Below, piece by piece: positions 1-64,000 of a stretch of DNA of 64,000 nucleotides. The DNA lies in contig NZ_SSNH01000006.1 in the NCBI RefSeq assembly GCF_005877005.1, forward strand, positions 1-64,000, read 5' to 3'. How positions within the stretch are numbered: position 1 is the stretch's first letter; each line of letters begins with the position of its first letter. The notes beneath the pieces were generated by a model that worked only from the letters and a program-made list of their open reading frames with translations, was not told the origin of the DNA and did not search any database. Both the position numbers and the translations under genes were made by a program. The DNA comes from Sinomonas susongensis (GTDB lineage: Bacteria; Actinomycetota; Actinomycetes; Actinomycetales; Micrococcaceae).

Positions 1-1
1 C

Positions 2-226
2 TACTTCGCCGACCCCCATTCGCCATGGCAACGCGGCACAAACGAGAACACCAACGGCCTGCTGCGCCAGTACCTGCCCAAGGGCAGCAAGATCCCCAGC
101 GACCCCTCCTACCTCGAGGCCATCGCCTTCGAGATGAACAACCGGCCACGCAAGACACTAGGCTTCAAAACACCACGAGAAGTCTTCCTCGAAGACATCG
201 AACAGGCCGTTGCCAACATGCCTTGA
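2..226 (+). CDS. IS30-family transposase, C-terminal fragment (cut by window edge)
   Basis: Reading in from the left edge gives 74 residues ending in a TGA at 224-226. The segment has the end of a DDE integrase domain, with the motif RGTNENTNGLLRQY whose first Glu is the expected third catalytic acid, followed by a typical IS30 tail with NNRPRKTLGFKTP. Its first 28 residues differ at only one position from the full IS30 transposase at 26.7-28.1 kb, but the last 45 differ strongly, so these are two different IS30-family elements. Only the 3' part is visible, so intactness cannot be judged. Confidence 0.85.
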   Translation, partial: YFADPHSPWQRGTNENTNGLLRQYLPKGSKIPSDPSYLEAIAFEMNNRPRKTLGFKTPREVFLEDIEQAVANMP

Positions 227-261
227 ATCCGCCTTCCTTCCCCATCGGTCCAGAGACCGGT

Positions 262-285
262 GTGTTGCGCCCTGACACGGGAGGG
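262..285 (+). repeat. Probable terminal repeat of the left-edge IS30-type element
   Basis: GTGTTGCG at 262-269 lies 36 bases past the transposase stop and matches the inner part of the terminal repeats of the complete IS30 element in this window (GTGTTGCG at 28082-28089 and on the opposite strand of its other end). The outer half does not match clearly, so the exact element end near 285 is a guess. Confidence 0.35.
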
Positions 286-329
286 GAGGGCTAGAAGCGG
301 GCAGGACGGCACCGAACGCAAAATGTTCC

Positions 330-356
330 TTGACAAAAACTTTTGTCGGTTACAGA
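330..356 (+). promoter_or_regulatory. Promoter and palindromic operator of the ArsR-type gene
   Basis: A consensus -35 TTGACA sits at 330-335. A weak -10 candidate, TACAGA, is at 351-356, with a short 15-base spacer. Overlapping the -35 is a perfect palindrome, GACAAAA-AC-TTTTGTC, at 332-347. Such AT-rich palindromes are typical ArsR-family operators, so autorepression is likely. The -10 ends about 8 bases before the ATG at 365, which would place the transcript start at or next to the start codon and predict a leaderless mRNA. Confidence 0.6.
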
Positions 357-364
357 CTGGAGGC

Positions 365-1006
365 ATGCAGGACGTTGTAGTGATCGAGGATGCGGCCGCT
401 GCCGCCGCGAGCCTCGACCCGCTCCGGGCAAGGCTCCTCCGGGAGCTTGCCACGCCATCCTCTGCCGCCGGCCTCGCCGCCAAGGTGGGGCTCCCACGGC
501 AGAAGGTCAACTATCACCTGCGCGCCCTCGAGGAGCACGGCCTCATCGAGCTCGTCGAGGAGCGCCGCAAGGGCAACGTCATGGAGCGCGTGCTCCAGGC
601 GACCGCCGCCTCTTACGTCATCTCGCCGGCCGCGCTCGCGGCCGTCGAGCCGGACCCCACGCGCTACCGCGACCGCTTCAGCGCCTACTGGCTGCTCGCG
701 CTCGCGTCTCGCATGGTCCATGAGGTCGGGCGGCTCATCATGGGGGCGGCCGCGGCGAAGCAGCAGCTTGCGACGTTCGCGGTCGACGGCGAAATCACGT
801 TCGCGTCCGCGGCGTCCCGTGCCGCCTTCGTCGAGGAGCTCGCGGCAGACGTCGCGCGGCTCGCAGCGAAGTACCACGATGCGAAGGCGCCCGCCGGGCG
901 GCCGCATCGGGTGATCGTCGCCCTCCACCCCAGCCTCAAGAAGGACTCCCGCCCGGAACCGGGCGGGACCGTGCCAGCATCAGAAAGCCAGGAGATTCAG
1001 CCATGA
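365..1006 (+). CDS. ArsR-type winged-helix regulator (HTH_20-like)
   Basis: The 213-residue protein has an N-terminal winged helix at about residues 15-80. The pattern LRARLLRELATPSSAAGLAA, then a helix with LPRQKVNYHLRALEEHGLI, is characteristic of ArsR/HTH_20 regulators. The C-terminal half is helical and has no recognised metal-binding cysteines. The gene ends with an ATGA overlap with an SRPBCC protein, a common actinobacterial pairing in which the regulator controls the operon. The start at 365 is chosen because upstream sequence holds the operator. An in-frame GTG at 380 preceded by AGGA is an alternative. Confidence 0.8.
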   Translation: MQDVVVIEDAAAAAASLDPLRARLLRELATPSSAAGLAAKVGLPRQKVNYHLRALEEHGLIELVEERRKGNVMERVLQATAASYVISPAALAAVEPDPTRYRDRFSAYWLLALASRMVHEVGRLIMGAAAAKQQLATFAVDGEITFASAASRAAFVEELAADVARLAAKYHDAKAPAGRPHRVIVALHPSLKKDSRPEPGGTVPASESQEIQP

Positions 1007-1725
1007 ACCACGAATTCACGATCGTCCACGACGGCATCCTCCGGGCCACGCCCGAACAGATCTGGAAGGCGGTCACAGACGACACTGCGGCGTGGATGTT
1101 CCCCACCGACCAGTGGCCCGCCGTTCGCACGGTCGACGAGTACCCCACCCACCTCGTCTCCCGCATGGAGGGTCCCGACGGCTGGTACAACCAGCTCGAG
1201 CACGTCATCACCCCCGGACCGAACGGTACTGAGCTGCACTACGTCCACTCCGGCGTCATGACGGACAACTGGGAGCAGCAGTACGACGGCGCGGAGAAGC
1301 ACACCGTGTTCTACCACCACACCCTGGGCCAGTACCTCGAGCACTTCTTCGGTCGGGCGGTCGCCTTCAGCGACGTGCGTGGTCCCGACGCTGCAGCCGA
1401 GCCGGACGCGTTCAAGCGCTTCGTCGCGCAGATCGGTCTCGACGGGGCGATGGAGGGCGAGAAGCGCGAGCTCGAACTGCCGGGCCTGGGCTCCCCGACC
1501 CCTACCGTCGTCGAGACGACGGTGGACTTTCGCAACGAGAACTTCCTCGGTCTCCGGACCCCGGATGCGATGGTGCGCGTCTTCGGACGCAACGCATTCG
1601 GCGATCGTGTCGGACTCACGGTCCACGACTTCTCGCTCGATACGGCGTCCCCGGAAGAGCGGGCTGCGCGCGGTGAGGAGAACACGACGGCGTTCACCGA
1701 ATGGCTGGGCCGCCTCTACGCGTGA
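1003..1725 (+). CDS. SRPBCC (AHSA1/START-like) domain protein
   Basis: The product is 240 residues. Its N-terminal part (residues 1-110) has the SRPBCC hallmark of an opening strand with RATPEQIWKAVTD, followed by strands around a hydrophobic ligand pocket. The family binds small hydrophobic ligands or acts as Aha1-like chaperones; the ligand here is unknown. The ATG at 1003 overlaps the TGA of the regulator by four bases, so the two are translationally coupled and presumably repressed together through the operator at 332-347. It is followed by the convergent nei gene. Confidence 0.75.
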   Translation: MNHEFTIVHDGILRATPEQIWKAVTDDTAAWMFPTDQWPAVRTVDEYPTHLVSRMEGPDGWYNQLEHVITPGPNGTELHYVHSGVMTDNWEQQYDGAEKHTVFYHHTLGQYLEHFFGRAVAFSDVRGPDAAAEPDAFKRFVAQIGLDGAMEGEKRELELPGLGSPTPTVVETTVDFRNENFLGLRTPDAMVRVFGRNAFGDRVGLTVHDFSLDTASPEERAARGEENTTAFTEWLGRLYA

Positions 1726-1830
1726 CGCACGACCGGCCGCCGCCTGACCTCACCACTGTTGGCGCACGGTGGCCACTGGGTGTCCGGTCGCGGGGCATCG
1801 CACCATCCTCCTGACCGGTCGACTCGGCGA

Positions 1831-2701
1831 TCACGAGGCGCGCTCCGAGCTCCAGCCCTGAGGCGCGGGCTGGCAGCGCGGGCAGAAGTAGATGTCCCGC
1901 TCGCGCTGAACGGCGGCCCCAGAGGAAGCCGCCACGGATGGTTCGCCCAGCAAGCCGTGCTGGATCCTCGTCCGGCACCGTCGGCACGGCTGCCCCGCGC
2001 GTCCGTAGACCCACGAGTCCCCGCGGGGCCCGAAACCACCGGTTGTGTTCCGGGCACCGCGGTTGCGGTTGACCTCGAGCAGCCGCTGGGCCATCGCGAC
2101 GAGTCCGGGCAGGTCAGGCACCGCGGAGACGGGTGTGGCCGGATGCACGCGCATCAGGAAGCACACCTCGTTCCGGTAGATGTTGCCGACGCCGGCGAGG
2201 TTCCGCTGGTCGAGGAGGGCGAGCCCGATGGGCCGCTCGGGCTGGGCCCGGAGGTTGGCCTCTGCGGCGTCGGGGTCCCAGTCGGGGCCCAGGAGGTCGG
2301 GGCCGAGATGGCCGACGACGCTGTGCTCCTCGGCGGTCGGGATGACCTCGAGCACGCCGAGGGAGAAGCCGACGGCGCTCGTACCGTCCTCGGCGCGCAG
2401 CACGGCGCGTGCGGTGTGCGCGGGCTTGCGCCACCGCTCGCCGTTGCCGTACACCTGCCAGCTTCCCTCCATCTTGAGGTGCGAATGGATGCTGAGGGGC
2501 GCGGAACCGGCGCTCGGATCGGCGGCTTCGGGCGGGGTGAGCCGGTGGAGTAGGTGCTTGCCCCTGGAGACGACCTCGAGGACGGTCCAGCCGGCGAGGT
2601 CGAGCGTCGCGAACGCGGGCACACGGAAATCGGTCTGGGCGAGGCGCTTCCCGGCGAGGGCCGCGTGCATGCGGGTGGCGGCCTGCCAGACGTTGTCGCC
2701 C

Positions 2702-2709
<8 letters not shown>
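1831..2709 (-). CDS. nei: Nei/Fpg-family DNA glycosylase/AP lyase
   Basis: The 292-residue product starts MPEGDNVW: Pro2 is the Schiff-base nucleophile and Glu3 the general acid of the Fpg/Nei family. A helix-two-turn-helix follows in the middle (LLDQRNLAGVGNIYRNEVC). At the C-terminus is a four-cysteine zinc finger, with CRRC near residue 240 and CPRC near 278. The family removes oxidised bases in base excision repair. The GTG start at 2709 overlaps the end of lhr by eight bases, so the two repair genes form an operon. The MPEGDN start favours an endonuclease VIII type over MutM. Confidence 0.88.
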
Positions 2710-7618
<4,909 letters not shown>

Positions 7619-7738
7619 GCGTCCATCATGCCGCACCCCACTGACAGGACAATGGGGGCGCAGATGCGCCGAGGACGTCCGCGGAAGAGACCGGGACGTC
7701 CTCGGAACGGTGGCAGGCACCCTCGGAAGGGCGCGGTG

Positions 7739-8410
7739 TTACATCGGCTGGAATGCCTTGAGGGTCAGGAGGTGGACGCTCGTCTCACTGCAGGCCGTCT
7801 CCGGCTGGGCGATGAAGAGCGAGCCGTAGTCCTCCGGCGGGTAGATGCGGATGCCGGCGGCCTGGACCTGCGTGCAGCTCCCGCCGTAGAGGCCCGGCTG
7901 CGTGTAGCCGAAGTCGGCCCCTCCGGACTGGCCGGGCTGGAGCACGATGTCCGCGACCGGCACAGAGGAGTCGCGGTCGGCGGGCGCGCCGATCGGGCTG
8001 CCGCTCGGGCCTGCCGTGAGCGAGACGCCGGCGAAGCCGCTCAGGAGGCACGGGGTCGAGCCCGTGTTCGTGAGGACGATCTTGGAGTAGACATGGCCGG
8101 CAGCGCCGCCCGCGCCCGCGCCCAACGAGGCCTTGAGCTGGGACGAGACGCACCGAGCCGGTGCGCCGGCCTCGGTGGAGCCACCTGAGGGAGTCGACAC
8201 GGGAGCCGAGCTGGGTGACGCGGTTGCGGACGCGGAGTCCGTTGCGGACGACATGGCGGACGGCGACGACGTGGAAGATCCAGAGGATGACGCGGACGAG
8301 CTGCTTGAGCTCGTGCTCGTCTGGCTCGCGGCGTTGTTGCCGCAGGCAGCGAGGCCGAGAGCCACGATGAAGGTGGCGGCGAGGGCCGGAAGGCGCAGGT
8401 GGCGTGTCAC
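7739..8410 (-). CDS. DUF4232-type secreted lipoprotein
   Basis: The protein has a basic N-terminus, a hydrophobic stretch and a lipobox LAAC, so it should be a lipid-anchored exported protein. A long Ser/Thr-rich linker follows, then a C-terminal domain of about 140 residues with RCVSSQLKASLG, NTGSTPCLLSGF and a late conserved Cys, which matches the DUF4232 pattern. Its function is unknown. The GTG at 8410 gives the most typical signal peptide; in-frame GTG codons at 8425 and 8434 are alternatives. It lies downstream of a CPA2 antiporter gene on the same strand with only a few bases between them. Confidence 0.75.
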   Translation of the reverse strand: MTRHLRLPALAATFIVALGLAACGNNAASQTSTSSSSSSASSSGSSTSSPSAMSSATDSASATASPSSAPVSTPSGGSTEAGAPARCVSSQLKASLGAGAGGAAGHVYSKIVLTNTGSTPCLLSGFAGVSLTAGPSGSPIGAPADRDSSVPVADIVLQPGQSGGADFGYTQPGLYGGSCTQVQAAGIRIYPPEDYGSLFIAQPETACSETSVHLLTLKAFQPM

Positions 8411-8441
8411 AGTCCCACGATTCACTCCAGTCACAGGAGTG

Positions 8442-9608
8442 TCAAGTAGTGCCGACGGCGGTGTCCTGATCGTGATGTTGGGCAGGGGGCCGACGGGCAG
8501 CGAAGCTCGCGGCCGCCGTCGTCATTCCGATGGTGACGAGCGCCCCCAGGAGGAGGGCTGCGTCCTCACCGGGGGCCAGGACGCCGAGGGTACGGCCGAT
8601 CGTCGCGGCCGCCACCGGCACCCCGAGCTGGGCCGCCGAGGCGACGGCGAACGGGAGGGGCATTCCGGTGAGACGGCCCGCGGCGTGGGCGAGCACCGCG
8701 CCCGCGCCGAGCGCCAGGCCGAGGCCGATCATCGCGGGGTGGCTGCCGAGCTGGCGCAGGTCGATCGACGCGCCGAGCCACACGAAGAAGACCGGCCCGA
8801 GGAAGCCGTCGTTCACAGCGAAGAGCTGCCGGGCCAAGCGGCGGGGCTCGCCCACGGCAGAGACCGCGAGCCCGAAGGCGAAGCCGGCGAGCATGATCGA
8901 GACGTTGAAGAAGACGGCGAGCGCGGCGAGGGCGAAGAGGATCGAGAGCTGGATCCTCAGCTCAAGGGCGAATTTCCGGTGCTCGGAGAAGGCGTGGAGG
9001 CGGCGTCGGACGCCGTTCAGTTCCGCGCGGCGCAGCACCCACCAGACGACGACCGCGCATACAGCCACGGCGAGCGCGCCCACGGCCTTCACGGCGGCAT
9101 GGGCGGGGTCGATGGCGAGGGGGAGGGCCACGATTGCGGCGACGTCAGCGAGGGCGACCTGCGCCGTGAGGGCGAGGATCGAGGGGCCCTCGAAGGCGAG
9201 GGAATCGATGATGGGCAGGACCAGGGCCGCCGACGACGAGCCCATGAGCACCGCGTACAGCGGCGCCTTGGCGGAGCCGAACAGGAACGCGACGGCAATG
9301 CCGAGGACGACTGCGACGGCGGCCGTCACGACGGCGCGCAGCGCGCCTTTGCCGATGGCCGCGCGGATGGTCTTGTCGCGCAGCGGGACGTGGGTGCCCG
9401 CAACGAACATCATGAGGGCGAAGCCGATGTCCGCGAGGAACGTGAGGGTCTGGTTGCTCGCGTCGACCCACCCGAGCAGCGACTTGCCCACGGCGACGCC
9501 GGCGAGCAGTTCGCCGAGGACGAGCGGCAGGTGCCACGCCTCCCGCGCGGCGAGCAGCGGGCCGAGGAGCGCGATGAGGCAGATGAGCGAAAGCTCGATG
9601 AAGGACAC
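8442..9608 (-). CDS. Cation:proton antiporter (CPA2 family)
   Basis: The 388-residue product is an integral membrane protein with about 11-12 hydrophobic segments. It has the CPA2 signatures ELLAGVAVGKSLLG in the second segment and a discontinuous region with GSSSAALVLPII followed by ALADVAAIVALPLA, whose Asp is the likely ion-binding residue. It would exchange Na+ or K+ for protons across the cytoplasmic membrane; no cytoplasmic TrkA domain is present. The GTG start at 9608 lies five bases downstream of the stop of the ParB-like gene, indicating one transcript. The upstream in-frame extension overlaps that gene and was rejected. Confidence 0.85.
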   Translation of the reverse strand: MSFIELSLICLIALLGPLLAAREAWHLPLVLGELLAGVAVGKSLLGWVDASNQTLTFLADIGFALMMFVAGTHVPLRDKTIRAAIGKGALRAVVTAAVAVVLGIAVAFLFGSAKAPLYAVLMGSSSAALVLPIIDSLAFEGPSILALTAQVALADVAAIVALPLAIDPAHAAVKAVGALAVAVCAVVVWWVLRRAELNGVRRRLHAFSEHRKFALELRIQLSILFALAALAVFFNVSIMLAGFAFGLAVSAVGEPRRLARQLFAVNDGFLGPVFFVWLGASIDLRQLGSHPAMIGLGLALGAGAVLAHAAGRLTGMPLPFAVASAAQLGVPVAAATIGRTLGVLAPGEDAALLLGALVTIGMTTAAASFAARRPPAQHHDQDTAVGTT

Positions 9609-9613
9609 TGGCG

Positions 9614-10021
9614 CTACTCGCCGTCGTCCTCGGGCTCGCCGCCCGGCGACGGAACCTCGACGATCTTGACGGGGATGTCCGTGTTCTCGTCCGTGTGGTA
9701 GCTCGCGCAGACGCGATGGTAGCCGTCCGCGATCTGGAGCGGTGTCCCGTTCGCGAGGCTTCCCCGGACGAGCAGGATGGGGGAGAGCTTCTCGCCCCGG
9801 TGGATCTTGACGAGATCCGCCCGGACATGGGGGTTGGTCTCCTCGAGGAGTGCGAGCCGCGCGGCGCGGAGGATGTCCTTCGCCTTCTGATGCGAGACCG
9901 GCGCCTTCTTGAATGCCTTCACGACCGCTTTCACCTCGTGCGGGGCCGCGAGCATCGAGAGGTAGGCGGCTGCGGCAGGGTAGTCGTGCTTCTCGGGCTC
10001 GTCGAGCCATTTCACAGCCAC
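9614..10021 (-). CDS. Conserved hypothetical protein with ParB/Srx-like motif
   Basis: The product has about 135 residues starting VAVKWLDEPEKHDYPAA. The central part contains a helix-rich stretch, then PILLVRGSLANGTPLQIADG followed by YHRV. The pattern of a strand followed by a DGYHRV turn resembles the ParB/sulfiredoxin-like nuclease fold, where such a motif binds nucleotide; this is an inference from the motif only. The GTG at 10021 has a strong ribosome site (GGAAGGAG, six bases upstream), which decides the start. It is the first gene of the block running leftwards into the CPA2 antiporter. Confidence 0.6.
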   Translation of the reverse strand: MAVKWLDEPEKHDYPAAAAYLSMLAAPHEVKAVVKAFKKAPVSHQKAKDILRAARLALLEETNPHVRADLVKIHRGEKLSPILLVRGSLANGTPLQIADGYHRVCASYHTDENTDIPVKIVEVPSPGGEPEDDGE

Positions 10022-10135
10022 GTCGGGCTCCTTCCGGCCTGCGTCTTCGGAGACAGGCGTGGCCGCATCATACGCTGAGGCGACTCCGAGGTTGGCTGCG
10101 GCCAAGGAGGGCAAAGTGTCCGGAGGACGTTCAGG

Positions 10136-11098
10136 GTGGTCAACGAGAGTGGTGAAATGACAAGGGTGAGGATCTCCGCCGTCGTGCTGGCGGGCCTGGT
10201 GGCCGCCTCGATGCTTGCGGCCTGCGGGAGCGGCGCGAACAGGACGACGACGCCGGAGCCGAGCGCGCCGACTTCGCCGAATCCCAGCGGCGCGGCTTCA
10301 GGGACGGTGCCTCGGCCGGCCCATGTGGTCATCGTCGTCGAGGAGAACCACTCGTTCAGCGACATCATCGGCAATTCGGCGGCGCCGTATCTGAATTCGC
10401 TGGCCGGTCAGGGCGCGCTGTTCACCAACTCGGCGGCGGTCGCCCACCCCAGCGAGCCGAATTACCTCGCGCTGTTCTCCGGATCCACCCAGGGGATCAC
10501 GGACGACTCCTGCCCCCACAGCTTTGCGGCCGAGAACCTCGGCTCGCAGCTCGCGTCGATCGGCCAGTCCTTCGCGGGCTACTCCGAGGACCTCCCCGCG
10601 ACCGGGGATCCCACCTGTTCTGCCGGGGCCTACGCGCGCAAGCATGCCCCGTGGACGAACTTCCCGTCTGTCCCGGCGTCGGCCAACCGGCCCTTCAGCG
10701 CGTTTCCCAAGGACTACAGCGTGCTCCCGACCGTCTCGATCGTCGTGCCGAACCTCGACCACGACATGCACAACGGTTCTGTTCAGGCTGGCGACGCATG
10801 GCTCCGCGACAACCTCGACGGCTACGCACAGTGGGCGAAGACGCACGACAGCCTGCTCATCGTCACGTGGGACGAGGACGACAACAGCGCGGGCAACCAC
10901 ATCGCGACGATCTTCAGTGGCGCCCAGGTGAAGCCGGGCCAGTACGGCGAGCAGATCGACCACTACCGCGTGCTGCGCACGGTCGAAGCCGCCTACGGGC
11001 TGCCACCTCTGGAGAAGGCTGCCGACACGACGCCGATCACCGACGTCTGGTCGGCCGGGAACACAACTGCCGGGACCACAACTGCCGGGACCGGATAA
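10136..11098 (+). CDS. Secreted lipoprotein phosphoesterase (AcpA-like)
   Basis: The 320-residue product has a signal peptide with lipobox LAAC near residue 30, then a short Thr/Pro linker. The catalytic domain has the phosphoesterase-family (acid phosphatase/phospholipase C-like) motifs: VIVVEENHSFSDI at the start, PSEPNYLALFSGS, NLDHDMHNG and a late TWDEDDN that should supply metal ligands. The enzyme probably removes phosphate from exported or environmental esters. A GTG at 10136 is preceded by GGAGGA at eight bases; an ATG at 10157 would give a tighter signal peptide. The C-terminus has a short Thr/Gly repeat tail. Confidence 0.82.
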   Translation: MVNESGEMTRVRISAVVLAGLVAASMLAACGSGANRTTTPEPSAPTSPNPSGAASGTVPRPAHVVIVVEENHSFSDIIGNSAAPYLNSLAGQGALFTNSAAVAHPSEPNYLALFSGSTQGITDDSCPHSFAAENLGSQLASIGQSFAGYSEDLPATGDPTCSAGAYARKHAPWTNFPSVPASANRPFSAFPKDYSVLPTVSIVVPNLDHDMHNGSVQAGDAWLRDNLDGYAQWAKTHDSLLIVTWDEDDNSAGNHIATIFSGAQVKPGQYGEQIDHYRVLRTVEAAYGLPPLEKAADTTPITDVWSAGNTTAGTTTAGTG

Positions 11099-11135
11099 GT
11101 CGGGCCGGCTGCGGTTCCAAGGTGCCGCAGAGGTC

Positions 11136-12128
11136 TCAGCCTGCCGAGACCTCCAGCGGGCCGGCCACGCGCAGCTGGTTGTTCTCGACGAGCCATCTGA
11201 CGGATTCGAGCACGGCCTGTTCGGGCTCGTACCCCGGCGCGTAGCCCAGGAGGGACTGGGCCTTCTCGATGCTGAAGCAGTGGCTGCGGACCAGGTGGGC
11301 CCATGTGGATTCCCCGAACTCCGGCGTCGTGGTCCGGCGGAAGTCCTCCCAGCCAACCGTCTCGAGCTTCGCGGCCTGCCCGAACCAGCCCGCCGCGACG
11401 TCCGCGTAGCCGCGGACGCTGAGCGCGGTGGGGGCCAGGATGTTGAAGTCCTCTCCGGCTGCCGCCTCGCGGCGCTCGATGGCCTTCTCGAAGCCCTGCG
11501 CGACGTCGTCCGCATGCACGTGGTGCATCATCTCGGCGCCGCTCCCGGGGACCCGCAGCGGCTCGCCGGCGGAGAGGGTGTACCAGACGGCAGGATCGAG
11601 GCTCCCCAGCGGGCCAATGGGGTGCCAGCCGGGCCCGACAATGTGTCCCGGGTGCAGGGACGTGGTGACGAGGCCGCCGGAGGCTGTCTCCTCCTTGAGC
11701 ATCCGAGCGATCCGATCCTTCTGGATGCCGTACTCGCCGAAGGTCGGCGCGGCCGTGGCATGGCCGTTGCTCTCCGAGATCGGCAGCTTCCGGCTCGGTC
11801 CGTACCGCCAGACGGACCCGCAGTGCAGCAGATGCCCGATCTCGCCCCGGAGCCGGCCGACCAGTGCGCTCGCCGAATCGAGGGTGAAGCAGACAAGGTC
11901 GACGACGACGTCGGCGCCCAGGCCCGCTACGCGGTCCCCGAACGTGCCCTCCCGGTCTTCCTGTTCCCTGTCGGCAATGACTCGCCGTACCTGCTGCCAT
12001 TCCGGCGCATCGAGATAGGGCTCGTGGCTTCCGCGGCTGATCGTGGTGACTTCGTGGCCCGCGCGGACCATCCGGGGAACGAGGAACGAGCCAATGTGGC
12101 CGCTTCCCCCGATGACGACGATTTTCAT
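11136..12128 (-). CDS. NAD-dependent epimerase/dehydratase family protein
   Basis: The 330-residue product begins MKIVVIGGSGHIGSFLVPRM, a Rossmann GxxGxxG nucleotide-binding motif. Later it has HCGSVWRYGPS and EYGIQKDRI, a Y-x3-K-like pair with Lys four residues after Tyr, consistent with the extended SDR fold. The substrate cannot be inferred; neighbours give no pathway. It converges on the phosphoesterase gene with a 37-base gap. The ATG at 12128 begins exactly at the nucleotide-binding motif, so longer upstream extensions were rejected. Confidence 0.85.
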   Translation of the reverse strand: MKIVVIGGSGHIGSFLVPRMVRAGHEVTTISRGSHEPYLDAPEWQQVRRVIADREQEDREGTFGDRVAGLGADVVVDLVCFTLDSASALVGRLRGEIGHLLHCGSVWRYGPSRKLPISESNGHATAAPTFGEYGIQKDRIARMLKEETASGGLVTTSLHPGHIVGPGWHPIGPLGSLDPAVWYTLSAGEPLRVPGSGAEMMHHVHADDVAQGFEKAIERREAAAGEDFNILAPTALSVRGYADVAAGWFGQAAKLETVGWEDFRRTTTPEFGESTWAHLVRSHCFSIEKAQSLLGYAPGYEPEQAVLESVRWLVENNQLRVAGPLEVSAG

Positions 12129-12341
12129 GTGACCGACGTTAGGCGCTCTGACGGTGCCTTTGGGAGGGTCTGCCGGGACCACCCAGACTGGCGAGGGGCT
12201 TGTCGTTGCCTGAATTGCACAGACGCCTTTCAGCGGAGGCACAACTGCGCTCTCCATGCTGGAAGCACAGCCTGAGGGCGGAAGGTCGAGGAGGAAGCCA
12301 TGAGGCGGAAAACAGGCGCTATCCATCAGGGTCGTGACTGA

Positions 12342-12896
12342 TTGAACGAGATCTTCTGGGCGTTCGGCCGCGCGAGCGGGATCGTCTCGCTCGGCCTCTT
12401 CACGCTCGTGCTCCTGCTCGGAATCGTGAGCCGATCCGGCCGGCCCCTGCCGGGGCTCCCGCGCTTCTCGGTGGCGCTCCTGCACCGCAGCACGTCCCTG
12501 ATGGCACTCGTGTTCCTCGTCCTGCACGTCAGCACACTCATGCTCGACCCCCACGCGAAGCTCTCCCTTGCGAATGCGATCGTCCCCTTCACGGCGGGTT
12601 GGAACCCGTTCTGGGTGGGTCTCGGCACCGTGGCCTTCGACCTCGTGATCGCGCTGGTCGTCACGGGCCTCCTGCGCCAGCGCATCGGGCAGCGCGCCTT
12701 CAGGGCGATCCATTGGTGCGCCTACGCGATGTGGCCCTTCGCCTTCGCGCACGCGCTCGGTTCCGGGACCAACGCGGTCGACCTCTGGTTCCAGGCCTAC
12801 GCGTGGGGCTGTGCGGGCCTCGTCGCTGTTGGGGCCGGATGGCGGCTGAGCGCGAATTTCGCCGAGACGTCCCGGGCTCGCCTCGGACGGATCTGA
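12342..12896 (+). CDS. Ferric-reductase-like transmembrane protein
   Basis: The 184-residue protein has five hydrophobic segments. Histidines occur at LLHRSTS, FLVLHVST, AIHWCAY and FAFAHALG. Paired histidines on two helices are the bis-haem ligation pattern of the ferric-reductase-like/MsrQ superfamily. It is the membrane component of an apparent three-gene electron-transfer operon with the NuoF-like protein nine bases downstream and a ferredoxin. The start is a TTG at 12342 with no clear ribosome site; no better in-frame start was seen upstream of the first helix. Confidence 0.78.
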   Translation: MNEIFWAFGRASGIVSLGLFTLVLLLGIVSRSGRPLPGLPRFSVALLHRSTSLMALVFLVLHVSTLMLDPHAKLSLANAIVPFTAGWNPFWVGLGTVAFDLVIALVVTGLLRQRIGQRAFRAIHWCAYAMWPFAFAHALGSGTNAVDLWFQAYAWGCAGLVAVGAGWRLSANFAETSRARLGRI

Positions 12897-12905
12897 GGAG
12901 GAGAG

Positions 12906-14117
12906 ATGACCGAGATGACCCTGGACCCGCGGCAGCTCGGAACCGGCGGCCTCTTCACAGCAGCCGTGCCCGACCTGGCCTCGCACGAGGCGGCCTACGG
13001 CAGGAGGCCTTCCGGCTGGACCCGCAGCCCGCTGCTCCGCGAACTCGAGGCTTCGGGGCTGGCCGGGCGTGGAGGCGCAGGCTTCCCGGCGTGGCGCAAG
13101 CTGGCGGCAGTCGGCGCCGGCCGGCCTGCCGTGATCGCGAACGGTGCCGAGGGCGAGCCGCTGAGCCGCAAGGACACAGCCCTCCTGCGTCAGGCACCCC
13201 ACCTCGTCCTCGACGGCCTCGTCACCGCCGGTGAGGCCGTCGGCGCGTCGGAGCTGTTCCTGTATGCGACCGCGGAGTCCCTCCCGGGCGTCGGGCAGGC
13301 CCTCGCCGAGCGGCGCGACGGGCCCCGGGTCACGCTCGTCGAGGCTCCGGCGGCCTTCATCTCGGGCGAGGCTTCCGCCGTCGTCAATGCGCTGGAGACG
13401 GGCACGGCCCTCCCGCGGGACAAGGCGGCCCGGATTGCCCGTTCGGGCTACCAAGGGCGGCCGACGCTGCTCCACAACGTCGAGACGCTCGCACACCTCG
13501 CGCTCGTTGCCAGGTACGGCGCGCAGTGGTTCCGGAGCGCGGGCACCGCCGATGATCCCGGGACGAGGCTCTACAGCCTCTCAGGAGACGTCCCCGCCGA
13601 ATGGGTCGTCGAGGCGCCCGGAGGGGCGAGCCTGCGCGACGTCCTGCGACTCGGAGGGGCGGAACCGAGCTCCCTCGCGGCCGTCCTCGTGGGCGGCTTC
13701 CACGGCGCGTGGGTCCCCGCCGAGGCATTCGACCTGCCGCTGACAGCCCGCGGGCTCGCACGCTACGGCGCAAGCCCCGGCGCAGGCGTGCTCCTGGCTC
13801 TCGCCCGCGGGCGCTGCGGCCTCCAAGCCTCGGCGGGGATCGTCCGGTACCTGGCCGAGAGCTCGGCGAGGCAGTGCGGGCCCTGCATGTTCGGCCTTCC
13901 CGCCATGGCGACGGTGCTCGAGCGCATCGCAGCCGGGGAACGGGCGCCCTGGCTCGCCTCCGAGGCTGAACGTCTCGCCGGGCTCGTCACCGGTCGGGGT
14001 GCGTGCCACCACCCCGACGGGAGCGCGAGGTTCGTCCGCAGCTCCCTCGGCGTGTTCAAGGACGAGGTCAGAGCGCATCTCGCAGGTGCCTGCACTGCGC
14101 ATCATGGGAGGGTCTGA
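12906..14117 (+). CDS. NuoF/RnfC-like flavin and Fe-S oxidoreductase subunit
   Basis: This 403-residue protein resembles the 51-kDa NADH dehydrogenase fold. A glycine-rich flavin-binding region RGGAGFPAWRK lies at residues 55-66, ANGAEGEP at about 78, and an SLBB-like segment at 215-270. The C-terminal iron-sulfur region has SARQCGPC near residue 320 and a single Cys in GRGACHHPDG about 45 residues later. That is three cysteines, where NuoF normally has four. It probably passes electrons between a soluble donor and the membrane haem protein, via the ferredoxin encoded next. AGGAGGAG precedes the ATG. Confidence 0.8.
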   Translation: MTEMTLDPRQLGTGGLFTAAVPDLASHEAAYGRRPSGWTRSPLLRELEASGLAGRGGAGFPAWRKLAAVGAGRPAVIANGAEGEPLSRKDTALLRQAPHLVLDGLVTAGEAVGASELFLYATAESLPGVGQALAERRDGPRVTLVEAPAAFISGEASAVVNALETGTALPRDKAARIARSGYQGRPTLLHNVETLAHLALVARYGAQWFRSAGTADDPGTRLYSLSGDVPAEWVVEAPGGASLRDVLRLGGAEPSSLAAVLVGGFHGAWVPAEAFDLPLTARGLARYGASPGAGVLLALARGRCGLQASAGIVRYLAESSARQCGPCMFGLPAMATVLERIAAGERAPWLASEAERLAGLVTGRGACHHPDGSARFVRSSLGVFKDEVRAHLAGACTAHHGRV

Positions 14118-14344
14118 TGAGCCGCGCCCAGCTAGAGCTCCACATCGACTTCACCCGCTGCGACGGCCGTGGACTGTGCACCGAGATCCTGCCCGAACTC
14201 CTGGTCCGTGATGACTGGGGCTACCCCGTGGGCCGGGGCGGCCGGGACATCCACGTGCCGGATGGCCTGGCCGGCGCAGCTCAGGACGCGGTGGACCTCT
14301 GTCCTCTCCAAGCCCTCATGCTGCGCCGCGTCACCCGCTCCTGA
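14117..14344 (+). CDS. Small ferredoxin
   Basis: The 75-residue protein has C-D-G-R-G-L-C near residues 15-21 and a late CP in DLCPLQAL. The spacing C-x5-C...CP with three cysteines fits a 3Fe-4S (or incomplete 4Fe-4S) single-cluster ferredoxin. Its ATG at 14117 overlaps the TGA of the NuoF-like gene by one base, with GGGAGGG just upstream, so the two are translationally coupled. It is the likely electron carrier of the three-gene module. Confidence 0.85.
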   Translation: MSRAQLELHIDFTRCDGRGLCTEILPELLVRDDWGYPVGRGGRDIHVPDGLAGAAQDAVDLCPLQALMLRRVTRS

Positions 14345-14362
14345 CCGGAAGTTTCGTAGCTG

Positions 14363-15661
14363 GTGATCGGCAGGGTAACCACCAGCACGGGGGTCTTCTT
14401 CGGATCAACAATTGGGACGAAATTGGGTGGCAGGTACAGGGCCGCTGTGAGGCGCCGAAGGCCTGCGGTGGCGATTGGGGCTGCGCTCGCCGTCGCAGCT
14501 TTCGTCGTCGTCGCCTGCAGCGGCTCGGTGAGCGAGGTGCCGAGCGAGGCGCCGACGACGTCGACGGGCGGCTCGAGCGGACCCCGCCCCACCGCGCCCA
14601 CAGCGAGCGCGACGAGTTCGGCCACCCCCACGCGGACGGCGACAGCGACGCCATCGCCGTCCCCCGACTATCTGTCCTCCCTCGTGGCGAGCGCATCGGG
14701 GGAGGGGCACCTGCAGCCGGGGTCCGATCCTTCGGCGCTGGCCGTTCCTATCCTGATCGCCGACAAGCTGAACAACCGGGTGATCATCGTCGATCCTCAG
14801 GGCCGCGTCATCTGGCAGTACCCGAGGCCCGGCGACCTGAAGCCGGGTGAGACGTTCGCTGTCCCCGACGACGCCTTCTTCACCCCGGACGGGAAGCAGA
14901 TCGTGGCAACGGAAGAGGACGACGAGATCATCCGCGTGATCGACCTGCAGACCCATACAGTGACCTATCACTACGGCACGGCGGGAATCGCCGCCGCGAC
15001 CGCCGGCCACGTCCATCATCCCGACGACGCCCTGATGCTGCCCGGCGGAACGATCATGAGCGCCGACATCATGAACTGCCGCCTCATCGCGATTCCGGCG
15101 GGAGGGACAGACATCAGCAGGCAGTTCGGCGATGGCCAGTGCGTCCACAACCCGCCGGCCTCCTACGGAAGCCCGAACGGTGCCTTCCCCCTGGCCGACG
15201 GCAATTTCCTCGTCACCGAGATCAACGGCAGCTGGATCGACGAGATCAGCCCGAAGGGCGAGCTGAAATGGTCCGTGCGCCTCCCGTCGGTCGCGTATCC
15301 GTCCGACACGAACGAGGTCCGGCCGGGCGTGTACCTGACCGTCGACTATTCAGCGTCCGGGCAGATCGTCGAGTTCGACAACACGGGCAAGATTCTGTGG
15401 CGGTACGCGCCGACCGGGGCGCAGGCGCTCGACCACCCGTCCCTCGCCCTCCCGCTGCCGAACGGGGACGTCCTGGCCAACGACGACTACAACCACCGGG
15501 TCATCGTCGTGGACCCCCGCATGAACCAGATCGTCTGGCAGTACGGCGTCGACCACGTCGCGGGGGACGCCCCGGGGCTACTGGCCAACCCGGACGGCGT
15601 CGACCTCTACCCGCCGGACTCGTTGATGATCACGCATGCCGCCACGGTCGGACGACCCTGA
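14363..15661 (+). CDS. Secreted beta-propeller lipoprotein (arylsulfotransferase/PQQ-like repeats)
   Basis: The 432-residue product has a basic N-terminus, a hydrophobic segment ending VVVACSG (probable lipobox), and a Thr/Ser/Pro linker up to residue 110. The rest contains repeated blade-like motifs: NRVIIVDPQGRVIWQY, GELKWSVRLPS, GKILWRYAPTG and HRVIVVDPRMNQIVWQYG, typical of PQQ/arylsulfotransferase-like propellers. No catalytic function can be assigned. The GTG at 14363 is the first in-frame start; a GTG at 14447, right before the signal peptide core, may be the true one. Confidence 0.72.
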   Translation: MIGRVTTSTGVFFGSTIGTKLGGRYRAAVRRRRPAVAIGAALAVAAFVVVACSGSVSEVPSEAPTTSTGGSSGPRPTAPTASATSSATPTRTATATPSPSPDYLSSLVASASGEGHLQPGSDPSALAVPILIADKLNNRVIIVDPQGRVIWQYPRPGDLKPGETFAVPDDAFFTPDGKQIVATEEDDEIIRVIDLQTHTVTYHYGTAGIAAATAGHVHHPDDALMLPGGTIMSADIMNCRLIAIPAGGTDISRQFGDGQCVHNPPASYGSPNGAFPLADGNFLVTEINGSWIDEISPKGELKWSVRLPSVAYPSDTNEVRPGVYLTVDYSASGQIVEFDNTGKILWRYAPTGAQALDHPSLALPLPNGDVLANDDYNHRVIVVDPRMNQIVWQYGVDHVAGDAPGLLANPDGVDLYPPDSLMITHAATVGRP

Positions 15662-15710
15662 GTGGTCTGAGAGGATCGGGGGCCGTCCGAGAGGACCGGC
15701 GGCGGTCGCC

Positions 15711-16238
15711 TCAGCCCTCGCCAGATCCTCCCTGGAAGCGTGCCTTCGCCGTCGAGCGCATGACCTCGGAGAGGTCTCGAATCTGGCGGAGCGCCCGGTC
15801 GTGCAGGCGCTCTATGGTCATAGCTTCGATTCGGACGTCCTGGTCGGCCAGCAGGAGGAGCGTCTCCCACAGCAGGGACTTGCCCGTCACAGCACTGATG
15901 AGGCCTTCAAGTTCGAGCTGGCTCGAGTGGCCACCGGCCGTGTGGGTGGGATTGAGCGGATCGAGCTTCGATGCCTGCTCGCCAATCCACGCCGTCGCCT
16001 GCTTGTGCGCCGGAAGTTCCACCCCGAGGCCCTTCGCGATGCGTTCGAGCTCGTCGGCATCCTCCGTCACCTCACGGGCCAGCCGCTCAAAGGTGGGTCC
16101 GTGGGGTGTGCCGTCCCAGACCTTGGCCGCCTCCTCGAAGAGCCGCTTGCCGGAATTGGCGGCGATGATGTGGTTGTGCAGGTAGTTGGCCAGCACGTCG
16201 TTGTCGACCTGGCCGCTGGTCTGCTGGGCGTCGCTCAT
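15711..16238 (-). CDS. Conserved hypothetical helical protein
   Basis: The 175-residue protein is almost entirely helical by composition, with repeated heptad-like leucines (FERLAREVTEDADELERIAK and LEGLISAVTGKSLLWETLLL). The arrangement suggests a four-helix bundle, perhaps ferritin-like, but the metal ligands are not evident. No signal peptide is present. A strong ribosome site, AGGAGGAACC, directly precedes the ATG at 16238. It stands between convergent and co-directional neighbours without an obvious pathway. Confidence 0.65.
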   Translation of the reverse strand: MSDAQQTSGQVDNDVLANYLHNHIIAANSGKRLFEEAAKVWDGTPHGPTFERLAREVTEDADELERIAKGLGVELPAHKQATAWIGEQASKLDPLNPTHTAGGHSSQLELEGLISAVTGKSLLWETLLLLADQDVRIEAMTIERLHDRALRQIRDLSEVMRSTAKARFQGGSGEG

Positions 16239-16325
16239 GGTTCCTCCTGGCGCGTTGGTGCCCGAAACGGGCTTACCGCTGCTTTACCCGGGAGGCGAGT
16301 GGCAAAGCGGGTCGGTCCAAGGCCG

Positions 16326-17102
16326 TCAGTGGAGACCGATCAGCAGCATCTGGTCGGTTCCCGGGATGCAGGTCTGGAGGAAGATCGGGGGGTAGCCGCC
16401 CGCGAAGCCCGCGAGGACGCCCTGAGGCGCCGAGTTGGGGACCACGAGCCGCTGGAAGGCCGTGAACGTCCCGTAGCCCTGGACCGTCACGAGGGTGCCG
16501 GGCTGGATCCAGCTCATGCGGCTCCAGCCGCCGCAGAAGTCGTGCTCGACGATGCTCACCGACACGGTGACGGGCGTGAACCTGATCGGCCCCATGCACG
16601 CGTCCACGGCTGACTGTCCGCCCACGCCTGCAACGGGGATGTAAGCGGTGGGTGCAGCGGGCGCCTGCTGCTGGACGGGCGCTTGCTGTTGGACGGGCAG
16701 TTCGACGGGGGCCGGCGTCGCAGCGGGGACAGCGACTGCAACCGACTGTGCCTGCTGGGCGGCCTGCTGCTCCTCCGCGTTCTTCTGGGCTTGGGCTGCT
16801 GCCGCCGCCTGGGACGCCGCAGCGGCCTCAGCTGCCGCAGCCTTGGCAGCCGCTGCGGCCGCCTGCTGCTGGGCCCTGAGCTTGGCTGCATCGCTCGCGA
16901 GCACCGCAGCCCGCTGGACGATCTGGCGGTGCTCCTGCTCGGGATCGGCAAAGGGCGGCGCCTGAAGGGCTGCATCCGTTTGGACTCCAGCCGGCTCCGC
17001 CGGAATCGGGGGCTGTGTCAGCGTGCTGCCGACGAGCAGGAGGCCGCCTAGGGCGGCGGTTGCTGCAATGGACGAGCGTCTGAAGACGATTTTCCGTTCC
17101 AT
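16326..17102 (-). CDS. Secreted Ala/Gln-rich protein with C-terminal Cys domain
   Basis: The 258-residue protein has an N-terminal signal peptide (basic RKIVFRR, then hydrophobic to about residue 28). A long Ala/Gln-rich helical or coiled-coil stretch spans roughly 60-120, with a proline-glutamine linker to 160. The C-terminal domain of about 95 residues has three cysteines (DACMG, DFCGGW, LQTCIPG) and a small beta-barrel-like pattern with PGTLVTVQGYGTF. It looks like a wall-associated or secreted protein; no enzymatic motif was recognised. A 476-base stretch without genes lies upstream. Confidence 0.65.
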   Translation of the reverse strand: MERKIVFRRSSIAATAALGGLLLVGSTLTQPPIPAEPAGVQTDAALQAPPFADPEQEHRQIVQRAAVLASDAAKLRAQQQAAAAAAKAAAAEAAAASQAAAAAQAQKNAEEQQAAQQAQSVAVAVPAATPAPVELPVQQQAPVQQQAPAAPTAYIPVAGVGGQSAVDACMGPIRFTPVTVSVSIVEHDFCGGWSRMSWIQPGTLVTVQGYGTFTAFQRLVVPNSAPQGVLAGFAGGYPPIFLQTCIPGTDQMLLIGLH

Positions 17103-17578
17103 GGTCGGACCTCTGCTCGGCGCCGGCCCCTAGCTCCGGCGGGGTCCTTCCACGGTCGTCGGACGTGTCCAATGCGGTAAACGTCCTTGGCCCGAATCGA
17201 GTCCTCAACCATGCAGATTCAAGTGATAGAGGCAGTCCGGTTTCTACGGCCTGCGTACTGTGGTGCCCTCAAGGCAAGTAGGAAGCCTGGTCGGAGAGGC
17301 GGGACAGGCGTTTTCCCCGGGAATTCGGGGTGAATTCCCAGCTTGACGGGGAGCGGTCCTCGTCGCACCGCAATTCCTTGATTTTCCGCGCCTCGCGGCC
17401 GTTCGGCGCCAGTTGGGGCACCCATTTGCCCCCGTCGGGCGAACCTTAGTATCAGCTATGAATCGGCTATGAGGCGGCGACGCTCTGTTCCTTCTGCCTG
17501 CCCTGATTCGGAACAACGTCGACCTTTCGAGAGGCAGGCTTCCATGCGAGCACAGACGACGACCGGCGGCTGGGCAGC
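17103..17578. other. Gene-free 476-bp divergent intergenic region
   Basis: No convincing coding frame lies here. It should hold the promoters of the secreted protein (leftwards) and the glycosyltransferase (rightwards). On the minus strand the leader next to 17102 can form GGACGT...ACGTCC (about 17161-17186) and is rich in short GC stems, so a structured 5' leader is possible. A perfect inverted repeat, GGGAATTC-5 nt-GAATTCCC, lies at 17319-17339, and a direct repeat of GCTATGA lies at 17455-17471. Confidence 0.5.
17319..17339. repeat. Perfect 8-bp inverted repeat with 5-nt spacer
   Basis: GGGAATTC at 17319-17326 and GAATTCCC at 17332-17339 are exact complements separated by GGGGT. It may be a protein-binding site or a small hairpin; no T-run follows on either strand. 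Confidence 0.45.
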
Positions 17579-18697
17579 GTGAGCAATGTCCGCGGCCGTA
17601 TCGGCTGGGTGACGAACTTGGCGGCGCCCTACCGCCGGCCCATATGGGAGGACTTGGCGACGCGCGCCGAGCTTGAGGTGTTCCTCCTGGAGAACCGCGA
17701 GCGGTTCGGGCGGGAGTCCAGCAACCGGGACGCAGGGTGGATGGCGTACGACGACGCCGCTTACCCCGTGAGCGAGATTCCCACCTTTCGGGTGTCGATG
17801 GGGGAGCGGCAGGTCTTTGTGCCGCGGAGTGCGGGGAGCGTGCCTGGCAGGGGCTTCGACGCTCTGGTCCTCGGCGGCTGGGAATCGCCCGTGTACTGGC
17901 TCGCAGCCCTGCGAGCGCGCCGGGCGGGGGCGCGAGTGGTCGGCTTCTACGAGTCGACGCTTGCCTCGCACGCGTTCCGAAGCGGGCCGGTCTCCTCCGC
18001 CCGCCGATCGTTCTTCCGGCGGATGGACGCCGTCGTTGTCCCGGGCCGCGCGTCAGAACGCGCTGTCCTGGCGATGGGCGTTGACCCGTCGAAGATCCAC
18101 GTGGGATTCAACCCGGTCGATGTAGAGGGAATCCACGCCGCCGCCACGCGGGCACGGGTGGCACAGCCCGTGCCGGAGCGCTCCGGGCACAGATTCCTCT
18201 ACCTCGGGCAGCTCATCGACCGGAAGAACGTCGGCAGCCTCATCGGCGCGCTCTGGCGGCTGGGCGAATCGGACGATTCGCTGACTGTCGCCGGTACGGG
18301 GCACCTGAATTCGCGGCTCATCGAACTCCGCGACGAACTCGGCCTTCAGGATCGGGTCGCCTTCATCGGGGCAGTCCCCTACGAACGGGTTCCCGAACTG
18401 CTCGCGCAGCACGACACCCTCGTCCTCCCGTCCAACGAAGAGGTGTGGGGCCTCGTCGTCAACGAGGCGCTCGCCGCAGGGCTTCACGTCGTCGTCACCC
18501 AGGCCTGCGGAGTGGCCGAATCCGTGAAGGGGATGAACGGCGTCTACATCACGCACACACCGGACAGCAGCGTCCTCGCGCATGCGATGCGTCAGAGCAG
18601 ACGCGAGTGGAATGGTCCGATAGACGAGCCCGAAATTCTCGCCCACACGCCCGAGGCCTTCGCCGACGTCGTCCTCCAAGCCGCGTTCGGCGACTGA
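17579..18697 (+). CDS. Glycosyltransferase family 4 protein
   Basis: The 372-residue GT-B protein has an N-terminal acceptor domain and a C-terminal nucleotide-sugar domain. FLYLGQLIDRKNVGSLI lies near residue 205. The family 4 E-x7-E motif is present as EEVWGLVVNEAL near residue 285. It transfers a sugar from a nucleotide donor, probably in surface-glycan assembly given the nearby exopolysaccharide genes. The GTG at 17579 is the first in-frame start; its ribosome site is weak. A hairpin follows the stop, before the sortase gene. Confidence 0.82.
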   Translation: MSNVRGRIGWVTNLAAPYRRPIWEDLATRAELEVFLLENRERFGRESSNRDAGWMAYDDAAYPVSEIPTFRVSMGERQVFVPRSAGSVPGRGFDALVLGGWESPVYWLAALRARRAGARVVGFYESTLASHAFRSGPVSSARRSFFRRMDAVVVPGRASERAVLAMGVDPSKIHVGFNPVDVEGIHAAATRARVAQPVPERSGHRFLYLGQLIDRKNVGSLIGALWRLGESDDSLTVAGTGHLNSRLIELRDELGLQDRVAFIGAVPYERVPELLAQHDTLVLPSNEEVWGLVVNEALAAGLHVVVTQACGVAESVKGMNGVYITHTPDSSVLAHAMRQSRREWNGPIDEPEILAHTPEAFADVVLQAAFGD

Positions 18698-18704
18698 CCC
18701 AGAA

Positions 18705-18729
18705 AGCCCCTGTATTCTCTTCAGGGGCT
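18705..18729 (+). terminator. Hairpin after glycosyltransferase gene
   Basis: AGCCCCTG at 18705-18712 pairs with CAGGGGCT at 18722-18729 over a 9-base loop, eight bases past the stop codon. No T-run follows, as is common for actinobacterial terminators. Confidence 0.55.
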
Positions 18730-18756
18730 GAGCAGGGGCAGCATTCGGGGAGGAAC

Positions 18757-19542
18757 GTGGCGGCAGAGCGAGGTGCAGCTGGGCCATCCGCGGCGGTGAA
18801 GGCACTGGGGGTCGCGGGGGAGCTCCTCATCACGATTGCGGTGATCATCGGGCTCTTCGTTCTCTGGTACGCGTATTTCAATCCGTGGGTCGTGGGCCTC
18901 CGCCAAGAACATGTGGCGGCGCAGCAGAGCCGCCAGCTCTCCCAGCAGCTCAAGAGCCAGGCGTCGCCACCGGCATCCGCTCCCTCCCCGGGAGCAGCTG
19001 CAGCAGGCGATCAGAGGCCCAGTGCGGTCCCTGTCATGGCCGAGCCACCCAATATCGCCGACACCATCGGCGTCGTCTACATTCCTCGCCTTGGCAGCGA
19101 CTGGCGACGGATTCTGCGCGAATCGGTCAATACCGAATTGGTCCTGAACAGCGTCACGGCCGGCGTCGGCCATTACAGCGGCACCGCGATGCCCGGCGGC
19201 GTGGGAAATTTCGCGATTGCCGCCCACGACATCGGCTACGGGAACAGCTTCCTCAATCTGAGCAAGCTGCGCCTCGGGGACAAGGTCTACATCCAGACGT
19301 CGCTCGGCTGGTACACCTACACGTTCCGCAATTTCCAGTTCGTCCAGCCCGACGCGATCAATGTCCTCGACGCTGTCCCGACCGTCTCGCGGACTCCGGG
19401 GAGCGATCGACTCATCACCCTCACCACGTGCTACCCGGCGATCTTCCCGCCGCTTGAGCGGGTCGCCGCCTATGGGACGTTCGTGGGCTTCAGCACGGCC
19501 CCGCCAGCGGAACTGGCTCCTCTTCTCGCGAAGGACGGCTGA
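18757..19542 (+). CDS. Class E sortase
   Basis: The 261-residue protein has one N-terminal membrane anchor (about residues 18-42), a variable Ala/Pro/Gln linker, and the sortase barrel from about 95. The catalytic His lies in FAIAAHDIG and the Cys in TLTTCYP, followed by a likely catalytic Arg in PLERVAAYG. Class E sortases recognise LAxTG signals and attach proteins to the cell wall. A protein with three LANTG motifs is encoded at 39.9 kb. The GTG at 18757 has GGGGAGGA just upstream, which decides the start against longer forms. The next two small genes overlap or abut, forming an operon. Confidence 0.88.
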   Translation: MAAERGAAGPSAAVKALGVAGELLITIAVIIGLFVLWYAYFNPWVVGLRQEHVAAQQSRQLSQQLKSQASPPASAPSPGAAAAGDQRPSAVPVMAEPPNIADTIGVVYIPRLGSDWRRILRESVNTELVLNSVTAGVGHYSGTAMPGGVGNFAIAAHDIGYGNSFLNLSKLRLGDKVYIQTSLGWYTYTFRNFQFVQPDAINVLDAVPTVSRTPGSDRLITLTTCYPAIFPPLERVAAYGTFVGFSTAPPAELAPLLAKDG

Positions 19543-19543
19543 T

Positions 19544-19708
19544 ATGTACCGCGCATTGTGGAGGAGCCTTCCCGGACCTGTCGTCGTGCGAATTCTCATC
19601 CTCGCCCTGATGACCGCCGTGCTGCTCGTTGTGCTCGACCAATGGGTCTTTCCGTGGATGGCGGCGACCTTCGTCGACGACCAGGCGACCGTGGGGCCGG
19701 CGTCGTGA
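19544..19708 (+). CDS. Small single-pass membrane protein in sortase operon
   Basis: The 54-residue protein has one strong transmembrane segment (VRILILALMTAVLLVVLDQW) and a short acidic exported tail. It starts one base after the sortase stop and overlaps the next gene by GTGA. Its position between sortase and a secreted partner suggests an accessory role in wall anchoring. Function is unknown. Confidence 0.65.
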   Translation: MYRALWRSLPGPVVVRILILALMTAVLLVVLDQWVFPWMAATFVDDQATVGPAS

Positions 19709-20235
19709 GGAATTTCCTGTGGGGAGGCATCGTCGTCGTGCTTTTGGCCGTCGGGGGTTTCGGGCTCACGGGTGCCCTGCAGGGCCTGGACTTCAGCCCC
19801 GCGCCTGCGGCGAGCGCCGCGCCGTCGTCCGCGCCGTCCGTGTCGGCCCCGCCCCCAGCCACAGCGGCACCCGCCGCCAGCACACCAACGGCGGGGAGCC
19901 TCGCCCGGTTCGATCCTTCCGCCCCGGATGAGTCGAACCTCGACCTGTTCAAGAGGACGCTGGAGAAGGCAGCCCAGACGACGGCGTCGTCGGTCCAGGC
20001 GAAGACCCTCACCGATGCGCTCACAGCAGTGGGGTTCCAAGGTTCGGCCATGCAGCAGAGCGCGGACCAGACGAGCGCGAATCTACAGGCCCCGACCCTC
20101 ATGGTTTCGGTTCGCGTGGGCGCGCAGTGCCTTATTGGCCAGTTCGTGAGGTCGGACGGAAGCATTTCGGCCCAGATCGCAGCGCCGATTCAGACGGGTG
20201 CGTGCCTCATCGGGCGGCAGTCGGCCGTTTCCTGA
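19705..20235 (+). CDS. Secreted or anchored protein in sortase operon
   Basis: The 176-residue product has an N-terminal hydrophobic anchor (FLWGGIVVVLLAVGGFGLTG), an Ala/Pro/Ser linker to about residue 70, then a conserved-looking domain starting at ESNLDLFKRTLEKAAQ. That domain has two cysteines (AQCLIGQF and GACLIG) that could form a disulfide outside the cell. The GTG at 19705 overlaps the previous stop by four bases. A strong terminator follows. The domain is not one I can name with confidence. Confidence 0.65.
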   Translation: MRNFLWGGIVVVLLAVGGFGLTGALQGLDFSPAPAASAAPSSAPSVSAPPPATAAPAASTPTAGSLARFDPSAPDESNLDLFKRTLEKAAQTTASSVQAKTLTDALTAVGFQGSAMQQSADQTSANLQAPTLMVSVRVGAQCLIGQFVRSDGSISAQIAAPIQTGACLIGRQSAVS

Positions 20236-20246
20236 CCTTGTGATGA

Positions 20247-20279
20247 CGGCGCCCCTGGGCAGGTGACCCAGGGGCGCCG
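20247..20279 (+). terminator. Strong hairpin terminator of the sortase operon
   Basis: A perfect 13-bp stem, CGGCGCCCCTGGG at 20247-20259 with its complement at 20267-20279, encloses a 7-base loop, 11 bases after the stop codon. Confidence 0.8.
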
Positions 20280-20400
20280 CTTCGCATCCACATGATGGGG
20301 GTTCATGAAGAAGTGCTCCCAGCCTAGGGCCGATCTGACCATCTCAGTGGTCTCGTCGGGACACTCAGTGTTCCGGGCTTCGCGCGCCTGAGTGGTCCGT

Positions 20401-21108
20401 TCAGAAGGGCCACGTGAGCAGCACGCCGAGGCCGTTGAACACAACGTGTCCGGCGATCGAGCCGCCCAGGCGGTTCGTGACCGCGGCGGTGGCGCCCGCG
20501 AGGAGCGCGAAGACGAACGTCGAGATCCCCGTGAGCATGGCTTCGGTCGGGGCGCCCACGAGCAGGAGTGCGTGAACCAGCGCGAAGGCGAGCGAGGTGA
20601 GGACGACGGCGGCCGCCATCCGGGGTGCGCGGCCAAGGGGTTCGAGGCTGGAGGCTAGGCTGCGCTGGATGAGGCCTCTGAAGTAGATCTCCTCGAGTAC
20701 CGGTGCTATGAGGACGGGAGCGAGGATGCCGAGGACAACGGTCTGGACGACCGGGCTCGCGAGGGCGCTCAGCGTAGGTTGCGGGACGAGGCCGCTGGAC
20801 CCGGTGAGAAGCAGGCGGAGGAACGCGTCGAAAGCTCTTGCGAGGCAGCCGATCCCTAGTCCCCAGAGAACATCGAGGGGCTGGAACCGGAGGCCGAGGG
20901 CCGAGGCGGCCTCATTGAGGCGCTGACGTGCGAAGCTCAGCACCAGGGCCCCGAGCAGCGGGATCCAGACCGCGAGGAACGCGGCGGCGCCCAACAGGGT
21001 GGGATCGATCCTGGCGGGCGGGATCGCCTCAATCGCCCAGCCGCAGACGACGGCGGCAATGAGGCCGAGCGCGGCCCAGACGAGGCGCGGCACGCGCAGG
21101 GTTGTCAT
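20401..21108 (-). CDS. CPBP-family intramembrane metalloprotease
   Basis: The protein has about seven hydrophobic segments. It carries the CPBP (Abi/CaaX-like) motifs EEIYFRGLIQ, then a His in ALVHALLL and a late H-x3-N in GHVVFNGLG, which form the intramembrane zinc site. Such proteases process membrane proteins or give bacteriocin self-immunity; the substrate is unknown. The ATG at 21108 (MTTLRVPRL) is preferred. Upstream in-frame codons to 21183 would add mostly polar residues and crowd the promoter of the divergent kinase gene. Confidence 0.8.
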   Translation of the reverse strand: MTTLRVPRLVWAALGLIAAVVCGWAIEAIPPARIDPTLLGAAAFLAVWIPLLGALVLSFARQRLNEAASALGLRFQPLDVLWGLGIGCLARAFDAFLRLLLTGSSGLVPQPTLSALASPVVQTVVLGILAPVLIAPVLEEIYFRGLIQRSLASSLEPLGRAPRMAAAVVLTSLAFALVHALLLVGAPTEAMLTGISTFVFALLAGATAAVTNRLGGSIAGHVVFNGLGVLLTWPF

Positions 21109-21209
21109 CGTGTCCAATGGTTCTCCACGAAGGCCGTAATGGAAGTTGACGTGTGGCAACATATGTGTGGACGCGGTGTGCAACCGTGTGACATGAGGGG
21201 GAGGGCCCT

Positions 21210-22637
21210 TTGGAGCTCAAAGACTACATCCGGATCCTACGCGCGGGCTGGATCTTGATCGTTGTGATGGCCTTGGTGGGCGTGGCGGCGGCCGCTCTCT
21301 TCTCGATTCTCAGCAAGCCCCAGTTCAAGGCCTCCGCCCAGGTGTTCGTCTCGACCCAGTCGGGTGGTACCGTCCAGGACCTCGTCCAGGGGAGCACTTT
21401 CACGCAGCAGCGGGTCAAGACGTATGCCGGGCTCGTGACAACGCCGATCGTCCTCCTCCCGGTCATCTCGAACCTGCACCTCTCGATGACGGCAGATGAG
21501 CTCGCGAAGTCAGTCTCGGCGACGGCGCCGCTCGACACGACGCTTATTGACATCTCCGCGACCTCTCCTGATCCGGTCCAGGCGGCCAACGTCGCCAACG
21601 GCATTTCGGAGAGCCTGACGAATGTCGTCCAGAACATCGAATCGACCGGGTCTCAGAGCGCTCAGGTCAAACTCACTCGCGTCGAAGAGGCCCAGGTTCC
21701 GTCTGCGCCCGTGACGCCCAATGTCCCGATCAACGTCGCCCTCGGTCTGCTCGTTGGGCTCGCCTTGGGAATCGGAGCGGCGGTTCTCCGGCACACTCTC
21801 GACAACCGGATCCGAAGCGACAGTGACGTCCAGGCCATCAGCCCTGCCCCCATCCTCGGCGGAATCACCTATGACGCCAAGGCGCCCAAGCGGCCGCTCA
21901 TTGTCCAGGACGATCCGCGCAGCCCGCGAGCTGAGGCGTTCCGGACTCTGCGCACCAACCTTCAATTCCTTGATGCGGGCGAAGGGGCACGCAGCTTTGT
22001 TGTCACGTCCGCGATCGAGAGCGAGGGCAAGAGCAGCACGGCGTCCAATCTCGCGATCGCCCTTGACAATGCGGGCCACAAGGTCATTGTTGTCGACGCT
22101 GACCTCCGCCGTCCCAAACTGGCAACGTACATGGGTCTCGAGGGCGCTGTTGGGCTGACCGACCTGCTCATTGGGCGAGCGGACATGGACGATGCTGTCC
22201 AGCAGTGGGGACGGGGCAACCTTCACGTGCTCCCCGCGGGAAGCGTTCCACCGAACCCGAGCGAGCTCCTCGGCTCGGCCGCCATGCATTCCCTGGTCTC
22301 GCGGCTCGAGAACGAATTCGACTACGTGCTCTTCGACGCACCTCCTCTCCTTCCCGTGACCGACGCCGCAGTCCTGAGCAAGACGGCGGGTGGTGCGATC
22401 GTCGTCGTCGCCGCCGGCCGCACTCACCGAAGCCAGCTGACCGCTGCGGTTACGACACTCGACAACGTTGGAGTGCGTCTCTTCGGGTTCGTCCTGACGA
22501 TGCTCCCGGTCCAAGGCCCGCACTCCTACGGCTACCAGACGTACGGTTACGGTCCTGTCTATGCGCAGGACGATGTCACGGTAGGTAAAGACTCTCGCAG
22601 GATGACCCATCGACGGGTCCGCGGGCTTTCGGGCTGA
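21210..22637 (+). CDS. Wzz-type polysaccharide tyrosine autokinase (BY-kinase)
   Basis: The 475-residue protein joins a Wzz/chain-length domain, with membrane segments near residues 12-33 and 172-192, to a cytoplasmic BY-kinase. The kinase has RSPRAEAFRTLRTNLQF, a Walker A variant SAIESEGKSST near 268, Walker A' VVDADLRRPK and Walker B VLFDAPPLLP. The C-terminal tail has a tyrosine cluster (SYGYQTYGYGPVY) for autophosphorylation. It should control chain length and export of the polysaccharide made by this locus. The start is TTG at 21210 with GGGGGAG upstream. The phosphatase gene follows four bases later. Confidence 0.93.
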   Translation: MELKDYIRILRAGWILIVVMALVGVAAAALFSILSKPQFKASAQVFVSTQSGGTVQDLVQGSTFTQQRVKTYAGLVTTPIVLLPVISNLHLSMTADELAKSVSATAPLDTTLIDISATSPDPVQAANVANGISESLTNVVQNIESTGSQSAQVKLTRVEEAQVPSAPVTPNVPINVALGLLVGLALGIGAAVLRHTLDNRIRSDSDVQAISPAPILGGITYDAKAPKRPLIVQDDPRSPRAEAFRTLRTNLQFLDAGEGARSFVVTSAIESEGKSSTASNLAIALDNAGHKVIVVDADLRRPKLATYMGLEGAVGLTDLLIGRADMDDAVQQWGRGNLHVLPAGSVPPNPSELLGSAAMHSLVSRLENEFDYVLFDAPPLLPVTDAAVLSKTAGGAIVVVAAGRTHRSQLTAAVTTLDNVGVRLFGFVLTMLPVQGPHSYGYQTYGYGPVYAQDDVTVGKDSRRMTHRRVRGLSG

Positions 22638-22640
22638 GCT

Positions 22641-23297
22641 ATGTCTGAGGCATCTTTCACGGTCCTCATGGTCTGCTCCGGCAACCTATGCCGCTCGCCG
22701 ATTGCCGAGCAACTCCTTAGAGCTCGCATGAACGGATACGCTGTCCGGGTTCACAGCGCTGGCGTGATCGCTGAGGACGGAGCACGGATGCCTCAAGAAG
22801 CAGCCACAGTCTCCCGTCGCTATGGCGGAGACCCGAGTGGACACCGCTCGCGTCTGCTGACAGAAGCCCAACTTCGTGAAAGCGACCTCGTGCTGACGGC
22901 TACCAGGGCCCAACGCAGTGCGGTGGTTAGGCTATTGCCGAGAATGTCGCGCAGGACCTTCACTATCAGGGAGTTCTCACGTCTGGTCCGCGCCCTGTTG
23001 GATCATGACGCCGAGTCTCACCGGGATCCCGCGGGCCTAGTCGACGCTGTCAGGTCCCTTCGCGGGTTCGTTACGCCACCCGAGGATCCAAGCGAGGACG
23101 ACCTTGAGGATCCGTATCGGCGACAAATCGAGGTGTACGAAGCGGTCGGGGCTAGCCTTCACCTGTGTATCGAAACAATCGTGGTGGCCCTCTCGAGGAT
23201 CGTGCCATTGTCGCGGCCGTCTGACGTGAAGGACGTAGGGGCTAAAGCGCGAGATGCGGCGGACTGCCCTCAGTCGCTCCAATTTGAATTGCCCTAA
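22641..23297 (+). CDS. Low-molecular-weight protein tyrosine phosphatase
   Basis: The 218-residue product has the P-loop C-x5-R as VCSGNLCRSP near residues 12-21 and a late acid-loop DP in LEDPYRRQ. These are the LMW-PTP catalytic elements. It lies directly after the BY-kinase gene and should dephosphorylate its tyrosine tail, as kinase-phosphatase pairs do in capsule loci. The middle (residues 100-150) is longer than in the simplest family members. The C-terminal 40 residues look unconserved and are lower in GC. Confidence 0.9.
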   Translation: MSEASFTVLMVCSGNLCRSPIAEQLLRARMNGYAVRVHSAGVIAEDGARMPQEAATVSRRYGGDPSGHRSRLLTEAQLRESDLVLTATRAQRSAVVRLLPRMSRRTFTIREFSRLVRALLDHDAESHRDPAGLVDAVRSLRGFVTPPEDPSEDDLEDPYRRQIEVYEAVGASLHLCIETIVVALSRIVPLSRPSDVKDVGAKARDAADCPQSLQFELP

Positions 23298-23323
23298 CTG
23301 CTCGACGATTGGGTGGTGACGAG

Positions 23324-24634
23324 ATGCAGGTTCGCGAGCGTGAGGAGAGCGCCGACCCTGACCGTGCCTCGCGGCTGGCAGTAGCGCGCCCTAGGGGTCG
23401 GCGACGCAAGCAGAAGATTTGGGCGACAACCAGTGTGGGCAGGCAGGCAACCTCGCTCGCGGCCGCCACGGGGGTCGCACAAGGATTGCTGGCCCTTTTG
23501 TACATTCTCGCTGCCCGCGGCAGTGGACCTGAGGCATTGGGTTCTGCCGTATCTGCGGTGGCACTGGCGACTGCCGGGGTTGGATTCATAGACTTTGGAA
23601 CAAATTCCCACTGGGTCCGGGAGATCGCTCGTGGCACCCTCAGTTTGGGAGAATTTAGTTCCAGGCTTACCGGAAAAATTGTGGCGGCGACCGGCTTGGC
23701 CGCTGTATGGACTACCCTAATGTTGCTATTCGACCGCAACAGCCTGTCGTGGACGGCTGGCCCGATCATGCTATGTTTACTCATCAACCAAAGTCTCCAA
23801 GTTTCTTTGAGGGCCGCGGCCCGGGGCGAACTTGTTGCGATAGCGATCCTCTCCGATCGAATGGTCGCATTATCACTCTTTGCAGTACTGACCGTGGCTC
23901 ACTTCAACGGGGCTGCGGTCATCTGGGTATGCCTATGCTGTGGGTCCGTAACGGCCTCCGTGGTTGGATTCCGTCTAACCAAAAGAACGCTTAGGCCCAA
24001 TCTTCGGGCTGCCGCAAGAATCAATCCTTGGCGTGGCGCAAGCTTTTACGGGCTCGCCACGCTTGCCAATACCTCCCAAGCCCTCGACCTTCCAGTTCTA
24101 TCGCTGGCAGGCGGTGCTACTGCGGCAGGCATATACGGTGCTGTGAACCGCTGGACCCAGCCAATGAGTCTCCTTGCCAACGCTTTCTCCACTGCCGCTG
24201 CCCCCCTGATTTCCAGAGCAGGAAACATCGTCGACGCATGGAAGCACCTGCGAAAGGCCATGTGGATGCTAGCTGCCGCGATTGTTTTATCGGGCGGCAT
24301 TGCTGTAGCTTCGCCGCTTATAATCGAGCTACTTCTGGGTGCAAGTTACGAAGATTCCATCGCAGCCCTCCGCTTGCTGGCGGTAGCCACAATCTTTTCA
24401 ATCGTTGCTCAGCCGCTTTCGGTCGTCCTGCAATCGTTGGGAAGGGATCGTTTTGTGGCGGGGGTGTTGGCGGGAGCGGTCCTAATCCAGCTTGCCCTGG
24501 TAATGGCCCTCGGGTCGCAGCTCCGGGCAACAGGGGCGGCAATCTCCTATCTGGTTGTCGAGGTATTGCAATTCATCGCTATGGGCATAGGGGCCTACGT
24601 CGAGTACCGCAGGGGACGGGTGGACGGGGTCTAG
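23324..24634 (+). CDS. Wzx-like oligosaccharide flippase
   Basis: The 436-residue product is an integral membrane protein with about 12 hydrophobic segments after a basic N-terminal tail of about 40 residues. The pattern AARGSGPEALGSAVSAVALA, then GFIDFGTNSHWVREIA, resembles the polysaccharide transporter (MATE/Wzx-like) superfamily, which flips lipid-linked repeat units across the membrane. Base composition is visibly less GC-rich than its neighbours, consistent with exchange of this gene between strains. The ATG at 23324 is preferred; a TTG at 23309 adds five residues. Confidence 0.82.
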   Translation: MQVREREESADPDRASRLAVARPRGRRRKQKIWATTSVGRQATSLAAATGVAQGLLALLYILAARGSGPEALGSAVSAVALATAGVGFIDFGTNSHWVREIARGTLSLGEFSSRLTGKIVAATGLAAVWTTLMLLFDRNSLSWTAGPIMLCLLINQSLQVSLRAAARGELVAIAILSDRMVALSLFAVLTVAHFNGAAVIWVCLCCGSVTASVVGFRLTKRTLRPNLRAAARINPWRGASFYGLATLANTSQALDLPVLSLAGGATAAGIYGAVNRWTQPMSLLANAFSTAAAPLISRAGNIVDAWKHLRKAMWMLAAAIVLSGGIAVASPLIIELLLGASYEDSIAALRLLAVATIFSIVAQPLSVVLQSLGRDRFVAGVLAGAVLIQLALVMALGSQLRATGAAISYLVVEVLQFIAMGIGAYVEYRRGRVDGV

Positions 24635-24875
24635 TCTGGTGGATCTCCCCAAGCGGTTCTGACAAGAGTATTCGGAGAGAAAAATCGCCGATGAGGCGAC
24701 CTAGACGATGTTCCATGTCGGCCCTCAACTGGTGGAGGATGGATCCTTCGGTCGCGAAAGAGCGGGGGTCATCTTCATCGGGACAGCCAGCTTCTACGTT
24801 TTACGACTCATCGTCTGGGGCTTAGAAAGTTAGCGGAGCAACTGATATTGCCACCGCTACACAACTTCCGACTCT
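24635..24875. other. Gap between convergent flippase and SGNH genes; no gene seen
   Basis: Short frames exist here, but none has a start with ribosome site and typical codon use. The base composition resembles the AT-richer flippase gene. A hydrophobic stretch can be read without a start at about 24760-24830 (VIFIGTASFYVLRLIVWGL), possibly the remnant of a membrane protein. Confidence 0.4.
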
Positions 24876-25613
24876 TCAGCCCAGGTGAGGAAGGAGACGA
24901 CCGACAGTTGCAGCGAGGACCTTCTGTCCCGCGACGTTCGGATGAACCCCGTCAGGCCCTACGAGCTCACCATGGTTTCCGAGAGGGGCGCCCAAATCGA
25001 TGTGTGTGCCACCAACAGACTCCACAGCCTGCTTCACAGCTGGTTTCACCGTTGGAAAGCTCGACGGGGTGTCGTCTGCGGCCAAGATGGGCGAGAGGCC
25101 GATGAGCTTTGCGTTAGGTAGGCTCTTTCGAAGCGTGGTGTACACGGCTTTAATGTTCTGCTCCAGGTCTGGGGTGAGCACTGTGCCGTCATTACGACCA
25201 CCAGCGACGATGACCACGTCAGGGGCAGCCGCCACAGCTTGGGGGACGACCTGAAGATAGTTTGGACAGACTTCCCCACCGCACGCAGCCTGACCGCCGC
25301 TTGAGTAACCCTTGACGTATCCGGTGCCTCCGCGCGCAACGTTTACGACGTTCCACCCGTTTGCCGCGCCAAGAACGTTAGCCCACGACTGCGCCTCACC
25401 GACGACGGCGCCGGCAGTATAGGAGTCACCAATAAAGGCGACGGTCAGTCGCTTGGGCGCTGATAGTGACGGAAAAAGGCTCGGGGCCACGTAGCTGGCC
25501 CGTTGGGCGGCATCGCCACCGGATGCTGGACGCGCAAGAGCGAATGTTGCGAGCCCGAGAGCGACGGCCGCAAGCAAAGCAAGACCAACAAAGGTGAGGC
25601 GTGTCGCCCGCAT
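24876..25613 (-). CDS. Secreted SGNH/GDSL hydrolase
   Basis: The product has about 245 residues with a signal peptide (TRLTFVGLALLAAVALGLAT). The SGNH blocks are present: FIGDSYTAG (nucleophile Ser), RGGTGY (Gly), VVIVAGGRND (Asn) and DGVHPNVAG (catalytic Asp and His). This family includes acetyl esterases that trim or O-acetylate-edit extracellular glycans. Its place inside the polysaccharide locus supports a role in modifying the polymer. The ATG at 25613 has GGGGGA upstream, deciding the start over a TTG at 25631. Confidence 0.85.
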   Translation of the reverse strand: MRATRLTFVGLALLAAVALGLATFALARPASGGDAAQRASYVAPSLFPSLSAPKRLTVAFIGDSYTAGAVVGEAQSWANVLGAANGWNVVNVARGGTGYVKGYSSGGQAACGGEVCPNYLQVVPQAVAAAPDVVIVAGGRNDGTVLTPDLEQNIKAVYTTLRKSLPNAKLIGLSPILAADDTPSSFPTVKPAVKQAVESVGGTHIDLGAPLGNHGELVGPDGVHPNVAGQKVLAATVGRLLPHLG

Positions 25614-25704
25614 GAAGGATCCCCCAGTCAATTGATGATCTGCACTAAGGTCACCAGCACTTTGAGGCTAAGAGAGGAGTCCGTCCGAAGGAGAGCAGAT
25701 TACG

Positions 25705-25707
25705 CAG
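25705..25707. repeat. CAG target-site duplication, left side of IS3 element
   Basis: CAG here and CAG at 28431-28433 flank the outer ends of the IS3 terminal repeats directly, matching the 3-bp duplications typical of IS3 insertions. Confidence 0.7.
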
Positions 25708-25734
25708 GGGACTGCTGAAGGTTCGGTTGACTCC
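25708..25734 (+). repeat. Left terminal inverted repeat of the IS3 element
   Basis: The first 16 bases are an exact complement of the right end at 28415-28430. Two mismatched bases follow, then eight more identical bases. Confidence 0.85.
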
Positions 25735-25779
25735 TGACTCCAGAGGTTCTGAGGTTCCTCTGGTGGGAGGATGTGAACC

Positions 25780-26067
25780 ATGGCGAGGCCGTATCCGAAG
25801 GAGTTCCGTGACGATGTCGTGGCCGTGGCCCGGAAGGGCGAGGCGCCGCACAAGCAGATCGCGAGGGACTTCGGGATCAGCGAGGCGACGCTGTTCAACT
25901 GGCTCAAGGCCGCCGACGCCGCTGACGGTGCCCGGCCCGGCGCGGGCCCGGAGCAGGCCTCGGCCGAGGTGAAGGAGCTGCGCCGGCGAGTGAGGCTGCT
26001 CGAGCAGGAGAACGAGGTCCTGCGCCGCGCGGCCGCATACCTCGCCGCCGGCACGCTCCCAAAATGA
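25780..26067 (+). CDS. IS3-family transposase OrfA
   Basis: The 95-residue product has a helix-turn-helix at residues 5-45 (PKEFRDDVVAVARKGE, then DFGISEATLFNWLK) and a C-terminal leucine zipper (LRRRVRLLEQENEVLRRA). Both are standard for IS3 OrfA, the DNA-binding half of the OrfAB transposase. Its TGA overlaps the OrfB start at ATGATG (26064-26069), where IS3 elements make the OrfAB fusion by frameshifting or use translational coupling. The gene itself looks intact. Confidence 0.92.
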   Translation: MARPYPKEFRDDVVAVARKGEAPHKQIARDFGISEATLFNWLKAADAADGARPGAGPEQASAEVKELRRRVRLLEQENEVLRRAAAYLAAGTLPK

Positions 26068-26672
26068 TGTACCCGCTCGTCCGCGAGCTGGCCGCCCCGG
26101 AAGCGCCCGTGAGGGTGCCGGTGGCGGTGACGTGCCGGGTGCTGGGCTTCTCCAAGCAGGCCTACTACAGGTGGCTGAAGAGCCCCGTGACGGACCGGGA
26201 CTGGGACGAGGCCCACCTGGCCAACGCCGCCATGGACATCCACACCGACGACCCAGCCTTCGGGTATCGGTTCATCGCCGATGAGCTCGCCGAGGTCGGC
26301 CACCAGGCCTCGGAGCGGCGCGTCTGGAGGGTCTGCTCGGCGCACGGGGTCTTCAGCGCCTTCGGCAAGCGCAAGGGCCGGCGCCCCAGGCCCGGCCCGC
26401 CGGTGCACGACGACCACGTCCGACGGGAGTTCACCGCCGAGGCCGTGGACACCCTGTGGCTGACCGACATCACCGAGCACCGCACCGGCGAGGGCAAGCT
26501 CTACCTATGTGCGGTCAAGGACGCCTGCTCCAACCGAATCGTCGGGTACTCGATGGATTCGAGGATGGAGTCCTCCCTCGCCGTCGCAGCCCTGCGGATG
26601 GCCGTGCACCAGCGCGGACCTGTAGGCACCATCGTGCACAGCGACAGGGGCAGCCAGGGCGGATTCAACTGA
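26064..26672 (+). pseudogene. IS3 transposase OrfB, 5' part, interrupted by IS30 insertion
   Basis: The first 198 codons are normal OrfB up to HSDRGSQ at 26655-26657. They include the first catalytic Asp in LWLTDITEH and the second in IVHSDRGSQ. After that the reading frame enters the IS30 element and ends after four foreign residues. The missing third catalytic Glu is encoded beyond the insertion at 28112-28399. Joining the two parts at the CAG duplication restores a 293-residue DDE integrase. Confidence 0.93.
26655..26657. repeat. CAG target-site duplication, left side of IS30 element
   Basis: This CAG is the Gln codon of HSDRGSQ in OrfB; the copy at 28109-28111 lies on the other side of the IS30 element. 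Removing one copy and the element restores the OrfB frame exactly. Confidence 0.88.
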
Positions 26673-26684
26673 TCGTCGCAACAC
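26661..26684 (+). repeat. Terminal inverted repeat of IS30 (left end)
   Basis: The 24 bases match the complement of 28082-28105 at 20 positions; the ten inner bases, GTCGCAACAC, are identical. Confidence 0.85.
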
Positions 26685-28062
26685 GTTCTCGTTGAACAGA
26701 TCTTAGGTGTTCGTCCCAGGCTTCGGCGGGGGTCCGCCATCCGAGTCGTTTCCGTGGCCGGGTGTTCAGGGCGTGTGCGACAGCGCCCAGGTCCTCGGGG
26801 CTCCATCGTGAGAGGTCGGTGCCCTTGGGAAAGTACTGGCGCAGCAATCCGTTCGTATTCTCATTCGTGCCCCGCTGCCAGGGGCTATGCGGATCGGCGA
26901 AATAGACCTTCAGGCCCGTATCGATGGTGAACTGAGCATGGGCGGACATCTCCTTCCCACGATCCCAGGTCAACGAGCGTCTGAGCTCGGCGGGCACCGA
27001 CTCCATCGCCTGCGCCAGAGCCTTGTTCATCGAGAGCGCCCCATAGCCGGAGAGGGAGGGCCCGTTCTTGGTCACCGGCTGCTCTCTCCACCCTTCCTCT
27101 CGGGGCAGGTGGACGAGGGTGGTGTAACCGGTCGTTCGCTCAACGACGGTGCCGATCGCGGACCTGTCGGTGCCGATGATGAGGTCCCCCTCATGGTGCC
27201 CGGGGATCGCACGGTCCTGGGCCTCGGCAGGACGCTCGCTGATGAGCACGTCCGGGGTCACATGGGCCCAGGCGACACGCTTGGCCCTCGCGCGGGGCAT
27301 CCGCAGCGCACGACCGGTGCGCAGGCACAGGATGAGCTCGCGGTTGAGCGCCCCGCGGCCCTCAATGAAGAGGGCCTGGTAGATGGCCTCGTGACTGATC
27401 CGCATGGACTCATCATCCGGGAAGTCGATCTTCAGCCGATTCGAGATCTGCTCGGGGCTCCATGCCTTGACCCATCGGCGGTCCTCACGGTGGGGCTTGT
27501 TCAGGCCTTTCCACTCCCGTTCCTGCGGGCCGGGAACGGCGTCGCCGTCAGGCATCGTGATCTTGCCCGAGAGGCGATCCTCCACGTACTCGCGCAGCCG
27601 ATCGTTCTCGGCGAGCTTGGAAGTCCTCGGGCGCCGCGCGTACAGCTCGGCCTTCCAATGCGCGACGCTGGCCCGATAGTCGAGCTTGCCGCCTCGGGTG
27701 GCGGCGTTGCGCCGCAGCTCCCTCGAGATCGTCGACGGGCTCCTCCCGAGGACACCTGCGATGCCGCGCACCCCTTCGCCGAGGGCGTGCAGGATCGCGA
27801 TCTCCTCACGCTCGGCGAACGAGAGGTACCGGCCAGACGGTGCCGGCCACGAGAAGGGACTCATTCCGCCAGCGTGCCGGAACCAACGCTGGCCAACAGC
27901 CTGCGCCACGCCCACCGCATCGGCCGCTTCCCGAGGGAGCTTCCCCGTGGAGATCTGGTCCCAGAACTCCCGCTCTTTTGAGCGCGGTCGGCTCGGCGCA
28001 CCCGGAGACCTCATCGGTGCCCTGCCCGTTACCTCACGCACCCACTCCGATGGTCTTCCCAC
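26665..28062 (-). CDS. IS30-family transposase
   Basis: The 465-residue protein has the IS30 layout. A helix-turn-helix lies near residues 75-125 (YLSFAEREEIAILHALGEGV, then RSPSTISRELRRN). The DDE domain has Asp in GHHEGDLIIG, Asp in LTWDRGKEM and Glu in RGTNENTNGLLRQY. The N-terminal 70 residues are an extension found in longer IS30 members. No frameshift or stop was seen, so the enzyme is probably active. Its stop lies inside the terminal repeat at 26665-26667. Confidence 0.95.
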   Translation of the reverse strand: MGRPSEWVREVTGRAPMRSPGAPSRPRSKEREFWDQISTGKLPREAADAVGVAQAVGQRWFRHAGGMSPFSWPAPSGRYLSFAEREEIAILHALGEGVRGIAGVLGRSPSTISRELRRNAATRGGKLDYRASVAHWKAELYARRPRTSKLAENDRLREYVEDRLSGKITMPDGDAVPGPQEREWKGLNKPHREDRRWVKAWSPEQISNRLKIDFPDDESMRISHEAIYQALFIEGRGALNRELILCLRTGRALRMPRARAKRVAWAHVTPDVLISERPAEAQDRAIPGHHEGDLIIGTDRSAIGTVVERTTGYTTLVHLPREEGWREQPVTKNGPSLSGYGALSMNKALAQAMESVPAELRRSLTWDRGKEMSAHAQFTIDTGLKVYFADPHSPWQRGTNENTNGLLRQYFPKGTDLSRWSPEDLGAVAHALNTRPRKRLGWRTPAEAWDEHLRSVQRERVATIS

Positions 28063-28081
28063 AACACCCTCCTGACCTCGG

Positions 28082-28105
28082 GTGTTGCGACCACCGGTTG
28101 AACCC
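28082..28105 (-). repeat. Terminal inverted repeat of IS30 (right end)
   Basis: Complement of the repeat at 26661-26684 with four mismatches; it lies 20 bases upstream of the transposase start at 28062. Confidence 0.85.
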
Positions 28106-28108
28106 CCT

Positions 28109-28111
28109 CAG
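28109..28111. repeat. CAG target-site duplication, right side of IS30 element
   Basis: Second copy of the CAG at 26655-26657, directly before the continuing OrfB codons. Confidence 0.88.
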
Positions 28112-28399
28112 TTCAGGTCCAAGAAGTACGTCCGGCTCCTGCGCTCCCACGGCCTGAAGGGGTCAATGGGAAGGGTCGGGGCGTGCGGGGACAACGCCGC
28201 CATGGAGAGCTTCTTCGCCCTGCTGCAGAAGAACGTCCTCGACACCCGCACCTGGGCCACCCGAGGCGACCTCCGCCTCGCGATCATCACCTGGATCGAG
28301 CGCACCTACCACCGACGCCGGCGCCAGCGCAGGCTACGCCGTTTGACCCCCATCGAATTCGAAGCAATCATGACCAAGACCGCCGCAGAGGCGGCATAG
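28112..28399 (+). pseudogene. IS3 transposase OrfB, 3' part
   Basis: Ninety-five codons continue OrfB from FRSKKYVRLLRS to the TAG at 28397. The catalytic Glu lies in AAMESFFALLQK and the usual IS3 tail in TYHRRRRQRRLRRLTPIEFE. There is no proper start codon; it is translated only if the IS30 element is removed. Together with 26064-26657 it gives a full integrase. Confidence 0.92.
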
Positions 28400-28403
28400 C
28401 CGA

Positions 28404-28430
28404 AGAGTCAACTAAACCTTCAGCAGTCCC
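28404..28430 (-). repeat. Right terminal inverted repeat of the IS3 element
   Basis: The outer 16 bases (28415-28430) are exact complements of the left end at 25708; the repeat begins five bases after the OrfB stop. Confidence 0.85.
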
Positions 28431-28433
28431 CAG
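28431..28433. repeat. CAG target-site duplication, right side of IS3 element
   Basis: Copy of the CAG at 25705-25707. Confidence 0.7.
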
Positions 28434-28442
28434 CGGAGCAAT

Positions 28443-28486
28443 CTGTTGAGGTCGCGCCGCCGTGCTGTTGAGGTTGCGCCCCCGTG
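28443..28486. repeat. Two tandem copies of a 22-bp repeat
   Basis: CTGTTGAGGTCGCGCCGCCGTG (given as two parts: CTGTTGAGGT and CGCGCCGCCGTG) is followed directly by a second copy with two substitutions. It lies 10 bases outside the IS3 element, in a gene-free strip upstream of the minus-strand glycosyltransferase stop. Confidence 0.7.
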
Positions 28487-28585
28487 CTCAGAGACATAAC
28501 GCCAGATCGGAGCATCTTTAGTTTAGGACGAGATTTCGCTCCCTGACTGCAAGGCGGGAGTACGGCGGAGCGAAGGCCTTTGAGA

Positions 28586-29548
28586 TCAGCGTCTCAACAG
28601 ATCGTGGTCCCACCTATTTGCGACTGCGCCCAAGAGATCGAGTACGAGGCGCTTCGGTGACCTTCCGTGAAGCCCCATGGCGCGCGAACTCCGACGAACG
28701 AACTCTGTTCGGCTAGCGCCCCAAAACCAAGAATCCCTGTCCTGAGAAGGCCCAAACAATGCAGCGAAGCCGCGGTCCTTCTCCGCCGGCAGATGCCATA
28801 AGGTGAGAGAGCCTTCATCGCCCCGCACTGTCCGGTATCGGTGCGCGGTCCAAATGCGTCTGGCGTACAGGTTCATCGGTTTCAACGGCACGCGGCGCAG
28901 GGCGTAGCTAAGGATGTGTTCTTCCGTCTTGAACCCTGGCTTGCCGTTTGCAAACCGTTCGAGAGCGTGGTGCCAAGCACGCTCTGAATTCTCGATTATG
29001 GACGCTGAGAGATGTTGGGGCACGAAATATGCCTCGCCTCCGATATGCTCGGGGATTCCTTCGGGCATTTCCAACTCGACGTGCAGCTGAGCGGCCTCGC
29101 GTCTCGAAAGCCCGTTTATATCATCATCGACTGGTGTATCTAGGATAATACCCGAGGCAAAGCCTTCGATTTGATCCATCAACAGGGCTATTGGTGCGAT
29201 ACACAGGACATCTGGATCCAGATACAGAACATCGCGCCCTGCTAGGACTGGGAGGGCGTCCAGAAGAAAAAGGCACCCTTCGAACTGATTCATGAACCCT
29301 TTAGGGGGCCTGTGGGCAAACGAGGTTATATAAACCTCAACATTTAGTCTCTCTAACCATTCTTGATAACCACGACGGAGTTCAGAATTCGTCACAAGAA
29401 CGAGCTCGATATCACTGTTCCATCGTGACAGCGAAGCAAAGGCGACTGCCATGGCACGCATGTAAGACTCTGTAGGATCGGTCTTCCGGCGAAGATTGGG
29501 GTTTTGGTGGGCGTCAGTTTGAACAAATGGAATAGCAGCGGTGATCAT
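28586..29548 (-). CDS. Glycosyltransferase, GT-A fold (nucleotide-diphospho-sugar type)
   Basis: The 320-residue protein has a Rossmann-like N-terminal half and the metal-binding D-x-D in VLYLDPDVLC near residue 110. Further conserved-looking parts are MNQFEGCLFLLDALP before it and EAYFVPQHLS and KTEEHILSYAL after. This arrangement fits a GT-A glycosyltransferase, possibly GT8-like. It is the last gene of a leftward operon (acetyltransferase to this gene) and lies four bases from the polymerase stop. It probably adds a sugar to the exopolysaccharide repeat unit; the donor is unknown. Confidence 0.7.
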   Translation of the reverse strand: MITAAIPFVQTDAHQNPNLRRKTDPTESYMRAMAVAFASLSRWNSDIELVLVTNSELRRGYQEWLERLNVEVYITSFAHRPPKGFMNQFEGCLFLLDALPVLAGRDVLYLDPDVLCIAPIALLMDQIEGFASGIILDTPVDDDINGLSRREAAQLHVELEMPEGIPEHIGGEAYFVPQHLSASIIENSERAWHHALERFANGKPGFKTEEHILSYALRRVPLKPMNLYARRIWTAHRYRTVRGDEGSLTLWHLPAEKDRGFAALFGPSQDRDSWFWGASRTEFVRRSSRAMGLHGRSPKRLVLDLLGAVANRWDHDLLRR

Positions 29549-29551
29549 AAT

Positions 29552-31105
29552 TCAATTCCCTGCTTCCAGGTTTCCAAAGGGCGCCGATTCTGAAGCTCTG
29601 CCGATCGATATCACTCGATACCCGACCAGGAGCACTGCTAGATATGCCATCGATTGGAGCAGCGAGCCACGGAGGACGAGTATCAGATAGAAGGGAAGGA
29701 TGCACCCCAAGACCCCGGGTAGTCCGGTGTGACTGATGGTTTCGTCAAGCCTACGGTCAAGCTTAGAAATAACAAGACCAAGCACAAACATGCCCACAAT
29801 TAGGAGAACGATTCCACCGTTTATCAGTAGTTCCCCCCAGATGGGTTCTGAGAGGTTCGTGAAGCCGTATCCTTTGAACTGCGCTACAAGCACTCCAGTG
29901 TCGATGGGCTTACCCGGCCAGATGCTCCTAGGTACCCAGAAGAGAAGCACGCCTGCGAGCTGCGATCCCCCGACCTCTCCACGTACGTGCACATATTCGA
30001 GAGTGTTGACGATTTGGGAGTAGCTGTCGAAGTCCCCACTGAGCATCGATGTTAGTGGACTCTGTGACTTGACCGTTGGAGACAGAGACCATCTGAACAT
30101 GTCCGCAATTGGGAAGACATAAATCATGCCCACGAGGGACGTGATCGAAAAGATGCGGAATCGACGAACACTGGATACCGCACCGTACGAGGTCACGAGC
30201 GCCAGGGCGGCGGTTCCGAAAATGTAGCGAGCACTGCTTATGGGATTGGTGCTGATGACGAGTGAGATTAGAGAAACGATAAATAGGAGACTTGGCACGA
30301 CTCGACGGCTATAGCCAGTGTCTATCCGGCGTAAAAAGATCTGGGCTACGACGCAGACTAGGAGCCCCATCTGCGTGAGCGCGGTGAAGATGGCGGCTGT
30401 TGTTGAATCCGGCCAGATCCGGCTGCGAATCGAGTCCAGCGTCATTCGGCTCGAGAAGAGCTGCATAAAGCCTACGCGCGATGCGTAATATCCAAAGATG
30501 CCCAGAGTTATAACGGTCAGTAACGTGACCGCCCTGTGGTTTGGTATCGAAGCCCTCGGTCGAGCCTCCGGGGTCGCTGATTGCATAGAACGGTGTGATT
30601 TACGTTGGATCTGACCAAGCGCGACGCCCAACAGCATGACGACGCAGCCTATTAGGATCGCTCCGCTGGCTTCCCAATCCAAGTCATGATTGACCGAAGC
30701 GGTCGTGTCTGTGTCCTGACCGAAGCGAAGCTGGACGAACGGCGCGATTCCGAGGAATGCATAGGCAAACAGCCAGAACGTCATTTCGAACAAGCGGCGT
30801 CGATGGGAGGCAATTATGAAGGAGAATCGAAGAGCTGACAGTTCAACGACAAGGAGCGGGCCGAGGGCGTGACCTTGGGAATGGTCCGCACCAGTTGCCA
30901 GAATGAGGACTAGCGGGGCTATTGCCCCCAAACCTATCCACGTCAAAGTGCCGACCAGTGGGGACCGTTGGCTGAGGTCCCGTCTTACGGGTCGAACGCG
31001 GACGTCTTTAGTTCCAGCGGTCGCCGCACGTTCCCCGGGTGTCCTCGGTTGTTTCAGGTCTGCTCCCTCAGTGCGATTGAGATCGGCAATCTGACTTGAT
31101 GTCAT
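29552..31105 (-). CDS. Wzy-like polysaccharide polymerase (O-antigen polymerase type)
   Basis: The 517-residue product has a soluble N-terminal stretch of about 45 residues and then about 11-12 hydrophobic segments. A large outside loop lies in the second half (about residues 315-385). This topology, the lack of any enzyme motif and the position between initiating transferase and glycosyltransferase genes fit a Wzy polymerase. The composition is AT-richer than flanking genes, as usual for Wzy. The ATG at 31105 has GGAG nine bases upstream and leaves a 1-base gap to the previous stop. Confidence 0.75.
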   Translation of the reverse strand: MTSSQIADLNRTEGADLKQPRTPGERAATAGTKDVRVRPVRRDLSQRSPLVGTLTWIGLGAIAPLVLILATGADHSQGHALGPLLVVELSALRFSFIIASHRRRLFEMTFWLFAYAFLGIAPFVQLRFGQDTDTTASVNHDLDWEASGAILIGCVVMLLGVALGQIQRKSHRSMQSATPEARPRASIPNHRAVTLLTVITLGIFGYYASRVGFMQLFSSRMTLDSIRSRIWPDSTTAAIFTALTQMGLLVCVVAQIFLRRIDTGYSRRVVPSLLFIVSLISLVISTNPISSARYIFGTAALALVTSYGAVSSVRRFRIFSITSLVGMIYVFPIADMFRWSLSPTVKSQSPLTSMLSGDFDSYSQIVNTLEYVHVRGEVGGSQLAGVLLFWVPRSIWPGKPIDTGVLVAQFKGYGFTNLSEPIWGELLINGGIVLLIVGMFVLGLVISKLDRRLDETISHTGLPGVLGCILPFYLILVLRGSLLQSMAYLAVLLVGYRVISIGRASESAPFGNLEAGN

Positions 31106-31106
31106 G

Positions 31107-32582
31107 TTAATACGCTCCGGCTCGAGAAAGTACCGCGCGGATAGTGCGGGCAAGAATTAGTAGGTCCTGAGTGAGAGACCAGTTCTCGACGTAGTAAAGA
31201 TCTAGGCGGAGCGCATCCTCCCAAGAGAGGTTGCTCCGACCCGAGACCTGCCACGACCCAGTGATCCCGGGTTTCACTAACAATCTCCGGTGAGCAAAGT
31301 CGTCGTAGCCGATCACCTCGGATGGAAGCGGGGGGCGGGGACCGACTAGGCTCATTTCTCCGCGGAGGACGTTCAGCAGCTGGGGAAGTTCATCGATGGA
31401 GTACTTCCGGATTACTTTGCCCAAGCGGGTGATCCGGGGGTCCTGCTTCATTTTGAAGAGGAGGCCGGCGCCATCGTTGTGCTGGCGCAACGACTCCAGC
31501 CTTGCTTCGGCATCCGCAACCATCGAACGGAACTTGAACATCCAGAACGGCGCCCCGGCGCGGCCCACCCGTTGTTGACGGAAGATGGCGGGGCCCTTGC
31601 TGTCGAGGCGAACGAGAAGTGCGACGAGACCCATTGGCAGAGCAAGGAGGGCCAAAAGAGTCACCGAGGTGAGGATGTCAAAACTGCGCTTGATGACACG
31701 CTTTGAGCCCTCAAGCTTCGGTGTCGTCACGTGAATAAGGGGCAGCCCGGCGACGGGCTGAGTCCGAATGCGGGGCCCGGCGACGTCGGTGAGCGCCGGG
31801 GCCATGATCATACCGATGTTTCTGGCAGCTAATTGCCAGCCCAACTGGCGTAGGACCATGGGGTCGAAGGCTGCTCCCGCGGTGATCGCGACTGCAGTCG
31901 CTGCCGAGTCGCGGATCGCCTCGAGAACGTCGTCAATCCCCTTGCCGTGACCGATGACGGGAAGGGGGCCGGACTCCGTCTGAATCGACTCTAATGATGA
32001 TGGTTCCGGCATGTGCGCGGCTACAGGGAGGTAGCCCGCTTCCGGGTGCATGCTTAGCTGCCGGTGGAGATGACGTGTGGTGTGTGGTCCGCCTATAAGC
32101 AGTACACGTTGAAGTCCTCGGCCCTGCTGTCGCTTGGCGACGAGTGTTGCACGAACGATCCATCGCCCAGCCAGGAGACTGACGATTCCGAGTGGCAGAG
32201 CGATCGCCACGTAACCCCTGGCGGTGTCAAGCTGGAAAACATAGGAAATGATGGCTACCGCACCGAATAACCAAAGCGTCGACTTGATGACCCGGCGGTA
32301 TTCCTCGGGGCCATAGCCCAGAACTTGGTCCTCCCGGCTCCCGCCCGTTCCGAGAACTAGCCACCATGTGACGATCAACAGAAGAGAAATGAAGGTGTAC
32401 GACGTTCGCTGATTGCCGACGTCCAGGGACTGCTCGTTGCCACCGAACCTGGCGATCTGGGCGCCGATGGTAGCCCAAGCGATGCACAAAAGGTCCACCA
32501 CGAGCATGCGGCGCTGCGCCGCTTCCAGAACGCGGTTGGCTTCACGCAATTGAGGCTGGGCCTCATCTCGGATAATGCTCAT
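31107..32582 (-). CDS. Polyprenyl-phosphate sugar phosphotransferase (initiating sugar transferase)
   Basis: The 491-residue protein has an N-terminal region with four to five membrane segments and a Rossmann-like CoA-binding-type domain. The C-terminal catalytic domain starts with KRSFDILTSVTLLALLALPM and has GPAIFRQQRVGRAGAPFWMF, KFRSMV, RKYSIDELPQLLNVLRGEMS and LVGPRPPLPSE, all typical of the WbaP/WcaJ family. It starts repeat-unit synthesis by moving a sugar phosphate onto undecaprenyl phosphate. The ATG at 32582 has GGGGGAAG upstream, so the longer upstream frame was rejected. Confidence 0.93.
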   Translation of the reverse strand: MSIIRDEAQPQLREANRVLEAAQRRMLVVDLLCIAWATIGAQIARFGGNEQSLDVGNQRTSYTFISLLLIVTWWLVLGTGGSREDQVLGYGPEEYRRVIKSTLWLFGAVAIISYVFQLDTARGYVAIALPLGIVSLLAGRWIVRATLVAKRQQGRGLQRVLLIGGPHTTRHLHRQLSMHPEAGYLPVAAHMPEPSSLESIQTESGPLPVIGHGKGIDDVLEAIRDSAATAVAITAGAAFDPMVLRQLGWQLAARNIGMIMAPALTDVAGPRIRTQPVAGLPLIHVTTPKLEGSKRVIKRSFDILTSVTLLALLALPMGLVALLVRLDSKGPAIFRQQRVGRAGAPFWMFKFRSMVADAEARLESLRQHNDGAGLLFKMKQDPRITRLGKVIRKYSIDELPQLLNVLRGEMSLVGPRPPLPSEVIGYDDFAHRRLLVKPGITGSWQVSGRSNLSWEDALRLDLYYVENWSLTQDLLILARTIRAVLSRAGAY

Positions 32583-32601
32583 ACTTCCCCCAAAAGCAGA
32601 T

Positions 32602-33906
32602 CTAGTTGAGTGCGCGTGGAACGCCGGTGGAAAGACTCGCAAGCCAACTGGAGTAGGCCCCGATCGCCGCGCTTTCCGAGAGAACCCTTTCGGCGTAGAT
32701 GGGTCCTCTGGAGCCCAATGCTTCTGCTTCGGCAGGGTTGTCGCGGAGCCTTTCGACGCCACGCAAGAGGGCGGACGGGCGCTGGGGATCTACCAGAATG
32801 CCTGCGTCAGATGCCCGTATCTCGTCGGCGGTTGCACTCTCGGGATGGGTCGAAGCCACGATGGGCAGTCCCGTTGCGAAGTAGGAGGTCAGCTTGCTCG
32901 GGACGCTCATCTCACGAAGTTCGGGACGTTCATTGACAATCAGCACGTCGGCGGCCCGCAGGGCCTCGGAGTACTCCCGATCACTCAGAGGCTTTACGAA
33001 CGACAGGGAGCGGATGCCCTCGCCGGCAACGTGCAGGGCCTCACGACGATTTCCGTCGCCCAAAAGCACGAACCTGACCCTGCTGTCGAAGGCATCAGCA
33101 AGCCGTGCTGCTTCTACGACATTCTCAAGGCCCTGCTTCACTCCCATGTTCCCGGCATGAAGTGCGATGGTTTCCTCAGAGGACCAGCCCAGACGAGACC
33201 GAACGGCCTCACGATCGAAAACAGAGTCGTGCTGGATATGGGTCCAGTTGCGGATGACGTCGACGTTCTCTCGCGAAACCTCGAGCTCGTCGACGACGTA
33301 GTCGCGGAACCGTCCATGGATCACCGTGATACCGCTGCAGGACCGGAGGATCTTCGACTCGATCCACTTCACAGCCTTCGTTGCGGTGGCGCTTCCGCCC
33401 GTTTCCTCCAACCCACGGCTGTAGAGGTCTTGAATCCAAATGGCCACAGGAATGCCCTTGAGGCGGGCCTTGGCAACCGCAAAGGCGGAAGCAAAGAGCC
33501 CGGGGCTGACGACGAGCACGATGTCACGCTTGGGCCAGCGTCGGAGTGCGGTATGAAGCCCGAAAGTGAGCTCCATGACCAGGCGGTTCAATGTCCGAGG
33601 AACGGCCGGAACTGTGTGCCGGAGACGCCGGACAGGGACACCATTGATGATTTGGTGGCTGGACAGTCCTGAGTATCCTTCAGCAACTTGCCACTGGGGA
33701 TAGTGCGGGTAGCCGGTGAGGACCTCGACCTTGTGTCCGAGTCCCGCGAGGCCCTCAGCGAGCTTCGTGGTGTACGGGGCATTTCCTGTGGGCTCAGGAG
33801 CATAGTTCAGACCGACGACGAGGACGGAGGCCAGATCATCCCGCACCTTGCCGCTGCCAGCGACCCGGAAGGCCCCCGATTGGGGCTCATACTTCTGCGT
33901 CGTCAC
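32602..33906 (-). CDS. Glycosyltransferase family 4 (WbuB-like)
   Basis: The 434-residue GT-B protein has the WbuB-like N-terminus VLVVGLNYAPEPTGNAPYTT and GYPHYPQW. The C-terminal domain has LHAGNMGVKQGLENVVEAA and then SVPSKLTSYFATGLPIVAS, where the donor-binding loop is found. The start GTG at 33906 overlaps the upstream gene by GTGA and has GGGGAG seven bases before it. It is one of two tandem family 4 transferases for the repeat unit. Confidence 0.87.
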   Translation of the reverse strand: MTTQKYEPQSGAFRVAGSGKVRDDLASVLVVGLNYAPEPTGNAPYTTKLAEGLAGLGHKVEVLTGYPHYPQWQVAEGYSGLSSHQIINGVPVRRLRHTVPAVPRTLNRLVMELTFGLHTALRRWPKRDIVLVVSPGLFASAFAVAKARLKGIPVAIWIQDLYSRGLEETGGSATATKAVKWIESKILRSCSGITVIHGRFRDYVVDELEVSRENVDVIRNWTHIQHDSVFDREAVRSRLGWSSEETIALHAGNMGVKQGLENVVEAARLADAFDSRVRFVLLGDGNRREALHVAGEGIRSLSFVKPLSDREYSEALRAADVLIVNERPELREMSVPSKLTSYFATGLPIVASTHPESATADEIRASDAGILVDPQRPSALLRGVERLRDNPAEAEALGSRGPIYAERVLSESAAIGAYSSWLASLSTGVPRALN

Positions 33907-35075
33907 GCGATGCTCCCCACTCCGTCTTGGGCGTTCCGCTTTGCCCGATAGACCTCCTCGAGCCGGTCCACCACGGATTTCATGGAGAACGACTGAGCGA
34001 CCAAGTTCCTCGCGTTTGCACTGCAAGCCAGGCGTCGGGATTCGTCGCCGAGCAGGACAGAGATTGCCTCGGCGAGGGCTTCAACCGACCCATCGACCAC
34101 GATGCCCGCGTCTGCTTCCCGAACTGCGGTGCTGAGCCCGCAGTCTTCACTGATGATCACCGGAAGACCGAGTGACATCGCCTCGAGGACGGTCATGGGA
34201 AACGGCTCGTTCTCCGACGGCAGCACGAAAATCTGGGATTGGCGCATCCGCTGGGCGGTCTCATGCAGTTGAAGCGATCCTTCCACGCGGATCTGCCGTC
34301 CCGCAGGATCAAATTTCACGGCAAGATCCCTCACCGGTTTCCCCTCGCCCTCGTCGGGGCCGACTACAGAGAACGTCGTGTAGGGAAACTCGGCGGCCAG
34401 ACGGCGGGCGGCCTCGACGAACAGCCGTGGCCTCTTTCGGGGATGGAGCCTCGCCAGAAAGAGGACGTCAGTCTGACGGCCTAGTACGTTGGCTGGGTTT
34501 TCGGCTACCGGAACGCCATTGTGGAGCAGCTGCAGATCCACGTCTCGATTCCCCATGACTTGCTTGAGATCCGACGCTTCACGCTGGGTCAAGTAGAAGG
34601 CCCGCTCCGCTGAACCCAGGAGCGGACGTGTGAGGAAGCGGTCGAGAGGGCGGGACAGCAGTTTCGATGAAGCATCGATCATCCCGTGCGTTTGCGTTAC
34701 GAAAGGAACCCCTCGCCGACGCGCGATGAGAGCGGCCGGGAGGGTTACGAGATCCCGGGCCAGATGGATGTGGATGACGTCGAAGTCACGCGCGTGGCGC
34801 AGAAGATGAGCTGAAAGACCCGCAGAAAACAGTCCTGCGAAGCCCGACCCAGGCACGAGATGTGCCACTGGGAAAAGACGAGCGGGGACGCCGTCAAAGG
34901 AGTCGGGAAGCTGCTCAAATCCTCGGGCCCCGCCCAGGAGGGTCACCTCATGCCCGCGCTCAATGAGTTCCTTCGCATGGTTGACCGCCACCCTCGTGGG
35001 GCCGCCATAGGCCCCGTCCGGGCTGAAAAGGGTGGCTACGTGCGCGATACGCAGAGGGCTTCCAGACCTATTCAT
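33903..35075 (-). CDS. Glycosyltransferase family 4
   Basis: The 390-residue product has the GT-B start HVATLFSPDGAYGGPTRVAV, where the GG-P-x-R loop is typical of GT4. The late E-x7-E motif is present as ENEPFPMTVLEAMSLGLPVI. It overlaps the acetyltransferase stop at its start and the next GT4 gene at its end, so it is in the middle of a tight operon. It should transfer a hexose from a nucleotide sugar in the cytoplasm. Confidence 0.88.
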   Translation of the reverse strand: MNRSGSPLRIAHVATLFSPDGAYGGPTRVAVNHAKELIERGHEVTLLGGARGFEQLPDSFDGVPARLFPVAHLVPGSGFAGLFSAGLSAHLLRHARDFDVIHIHLARDLVTLPAALIARRRGVPFVTQTHGMIDASSKLLSRPLDRFLTRPLLGSAERAFYLTQREASDLKQVMGNRDVDLQLLHNGVPVAENPANVLGRQTDVLFLARLHPRKRPRLFVEAARRLAAEFPYTTFSVVGPDEGEGKPVRDLAVKFDPAGRQIRVEGSLQLHETAQRMRQSQIFVLPSENEPFPMTVLEAMSLGLPVIISEDCGLSTAVREADAGIVVDGSVEALAEAISVLLGDESRRLACSANARNLVAQSFSMKSVVDRLEEVYRAKRNAQDGVGSIA

Positions 35076-35680
35076 TGGGACCCGATATCGAATCGGTGTC
35101 CGAGAGCGGAGGGAGCGTTCTGGCTCCCCCAGATGGTATTCGCGGGGACATTACCGCTCACGACGGTTCCTGGTGCGATGAGCGCCGAACGGCCAATGCG
35201 ACTTCCTCCAAGGACGATGCATCTCGAGGTCACCCAAGCGCCCGCTTCGATATGAACGGGCTTCGTCAGGAGGGCCATGTCGCGACGGTGGGCGTGGCTC
35301 CCTGTAGTCACGAAGGTCTCCTGGGACAGCGTGACGTCATGGCCGATGTAGACGTGATCCTGATTGTGCAGCCACACACCTTCGCCGATCCAGCAGTCCC
35401 GCCCCACGTGAAGCTTCCAAGGGAAGCGGACCCGGGTTCGGGGGCGGAAGACCACGCCTTCCTCGATTTCGGCGCCGAACGCCCTCAGGACAGCGGCGCG
35501 AAGGCGCGAACTCAATTGCCAGGGGTTCGTGACAAAGAGCAGCTCGGCGGCTGCCCAGAGGTAGACCACCACTTTGGGCCTGTCCCAGCTTTCGCCTGCC
35601 CCTGGCGCCCTCCGAAGGCTTATGACGGGAACGGAGTCCATGCCGCGAACCGCGTCCTCTTTCGACGGGTGACCCTGCAC
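35072..35680 (-). CDS. WcaF-like acyltransferase (left-handed beta-helix)
   Basis: The product has about 202 residues. From residue 85 on it has hexapeptide-repeat turns (LHVGRDCWIGEGVWLHNQDH, VYIGHDVTLSQ, RIGRSALIAPGTVVSGNVP) and the His of GSHAHRRD. This is the trimeric acetyltransferase fold of WcaF/WcaB proteins, which use acetyl-CoA to acetylate colanic-acid-type sugars. The GTG at 35680 is set by GGGGGAGA six bases upstream; an ATG at 35641 is the alternative. It is the first gene of the leftward operon. Confidence 0.85.
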   Translation of the reverse strand: MQGHPSKEDAVRGMDSVPVISLRRAPGAGESWDRPKVVVYLWAAAELLFVTNPWQLSSRLRAAVLRAFGAEIEEGVVFRPRTRVRFPWKLHVGRDCWIGEGVWLHNQDHVYIGHDVTLSQETFVTTGSHAHRRDMALLTKPVHIEAGAWVTSRCIVLGGSRIGRSALIAPGTVVSGNVPANTIWGSQNAPSALGHRFDIGSQ

Positions 35681-35950
35681 CAATGTCTCCCCCTAGGACC
35701 GCACTGATCCTTCCAACCCCGCACGCTATCACCGCGAAGATCAGCGGCATATCCTAGCTTGTCATGAAAGGGTGAGCATCTAGTGAACGATGTCTCAGTA
35801 CCGTAGCGTTTGGTTTTCAGCGTAAGTCATGCACCACGTAGGTCTCGTATGATGACTGTGCCTCAGTGGTCAGCGACCTAGGGTGCTCGCCGTAGGCGAG
35901 AAAATCGGGCGGCACCGTCGCGTGTCCCCTAGGGGGAAGGGACATTCGTC
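35681..35950. other. Divergent promoter region between acetyltransferase and gmd
   Basis: No gene was seen in these 270 bases. They separate the leftward glycosyltransferase operon from the rightward GDP-fucose operon. An extended -10-like CGTATGAT (35847-35853) and a purine-rich ribosome site before 35951 point to gmd transcription; no good -35 was found. Confidence 0.45.
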
Positions 35951-36994
35951 GTGGCAAAGAAGGCGTTCATTACCGGAATCACAGGGCAGGACGGCTCGTA
36001 TCTTGCCGAGCTGCTGCTCTCCAAGGGCTATGAGGTCCATGGGCTTATCCGTCGCAGCTCGACATTCAACACTTCCCGCATCGACCACCTCTACGTCGAT
36101 CCCCACGAAAGCGATGCGCGCCTCTTCCTGCACTATGGGGACCTGAGCGACGGCGGCCGCCTTGTGAGCCTGCTGGCGAACCTGCGCCCCGACGAGGTCT
36201 ACAACCTCGCTGCCCAGTCGCACGTGCGGGTCTCCTTCGACGAGCCAGAGCACACCGGAGACACGACCGGGATCGGCTCGGTTCGCATGCTCGAGGCCGT
36301 TCGCCTCTCCGGAATTCACACCCGCTTCTACCAGGCCTCGTCATCGGAAATGTTTGGCTCGACACCTCCGCCCCAGGACGAGACGACGCCATTCCACCCG
36401 CGCTCCCCATACGGAGCAGCCAAGGTGTACAGCTATTGGATCACTCGGAACTACCGCGAGGCCTACGGCATGTTCGCGGTGAACGGCATCCTCTTCAACC
36501 ACGAGTCGCCCCGGCGCGGCGAGACCTTCGTGACCCGCAAGATCACGCGCGCCGCCGCAGCCATCAAGGCCGGCATCCAAGACCACCTTTACCTCGGCAA
36601 CCTCGACGCCGTTCGTGACTGGGGGTACGCGGCTGAGTATGTGGAGGGCATGTGGCGCATGCTCCAGGCTGACGAGCCTGAGGACTTCGTCCTCGCCACA
36701 GGCCAGAGCCGGACAGTGCGGGACTTCCTCGACGTTTCCTTCGGGCATGTCAACCTCGACTGGCAGGACCACGTGCGCTTCGATGAGCGGTACCTCCGGC
36801 CGGCCGAGGTCGATGCCCTCATCGGGGACGCGAGCAAGGCTCGCGAGAAGCTGGGCTGGGAGCCGACGGTCGGGCCGGATGAGCTCGCGCGACTCATGGT
36901 GGACGCCGACCTCGAAGCGCTCAAGTTCCCGAGGGGTTCGTGGATTGACACAGTGGACCTCGAAAGCTGGGGAGCGACGGCCGGTGTCCGCTGA
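35951..36994 (+). CDS. gmd: GDP-mannose 4,6-dehydratase
   Basis: The 347-residue SDR has the Gmd start [30 protein letters not shown], in parts [10 protein letters not shown] and VHGLIRR. It has catalytic Thr/Ser-Glu in ASSSEMFG and the Y-x3-K pair in [13 protein letters not shown], then [15 protein letters not shown]. It converts GDP-mannose to GDP-4-keto-6-deoxymannose, the first step to GDP-L-fucose. The start is GTG with AGGGGGAAGGG upstream. It overlaps fcl by 11 bases, so the pathway is one operon. Confidence 0.96.
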
Positions 36995-37958
36995 ATTAGA
37001 TTTCACGCCCGGTCCGCTCGACCGGGACGCGCCTGTGTATATCGCCGGGCACCGTGGCCTTGCGGGTTCTGCCATTTGGCGGAAGCTCGAGGCGGAGGGC
37101 TTCTCGAGGCTGATCGGCAGGACGTCAACCGAGCTTGACCTGAAGGACCGGGACGCTGTCTTCGGATTCTTCGAGCAGGAGAAACCGGAGTGCGTCTTCC
37201 TCGCGGCGGCGAAGGTCGGCGGGATCCTCGCGAACGACACCTATCCCGCTGACTTCCTGAGCGAGAACCTGCAGATCCAGGTGAACGTCATGGACGCGGC
37301 AGTCCGCTTTGGGGTGCGCAGGCTCCTGTTCCTGGGCTCATCCTGTATCTACCCGAAGTTCGCGCCGCAGCCGATCAAGGAATCGGCCCTGCTCCAAGGC
37401 GATCTCGAACCGACGAATGACGCGTACGCAATCGCCAAGATCGCGGGAATCCTCAATGTGCAGGCGGTCCGCCGCCAGCATGGGCTTCCTTGGATCTCAG
37501 CGATGCCAACCAACCTCTACGGCCCGGGGGACAACTTCTCGCGCCTCGGATCGCACGTTCTGCCGGCCTTGATCCGCCGCTACGAGGAAGCCCGTCTCGA
37601 GGGGCTTCCCAGCGTCGTGAACTGGGGGACAGGCAGCCCCCGCAGGGAATTCCTGCACGTCGACGACCTCGCGTCAGCGCTTCTCCACCTCATGGAGAAT
37701 TACGACGGCCCGCAGCACGTGAACGTGGGGACGGGCACGGATGTCACCATCAAGGAACTCGCCGAAGCGGTTGCGGCGACGGTGGGCTACGAGGGGTCAT
37801 CCGAATGGGACCTGAGCAAGCCCGATGGCACGCCGCAGAAGCTGCTGGACGTCTCGAAGCTCAACGCCACCGGCTGGTTCCCGACGATTGACCTTGAGCA
37901 AGGCCTCAAGTCCACGGTGGAGTGGTTCCGCGAGCACTCGGAGGATTTCCGTCAGTGA
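36984..37958 (+). CDS. fcl: GDP-L-fucose synthase
   Basis: The 324-residue product has [19 protein letters not shown] (nucleotide binding, where Fcl typically has GHxGLVG). It also has [28 protein letters not shown] with the catalytic Ser and Cys, and the Y-x3-K of AYAIAK. It epimerises and reduces the Gmd product to GDP-L-fucose. The GTG at 36984 has GGGGAG nine bases upstream and lies inside the end of gmd. Its end overlaps the DUF4012 gene by GTGA. Confidence 0.95.
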
Positions 37959-39781
37959 GCGTCGAACCGGGCACGCCTGCACGGCGTCGCCGGGCTCTGG
38001 CCCGGCCGCGTCGACGCAAGCGTCCCTGGCTCCTTGCAACGGGAGTGATTCTGCTGCTGCTCGTCGCCTGCTCCGTCTGGCTCGGGGTCAGGGGCTATCT
38101 CGCGCAACGAGAGATTGCCCAGTCTCAGGAACTCGCAAAGGTTGTCCAGGCTGAAATCGTCGCCGGGCAGACCAGCCAGGCCAAAGGCAGCGCAGCGCAG
38201 CTCGCTTCGCACGTCGACGCTGCCCGCGGATACGTCGACGACCCCATGTGGCGAGCCGCAGCCGTGATTCCCGTCCTCGGCACCAATTTCTCAACCGTCA
38301 ACCAGCTGACGGCCATTCTGAGCAACGTCGCCCACGGGGCTGTGCTTCCGCTTTCCGACGTGGCGGCAAGCATCAGTCCCTCAACGCTCAAACCCGCTCA
38401 AGGGGTCATGGACCTTCAGGCGCTGACGGCAGCTCGCCCTGCGGTCGTTCAAGCCAAGGGTGTCCTCGAGGGCGCCTATTCACAGGTGAGCGCCATCTCG
38501 CCGGGTTTCGGCGCACTGCCACAGATCACGGACGGCCTCGACAAATTCAAAGCTGTGCTGAACCAAGCGGCCCAGCAGATTTCGACGGCGGACGTCGCCA
38601 CGGGCGTGCTGCCCGCCATGCTGGGGGACGACGGGCCGCGGACTTACCTCGTGCTGTTCCAGAACAATGCAGAGCTCCGCTCGACAGGAGGCATTCCGGG
38701 CGCCGCTGCAGAGATCCACGTCGACCACGGCCACATCACCTTCGGACGGCAGGCCGAGGCCAAGGACATCGGGCAGTTTCCGCAGCCCGTGCTTCCTCTC
38801 GCCGATCAGACGAAGGGGCTGTATGGGCCGATCGTCGGCCAGTACTTCCAAGACGTGAATCTTGCTCCGCAGTTTCCACTGACGGCTCGACTGGCCACCG
38901 AGATGTGGAAGCAGCGCTTCGGGGACCAGACTGACGGCGTCATCTCGCTCGACCCCGTCGCGCTGAGCTACATCCTCCAGGCGACCGGCCCTGTGCATCT
39001 CCCGACGGGGGAAAGTCTTGACAGCAGCAATGCGGTCAAGCTCCTGCTGAGTGACGCATATGCGAAGTACGACACCGTCAATCAGAAGGATGGCTTCTTC
39101 TCGACCGCGGCTGCGGCCGCCTTCGCCAAAGTCGCCGCTGGGGGATTTCAGCCGAAGCCCATGCTCTCTGCCCTCACCCGCTCCGCTTCCGAACACCGCC
39201 TGCTCGTGTGGAGTCCGAATCAAAAGGAGCAGGACGCGATCCAGGCTGGAAACGTCTCGGGGTCGCTGCCCGCGCAAACGCCCTCTCGCGGGGTTTTCGG
39301 TGTCTATCTCAACGATGCCACCGGGGCCAAGATGGACTACTACCTCCGCGAGTCCTACAAGATCGGTGGAGCCATGTGCCGAGCCGACGGCAGGCCGACG
39401 TGGCAGCTCGAAGTGACTCTGACGAATACCGCACCTTCGGACGCCGCCAGCGCGCTGCCCGCCTATGTCACCGGAGGCGGCGTCTACGGCGTCCAGCCCG
39501 GAGACGTCAAAACTCAGGTCAGTGTGTATGCGCCGCCTTCGGCCATCTACCTTGGCTCGTCTCAGGACGGGAATGTCCTCAGCGTCCACAGTGACATGGA
39601 TTCCGGATATCCGGTCGCGCAGACGGCCCCCGTCCTTTCACCGGGCCAGACCGTGACGCTGAAGTTCCAATTCCTCGGAGCACCCAACGCTGAGACCAAG
39701 CCCGACATGATATCGACGCCCACCGTTAACAATCCGAGCGTTTCGACTGCGTCACTTTCGTGTCAAGATGGAGTACGCTAA
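37955..39781 (+). CDS. DUF4012-domain membrane-anchored protein
   Basis: The 608-residue protein has a basic N-terminus (RRRALARPRRRKRP), one transmembrane segment (residues about 25-45) and a large extracytoplasmic part. The stretch RTYLVLFQNNAELRSTGGIPG near residue 230 is characteristic of DUF4012 proteins, which are often found in actinobacterial surface-polysaccharide loci. Its function is unknown; the location suggests polymer display or ligation. GTGA overlap with fcl shows it belongs to the same operon. The C-terminus is a beta-rich stalk-like domain with cysteines in GAMCRAD and LSCQDG. Confidence 0.82.
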   Translation: MSVEPGTPARRRRALARPRRRKRPWLLATGVILLLLVACSVWLGVRGYLAQREIAQSQELAKVVQAEIVAGQTSQAKGSAAQLASHVDAARGYVDDPMWRAAAVIPVLGTNFSTVNQLTAILSNVAHGAVLPLSDVAASISPSTLKPAQGVMDLQALTAARPAVVQAKGVLEGAYSQVSAISPGFGALPQITDGLDKFKAVLNQAAQQISTADVATGVLPAMLGDDGPRTYLVLFQNNAELRSTGGIPGAAAEIHVDHGHITFGRQAEAKDIGQFPQPVLPLADQTKGLYGPIVGQYFQDVNLAPQFPLTARLATEMWKQRFGDQTDGVISLDPVALSYILQATGPVHLPTGESLDSSNAVKLLLSDAYAKYDTVNQKDGFFSTAAAAAFAKVAAGGFQPKPMLSALTRSASEHRLLVWSPNQKEQDAIQAGNVSGSLPAQTPSRGVFGVYLNDATGAKMDYYLRESYKIGGAMCRADGRPTWQLEVTLTNTAPSDAASALPAYVTGGGVYGVQPGDVKTQVSVYAPPSAIYLGSSQDGNVLSVHSDMDSGYPVAQTAPVLSPGQTVTLKFQFLGAPNAETKPDMISTPTVNNPSVSTASLSCQDGVR

Positions 39782-39858
39782 CGTGTCCGTAGAGTACTGG
39801 TTCGGGAGCTGTCGTAGAACCGATATTCAACTATCAATCAAAGACTGGGGACCTTGCC

Positions 39859-40443
39859 ATGTTGAAAAAAGCCCTCGCAGTACTGTCCTTCGCCGTCCTG
39901 GCCTTCGTCGCTGCGCCTAGCGCTGCGAACGCGGCCGGCTACGTTCCGAACAACAACGTCACCGTGACGGGGAATGCCGTGCCCGGTGGTACCGTCACGG
40001 TCAACTTCGCTGCCGGCTCCTACGCACCCAATGAGTCGGTTGCTGTTTCCGTGAGCGGCAACACGCCTGTCACTCTCTCGGTTGTGAAGGCGGCCGTTCT
40101 CACTTCCATCACCAAGCAGGCGTCGGCAAGCGGCGCCCTGTCGGTCAACGTGACGCTTCCGACCAATGCATCGGGCACCTACACGCTGACCGCCACCGGC
40201 CTGAGCTCGGGCAACGTGGGCACGGCGTCCATCACGACCGTCCCGGCGGCTAGCGGAAGCCTGGCGAACACGGGCACGACCGCCAACACGAGCGGAAACC
40301 TCGCGAACACGGGTGGCAACCTTGCCAACACGGGCGCCACGCTTCCGATGCTCATGATCTGGATCGGCGCCGGCGCGCTCATCCTCGGCATCGCGATCGT
40401 CGGCACGCTGACGTTCGTCCGCCGTCAGCGCCGCAACGCCTAG
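39859..40443 (+). CDS. Cell-wall-anchored protein with triple LANTG sorting motif
   Basis: The 194-residue protein has a signal peptide (LKKALAVLSFAVLAFVAAPSAANA), one Ig-like beta domain (residues 28-130), and a sorting region with LANTG at 40261-40275, 40300-40314 and 40321-40335, plus a decayed TANTS between them. A hydrophobic segment (LPMLMIWIGAGALILGIAIV) and a basic tail (RRQRRNA) follow. LAxTG is the class E sortase signal, so the sortase at 18.8 kb is the likely anchoring enzyme. A strong terminator follows and the gene is probably transcribed alone. Confidence 0.88.
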   Translation: MLKKALAVLSFAVLAFVAAPSAANAAGYVPNNNVTVTGNAVPGGTVTVNFAAGSYAPNESVAVSVSGNTPVTLSVVKAAVLTSITKQASASGALSVNVTLPTNASGTYTLTATGLSSGNVGTASITTVPAASGSLANTGTTANTSGNLANTGGNLANTGATLPMLMIWIGAGALILGIAIVGTLTFVRRQRRNA

Positions 40444-40457
40444 CTCGAACGCTTTCC

Positions 40458-40490
40458 AACGGCCCGGAGCTCATTGAGCTCCGGGCCGTT
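40458..40490 (+). terminator. Strong hairpin terminator of the LANTG protein gene
   Basis: AACGGCCCGGAGCTC at 40458-40472 pairs fully with 40476-40490, with a 3-base loop. It starts 15 bases after the stop codon. Confidence 0.85.
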
Positions 40491-40623
40491 GCCTATAGTT
40501 TGAGCGCGTTGGCTCGCAGGGCGCGCTGGTATTGAAGAGCAATTGTTTTGAGGCGTGGCAGCGACGCACTTGATGGCTTTGTGACGAAGCTGTCAAAGTT
40601 GCTGCGCAGGGGGCGGGGTAACC

Positions 40624-41970
40624 ATGAAGATCAGCGTCATTGGCACGGGCTACTTGGGAGCCACGCACGCGGCCTGCTTGGCCGAGCTTGGGCACGAGGT
40701 CATAGGGCTGGACACTGACCCGCTCAAGATTGCGTCCCTCGCGGCCGGCGAACTCCCCTTCTTCGAACCCGGTCTTGCCGAACTCCTGAACCGGCACGTC
40801 GCCAGCGGGCGGCTGCGATTCACGACGTCCTACGAAGAAGTGGGCGCGTGGGCAGACGTCCACTTCCTGGGTGTCGGGACTCCCCAGCGTCAGGGCGAAG
40901 GATCCGCCGATACGGCCTTCGTCGAGGCCGCCGTGACGTCTCTGGCCGAGACGATCACGCGCGATGCCCTGATCGTGGGCAAGTCGACCGTTCCGGTCGG
41001 GACCGCCCAGCGCCTTCGCGAGCTCCTCGTCCGTCATGAGGATCCGAGCGTCAGGATCGGTCTAGCCTGGAATCCAGAGTTCTTGCGTGAAGGCTTCGCG
41101 GTCCAAGACACCCTGCGCCCCGATCGGATCATCGTGGGCGTGGACGACGCCGCTCACGCGGAAACAGTGAAGGCTGTCTACGCTGCGGCGGACGAACTCG
41201 GGATCCCCTTCATCGTGACGGACTTCGAGACGGCCGAACTCGTGAAGATGGCAGCCAACGCATTCCTCGCCACTAAGATCAGCTTCATCAACGCGTTCTC
41301 AGAGATCACAGAGGCAGTCGGCGGTGACATCCGGACCCTCGCGGAGGGACTGGGCCTCGACGAACGGATCGGCCCCAAGTTCCTCCGTGCTGGCCTCGGG
41401 TTCGGCGGCGGGTGCCTGCCGAAGGACATCAGAGCCCTTCAGGCGAGGGCAAGCGAACTCGGCCACGAGCGGAGTATGCGATTCCTCTCGGAAGTAGAGG
41501 GCATCAACCTGAGGCGCCGCGAACGGGCGGTCTTCCTCGCAACGTCGATGCTCGGCGAGCTCCGCGGGAAGAGGATCGCCGCACTCGGCGCGGCCTTCAA
41601 GCCCGACAGTGACGACGTCCGCGACTCGCCAGCACTCGACGTCGCCGTCCGGCTCTTCGACGCTGGCGCCGACGTCGCGGTCTATGATCCCAAGGCCAAC
41701 GCAAACGCCTCCCAGCGATTCCCGAGACTCGGATATGCCGACAGTCTTGCAGACGCGGTCATGGGGGCTGACCTCATACTCGTCCTCACGGAATGGGATG
41801 AGTTCAAGAGTCTGAGCCCTGACATGCTGGGCGCTCTGACCCCGGCGCGGAAGATCGTGGACGCACGGAATGTGCTCGTCGCCCATCAATGGACCGCCGC
41901 CGGTTGGGATTTCGCTGCACTCGGCCGCAAGCACGCGCCGGTTTTCGACCACGTGCCCGTGGACGCCTGA
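40624..41970 (+). CDS. ugd: UDP-glucose 6-dehydrogenase
   Basis: The 448-residue protein has the family start MKISVIGTGYLGATHAACLA. It has KSTVPVGTA, the substrate-binding NPEFLREG, and the catalytic Cys in GFGGGCLPKD, followed by FKPDSDDVRDSPALDV in the C-terminal domain. It oxidises UDP-glucose to UDP-glucuronate with NAD. With Gmd/Fcl this predicts a polymer containing glucuronic acid and fucose. GGGGCGGGG lies shortly before the ATG. The glycosyltransferase gene follows four bases after the stop. Confidence 0.93.
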   Translation: MKISVIGTGYLGATHAACLAELGHEVIGLDTDPLKIASLAAGELPFFEPGLAELLNRHVASGRLRFTTSYEEVGAWADVHFLGVGTPQRQGEGSADTAFVEAAVTSLAETITRDALIVGKSTVPVGTAQRLRELLVRHEDPSVRIGLAWNPEFLREGFAVQDTLRPDRIIVGVDDAAHAETVKAVYAAADELGIPFIVTDFETAELVKMAANAFLATKISFINAFSEITEAVGGDIRTLAEGLGLDERIGPKFLRAGLGFGGGCLPKDIRALQARASELGHERSMRFLSEVEGINLRRRERAVFLATSMLGELRGKRIAALGAAFKPDSDDVRDSPALDVAVRLFDAGADVAVYDPKANANASQRFPRLGYADSLADAVMGADLILVLTEWDEFKSLSPDMLGALTPARKIVDARNVLVAHQWTAAGWDFAALGRKHAPVFDHVPVDA

Positions 41971-41974
41971 CTCC

Positions 41975-43120
41975 ATGGGCTCTACCGACACCGGACGTCT
42001 CAGGAAAGTCGCCATCGTTCAGCCCTACGTCCCCACCTATCGCGTCGCGTTCTTCGAGGGGCTGCGCGCTCGGCTCGCTGAGCAGGGAGTCGATCTCATC
42101 GTCGTCGCCGACGATCCGGACGGCGCCCAGTCAGGGCGGAACGACGCAGCCGACCTTCCCTGGGTCGAGCACTTCAGCCAACGGCGGATCCGTGTAGGGA
42201 GTCGAACTGTTCGCCTGGGGACGGCCTACCGCTTCTGGAAGCGGTGCGACGCCGTCGTCGTCGGCCACCTCGGCTCGTCACTCGATACAAATCTCGCGCT
42301 CGCACTCTCGTCGCTCCGGGGACCCAAAGTCGGGGTCTGGGGTCACATCGGCTCCTACGTCCGCGACGCCAATCCAGTGGACGCCTGGGTGGAACGATGG
42401 CAGGTCCGCAGAGCGGGCCACGTGTTCGCCTACACGCCAGGCGGGGCTCGCCTCGCCGTCGAACTCGGTGCCGATCCCAGCAGGGTGACTACGGTCATGA
42501 ACACGATCGACACGGCGGTGCTTGAGGGGGCTGTGGAAAGCGTCGATGACCGTCAGGCCCGGGAACTCCTCGCCGCAGCAGGGCCAATCGACCGCCGAAG
42601 GACGTTCGCCTTCATCGGAGGCCTCGACGCGAGCAAGCGGATCGGATTCCTTGCCGAGGCCTTGGACAGGATCTGGGACGAGGACCAGACGGTTCGGGTC
42701 CTCGTGGCGGGGCGAGGCGAAGAGGAATCACTTCTCGGGAGTGCAGTAGACAGAGGTCAAGCTGTGCTCCTCGGCTACGCCGACGCTTGGATCAAGGCCG
42801 CCCTTGGTCGCGCAACCCGCGCCATTCTCATGCCGGGCAGAATCGGCCTCATCGCCGTCGACGCGTTGGCGCTCGGGCTGCCTGTCCTCTCGACGTCCTG
42901 GCCGTACCACGCCCCGGAATCGGAGTACCTCACCCCGGGGGAGTCCCTGCTGCAGAGTGACGACTCGCCTGAGGCGTACGCCCGTCTGGTCCTCGACGAG
43001 GTGCGAACAGCGCCGCGGACTCTCCCACGGGGATATCCGACGCTGGATGGGATGATCGAGAACTTCTCGGCTGGAGTGCTCAGACTGCTGGACGGCGAGC
43101 CGGGCAGCTCGGCCGCGTAG
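41975..43120 (+). CDS. Glycosyltransferase (GT-B, family 4-like)
   Basis: The 381-residue product starts KVAIVQPYVPTYRVAFFEGL, typical of GT4-like N-termini that take a nucleotide sugar. The C-terminal domain has RTFAFIGGLDASKRIGFLAE and MPGRIGLIAVDALALGLPVL, in the place of the usual E-x7-E; here the first acid is replaced by Gly-Arg, so the motif is atypical. It is cotranscribed with ugd and could be a glucuronosyltransferase, but that is inference from position. Confidence 0.78.
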   Translation: MGSTDTGRLRKVAIVQPYVPTYRVAFFEGLRARLAEQGVDLIVVADDPDGAQSGRNDAADLPWVEHFSQRRIRVGSRTVRLGTAYRFWKRCDAVVVGHLGSSLDTNLALALSSLRGPKVGVWGHIGSYVRDANPVDAWVERWQVRRAGHVFAYTPGGARLAVELGADPSRVTTVMNTIDTAVLEGAVESVDDRQARELLAAAGPIDRRRTFAFIGGLDASKRIGFLAEALDRIWDEDQTVRVLVAGRGEEESLLGSAVDRGQAVLLGYADAWIKAALGRATRAILMPGRIGLIAVDALALGLPVLSTSWPYHAPESEYLTPGESLLQSDDSPEAYARLVLDEVRTAPRTLPRGYPTLDGMIENFSAGVLRLLDGEPGSSAA

Positions 43121-43312
43121 GCCGAGACGAGAGTCGAAGGCACCGGCAACCGCCCACTTTTCGAGTATCCGCCCGTGCCCGATGCCCCTCTGCTGAGTAC
43201 CCGCGACAGCCCTGCCTGAGTGGACCCCCGGGCGAGGACGCGTAGCCGCCACTCGGGACACAGCGAGCAGTCTCGTCTGTACTGGTGTGTGAGCCCATCG
43301 CAGGAGGAAGAC

Positions 43313-44131
43313 ATGCTCCACATCAGCGCCGCGCCCCGCTGGAAGGTCCAGCTGCTGCGGCAATGGGAACTCCTGCGTGACGGGACGCAGGTACCCGTCG
43401 GCACGTTCGGAAGGCGAGTCATCGCCGGCGTGACCCTGGCCGGTCCGGCCTCCGTCGAGGCGATCGCCGAACTGCTCCTGCCTGGGCGGCCCGTGGACGA
43501 ATCGGCCGAAAGGCTCAGGGCAGAGGTCCACGCGCTCAGGGATCGGATGCCGGGCCTCATTGACGACAACCTCGGCCGGTTGGCCCTCGCTCCCGAGGTC
43601 TGGGTGGACCTCGCGGAGCTTCTGCACACGGCGTACAGCCAGGCTGCCATCGTCCCGGCAGGTTCTGAACTCATCGGAGAGCTCAGGGACGCCGAGCTCC
43701 TTCCCGGCTGGGTCGAGGACTGGGCCCTGTACTACCGGGAATGCGTGCGCCTCTTCCGCTTCGCCACCCTCGAGGCGATCGCCCGATACAGCCTCAGGCT
43801 CGACGACCCGGGGACGGCCGCCGCAGCCGCTCGCAGCTCGTCAGCCCTCGAACCCCTTCGCGAGTCCTCGCACACACTGTTGATCCGGGCCCTCGTGCTC
43901 GCCGGCCACCTGCGGGAGGCCTTCTTCGTCCACGAGGACTTCCGCCACCGACTGTTGGAACAGACCGGCACCGAGCCGAGCCCGGCCCTCACGTACGCCC
44001 TCGGGCTGGCAGCGTCCACCGCACACACTCCCGCGCGATCGATTGGAGCTGGCGCTGCCGCAACAGAAGCGGCGCGTCCAGATGATGAAGCGGCGCACCC
44101 GCAGAAGGAGGCAGTTGAGAATGGCCCTTGA
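43313..44131 (+). CDS. SARP-like regulator with BTAD domain
   Basis: The 272-residue protein has an N-terminal winged-helix-like part (residues 1-95, PRWKVQLLRQWELLRDGTQV to GLIDDNLGRLALAPE) and a C-terminal bacterial transcriptional activation domain with tandem helical repeats (residues 105-245). There is no NTPase domain, so it is a short SARP type. Such regulators often activate secondary-metabolite or surface-polymer genes; its target could be the nearby polysaccharide genes. The ATG at 43313 has GGAGGAA five bases upstream, which decides the start. Confidence 0.8.
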   Translation: MLHISAAPRWKVQLLRQWELLRDGTQVPVGTFGRRVIAGVTLAGPASVEAIAELLLPGRPVDESAERLRAEVHALRDRMPGLIDDNLGRLALAPEVWVDLAELLHTAYSQAAIVPAGSELIGELRDAELLPGWVEDWALYYRECVRLFRFATLEAIARYSLRLDDPGTAAAAARSSSALEPLRESSHTLLIRALVLAGHLREAFFVHEDFRHRLLEQTGTEPSPALTYALGLAASTAHTPARSIGAGAAATEAARPDDEAAHPQKEAVENGP

Positions 44132-44164
44132 TTGCAGACCGGCAACCAGACCCAGGACGACCCG

Positions 44165-44338
44165 ATGAGCGGCCTGGGAGAAGCGCACGAAGCCGGTCCC
44201 GGCTCCCGGCACGGTGGGCGCAGGTCGGCGTGGTGGACGGGATGCCTGAGATTCTTCCGCCGCTGGAGTCATCACCCGCGCCACTCCGCCGGAATCGACC
44301 CCATGCTCGCCGACGACCTGGGCCCGAAGGGCGAATGA
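44165..44338 (+). CDS. Small hypothetical protein after the BTAD regulator
   Basis: A 57-codon frame follows the regulator. The product is basic and Trp/His-rich in the middle (SAWWTGCLRFFRRWSHH). GC-rich third codon positions support coding, and AGGACGA lies before the ATG at 44165. An in-frame TTG at 44132, directly after the regulator stop, is possible. No family was recognised. Confidence 0.45.
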   Translation: MSGLGEAHEAGPGSRHGGRRSAWWTGCLRFFRRWSHHPRHSAGIDPMLADDLGPKGE

Positions 44339-44365
44339 AGCGCTGACGGTTTCAAGGGGGAAACC

Positions 44366-44644
44366 ATGGACGAAGCGATGAGACAGAGCCTCGCGAGGCA
44401 GATCACCGGCCTCCCCGAGCCGAAGCAGCCGGAAGGCCAGTTCCCCAGGATGGTCAGGGCGCTCGCCGACTTCAGTGAACTGCGCGGCCGTGCACCGGCG
44501 CACAACGCGCAGGACCCGTCCGAGGCCTGGCTCGGCTCATGGCTGGAAACGCAGAGGGCAGCCGAGCGCAGCGGGGACCTGCCCCGAGTCCGCAGCGACC
44601 TGCTCAAAGACCTCCTCGGGCCAGACTGGGCCCACCGGGCCTGA
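44366..44644 (+). CDS. Small protein resembling a stand-alone helicase-associated (HA) domain
   Basis: The 92-residue product has GSWLETQRAAERSGDLPRVR followed by SDLLKDLLGPDW. This pattern of a W-x3-QR...G-L-x3-R...LL-x4-PDW is that of helicase-associated domains, which are normally repeated at the C-terminus of large helicases. Here it stands alone. A clear ribosome site, GGGGGAAA, precedes the ATG. The stop TGA lies inside a 9-bp GGGCCCACC repeat array. The family link is inference from the motif. Confidence 0.6.
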   Translation: MDEAMRQSLARQITGLPEPKQPEGQFPRMVRALADFSELRGRAPAHNAQDPSEAWLGSWLETQRAAERSGDLPRVRSDLLKDLLGPDWAHRA

Positions 44645-44681
44645 CTGGGCCCACCGGGCCCACCGGGCCCACCGGGCCTGA
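44628..44681. repeat. Array of a 9-bp GC-rich repeat (GGGCCCACC)
   Basis: Units of GGGCCCACC lie at 44628-44636, 44647-44655, 44656-44664 and 44665-44673, with variant GGGCCTGA units at 44637 and 44674. The stop codon of the small protein gene is inside the first variant unit, so repeat changes would alter its C-terminus. Confidence 0.8.
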
Positions 44682-44895
44682 AGGACTCGACTCAGCTGAG
44701 CTGTCGCGACCGAGCCGGCACGTCGATGAGGGCCCCCATAGTCCCAGTGATTCAGAGGCCCTCATTCGATATTCAGTTTGTATTCGGCTATTCAGTTGAG
44801 TTTGCCCCCGCCCAGCCGGGAACGTACTTCTACGCTCCCATCGGAAGGGGGGACAGCCAACACTTGGCCGGTACTCGAATCCGCCCGAGTACCAC

Positions 44896-46100
44896 TTAAT
44901 TTGCGGCCGAAGCCGCCCGGTGCACGGCCAGGACCGTGACGTCGTCCTCAGCGGACGCCTCCGTGATGAGAGCCGTGACGGCGTCGACTATCGAACTCGG
45001 GTCACGATGCTGTGCGACGAGCTCCGCGATTTCCTCGAAGGCCTCGAGGGTCCCACCGTGGAGGTCGAGGAGGCCGTCGGTGAAGGAGACGAGGGTGTCG
45101 CCCGGTTCGAGCGTGGCGCGCTCGTTGTTCCGAGACGTCGAGAAGTTGAGGCCGAGCGGCAGGCCCGATCCGCGGAGCTGCTCGCGGGTCCCGTCCGCTC
45201 GGACCACCAGGTTCAGTCCATGACCGGCGTCGGCGAAGGTGAGGGCGCCGGTTTCCACCTCGAGGCGCGCGTGGAAGACAGTGACGAAGATTCCCGTGGC
45301 CTCGAGGTCCCTGTCGACGACCCTGCCTGCGCCCGCGAGCTGCTCGGCGGGGGAAGCGGGCTCCTGCGCGTTGAGGGCGGCCCGGACTGTCGCCGCCATG
45401 AGGGCGGCGCCGGCGCCCTTGCCCATGACGTCTGCGACCGTCAGCTCGACGGCGTCTCCGATGCGCCTCCACGAGTAGAAGTCGCCTCCGAGGCTCTTGA
45501 AGGGAGCGCTTGTTGCTGCGATGGCGTAGGCCGGGGCGGCAGGAGGGCCTGCTGGATGGTGACCGCCTGCTCGATCTCGCGCGAGTCCAACAGCTCCCGC
45601 TCTGCCCACACGCCCATCTCGTCGAAGCGGCGAAGGGCGTCGCCCAGGAGTTCGCGAGGGCGGTCGTCGTAGAGGCAGAGAGTGCCGACCGGCAGCCCGT
45701 CAACATGAAGCGGACGCCCAGCATAGAAGCGGACCCCGCGCCCGCCCGCGACGTCCGGCTTGTGCGCGAACCGGGCGTCGGCCGCCGTGTCGGGGGAGAC
45801 CGTGAGCTCGTCCGCGCTGATCGTGACGTCGCAGAACGTGTCAGCCCTGTTCCGCACAGCCGTGCCGGGGAACTGGGGCGACTTCGTATAGAGGTAACGG
45901 TCGTCCAGCAGGTTGACCGCGGCCACGGGGACCTCGAACAGCTCCTGCGCCGCCCGGGTGATCCGGTCGAAGCGTTCTTCGGAGCCGGTGCCCACCAAGT
46001 TCAGCGAGGCCAGGGCGGAGAGGCGATCACCGCCGTCGTCCTCGCCGTCGCCTGCAGCAGTGCTGTCCAACCATTTCCCCTCTCTGGAAAACCGAGACAA
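44896..46100 (-). pseudogene. GAF-SpoIIE (PP2C-like) serine phosphatase, frameshifted
   Basis: Two overlapping frames together make one GAF-PP2C protein. The first (start TTG at 46100) has the GAF domain with VPVAAVNLLDDRYLYTKSPQ and GTLCLYDDRPREL and leads to QAVTIQQALLPP. The second resumes with PAYAIAATSAPFKSLGGDFY and has DVMGKGAGAALMAATVRAAL, ADAGHGLNLV, FTDGLLDL and EDDVTVLAV, the complete metal-binding set of SpoIIE phosphatases. They fall out of frame by one base near 45531-45540, in GCCGCCCCGG on the coding strand. Either a real inactivating frameshift or a sequencing error; such enzymes act in anti-sigma regulation. Confidence 0.85.
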
Positions 46101-46184
46101 CGGTAGCGGCTCTTCCCTGCACCTGCATACCCGCGCGTCGAGGTGTCCACCGAACGGCCTCGCCGTTCGCGGTCATCGGACGAC

Positions 46185-46218
46185 GGCGGCCCCAAGCCTC
46201 TGCTGGATTGGGGCCGCC
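46185..46218 (-). terminator. Hairpin terminator after alcohol dehydrogenase gene
   Basis: GGCGGCCCCAA at 46185-46195 pairs with TTGGGGCCGCC at 46208-46218, with a 12-base loop, in the gap downstream of the dehydrogenase gene that ends at 46260. Confidence 0.7.
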
Positions 46219-46259
46219 ATTCCTCCTGATTTCCAGAGTGAATCAATTCCCGGAGCGGA

Positions 46260-47303
46260 TCAGGCGAAGGTTGCCGCGTCGATGACGAACCGGTAGCGGA
46301 CGTCGGAGGAGAGGACGCGCTTCCAGGCCTCGTTGATGTAGGAGGCATCGATGAGCTCGGTGTCCGGGACGATGCCGTGCTCTGCGCAGAAGTCGAGCAT
46401 CTCCTGGGTCTCGCGGATTCCTCCGATGCTGGAGCCGGCAAAGGACCGGCGGTTGCGGAAGAGTGTGAAGACCGTGAGGGGAAGGGGCTCGGCGGGGGCG
46501 CCCACGTTGACCATCGTGCCGTTCCTGCGCAGGAGCCCCAGGTAGGCGCCGAGGTCGATCGGTGCGGACACGGTGTTGACGATCAGGTCGAAGATGTTCC
46601 TGAGCTCCTCGAACGTCTTGGCGTCCTCCGTCGCGAAGTAATGGTCGGCGCCGAGGCGCAGGCCGTCGTCCTTCTTCGACAGGCTCCGGGAGAGCACCGT
46701 CACCTCGGCACCCATCGCGTGGGCGAGCTTGACGGCCATGTGCCCGAGCCCGCCCATTCCGACGACGGCGACCCTCTTGCCCGGCCCGGCCTCCCAGTGC
46801 CGCAGGGGGGAGTAGGTCGTGATTCCGGCGCAGAGGAGCGGGGCGGCCGCAGCGAAGTCGAGCGCTTCGGGCACACGGAGGACGAAGTCCTCGTCGACCA
46901 CTACGTGGGTCGAATAGCCGCCCTGGGTGATGGTGCCGTCCCGATCGACGCTGCCGTACGTGCCGACATTGCCGTTGAGGCAGTACTGCTCCTCGCCGGC
47001 CAGGCAGTTCTCGCATTCACGGCACGAGTTGACCAGGCAGCCGACGCCGACCCGGTCGCCGACGGCGTGCTTTGTCACTTCGGAGCCGACCTCGGCCACG
47101 AGTCCGACGATCTCGTGCCCGACGACGAGCGGGTGCTTGATCGGGCCCCACTCCTCGCGGACGGTGTGGATGTCGGAGTGGCAGATGCCGGCGTACTTGA
47201 TCTCGATGAGCACATCTTTCGGGCCCACGTCCCGTCGGGTGATCCTCACCGGCTCGAGCGGGGCGTCGGAAGAAGGGGCGGCATAGGCATTGACGGTGAG
47301 CAA
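46260..47303 (-). CDS. Zinc-dependent NAD(P) alcohol dehydrogenase (YahK/AdhC-like)
   Basis: The 347-residue enzyme has the catalytic zinc site in [10 protein letters not shown] and GHEIVG, and the structural zinc cysteines in [15 protein letters not shown]. The Rossmann motif is [12 protein letters not shown]. It fits the cinnamyl/YahK group of NADP-dependent aldehyde reductases. The TTG at 47303 is the start, with GGAG six bases upstream; the longer frame contains non-conserved residues. It is divergent from a TetR regulator whose operator lies between them, so it is the probable target. Confidence 0.9.
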
Positions 47304-47426
47304 GGGGTTCTCCTCGGGTCGTTGGTGTTGCTTGCACGACGGAAGCCACCGTAGACCTACCCAGACGAGCACTCCTTAAGCGCCGTGCCCGGGCTGGATG
47401 CAAGAAACGGGATTCCAAATGGGTAG

Positions 47427-47440
47427 ACAGACCGGTCTGT
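47427..47440. promoter_or_regulatory. TetR-type operator
   Basis: The perfect 14-bp palindrome ACAGACCGGTCTGT lies 16 bases before the regulator's GTG start and between the divergent genes. ACCGGT-centred palindromes are common TetR operators; control of both genes is inferred. Confidence 0.75.
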
Positions 47441-47456
47441 ATCGTACGATGGCGAC

Positions 47457-48041
47457 GTGGAGGCCGTGCAGAGGGACAAGGACCGGCCGGGTGTCCGGGA
47501 ACGGGTTCTCGCGGCGGCCTTCGAGCTGTACGCGACCAAAGGCGTCCGGGACACAGGGGTCGAGGAACTGCTGGCCCGGTCGGACGTCGCCAAGGCCAGC
47601 TTCTACCGGCACTTCGCCTCGAAGGACGAGCTGGGACTGGCCTATCTGGAACGCCTCTACCAGGAGCGCCGTGAGGAGCTGGCGGCGGCGGTGCGCGCGG
47701 CGGGAGAGGGACCGGCCGGCCTGCTCGGCGTCTTCGACGTCTACGCGGAGCTGTTCCGCGCCAAGGTTCCGGAGGCGCGATCCTTCATCCACGTGCTCAT
47801 GGAGTTGGGGCCGGAGCACCGGCTGGGGAAGGCGTGCATCCACTACTCCGCCCTGCTCCGGGCGGACCTCGCACGCTCCGCAGCCGAGCGGGGGATCCCC
47901 GAACCTGACGAATTCGCGGCGGAGATCCAGACCCTCATCAAGGGAGCCATCGTCTCCGCCGCAGAGGGGGACGAGGCTGCGGCCGAGCTGGGGCGGCGGC
48001 TCGGGAAGCTCGTCGTGGAGGCACATCTGCGCATGGCGTAG
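47457..48041 (+). CDS. TetR/AcrR-family transcriptional regulator
   Basis: The 194-residue protein has a typical TetR DNA-binding domain at residues 13-60 (RERVLAAAFELYATKGVRDT, then LARSDVAKASFYRHFASKDEL). The C-terminal helical ligand domain ends with LIKGAIVSAAEG. The start is GTG at 47457. It is divergent to the zinc alcohol dehydrogenase, with a perfect palindrome between them, so it likely represses itself and that gene until an aldehyde or other small ligand binds. Confidence 0.9.
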   Translation: MEAVQRDKDRPGVRERVLAAAFELYATKGVRDTGVEELLARSDVAKASFYRHFASKDELGLAYLERLYQERREELAAAVRAAGEGPAGLLGVFDVYAELFRAKVPEARSFIHVLMELGPEHRLGKACIHYSALLRADLARSAAERGIPEPDEFAAEIQTLIKGAIVSAAEGDEAAAELGRRLGKLVVEAHLRMA

Positions 48042-48086
48042 TGCGTGCTTCGGCACCCCGGGGACCCAGCGCTCCGGGGGTCCCGC

Positions 48087-49205
48087 TCAGAGGGTGCCCG
48101 TGAGGGCCTGCAGTCCAAGGCTTGCAAGCCCGACGGCGGCCCACAGCATTCCTCCGAGCAGGAGGGGGCGGGGGCCGGCGGTGCGCATCTGGCTGAGCCG
48201 GAGGCTGAGACCGATTCCCGCGAGGGCGACCGTGATCAGGAAAGTGCCGAGGGCCGAAAGGGCCGCGTGCCAGGAAGCCGGGATCGCGCCCAAGGTGTCC
48301 AACGCCGCGGCGAGGACGAACCCGATGAGGAACGCCGGGACCAGCTGGGTCCACGGCACGTTCCCGGTGGCCTCGCCCGCAGCCCTGCGGCGCCTGGCCC
48401 TGAGGATCGCCAGCCCCACGCTGATTGGAATGATCATGAGCGATCTCGTGAGCTTGACGACGAGGGCGTAGGGCCCAGCTCCCGAACCATAGCTGAATGC
48501 GGCGGCCACGACCGACGAGGTGTCATTGATGGCCGTTCCGCTCCAGAGGCCGAAGGAGTGCCCGCTCAGCCCGAGGAGGTGCCCGACGCTGGGGAACAGC
48601 AGCACCGCGGCGATGTTGAAGGTGAAGATCGTGCCGATGGCGTAGGCGACGTCCGCCTCCTTCGGCTTGATGACCGCCGTCGTCGCCGCGATCGCCGAGG
48701 CCCCGCAGATCCCGGTGCCGACGCCGATGAGGGTGCGTGTGTCGGGGTCGACCCGGAGCCAGCGACCGAGCACCGCGGCCCCGCCGAGGGCCACCGTGAG
48801 GGTGCCGAGCATCACCGGAAGCGAGCCTGCGCCGACCTGCACCACCTGCTGGAGGGACAGGCCCGTTCCGAGGACGACGATCGAGGACTGAAGGACCTGC
48901 CTTCCGGCGAAGTCGTATCCCGGGCTCCATCGGGTCCCGCGCAACCCGGGCAGTACCGTTCCCACGAGCATCCCGAGCAGGATTCCGAATACCGGTCCGC
49001 CGACGACCGGAGCGAGCCCTCCCAGGAGAGTGGCGGCGATTGCGAGCACCACGGCCACGGTCAGCCCGGGCAGCACGGCCAGCCTAGGGAGCACCGTCAG
49101 CCCGTGGAGCACCGTCAGAACGGCCCGTGCGCGCGGGGCCCGGCTATCGTCGCGCTCCGCGTCGGCCGCCGTGCCAGAACCTTCCGCAGGCTGTGTCCAC
49201 CTCAT
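48087..49205 (-). CDS. YeiH-family putative sulfate exporter
   Basis: The 372-residue protein has about ten hydrophobic segments. The family features are GILLGMLVGTVLPG, then QSSIVVLGTGLSLQQV, IGVGTGICGASAIAATTAVI and TIFTFNIAAVLLFP, all typical of the YeiH/UPF0324 family, annotated as putative sulfate exporters. The substrate is not proven. The ATG at 49205 is chosen (GAAGAG upstream); an ATG at 49256 would add 17 polar residues. It lies convergent with the TetR gene, 45 bases apart. Confidence 0.85.
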   Translation of the reverse strand: MRWTQPAEGSGTAADAERDDSRAPRARAVLTVLHGLTVLPRLAVLPGLTVAVVLAIAATLLGGLAPVVGGPVFGILLGMLVGTVLPGLRGTRWSPGYDFAGRQVLQSSIVVLGTGLSLQQVVQVGAGSLPVMLGTLTVALGGAAVLGRWLRVDPDTRTLIGVGTGICGASAIAATTAVIKPKEADVAYAIGTIFTFNIAAVLLFPSVGHLLGLSGHSFGLWSGTAINDTSSVVAAAFSYGSGAGPYALVVKLTRSLMIIPISVGLAILRARRRRAAGEATGNVPWTQLVPAFLIGFVLAAALDTLGAIPASWHAALSALGTFLITVALAGIGLSLRLSQMRTAGPRPLLLGGMLWAAVGLASLGLQALTGTL

Positions 49206-49322
49206 GCCATCACTCTTCTGTGAAAGCCCAGACCCCGGTAGACGCTGATTTGGCATGTCGCCATATACGCCCGATATGGGAAAGGGGCCCATACCGGCCC
49301 GTTGCGGCCGGCCCCAGCGGAA

Positions 49323-49568
49323 TCAGTGCTCCTGCAGCTCCCTGACCAACCCATCCAGAGCATGGCGGATCTTCCGCCTCCCCGATGTGATCATGCAGAG
49401 CGCGGTGATCAGAAGAACGAGCGAGATCGTGGAGGTCACGTTCGGCCTCATCGGGACGGCCGTCCCGAAGACCAGGACCAGAATCGCGATGGTCGCGATC
49501 TTGATGCCGTTGTCCCGACGCATCTGACCCGCCGCGCACTCCTCGCCAAGTCGTTCCAGCTCGTCCAT
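49323..49568 (-). CDS. Small two-pass membrane protein
   Basis: The 81-residue product has two hydrophobic segments (IKIATIAILVLVFGTAVPM and STISLVLLITALCMITSG) between a charged N-terminus and a basic C-terminal helix (RRKIRHALDGLVRELQEH). No family recognised. The ATG at 49568 has only a weak GGGATC ribosome site. Confidence 0.55.
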   Translation of the reverse strand: MDELERLGEECAAGQMRRDNGIKIATIAILVLVFGTAVPMRPNVTSTISLVLLITALCMITSGRRKIRHALDGLVRELQEH

Positions 49569-49723
49569 CGCGATCCCATCCGGGTCGGCATGCCCTGCCG
49601 GCCGGCCCCGCTCAGCATTGAAGCTCTCGCTGGGGAGATACCCGGCCCGAGGGGATGCAGACACCAGAGGAGGAAGGCGCCGCAGCCTGGTTCCGCAGCG
49701 CTCGCCCGCGCGCAGGCTCTGGC

Positions 49724-50758
49724 CTACCGGAGCAGCACGCGTGACTCGGAATCGTTCGGACGGATCTGCAGCTTGCGTCCTTCGCCCCTGCGGAACATCT
49801 CGAGCGCAGTCGGGTAGTCGTCGAGGGTGAAGGAGTGGCTGATCATCGCCTTGGCGTTGATCGCTCCGGCCTCGAAGAGTTCGACGGCGCGCCCGAAGGA
49901 GTTCAGCACCGCCATGGTCCCGACGACAGAGATCTCGTCGCGGTAGATGCGGAAGGGGGAGAACTGGGCAGTCCGGTCGGCGGGGGCCACACCGAAGTCC
50001 TGGAAGAAGCCGGCGGGCTTCACCCGCGTGAGGGCATCTTCGATGGCACGGATGCTGCCCGTGCAGTCGATGACGACGTCCCACTTCTCCCGCGCGGCGT
50101 CGTCCGGCGTGGTGTAGCGGTGCTCGATGCCGCACTCTTCCGCGGTCTTGAGCCGCTCCTCGTTGAGGTCGACGATGGTGACGGTCACGGCTCCGGCCCT
50201 CTTGGCCAGCTGGGCCATGAGCAGGCCCATCGTGCCCGAGCCGTACACCAGGACGTGGTCGCCCAGACGGCGGGGGAGGACGTCCCAGCCACGGATCGCG
50301 CAGGCCAGCGGCTCGATGAGAGCGGCCTCGTACAGGTCTGTCTCGGGCTTGAGCCTGTAGACGTTGCTGGCCGGGGCCGTGAAGTATTCCTGCGATGCCC
50401 CGTCCGAGGCCACCACGCCGAGGCCGTTCCAGAACCGGCAGAGGTTCTGGTGCCCGTTCAGGCAGAACTCGCACTCCCCGCACGTCCTGCTCGGGTTCAC
50501 GGCGACGTGATCGCCGACCTTGAAGTCGAACACCCCGTCGTTCACGCCCTCGCCGAGTTCGACGATGGTTCCCGTGGCCTCGTGGCCGGGAACCAAGGGG
50601 AATACCGTTCCCTCGAACTCGCCGTCGAGCACGTGGATGTCCGTGCCGCAGATGCCGACGGCGGCCGTCTCGATGAGGATCTCCTTGTGTCCCGGCGTCG
50701 GCTTCTGCCGCTCCTCGAGTGCGAGATCGCCCTCCGCTTTGAATACAACTGCGCGCAT
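49724..50758 (-). CDS. Zinc-dependent alcohol (polyol-type) dehydrogenase
   Basis: The 344-residue enzyme has the catalytic zinc site GICGTDIHVLDG and GHEATG, and structural-zinc cysteines CGECEFCLNGHQNLC. The NAD-binding motif is VYGSGTMGLLMAQLAKR. The pattern is that of the sorbitol/L-iditol/threonine dehydrogenase group, where the Glu in EPLACAIRGW is a further active-site residue. Substrate unknown, likely a polyol. Its stop lies before an intergenic gap; the upstream DUF4193 gene is on the same strand. Confidence 0.88.
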   Translation of the reverse strand: MRAVVFKAEGDLALEERQKPTPGHKEILIETAAVGICGTDIHVLDGEFEGTVFPLVPGHEATGTIVELGEGVNDGVFDFKVGDHVAVNPSRTCGECEFCLNGHQNLCRFWNGLGVVASDGASQEYFTAPASNVYRLKPETDLYEAALIEPLACAIRGWDVLPRRLGDHVLVYGSGTMGLLMAQLAKRAGAVTVTIVDLNEERLKTAEECGIEHRYTTPDDAAREKWDVVIDCTGSIRAIEDALTRVKPAGFFQDFGVAPADRTAQFSPFRIYRDEISVVGTMAVLNSFGRAVELFEAGAINAKAMISHSFTLDDYPTALEMFRRGEGRKLQIRPNDSESRVLLR

Positions 50759-50796
50759 CGTTGCTCCTTCTCGCCGGCAGACCCGTTCGGGCGTGC

Positions 50797-51096
50797 TCAG
50801 TCCTCGCAGTCCCGGCAGTAGGCGAGGCCGTCCTTCTCCCTGGCGAGCTGCGAGCGGTGCCGGACCAAGAAGCAGGACTGGCAGACGAACTCGTCCTCGC
50901 CTTGGGGGATGACGTGCACGGTGAGCTCTCCGGACAGGATCTCCCCGCCCAGGTCACCCGTGTCACCGCTGTCGTCGCCGTCGAGCTCGCGGACGACACT
51001 TCGCGGATCGGGGGCATTGGCGGATTTGACCGCCTCGAGGGAGTCCTCCTGGGACTCCTTGAGGTCTGGTCGCAGTTCGTCGTAGTCAGTGGCCAC
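50797..51096 (-). CDS. DUF4193-family protein
   Basis: The 99-residue protein begins VATDYDELRPDLKESQEDSL, the DUF4193 signature. It ends with four cysteines in VCQSCFLVRHRSQ and YCRDCED, a likely zinc ribbon. The family occurs in actinobacteria and has no defined function. The GTG at 51096 gives the conserved start; an upstream start at 51129 adds 11 residues. Confidence 0.88.
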   Translation of the reverse strand: MATDYDELRPDLKESQEDSLEAVKSANAPDPRSVVRELDGDDSGDTGDLGGEILSGELTVHVIPQGEDEFVCQSCFLVRHRSQLAREKDGLAYCRDCED

Positions 51097-51241
51097 GTGT
51101 CGGATCGCTTTCTTGACGGCAATGGACAAGGCAGCAACCCTACATCAGACGGACGCGGTCGGCGTCTCGCCCTTCCTGCAAAAATCGGCAATCTCACATC
51201 CCGTGACGACCGCGCGGGCGGCGCCCGGTTGCGCGCGGCCC

Positions 51242-52312
51242 CTAGTTTTCCTCGGACGGCGCGCCCACCGAGGCGCGTTCGACGAGGTGTGCTCTGAGCG
51301 GGAGCCGCTCCGCGGGGACGCGGTGCCCGAGCCTCCGCAGGAGCGCCCGCGCTGCCTCCCGGCCCATGTCGTACACGGGCTGGGCCACCACCGTCAGAGG
51401 GGGCTCCACGAGTTCGGTCCAGGGAAAGTCGTCGTAGGCGACGACGGAGATGTCCTCGGGAATACGCAGCCCGCGGCGCTTGATGTGCCCGAGTACGCCG
51501 AGGGCGATGAGGCTGTCCGAGCAGACGACGGCGGTCGCCGGCGCGGGCCGGTCGAGCAGCTCGGCGCACGCCGCGGCGAGGGTGTCATCGCTGAAGGCGT
51601 TGAGCTGGACGAGCGTCGGGTCCCATTCGTCTTCGGCCTCCGTGAAGGCTTGCTCGATCCCGCGGACGCGGTCGGCGACGGGGGAGAGCCCAAGGTCCGC
51701 GCCGGGCTCGTAGGGCCCGTCCGTGCGGAGGCTCGAGACGTAGCCGATCCGGCGGTGCCCCGCGTCGAGGAGGAGCCGCCCGACCTGCAGGGCTGCGTCT
51801 GCGAAGTCGACCCGCACGGTGTCGAGTTCGAGGCCGTGGATCCCGCGGTCGAAGAGGACGACGGCGCGCCCCCGCTCCTGCGCCGATCCGAGATGGGCTG
51901 TCTGGGTGCTCGAGCAGGGCGCGACGACGAGGCCGGCCACCCGCTGCTGCAGGAGCTCCTGGACCGCGCCCACCTCGGCGTCGAGATCCTCGTCGGTGTT
52001 GACGAGCACGACCGTGTAGCCCGCGTCGCGGACCTCGTCCGAGATCCCGCGGAGGGCGAGCCCGAAGTGCGCGTTCTCGATATCGCCGACGACGACGCCG
52101 ATCGAGTTCGAGCGTCCAGTCGTCATGCTCCTGGCGACCTGATTGGGCCGGTAGCCGAGCTGTTCGCTCGCCGCAATCACGAGGGACAGCACCTGCTCGC
52201 TCACTGCTCCGTAGCCGCCAAGTGCCCTTGCCGCCTGCGCCTTGGACACTCCCGCGGCACGCGCGACGTCGGCGACGGTGGCCTCCCTCACTGGCTGCTC
52301 TCGCTTCGTCAT
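51242..52312 (-). CDS. LacI-family transcriptional regulator
   Basis: The 356-residue protein has a helix-turn-helix at about 11-32 (ATVADVARAAGVSKAQAARA), a hinge with QLGYRPNQVARSM, and a periplasmic-binding-like ligand domain ending in DDFPWTELVEPPLTVVAQPV. It is divergent from an ABC transporter operon. Two identical palindromes lie between the genes, so it is the likely repressor of that operon. The ATG at 52312 is chosen, with GGGATG before it. Confidence 0.92.
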   Translation of the reverse strand: MTKREQPVREATVADVARAAGVSKAQAARALGGYGAVSEQVLSLVIAASEQLGYRPNQVARSMTTGRSNSIGVVVGDIENAHFGLALRGISDEVRDAGYTVVLVNTDEDLDAEVGAVQELLQQRVAGLVVAPCSSTQTAHLGSAQERGRAVVLFDRGIHGLELDTVRVDFADAALQVGRLLLDAGHRRIGYVSSLRTDGPYEPGADLGLSPVADRVRGIEQAFTEAEDEWDPTLVQLNAFSDDTLAAACAELLDRPAPATAVVCSDSLIALGVLGHIKRRGLRIPEDISVVAYDDFPWTELVEPPLTVVAQPVYDMGREAARALLRRLGHRVPAERLPLRAHLVERASVGAPSEEN

Positions 52313-52384
52313 AACTGCATCCCATCCGAAAAAAGAGATTGACGCCACACGGCAACGTAAGTACAGTCACATCATCCCTGAAGT

Positions 52385-52423
52385 TGAGACCGGTCTCAAA
52401 CTGAAGAACTGAGACCGGTCTCA
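52385..52423. promoter_or_regulatory. Two identical LacI operators in the divergent promoter
   Basis: TGAGACCGGTCTCA occurs exactly at 52385-52398 and again at 52410-52423, with centres 25 bases apart. Both are perfect 14-bp palindromes with a central CG, the standard shape for LacI-family operators. They lie 72 bases from lacI and 20 bases before the transporter gene, so binding would block the transporter promoter. Confidence 0.85.
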
Positions 52424-52443
52424 CCAAAGCGAAAGACGGACGA

Positions 52444-53265
52444 ATGAAAAGCATCAAAGCAGCGGCCCTCGCCGCGGCGGCCGCCCTGGCCCTCTCGCTG
52501 TCCGCCTGCGGCGGCTCGAGCACCGCATCCACCACGGACAATCCCTACGGACTCATCACCCCGGGCCAATTCCGGGTCGCCAGCGTCGGCGACTCCAAGC
52601 CCTACACGTTCACCGACTCGTCCGGGAAGTTCACCGGCTTCGACGTCGAGCTCTTCACCGACGTGGCCCACCGCATGGGCATCAACAACGTCGTCTTCAC
52701 AGGCCAGGACTTCTCGGCCATCCTGCCGGCGGTGGCCAACGGCCAGTTCGACGTCGGCGCCGCCGCCATCGGAATCACCGACAAGCGCAAGGAGACCGTC
52801 GACTTCTCCGACGGCTATCTCGCCGGCTACCTGACCGTCCTCACGACGAAGACGTCGTCCGTGACGGGCACCGACAGCCTCAAGGGCAAGCGGCTCGGGG
52901 TCGTGCAGGGGACGCTGCAGGAGACCTACGCCATGAAGAACTTCCCGGACGCGAACCTCGTGCGGTTCCCCGACAACAACGCGGCGGTCGCCGGGCTGAA
53001 CTCCGGAAGCATCGACGCTCACTTCCTCGACTACGAGGCCGCCAAGGACTACGTCACGAAGTTCGGCCTCAGGGATGCGGCGGACATCCCCTCGTTCGAC
53101 GCCCCCGCGGGCTTCGCGATCGCGAAGAACAAGCCAGCCCTCAAGGACGCGCTGAACAAGGCGCTCAAGGCCGCAATGGCCGATGGCACGTGGAAGCGCC
53201 TCTACCAGAAGTGGTTCCCGGGCTCGCCCATGCCGAAGCAGTATCTGCCGGCCTCCGACCAGTAA
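52444..53265 (+). CDS. Amino-acid-type ABC transporter substrate-binding lipoprotein
   Basis: The 273-residue protein has a signal peptide with lipobox LSAC. The type 3 solute-binding fold is seen in [15 protein letters not shown] and [20 protein letters not shown], with [17 protein letters not shown] and a late [12 protein letters not shown]. These are the polar amino acid/opine family motifs. It delivers substrate to the permease and ATPase encoded downstream. First gene after the two LacI operators. Confidence 0.9.
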
Positions 53266-53324
53266 ATGAGCGGGCGGGGGCGCGGCCTCCGCGTCCCCGC
53301 CCCGCCTCGACGGAAAGCACCACC

Positions 53325-54104
53325 ATGGACCTGCTCGACAGCCTCACCAAGACCTTCTTCGACTTCCAAGCCATGGCCGACGTCCTGCCCCAGCTGCTGC
53401 AGGTCGGCCTCGTCAACACCCTCGTCATCTCGATCTGCGCCACCGTGATCGGCTGCGTCATCGGCATGATCGTGGCCCTCATGGGCATCTCGCCCTCCTC
53501 CTGGATGCGATGGCCCGCCCGGGTCTACACCGACCTGTTCCGTGGCCTGCCGGCCATCCTGACGATCCTGCTGATCGGCCAGGGCTTCGCCCGCGTGAGC
53601 CAGCAGATCTTCGGCCCCAGCCCCTACCCGCTCGGCATCATCGCGCTGAGCCTCATCTCGAGCGCCTACATCGGCGAGATCTTCCGTGCAGGAATCCAAG
53701 CCGTGGACAGGGGACAGCTCGAGGCCTGCCGCGCCCTGGGCATGGGCTACGGCCGGGCGATGCGCCTCGTCGTCATCCCCCAGGGGATCCGCCGCGTGCT
53801 CCCAGCGCTCGTCAACCAGTTCATCGCGATCGTCAAGGACTCGAGCCTCGTCTACTTCCTGGGCCTGCTGGTCTCGGAGCGCGAGCTGTTCCGGGTCGGC
53901 CAGGACGCCGCCGTGCTGAGCGGAAACCTCTCGCCGCTCGTCCTCGCGGGGCTGTTCTACCTCATCATCACCGTTCCGCTCACCCACCTGGTCAACTTCA
54001 TCGACCAGCGCTTCCGCACCGGCCGCCGCAGGGCCGCACCGCCGGTTTCGGGCCTTCGTGAGGTAGTCGAGCTCGAGACGGCCGGCGTAGCAGAAAGCAG
54101 ATGA
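53325..54104 (+). CDS. Amino-acid-type ABC transporter permease
   Basis: The 259-residue product has five to six hydrophobic segments. The permease loop motif for ATPase contact is [20 protein letters not shown], followed by [20 protein letters not shown], both typical of the HisM/polar amino acid class. The ATG at 53325 is chosen; upstream codons belong to the previous gene. It ends in an ATGA overlap with the ATPase gene. Only one permease is encoded, so it should work as a homodimer. Confidence 0.9.
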
Positions 54105-54892
54105 CGATGACCTCCCCAACCGAAACGCGCAGGCGCACCATGACGAACTCCGCCAGCCAGGCCTACACGGGCGCTGGCCTCGAACTCAAGGACCTGACGC
54201 TCGCCTACGGCGACATCGACGTGGTCCGGAACATCAGCCTCCACGTCGAGCCCGGAACCACCACGTGCATCATCGGACCGTCCGGCTCCGGCAAGTCCAC
54301 GCTGCTCCGCGGCATCAACCGGCTCCACGAGCCGAAGTCCGGGGACGTGCTCCTCGACGGCGAATCGACCCTCGGCCAGCACCCGGACCAGCTCCGCAGG
54401 AAGATCGGCATGGTCTTCCAGCACTTCAACCTCTTCCCCGACCACTCGGCGCTCGAGAACGTGGCGCTCTCCCCGTGGAAGGTCAAGCGGCTCTCCAGGA
54501 AGGCAGCCTTCGAGCTCGCGTATGCCCGGCTCGACGAAGTCGGCCTCCGGGAACGCGCGGACCACAAGCCCCGCGACCTCTCCGGCGGTCAGCAGCAGCG
54601 CGTGGCCATCGCCCGCGCACTCGCGATGGAGCCACAGGTCATGCTCTTCGACGAGGCCACATCCGCCCTCGATCCCGAGCTCGTCAACGGAGTCCTCAAC
54701 CTCATGGCCAGCCTCAGCGGCCGGGGGATGACGATGGTCGTGGTCACCCACGAGATGGGCTTTGCCAGGCGGGCCGCCAACCAGGTCGTCTTCATGGACG
54801 AGGGCCAGGTCGTCGAGACCGGCACGCCCACGGACATCTTCGACCGACCGCAGTCGGCCCGGCTCCAGCGCTTCCTCTCGGAGGTGCTGTGA
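54101..54892 (+). CDS. Amino-acid-type ABC transporter ATP-binding protein
   Basis: The 263-residue ATPase has Walker [10 protein letters not shown], the Q-loop in [12 protein letters not shown], signature LSGGQQQR and Walker [13 protein letters not shown], followed by the switch His in VVTHEMGFA. All are as in the GlnQ group. The start overlaps the permease by four bases; its TGA overlaps the next gene's ATG by one base. Confidence 0.93.
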
Positions 54893-55962
54893 TGATGTCG
54901 CGCCCTCCGATCTCCACCGCCATCGTCGGCTTCGGCGTCTCCGGCGGCGTCTTCCACGGCCCCTTGATCGGGGCGAACCCGTCCTATTCGGTGGCTGCCG
55001 TCGTGACCGGCAACCCGGCCCGGGTCGCTGCCGCCCGCAGTCGCTTCCCCCAGGCCCGCATCGTGCCCGACTATCGGTCGCTCCTTGGGCTCGTCGACGA
55101 CGGAACGCTCGAGCTCGACGTCGTCGTGCTCGGCACCCCGCCAGCGCTCCACCGGGAGCAGGCGCTGGCCGCCGTCGCCCGTGGGCTGCACCTCGTCGTC
55201 GACAAGCCGTTCGCCCCCTCCATCGAGGATGCGCAGGCGATGATCGACGCCGCCCGTGAGGCGGGCACGCTGCTCACCGTGTTCCAGAACCGCCGCTGGG
55301 ACGGCGACTTCCTGACCGTCGCGGAACTCGTGCGGTCCGGGCGGCTCGGCGACGTGCGGACCTTCGAGTCACGCTTCGAGTGGTGGCGCCCCGAAGGCTT
55401 CGGGAACTGGCGGGACGGCGCGTCGGTGGACGACGGCGGGGGTCTCCTGACCGACCTCGGCAGCCACCTGATCGACCAGGCAGTCCAGCTCTTCGGTCCC
55501 GTCGAGGAGGCCCGCGCCGACCTGCGACGGTACAGCACCGGGCCGGGCGGGGACGAGGACAGCTTCGCCGAGCTGCGGCACGCCTCCGGCGTCACGAGCC
55601 GCCTGTGGATGAACGGACTCGCGCCCGCCCTCGGGCCTAGGTTCCACGTGCTCGGCAGCCAGGCGGGATTCACGTCGTGGGGGCTCGACGGCCAAGAGCC
55701 CGCCCTCGCTGCCGGCGCCGATCCGGCGAGGCCCGGCTACGGCGCGGTCCCCTCCCGAGAGCCCGCGCAGCTCGCGGACGGCAGCTCATCACTCGACGTC
55801 GGCCTCGTCCCGGGAGACTATCCGGCCTTCTACCGCCTGCTCGCGGACGCCATCCGCCGGAACGGGCCCGTCCCCGTCGACCCGGACGAAGCCCTCGCGA
55901 CCCTCCGGATCATCCGCGGGCTCCACGCGAGCACGCCGGTCCGATCCCTCGCCTACACCTGA
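54892..55962 (+). CDS. Gfo/Idh/MocA-family oxidoreductase
   Basis: The 356-residue enzyme has a Rossmann domain with AIVGFGVSGGVFHGPLI, the DKPFAPSIEDA motif (the usual EKP), and GGGLLTDLGSHLIDQAVQLF, where the family's catalytic His lies. It is an NAD(P)-dependent dehydrogenase for sugars, imines or related compounds. It is coupled to the transporter by a one-base overlap. The substrate is presumably that of the transporter. Confidence 0.9.
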   Translation: MMSRPPISTAIVGFGVSGGVFHGPLIGANPSYSVAAVVTGNPARVAAARSRFPQARIVPDYRSLLGLVDDGTLELDVVVLGTPPALHREQALAAVARGLHLVVDKPFAPSIEDAQAMIDAAREAGTLLTVFQNRRWDGDFLTVAELVRSGRLGDVRTFESRFEWWRPEGFGNWRDGASVDDGGGLLTDLGSHLIDQAVQLFGPVEEARADLRRYSTGPGGDEDSFAELRHASGVTSRLWMNGLAPALGPRFHVLGSQAGFTSWGLDGQEPALAAGADPARPGYGAVPSREPAQLADGSSSLDVGLVPGDYPAFYRLLADAIRRNGPVPVDPDEALATLRIIRGLHASTPVRSLAYT

Positions 55963-55984
55963 GATGAAGAGGAAGAATCACGAA

Positions 55985-57121
55985 ATGCCCGAGAACCAGA
56001 ACCTCCGCAACCCTGCCAGCCGCCGCAGCGTCGCCGTCCTCGGCGGAGGTGTCATCGGTGTCTCCACCGCCGTCCACCTGCTCCGCTCGGGGGTCGACGT
56101 CACGCTCATCACCGAGGGCGAGCTCGCATCCGGCGCTTCGGGCCGGTCGCTCTCGTGGCTGAACTCGGCCGGAACGCGGAGCCTCGAATACCACGCCCTG
56201 CGCATGGCGGGCATCGACCGGTACCGGACGCTCTTCGCCGATGATCCGTCGAGGGAATGGCTCCAGTTCGGCGGCGGGGTCTATTGGGACAACGACGGCG
56301 GTGCCGCCGCACGGAACGAGTACGAGCGCGCGCACGCCTATGACTCCCACCTCGTCGGGCCTGACACCGTCGCCGACTTCACCCCCGGCCTGAACGCCAG
56401 CGCTCTCGCACCCACCTCCGTCTACAACCCGGGCGAAGGGTGGGTCAGCCTGCCGCATCTCATCGGGCACCTCATGGCCGAGTTCACCCGCCGGGGCGGG
56501 GTCCTGAGGACCAACGCGGGAACGGCGCGGGTCGAGGTCGACGACGCCGGGCGCGCCACCGGCGTCGTCACCCCTGCCTTCGGGACCCTCGAGGCCGACG
56601 CCGTCGTCGTCGCCTGCGGTGCCCACACGCCCGACGTCGTCGCGCCGCTCGGAGTGCGGATCGACAATGCCTCCCCGGTTGCCATGCTCGTGGTGACCGA
56701 GCCGTTCGAACACGACGTCAAGGCCGTCCTCAACACGCCCCGCGCCGCGATCCGTCCGAATCCCGGGAACACGATCGCCGTCGACCACGACTGGTACGAG
56801 GAGCACATCGTGCGCGACGGCTCCGGGTATTCGATTCCGGAACCCGTCGTGGGCGAACTCCTCGCGGAGGCCAGCCGGCTCATCGACGGTGAGCCGGAGC
56901 TCAAGGCCGCGTCCTGGAAGATCGGCCTCAAGCCCATCCCCGGCGACGGCGAGCCGGTGTTCGGCGAGCTCCAGAAGGTTCCCGGATGCTTCGTGGCGTT
57001 CACCCATTCCGGTGCGACGCTCGCGCTCATCGCGGGCGAGCTCTTGGCCGACGAGGTCATCACCGGGGGGCGGCATCCCATGCTGGCGACGTTCCGCCCG
57101 GAAAGGTTCGAGCAGAACTAG
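55985..57121 (+). CDS. FAD-dependent oxidoreductase (D-amino acid oxidase/DadA-like)
   Basis: The 378-residue protein has the dinucleotide-binding motif VLGGGVIGVSTAVHLLRSG and GASGRSLSWLNSAG after it, typical of the DAO superfamily. Its C-terminus has KPIPGDGEPVFGEL and FVAFTHSGATLALI, the second FAD-contact region. It should oxidise the C-N bond of an amino acid, D-amino acid or opine-like substrate. The ATG at 55985 has AGGAAG nine bases upstream; one at 55964 lacks this. Confidence 0.87.
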   Translation: MPENQNLRNPASRRSVAVLGGGVIGVSTAVHLLRSGVDVTLITEGELASGASGRSLSWLNSAGTRSLEYHALRMAGIDRYRTLFADDPSREWLQFGGGVYWDNDGGAAARNEYERAHAYDSHLVGPDTVADFTPGLNASALAPTSVYNPGEGWVSLPHLIGHLMAEFTRRGGVLRTNAGTARVEVDDAGRATGVVTPAFGTLEADAVVVACGAHTPDVVAPLGVRIDNASPVAMLVVTEPFEHDVKAVLNTPRAAIRPNPGNTIAVDHDWYEEHIVRDGSGYSIPEPVVGELLAEASRLIDGEPELKAASWKIGLKPIPGDGEPVFGELQKVPGCFVAFTHSGATLALIAGELLADEVITGGRHPMLATFRPERFEQN

Positions 57122-57133
57122 CACCGCCCGATT

Positions 57134-57176
57134 GCCGGCTTTGGAGGGCGCGCGGCGCGCGCCCTCCAAAGCCGGC
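57134..57176. terminator. Very strong bidirectional hairpin terminator
   Basis: A perfect 20-bp stem (57134-57153 with 57157-57176) has a 3-base loop and lies 13 bases after the FAD enzyme gene. It separates the LacI-controlled operon from the ole cluster. Confidence 0.9.
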
Positions 57177-57282
57177 ACCTCCGCGAGAGGGCTATAAGTC
57201 GGACTGCGTTATATCTTGGGCTTGCGCTTATGTGGGTACAGTCTCCGCATGAATGCAGCACGGAAACGGACAGGGGCTCGAC

Positions 57283-58305
57283 TTGGCAGGGAACGCGACT
57301 TTTCGGCACAGCAACACGGCGCTGCTTTCGGTGAGCAGTGTCGAGGCCCCGAGGATCGTGAGTTCCAGGGATTTTGACCGCAGCTTGGCATCGACCCTGA
57401 GGCGGCTGAAATTCCCGCCCCGGCTGCTTGAGCGCGTTGCCGGCATTTCGCACCGTCGCTGGTGGGCCCCGGGGACATCGTTCGATGACGCCGCGGTCGA
57501 AGCGGGCGCCAAAGCCTTGGCCGAGGCTGGCGTGGAAGCCGCCCAGATCGGCCTCCTGATCAACACCTCGGTCACGCGGCGCAACCTCGAACCGTCCGTC
57601 GCGGTGAAGATCCACCACAAACTGGGCCTGACGTCGTCCGCGATCAACTTCGATCTGGCCAACGCGTGCCTTGGATTCGTGAACGGCATGATCCTGGCGG
57701 CCAACATGATCGATTCGGGCCAGATCAAGTACGCCGTGGTCGTCAACGGCGAGGACTCCCAAGCGGTCCAGGAGACCACTCTGGCACGACTGCAGCGGCC
57801 CGAGACCACCCGCGAAGACTTCAGCCGGGAGTTCGCCACGCTCACGCTTGGATCGGGCGCCGCCGCAGCAGTCCTTGGCCCCGCGGACGAGCACCCGGGG
57901 GCGCACCGACTTGTCGGCGGGGTGATGCGTGCCGGCACCGAACACCACGAATTGTGCGTGGGAGGCATCGACGGGATGGCCACCGACGCGAAGGGCCTGC
58001 TCGACGGCGGCCTCCAGCTCGTCGTCGACGCCTGGAAGGAAGCCCAGCCAGAGTGGGACTGGGCCGCCATGGACCGCTATGTCACGCACCAGGTCAGCAA
58101 CGCCCATACCCAGGCGATCATCAAGGCCATTGACCTGGACCCGGACAAGGTTCCGATCACGTTCCCGCACTGGGGCAACGTGGGCCCTGCCTCGCTCCCC
58201 ATGACACTCGCAGCCGAGGCGCAGTCACTCACCTCGGGGGACCGGATCCTGTGCATGGGCGTCGGCTCAGGGCTGAACGCGGGCATGGTGGAAATCGTTT
58301 GGTAG
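57283..58305 (+). CDS. oleA: OleA, condensing enzyme of long-chain olefin synthesis
   Basis: The 340-residue thiolase-fold enzyme has the active-site Cys in LANACLGFVNGM (about residue 129), a His in DRYVTHQVSNAHTQ and an Asn-containing loop in HWGNVGPASLP. The FRHSNTALLSVSSVEAPRIV start and RRLAGI-like HRRWW pattern match OleA, which condenses two fatty acyl-CoAs to a beta-keto acid. TTG at 57283 is preferred (MAGNATFRH as in OleA proteins; ACAGGGG upstream); an ATG at 57253 adds ten residues. The next gene overlaps its end. Confidence 0.93.
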   Translation: MAGNATFRHSNTALLSVSSVEAPRIVSSRDFDRSLASTLRRLKFPPRLLERVAGISHRRWWAPGTSFDDAAVEAGAKALAEAGVEAAQIGLLINTSVTRRNLEPSVAVKIHHKLGLTSSAINFDLANACLGFVNGMILAANMIDSGQIKYAVVVNGEDSQAVQETTLARLQRPETTREDFSREFATLTLGSGAAAAVLGPADEHPGAHRLVGGVMRAGTEHHELCVGGIDGMATDAKGLLDGGLQLVVDAWKEAQPEWDWAAMDRYVTHQVSNAHTQAIIKAIDLDPDKVPITFPHWGNVGPASLPMTLAAEAQSLTSGDRILCMGVGSGLNAGMVEIVW

Positions 58306-60992
58306 CCGCCAACTGGCCCGGGTTCGACCCAGAATGGTCCCGGACGATCGCCGTCGAGTCCACATCGGCCGTTGACGTGCCAGGCACGGTGCGCCGCTGG
58401 CACCTGCTGGACAACGCTGCCCAGCTCTCCCGCAATGGGCTGCCTCCCGAGGGCACCCTGCTCTGCGTCCACGGCAACCCGACCTGGTCGTATCTGTGGC
58501 GGACGCTGCTGGCCGCCGGATCCGACCCGGCACATCCGTGGCGCGTGGTGGCCGTGGACCAGCTGGACATGGGCTACTCGCAGCGCACCGGCACGTTCCG
58601 GCGCCTGGCGGACCGGATCAATGACCTGGGCGACCTCACCGACGCGCTGGGCCTGGACGGGCCCGTCGTGACGGTGGGCCACGACTGGGGCGGGGTGATC
58701 AGCCTGGGCTGGGCCCTGGCGCACCCGCAGCACCTCACCGGGGTGGTGCTCACCAACACGGCCGTCCACCAGCCCTCCGGTTCGGGAATCCCGCCCGCCC
58801 TGAGGCTGGCCCTTCACCCCGCCGTGCACCGGTGGGGCACGACGACGTCGGACGCCTTTCTGCGGGTGACCCACAGTCTGGCGAATCCGCCACTGCCGGC
58901 CGACGTCCGAGGGGCCTACATGGCCCCCTACCGCCGAACCGACCGCCGGGCGGGGGTGGGAAATTTTGTTGCCGACATTCCGGTGGATGCGTCCCATCCC
59001 AGCTTTGCCTCCCTCAGGGGCGTCGCGGAAGGCCTGCGCGGCCTGAGGGTACCGGCCCTCATGCTCTGGGGCCCCCGGGATCCCATCTTCTCCGACCGCT
59101 ACCTCAAGGACCTCATCGGCCGGCTTCCGCACGCGGAAGTGCACCGCTTCGAAGGCGCCGGGCATCTCGTGGCGGAAGACCGGGACATCGCCGCACCGAT
59201 CTTCCGGTGGCTCGCCGTGCACAGGGGTCCGAGCGGAAGCGATTCCCGGGCGCCGGGAGCCACCTCGACCCCTCGACAGGGGCCGAAGGCCACGGCTGCA
59301 CGCGATCCCGAATTCCGGCCCCTCTGGAACCTTCTCGGCGAGCAGGCGGCGGGGCCGTCGGGCGGAGATGCCGCCGTGGTGGAAATGGCGGAGGACGGCA
59401 CCCCGGCCCGCTCGCTCACCTGGAAGCAGCTGGAGCGGAACATCCTGGACGCTGCCGCGGGGCTGCGGGAAGCCGGGGTGGGGAGCGGCAGTCGAGTGAG
59501 CCTCATGGTTCCGCCTGGGGTGGACCTGACCGTGGCCCTGTACGCCTGCCTGCGGCTGGGCGCGGTGGTGGTTGTGGCCGACGCCGGGCTGGGAACCCGG
59601 GGCCTGAGCCGCGCGGTGAAGGGCGCCACGGCAGATTTCATCATCGGAATCGACAAGGCGCTGGCTGCTGCCCGGACGCTCGGCTGGCCGGGACGGCGGA
59701 TCAGCGTCCGGGACCTCCCGGGCGCCGTCGGCCGGATCCTGGGCGTCGAAACCTCCCTCGACGCGCTGGCCCGGTCGGGCGCCGGACGCGGCTCGGGGCA
59801 CTCCATGCACACCGTGGACTCAGCTGACCCAGCCGCCGTGCTGTTCACCTCGGGCTCGACCGGTCCCGCCAAGGGGGTGCTCTACACGCACGGGCAGCTG
59901 GCGGCAATGCGGGACACGGTGGCCGCTACGTTCGGGATCCGTTCCGGTGCGCGGCTCGTGGCGGGCTTCGCCCCGTTCGCCTTGCTCGGCCCCGCGCTCG
60001 GAGCGGTTTCGGTGACCCCGGCCATGGACGTCACGGCTCCCCGCACCTTGACGGCCCGCGCGCTCGCGGACGCCGCAGCGGCGATAGACGCAACGGTGGT
60101 CTTCGCCTCGCCGGCGGCGCTGCGCAATGTCCTTGCCACCCGGGACGGCATGGACGAGGCAGGGCACAAGGCCCTCGAACGGGTCGAGCTGCTGCTGTCT
60201 GCCGGGGCGCCTGTCCCAGAACCGCTTCTGGCGGAGGTGCAGCGGCTCATGCCGCGGGCCTCGCTTCACACCCCGTATGGGATGACCGAGGCGCTCCCGG
60301 TCACCGATATCAGCCTCGAACAGATACAGGCGGCCGACGCCGACGCTGCCGCCGGCACCGTGGCCGGAGCAGGCAACGGCGTGTGCGTGGGAACGCCGGT
60401 CGACGGCGCGCGCATTGCCGTCGTCCCCTTGACGGCGGACGGCACCGCACCCGGGCGTCACCCCGTGACGGACGCTGGCGTGACAGGCGAGATCCTCGTC
60501 AGCGCCGCCCACGTCAAGGAAGCCTACGACCGGCTCTGGCTGACCCAGCAGGCGAGCGCTAGCCTGCCCGGATGGCATCGGACGGGCGACGTGGGGCACT
60601 TCGACGCCGTCGGCCGGCTCTGGGTGGAGGGCCGTCTCGCCCATGTCGTGACGGCGCCCGGTGCCGTTGTGACGCCCGTGGGCGCCGAACAGGCCATCGA
60701 ACGCCTCGACGGCGTCCGCCTGGCCGCCGTCACCGGAGTCGGACCGGCAGGGACGCAGGCCGTCGTCGCCGTCGTCGAGACCGTACCGCCCGCCCGCAAG
60801 GCCGGTCCCGCCGATCCCCGGCTCGCCGCGCGCGTCCGCCGCGCGGCGCTCGAGGCTGGGGTCGATGTCTCCGCTGTGCTCGCGGTCCCCGCTCAGCCCA
60901 CGGACATCCGGCACAACGCGAAGATCGACCGGACCCGCCTGTCCCGCTGGGCTTCACGGGTCCTGGCCGGTGGCCGCCCGGGAGAGCCGTGA
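58299..60992 (+). CDS. oleBC: OleBC fusion: beta-lactone decarboxylase and beta-lactone synthetase
   Basis: The 897-residue protein joins two enzymes. Residues 1-315 are the alpha/beta hydrolase OleB, with oxyanion HGNPTWSYLW and nucleophile Asp in VGHDWGGVIS. Residues 330-897 are the adenylating OleC, with FTSGSTGPAKGVLYTH, YGMTEALPVTD and HRTGDVGHFD. OleC forms a beta-lactone from the hydroxy acid, and OleB removes CO2 to give the alkene. This fusion is typical for actinobacteria. The TTG at 58299 has GGTGGA six bases upstream and lies inside the oleA end. Confidence 0.93.
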   Translation: MVAANWPGFDPEWSRTIAVESTSAVDVPGTVRRWHLLDNAAQLSRNGLPPEGTLLCVHGNPTWSYLWRTLLAAGSDPAHPWRVVAVDQLDMGYSQRTGTFRRLADRINDLGDLTDALGLDGPVVTVGHDWGGVISLGWALAHPQHLTGVVLTNTAVHQPSGSGIPPALRLALHPAVHRWGTTTSDAFLRVTHSLANPPLPADVRGAYMAPYRRTDRRAGVGNFVADIPVDASHPSFASLRGVAEGLRGLRVPALMLWGPRDPIFSDRYLKDLIGRLPHAEVHRFEGAGHLVAEDRDIAAPIFRWLAVHRGPSGSDSRAPGATSTPRQGPKATAARDPEFRPLWNLLGEQAAGPSGGDAAVVEMAEDGTPARSLTWKQLERNILDAAAGLREAGVGSGSRVSLMVPPGVDLTVALYACLRLGAVVVVADAGLGTRGLSRAVKGATADFIIGIDKALAAARTLGWPGRRISVRDLPGAVGRILGVETSLDALARSGAGRGSGHSMHTVDSADPAAVLFTSGSTGPAKGVLYTHGQLAAMRDTVAATFGIRSGARLVAGFAPFALLGPALGAVSVTPAMDVTAPRTLTARALADAAAAIDATVVFASPAALRNVLATRDGMDEAGHKALERVELLLSAGAPVPEPLLAEVQRLMPRASLHTPYGMTEALPVTDISLEQIQAADADAAAGTVAGAGNGVCVGTPVDGARIAVVPLTADGTAPGRHPVTDAGVTGEILVSAAHVKEAYDRLWLTQQASASLPGWHRTGDVGHFDAVGRLWVEGRLAHVVTAPGAVVTPVGAEQAIERLDGVRLAAVTGVGPAGTQAVVAVVETVPPARKAGPADPRLAARVRRAALEAGVDVSAVLAVPAQPTDIRHNAKIDRTRLSRWASRVLAGGRPGEP

Positions 60993-61960
60993 GAGTCCTC
61001 GTTACCGGCGCAAGCGGGCTGCTCGGAGGGGAGGTGGCCCGGCTCCTGGTCAGCCAGGGCCATGCCGTGACGACGTTCCAGCGCCGCCCCTCAGGAGTCG
61101 ACAGCGCCGCCGACGTCCGCGGGTCCATCACCGACGATGAAGCGCTCCGCACCGCCGTCCGGGGCGCAGAAGGAGTCATCCACCTGGCCGCGAAGGTTTC
61201 CTTCACGGGACGTGCCACCGAGTTCGACGAAGTGAACGTCCAAGGGACCCGCCGTCTGCTCCACTCCGCCCGTGCGGCCGGGGTGCGGGACTTCGTGTTC
61301 GTCTCCTCCCCGTCCGTGGCCAACTCGGGCGCGGCGATCGAAGGGCTGGGCGCGGAGCCGGCAGACCCGCAGCGTGCGCACGGGGACTACTCCCGCACCA
61401 AGGCCGAGGCAGAGCTGCTCGCGCTCGCAGCGGACGCGCCGGAATTCCGGGTCGCGGCGGTGCGCCCCCACATCGTCTGGGGCCCGGGGGACACCCAACT
61501 GGTGGAACGGGTCCTGCAGCGTGCCAGCCGCCGTCGCCTGCCCCTGCTCGACGCCGGCGCGGCCCTGATCGACACCACCTACGTGGACAACGCCGCCTCG
61601 GCCATCGTCGCCGCGCTGCACCGCATGGAGCACGTCCATGGCAGGGCACTGGTGGTGAGCAACGGCGAGCCCCGCCCCGTGGGCGAGCTGCTGGCGGGCA
61701 TCTGCGCCGCCGGCGGCGTCCCCGCGCCGTCGTGGTCAGTGCCGGGCGGGGTGGCACGGGCCGCGGGCGCAGTGGTGGAGAGGGTCTGGACCTGGGCCGG
61801 GCGGAAAGAGGAGCCGCCGATGACCAGGTTCCTTGCAGAGCAGCTCTCCACCGCCCACTGGTACGACCAGCGGGAGACCCGCGAACTCCTCGACTGGAGA
61901 CCCGTCGTCTCCCTCGATGAAGGGCTCGCGAGGCTGGCCGAGCATTTCAGACGGACGTGA
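60989..61960 (+). CDS. oleD: OleD, NADPH-dependent beta-keto acid reductase
   Basis: The 323-residue extended SDR has VLVTGASGLLGGEVARLL and the catalytic Y-x3-K in GDYSRTKAEAELL, with VSSPSVANSG before it. OleD reduces the OleA beta-keto acid to the beta-hydroxy acid used by OleC. The GTG at 60989 overlaps the oleBC stop by GTGA, with GGGAGA before it. The gene runs convergent with the SDR gene and overlaps it by 14 bases at the 3' ends. Confidence 0.93.
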   Translation: MRVLVTGASGLLGGEVARLLVSQGHAVTTFQRRPSGVDSAADVRGSITDDEALRTAVRGAEGVIHLAAKVSFTGRATEFDEVNVQGTRRLLHSARAAGVRDFVFVSSPSVANSGAAIEGLGAEPADPQRAHGDYSRTKAEAELLALAADAPEFRVAAVRPHIVWGPGDTQLVERVLQRASRRRLPLLDAGAALIDTTYVDNAASAIVAALHRMEHVHGRALVVSNGEPRPVGELLAGICAAGGVPAPSWSVPGGVARAAGAVVERVWTWAGRKEEPPMTRFLAEQLSTAHWYDQRETRELLDWRPVVSLDEGLARLAEHFRRT

Positions 61961-62696
61961 ATCCTCCGTCGATGAGCACGTTCTCGCCCGTGATCATCGC
62001 CGCCTGGTCGCTCGCGAGGAACGCAATGAGCGCGGCGACCTCCTCGGGCTGCGCGAACCGGCCCACAGGAATCTGGGCCTTCGCCCTCTCTCCCTTCTCC
62101 CCGGCCCACGCCTTCAGGCCGAGCGGAGTCTCGACGACGGTGGGGGACACCGCGTTGACGGTGACGCCGCGGCGCGCCCATTCGAGGGAGAGGACGCGGG
62201 TGAGCCCGACAATCGCCGCCTTGCTCGCGCAGTACGCGGCATGCTGGTCGAGCCCGACGACGGCGGCCTGGGAGGCGAGGTTGATGATCCGCCCGTACCC
62301 GGCCTCGAGCATGAGGCGCCCGGCCGCCTGGGCCATGTAGAAGCTCGCGCTGAGGTTGACGTCGATGGTGGCCTGCCACCGTTCGGCCGGGACCTCCGTC
62401 GCGGGGTCGAGCAGGGCAATGCCCGCGGAGTTGACCAGGATGTGCGGGGTGCCAGCCTCCTCCTGGACAACTTGCATGACCTGGCTGGCCGCATCGGGTG
62501 ACGTCAGGTCCTTCCTGATGCCGCGGTGCCCCGAGCCGGGGAGCTCGGCCATGACCTCCTCGACCTGGTCCATGAGATCCACCCCGACGACACGCGCTCC
62601 CCGCTCGGCGAAGTGATGGGCCACGGTGCGGCCGATCCCACTCGCCGCGCCCGTGACCACTGCGATGCGTTCCGCGAAGCGCAGGTCCTCGGACAT
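61947..62696 (-). CDS. SDR-family oxidoreductase (classical)
   Basis: The 249-residue protein has the cofactor motif AVVTGAASGIGRTVAHHFA, NSAG near residue 90, catalytic Ser in INLASQAAVV, the Y-x3-K pair in AAYCASKAAI, and the C-terminal GENVLIDGGFTSV. It is an NAD(P)-dependent dehydrogenase of the classical SDR type. Its start overlaps the end of the glycosidase gene by one base, so the two are one operon. The substrate may be a sugar or the aglycone released by the glycosidase. Confidence 0.9.
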   Translation of the reverse strand: MSEDLRFAERIAVVTGAASGIGRTVAHHFAERGARVVGVDLMDQVEEVMAELPGSGHRGIRKDLTSPDAASQVMQVVQEEAGTPHILVNSAGIALLDPATEVPAERWQATIDVNLSASFYMAQAAGRLMLEAGYGRIINLASQAAVVGLDQHAAYCASKAAIVGLTRVLSLEWARRGVTVNAVSPTVVETPLGLKAWAGEKGERAKAQIPVGRFAQPEEVAALIAFLASDQAAMITGENVLIDGGFTSV

Positions 62697-64000
62697 CAGC
62701 GCTCTCCCGGGGTCGGGGCGGCGGTCGCTGCGGCTTCGGTCGAGACCGCGGAGATCGGGTGGAGCGCGCGGGTGTGGTCCACGATCCGTACCGGCCCGGT
62801 CAGCGTCACGGTGTGGCTGAGCACGATGTCGGCGCTGGACCGCCCGAGGCCGAGGACGATCTCCCCGGGTTCGACGATGCGCCTCCCGACCCGCCCAGTG
62901 AACGAGGCGAGGTCGGCCGGTACCTCGAACGAGACCAGTGCCTCCTCGTCGGGGCCGAGGCTCACTCTCCGGTAGCCGATCAGGCGCTGGAGCGGGCGCA
63001 CCACCGAGCCGACCGGGTCGTGCAGGTAGAGCTGGACGACGTCGGCCCCCTCCCGGGCACCGACGTTGCGGACCCGCAGTCCAAGCCGCACGCTTCCCGC
63101 CGTCGACATGGTGTCGCTGTCCGCCTGGAGGTCGCCCCATTCGAAGTGCGAGTAGCCGAGGCCGTGGCCGAAGGGGAAAGCCGGGGTCGGGTCGATATTC
63201 GAGACGGACGTCCTCGACGCCAGGGTGGGAGCCAGATAGGTGGAGGGCTGGGCGTCAGGGCGCTGCGGAATGCTCACGGGAAGACGGCCCGAGGGGTTGA
63301 CCCGGCCGCTGAGCACCCCGGCCAGAGCCGCCGTTCCCTCTTCTCCCGGGAAGAACGCCTGGACTATCGCGGCCGCCGAGCGCGCCGGGGAGCCGAGCGC
63401 GTACGGGCGGCCTGCGAGGAGCACGAGGACCGTCGGGGTTCCCGCGGCCAGAACGTGCTCCAAGAGGTCCTGCTGCGCCCCCGGGAGGTCGAGCGAGCCG
63501 GCGTCGCATCCCTCTCCGCTGGTCCCCCTGCCGAAGAGGCCCGCGCGGTCCCCGAGGGCGAGGACCACCAATTCTGCCTCGGAAGCTGCCCGGGCGGCTT
63601 CCGCAAACTCCTCCGTCTCGCCCCCGTCGACGCTCGTGCCCTGGACGAACTCGATCTCGGCGTCCGGGAACTCGTCCCGCAGGGAGTCCAGCAGCGTGGG
63701 CAGCCGCAGGCCGAGGGGGGTCTCCGGGTGCTGTACGCCCACATGCGCGGGGAACGAGTAGCAGCCCAGGACACCCATCGGGTCGTTCCCCGTGGGGCCG
63801 ATGAGGGCGATCTTCCGGGGGGAAGCCACCGGGAGGGTGCCGTCGTTGGCGACCAGGATGACGGCCTGCTCGGCCAGTTCCCTGGCGACGGCACGGTTCT
63901 GCGGGCTGTCGAGGTCGACGGTGCCGCGGAGCGACGACGGATCGGACGGGTCAACGCCCTCGAGCACCTGCGGGACCGGCGACCAGTCGGGGTCGAGCAG
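62696..64000 (-). CDS. Glycoside hydrolase family 3 protein, C-terminal part (cut by window edge)
   Basis: The visible 434 residues run from the edge (LLDPDWSPVPQVLEG) to the stop at 62696. They include the GH3 C-terminal sandwich domain (ILVANDGTLPVASPRKIALI, GPTGNDPMGV, GEGCDAGSLDLPGAQQDLLE) and the fibronectin type III-like end (NVGAREGADVVQLYLHDPVG, PLQRLIGYRRVSLGP). The catalytic barrel with the nucleophile Asp lies beyond the window. These enzymes cut terminal beta-linked sugars. The end is coupled to the SDR gene. Confidence 0.92.
   Translation of the reverse strand: MLDPDWSPVPQVLEGVDPSDPSSLRGTVDLDSPQNRAVARELAEQAVILVANDGTLPVASPRKIALIGPTGNDPMGVLGCYSFPAHVGVQHPETPLGLRLPTLLDSLRDEFPDAEIEFVQGTSVDGGETEEFAEAARAASEAELVVLALGDRAGLFGRGTSGEGCDAGSLDLPGAQQDLLEHVLAAGTPTVLVLLAGRPYALGSPARSAAAIVQAFFPGEEGTAALAGVLSGRVNPSGRLPVSIPQRPDAQPSTYLAPTLASRTSVSNIDPTPAFPFGHGLGYSHFEWGDLQADSDTMSTAGSVRLGLRVRNVGAREGADVVQLYLHDPVGSVVRPLQRLIGYRRVSLGPDEEALVSFEVPADLASFTGRVGRRIVEPGEIVLGLGRSSADIVLSHTVTLTGPVRIVDHTRALHPISAVSTEAAATAAPTPGER

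Follow-up and report, generated by a model that had tools for sequence, protein, structure and literature searches.

What compound would be taken up and oxidised by the products of a gene cluster under putative LacI control in Sinomonas susongensis? The window, i.e. the whole stretch of 64,000 nucleotides that was analysed, holds five co-directional genes forming one likely operon (52444-57121) opposite a divergent LacI gene. The genes and the repeat that follows them are:

51242-52312, minus strand: LacI-family regulator, SocR-like, 356 aa (Pfam LacI and Peripla_BP_3)
52444-53265, plus strand: substrate-binding protein, SocA-like, with a lipoprotein-like N-terminus (LSAC, by eye) (SBP_bac_3)
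53325-54104, plus strand: ABC permease, matching the N-terminal half of SocB (BPD_transp_1)
54101-54892, plus strand: ABC ATPase, matching the C-terminal half of SocB (ABC_tran)
54889 (GTG) or 54892 (ATG)-55962, plus strand: Gfo/Idh/MocA dehydrogenase in the SocC position, of a different subfamily (domain and YvaA match)
55964-57121, plus strand: FAD-dependent amine oxidase/dehydrogenase, SocD-like (fructosyl amino acid oxidase) (DAO and SocD match)
57133-57177, no strand: 22-bp perfect inverted repeat after the FAD gene, a possible stem-loop (sequence)

A preliminary description of this DNA had proposed five coupled genes with a single permease, and both points were borne out. The genes lie on the same strand with assigned domains and are joined, in operon order, by a 59-nt gap, a 4-nt overlap, a 1- to 4-nt overlap and a 1-nt gap; one BPD_transp_1 gene is present. 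The LacI gene falls outside the 52385-57121 that had been described, because it is divergent. Genes of this kind are often annotated merely as 'ABC transporter substrate-binding protein' or 'FAD-binding oxidoreductase'. An NCBIfam scan of eight proteins returned no equivalog model at its cut-off among the matches listed (for the ATPase, 25 of 189).

The transport genes match those of the soc system of pAtC58. The binding protein is 62% identical to SocA, and the permease and the ATPase match SocB with 68% identity over 256 aa and 69% over 247 aa, respectively. The best solved relative of the binding protein is the deoxyfructosyl-amino-acid binding protein 5L9O/5LOM (E 3e-101, 342 bits), together with 6hqh, deposited under another name (341 bits); the next solved match reaches 152 bits. 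Nopaline-binding proteins also appear among the matches, as might be expected of an operon for a true opine (an N-carboxyalkyl amino acid), with a flavin opine dehydrogenase and a transporter for a sugar-free opine. However, the nopaline-binding protein scores 90 bits, far below the deoxyfructosyl one.

The FAD enzyme bears on the same alternative. Its only solved sequence match at E<=1e-10 is 7fgp, by title a flavin-containing opine dehydrogenase of Aureimonas (E 7.8e-34), and 7fgp also ranks first in the Foldseek search with the structure model (pLDDT 89.8; E 4.6e-32, same fold). The identity to 7fgp is 27%, though, against 51% over 370 aa to SocD, and a sugar-bearing substrate would be the better match for a regulator of the LacI family found together with a sugar-type dehydrogenase. 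We therefore consider an opine operon very unlikely. An operon for plain or D-amino acids is less probable still. Many amino acid proteins do belong to the DAO and SBP_bac_3 families, but the NCBIfam models for D-amino acid dehydrogenase and glycine oxidase give the FAD enzyme 59 and 56 bits (cut-offs 383 and 251), and the homology to SocA and SocD is much closer. Plain amino acids, D-amino acids and simple opines were rejected as substrates on these grounds.

The preliminary description had suggested a sugar-amino acid conjugate, either an Amadori compound or an opine, as the substrate. This is supported in its Amadori form by the homology to pAtC58 soc, the closest solved binding protein, a common operator core and the corresponding locus of the tobacco-root isolate Arthrobacter sp. 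NtRootA1, which contains that strain's only SocD-like gene above 30 bits; NtRootA1 comes from a collection described in PMC8262997. The operon is thus very probably an inducible catabolic unit for Amadori compounds, i.e. N-(1-deoxyfructosyl) amino acids, of which santhopine (deoxyfructosyl-glutamine) is one.

The dehydrogenase departs from this close homology. It aligns to SocC with just 28% identity over 178 residues, and all nine NCBIfam models listed stay below cut-off, with a top score of 198 of 330 bits. Judged by its sequence, it is a member of another Gfo/Idh/MocA subfamily and not a SocC orthologue. Its nearest solved relative is YvaA (3gdo, E 4.6e-59), identified as IolW, a scyllo-inositol dehydrogenase, in PMC10433868. 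This relationship would fit a dehydrogenase that acts as the primary catabolic enzyme on inositol or another free sugar, with the FAD enzyme secondary. However, the dehydrogenase of the window type is missing from 13 of 66 soc-type clusters in which the regulator, the FAD enzyme and all transporter components are retained. In addition, the ligands of family-3 (SBP_bac_3) binding proteins are mostly of the amino-acid type. Catabolism of inositol or another free sugar as the main function is, in our estimate, most improbable, although the dehydrogenase may act on inositol, an activity that the preliminary description had named as contrary to its proposal. In the fetched loci, the same 66 clusters divide into 53 with the window type, 5 with the SocC type and 8 with neither, and because of this split we did not treat a SocC orthologue as defining soc. 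The proposed dehydrogenase step is a weak part of the Amadori reading, because a SocC orthologue is lacking and those eight clusters carry neither enzyme in the fetched locus.

These counts come from a sample of 82 loci, comprising the best 80 of 143 relatives by FAD-enzyme identity and two (L088 and L089) added by hand. Binding protein, permease, ATPase, LacI protein and dehydrogenases were counted as present at 200 bits. All six genes occur together in 53 of the 82 loci; in 16, some of them on short contigs, the FAD enzyme is found without a complete soc transporter. The tree took 83 of 84 rows and alignment A1 32 of the 84; the FAD gene of L037, interrupted by a single in-frame stop within its matched part, was left out of both. 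Alignment A2 has 15 rows, and no claim is based on it. In the genomes of NtRootA1 (L034), SJCon (L026) and M2012083 (L041), the soc-type locus holds the single SocD-like gene above 30 bits.

The putative regulatory elements lie in the gap between the LacI gene and the operon, where two TGAGACCGGTCTCA palindromes lie downstream of a promoter-like element:

52339-52367, plus strand: promoter-like TTGACG-17-TACAGT ahead of the operon (sequence)
52384-52399, no strand: predicted operator 1, a TTGAGACCGGTCTCAA palindrome (sequence)
52409-52424, no strand: predicted operator 2, CTGAGACCGGTCTCAC, with a 14-bp palindromic core, 25 bp from operator 1 (sequence)

Position 52385, at which the preliminary description began, is where the 14-bp sequence of operator 1 starts. 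Exact copies of the 14-bp core in the 3.77-Mb genome are confined to these two sites. With up to two mismatches, the 14-mer occurs at 11 places genome-wide, both sites included, as compared to 8 for the reversed control, and therefore no further regulon target is claimed. The same 12-bp operator core is also present twice in pAtC58, where the regulator SocR is 45% identical to the window's LacI protein over 342 aa. At least two operator sites with no more than one mismatch were detected in 66 of 66 loci with the same LacI/binding-protein arrangement. L084, which has an extra gene inside the gap, was still counted as divergent. Throughout 1.34 Mb, 133 of 135 such operator-like sites fall inside LacI/binding-protein gaps. 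In all 66 loci a TTGAC word precedes operator 1 by no more than 75 nt, versus 4.9 of 66 in base-shuffled controls. Within the genus, the FAD enzyme is found in 6 of 15 genomes and the operator pair in the identical six. A keyword search at the level of titles and abstracts found no description of the conserved pair, which may be in print; the main text of a LacI regulon survey (PMC4052901) makes no mention of Amadori, fructosyl, opine, fructoselysine or the 12-bp core.

From gene order, homologies and the conserved operator pair, all read directly from the DNA, we infer ligand, reaction, dehydrogenase step and repression as follows. The binding protein would capture the Amadori conjugate, which would be imported by the one permease, probably as a homodimer, and the one ATPase. 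The FAD enzyme would then oxidise the bond between sugar C1 and nitrogen, and hydrolysis of the imine would yield the free amino acid and glucosone, with H2O2 formed if O2 is the acceptor. Amine, glucosone and H2O2 are the products of the FAOX reaction according to PMC5813194. Glucosone would probably be reduced at its 2-keto group by the Gfo/Idh/MocA enzyme, with NAD(P)H as the reductant, and could then enter sugar metabolism. As long as substrate is absent, the LacI protein may occupy both palindromes, which directly follow the promoter, and so block transcription, to be released by the substrate or a product.

In Amycolatopsis, Pseudonocardia, Nonomuraea and one Arthrobacter, the same FAD enzyme and dehydrogenase also occur joined to HyuAB, a hydantoinase/oxoprolinase pair. 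The six Amycolatopsis/Pseudonocardia loci have a related LacI gene and a separate operator pair, TGAGAACCTTCTCA/TGAGAAGGTTCTCA or closely similar sequences. It is conceivable, though rather doubtful, that the two enzymes are re-used here, with HyuAB opening the lactam of fructosyl-pyroglutamate (cyclised santhopine) before SocD-type oxidation, and that the window's dehydrogenase is a glucosone reductase in SocC's place. The literature searched contained no description of this module, and fructosyl pyroglutamic acid was absent from the 20 papers listed out of 32. HyuA has just a 31% partial match in the window's genome, and the hydantoinase variant is therefore not part of its system.

If our reading is true, the bacterium takes up and splits sugar-amino acid conjugates that arise as plant matter decays. 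The name Amadori-compound catabolism can then be given to the system in soil bacteria of the Sinomonas kind and, with the operator pair as a DNA-level marker, in other Micrococcaceae and enterobacteria too. The variable dehydrogenase (the fate of glucosone) and the hydantoinase variant (cyclised Amadori compounds) raise testable enzyme questions.

Several known systems act on similar compounds. Use of Amadori compounds as nutrients through frl-type fructosamine kinase-deglycase pathways is described in PMC12632257. In B. subtilis and E. coli these proceed by phosphorylation and then cleavage, whereas the window's operon has no kinase or deglycase gene. Fungal amadoriases/FAOX share the overall reaction proposed for the FAD enzyme, but none appears among its 50 fold matches listed or its solved sequence matches at E<=1e-10. 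The closest comparison is socR-socABCD of pAtC58 (Agrobacterium fabrum C58), named as santhopine/DFG genes beside repABC in PMC4231840. Gene order and the divergent LacI gene are common to both loci, with 45-69% protein identity for all except the dehydrogenase. They differ in that SocB is fused while the window's permease and ATPase are two separate genes, and in operator spacing (25 bp in the window, 21 in pAtC58). A. tumefaciens F2 has the same gene order, labelled by its depositors as deoxyfructosyl-amino acid binding protein, transporter, deoxyfructose oxidoreductase and fructosyl amino acid oxidase. In a tobacco-root Arthrobacter collection, isolates with soc genes degraded santhopine, according to PMC8262997. 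NtRootA1, an isolate of that collection, has the six genes and paired operators as in the window, with an FAD enzyme 63% identical to the window's and operators GAGTCCGGTCTC/GAGACCGGACTC that are one sequence in both orientations; its locus is of the soc type by the comparisons made here. Its dehydrogenase apart, the operon is by sequence a probable further example of the known soc system, with close kin in Agrobacterium and Arthrobacter.

The preliminary description placed a gene module at 52385-57121, and this was borne out: five genes with a divergent LacI gene were found in the Sinomonas-like genome of 3.77 Mb.

51242-52312, divergent from the operon: LacI-family gene
52385-52398 and 52410-52423: operator copies TGAGACCGGTCTCA, starts 25 bp apart
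52444-57121: operon of family-3 binding protein, one permease, one ATPase, Gfo/Idh/MocA dehydrogenase and DAO-type FAD enzyme
57133-57177, 3′ of the FAD gene, last of the operon: perfect 22-bp inverted repeat

Stop and start overlap at both the permease–ATPase and the ATPase–dehydrogenase junctions, and the gap between the dehydrogenase and FAD genes is 1 nt. The region 57253-60992 adjoins the operon downstream; judging from the translations, its genes appear to encode a thiolase of OleA type and a hydrolase/AMP-ligase fusion (long-chain olefin pathway). GC content dips to 0.573 at 28001-32000 of the window, versus 0.70-0.72 at the window ends.

Among the matches listed for the operon proteins, no NCBIfam equivalog model reached its cut-off, so family assignment alone would stop at ‘amino acid-like’. 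The solved-structure search is more telling about identity. The binding protein matched best the deoxyfructosyl-amino acid binding protein (5l9o and 5lom, 342 bits) and 6hqh, deposited under a different name (341 bits); scores then fell to 152 bits, with nopaline-binding proteins at about 90 bits. We compared the operon with the first 15 kb of Agrobacterium plasmid pAtC58, where, according to PMC4231840, the santhopine (deoxyfructosyl-glutamine) genes socR and socABCD adjoin repABC. With the labels SocA to SocD and SocR assigned here by gene order and annotation, identity was 45% between LacI and SocR (342 aa), 62% for the binding protein and SocA (over 261), 68% for the permease and the N-half of SocB (over 256), 69% for the ATPase and the C-half (over 247) and 51% for the FAD enzyme and SocD (over 370); the dehydrogenase shares only 28% with SocC (178 aa). 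Given this gene-by-gene homology and the best match of the binding protein, the Amadori option of the preliminary description, which named an Amadori compound or an opine, holds. Ligand, reaction and repression of the window operon are putative assignments from homology.

The predicted model of the FAD enzyme (pLDDT 89.8) matched first a flavin opine dehydrogenase (27% identical), followed by CmiS2, glycine oxidases, a proline dehydrogenase and sarcosine oxidases. Most of these enzymes act on amines of amino acids. FAOX enzymes yield the amine, glucosone and H2O2 (PMC5813194). The nearest solved structure to the dehydrogenase is YvaA, which PMC10433868 equates with IolW, an NADP-linked scyllo-inositol dehydrogenase. 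Ring-form glucosone would resemble scyllo-inosose, and together with the YvaA/IolW kinship this suggests that the dehydrogenase may reduce glucosone, the least secure step. Within the fetched loci, 53 of 66 soc-type clusters have this window-type dehydrogenase, five the SocC type and eight neither; because of this split, the dehydrogenase looks exchangeable.

We then examined 82 loci around FAD-enzyme relatives (the best 80 of 143 by identity and two added by hand), the nearest being from Sinomonas gamaensis (83%), S. atrocyanea (80%) and S. albida (79%). A divergent LacI/binding-protein pair occurs in 66, and every one of these gaps holds at least two sites that differ from GAGACCGGTCTC at no more than one position. 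Such sites fell inside these gaps in 133 of 135 cases (1,336,031 positions scanned). A whole-genome scan found no exact copy of TGAGACCGGTCTCA beyond the two in the window. Spacing is 24-26 bp in most Actinobacteria (exceptions: L061, 32; L072, 13), 21-23 in Alphaproteobacteria, 44-47 in enterobacteria and 103 in Halotalea. Most non-Sinomonas Micrococcaceae loci have GAGTCCGGTCTC then GAGACCGGACTC, a single sequence in both orientations. All 66 loci have a TTGAC word no more than 75 nt upstream of operator 1, versus 4.9 expected from base shuffles; in 56 it sits at 44-47 nt. The full -35/-10 pattern was counted, without a control, in 55/66; the window has TTGACG-17-TACAGT. In 15 genomes of the genus, six have the FAD enzyme and the same six the operator pair. 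At least 30 of 295 family genomes have the pair, a lower bound because the pattern allowed only spacings of 22-28 bp and mismatches at two A/T positions; the reversed-pattern control gave no match among those listed. A different palindrome, TGATACCGGTATCA, occurs in L017 (12552), L024 (12563 and 9332) and L055 (9300), adjoining a second LacI gene (38%) in L017 and L024, and once elsewhere on the contig that holds the window (C33:79430).

The hydantoinase/oxoprolinase subunit gene hyuA is present in 10/82 loci, eight of them also with HyuB. Seven loci (five Amycolatopsis, Pseudonocardia, Nonomuraea) have HyuA, HyuB, dehydrogenase and FAD enzyme in line. In the Amycolatopsis and Pseudonocardia loci LacI shares 42-44% identity with its window counterpart. 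Paired near-palindromes were read by eye ahead of hyuA in these loci; a scan for perfect palindromes there did not list them. The Nonomuraea LacI scored 193 bits, under the cut-off of 200, and its palindrome is GAGAACGTTCTC. In the FAD-enzyme tree (n = 83), seven Hyu rows cluster with two from Streptomyces in a single supported group separate from that of the window enzyme, but two other Hyu rows, L008 and L063, lie elsewhere on long branches. A genome search found no close HyuA in the window's genome. Eight loci (L069 3192-9056, L070, L071, L074, L076, L078, L068, L037) combine a SocD-like FAD enzyme and window-type dehydrogenase with HyuA/HyuB; their transporter is MFS or, in L037, of family-5 binding protein type. 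In six, the paired near-palindromes TGAGAACCTTCTCA/TGAGAAGGTTCTCA or close variants of them were read by eye ahead of hyuA, and the matched FAD-gene stretch of L037 (8001-9131) has one in-frame stop. In S. gamaensis (L008, 2093-3214) a second SocD-like FAD enzyme (59%) with HyuA directly adjoins the soc operon. In Streptomyces L073 and L077 a family-5 (oligopeptide-type) ABC transporter precedes the FAD enzyme, and the fetched stretch has neither soc-type LacI nor window-type dehydrogenase.

Arthrobacter sp. NtRootA1 has the six-gene locus with its operators. This locus is the best SocD match of that genome (431 bits; other match, 21) and the best SocA match (345 bits; next, 150); SocA in the window's genome gave 349 and 141 bits. 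In the tobacco-root collection of PMC8262997, Arthrobacter isolates carrying soc genes degraded santhopine. We infer the strain-level link to these soc genes, since the main text does not name NtRootA1.

Plasmid records at E ≤ 1e-40 numbered 248 for the Soc-type binding protein and 262 for the FAD enzyme, mostly Rhizobium and Agrobacterium, with 19-20 from Klebsiella and 10 from Pantoea. In A. tumefaciens F2, plasmid p2 has the same gene order; its depositors named a deoxyfructosyl-amino acid transporter periplasmic binding protein, a deoxyfructosyl-amino acid ABC-type membrane transporter, a deoxyfructose oxidoreductase and a fructosyl amino acid oxidase. The pAtC58 gap carries TGAGACCGGTCTCA and TGAGACCGGTCTCT 21 bp apart, whereas the window has TGAGACCGGTCTCA twice at 25 bp. 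SocB is fused in pAtC58, whereas in the window it is split into two genes and the dehydrogenase differs. The system is already known, and the window operon is a Sinomonas-like member of it, with split SocB and a different dehydrogenase.
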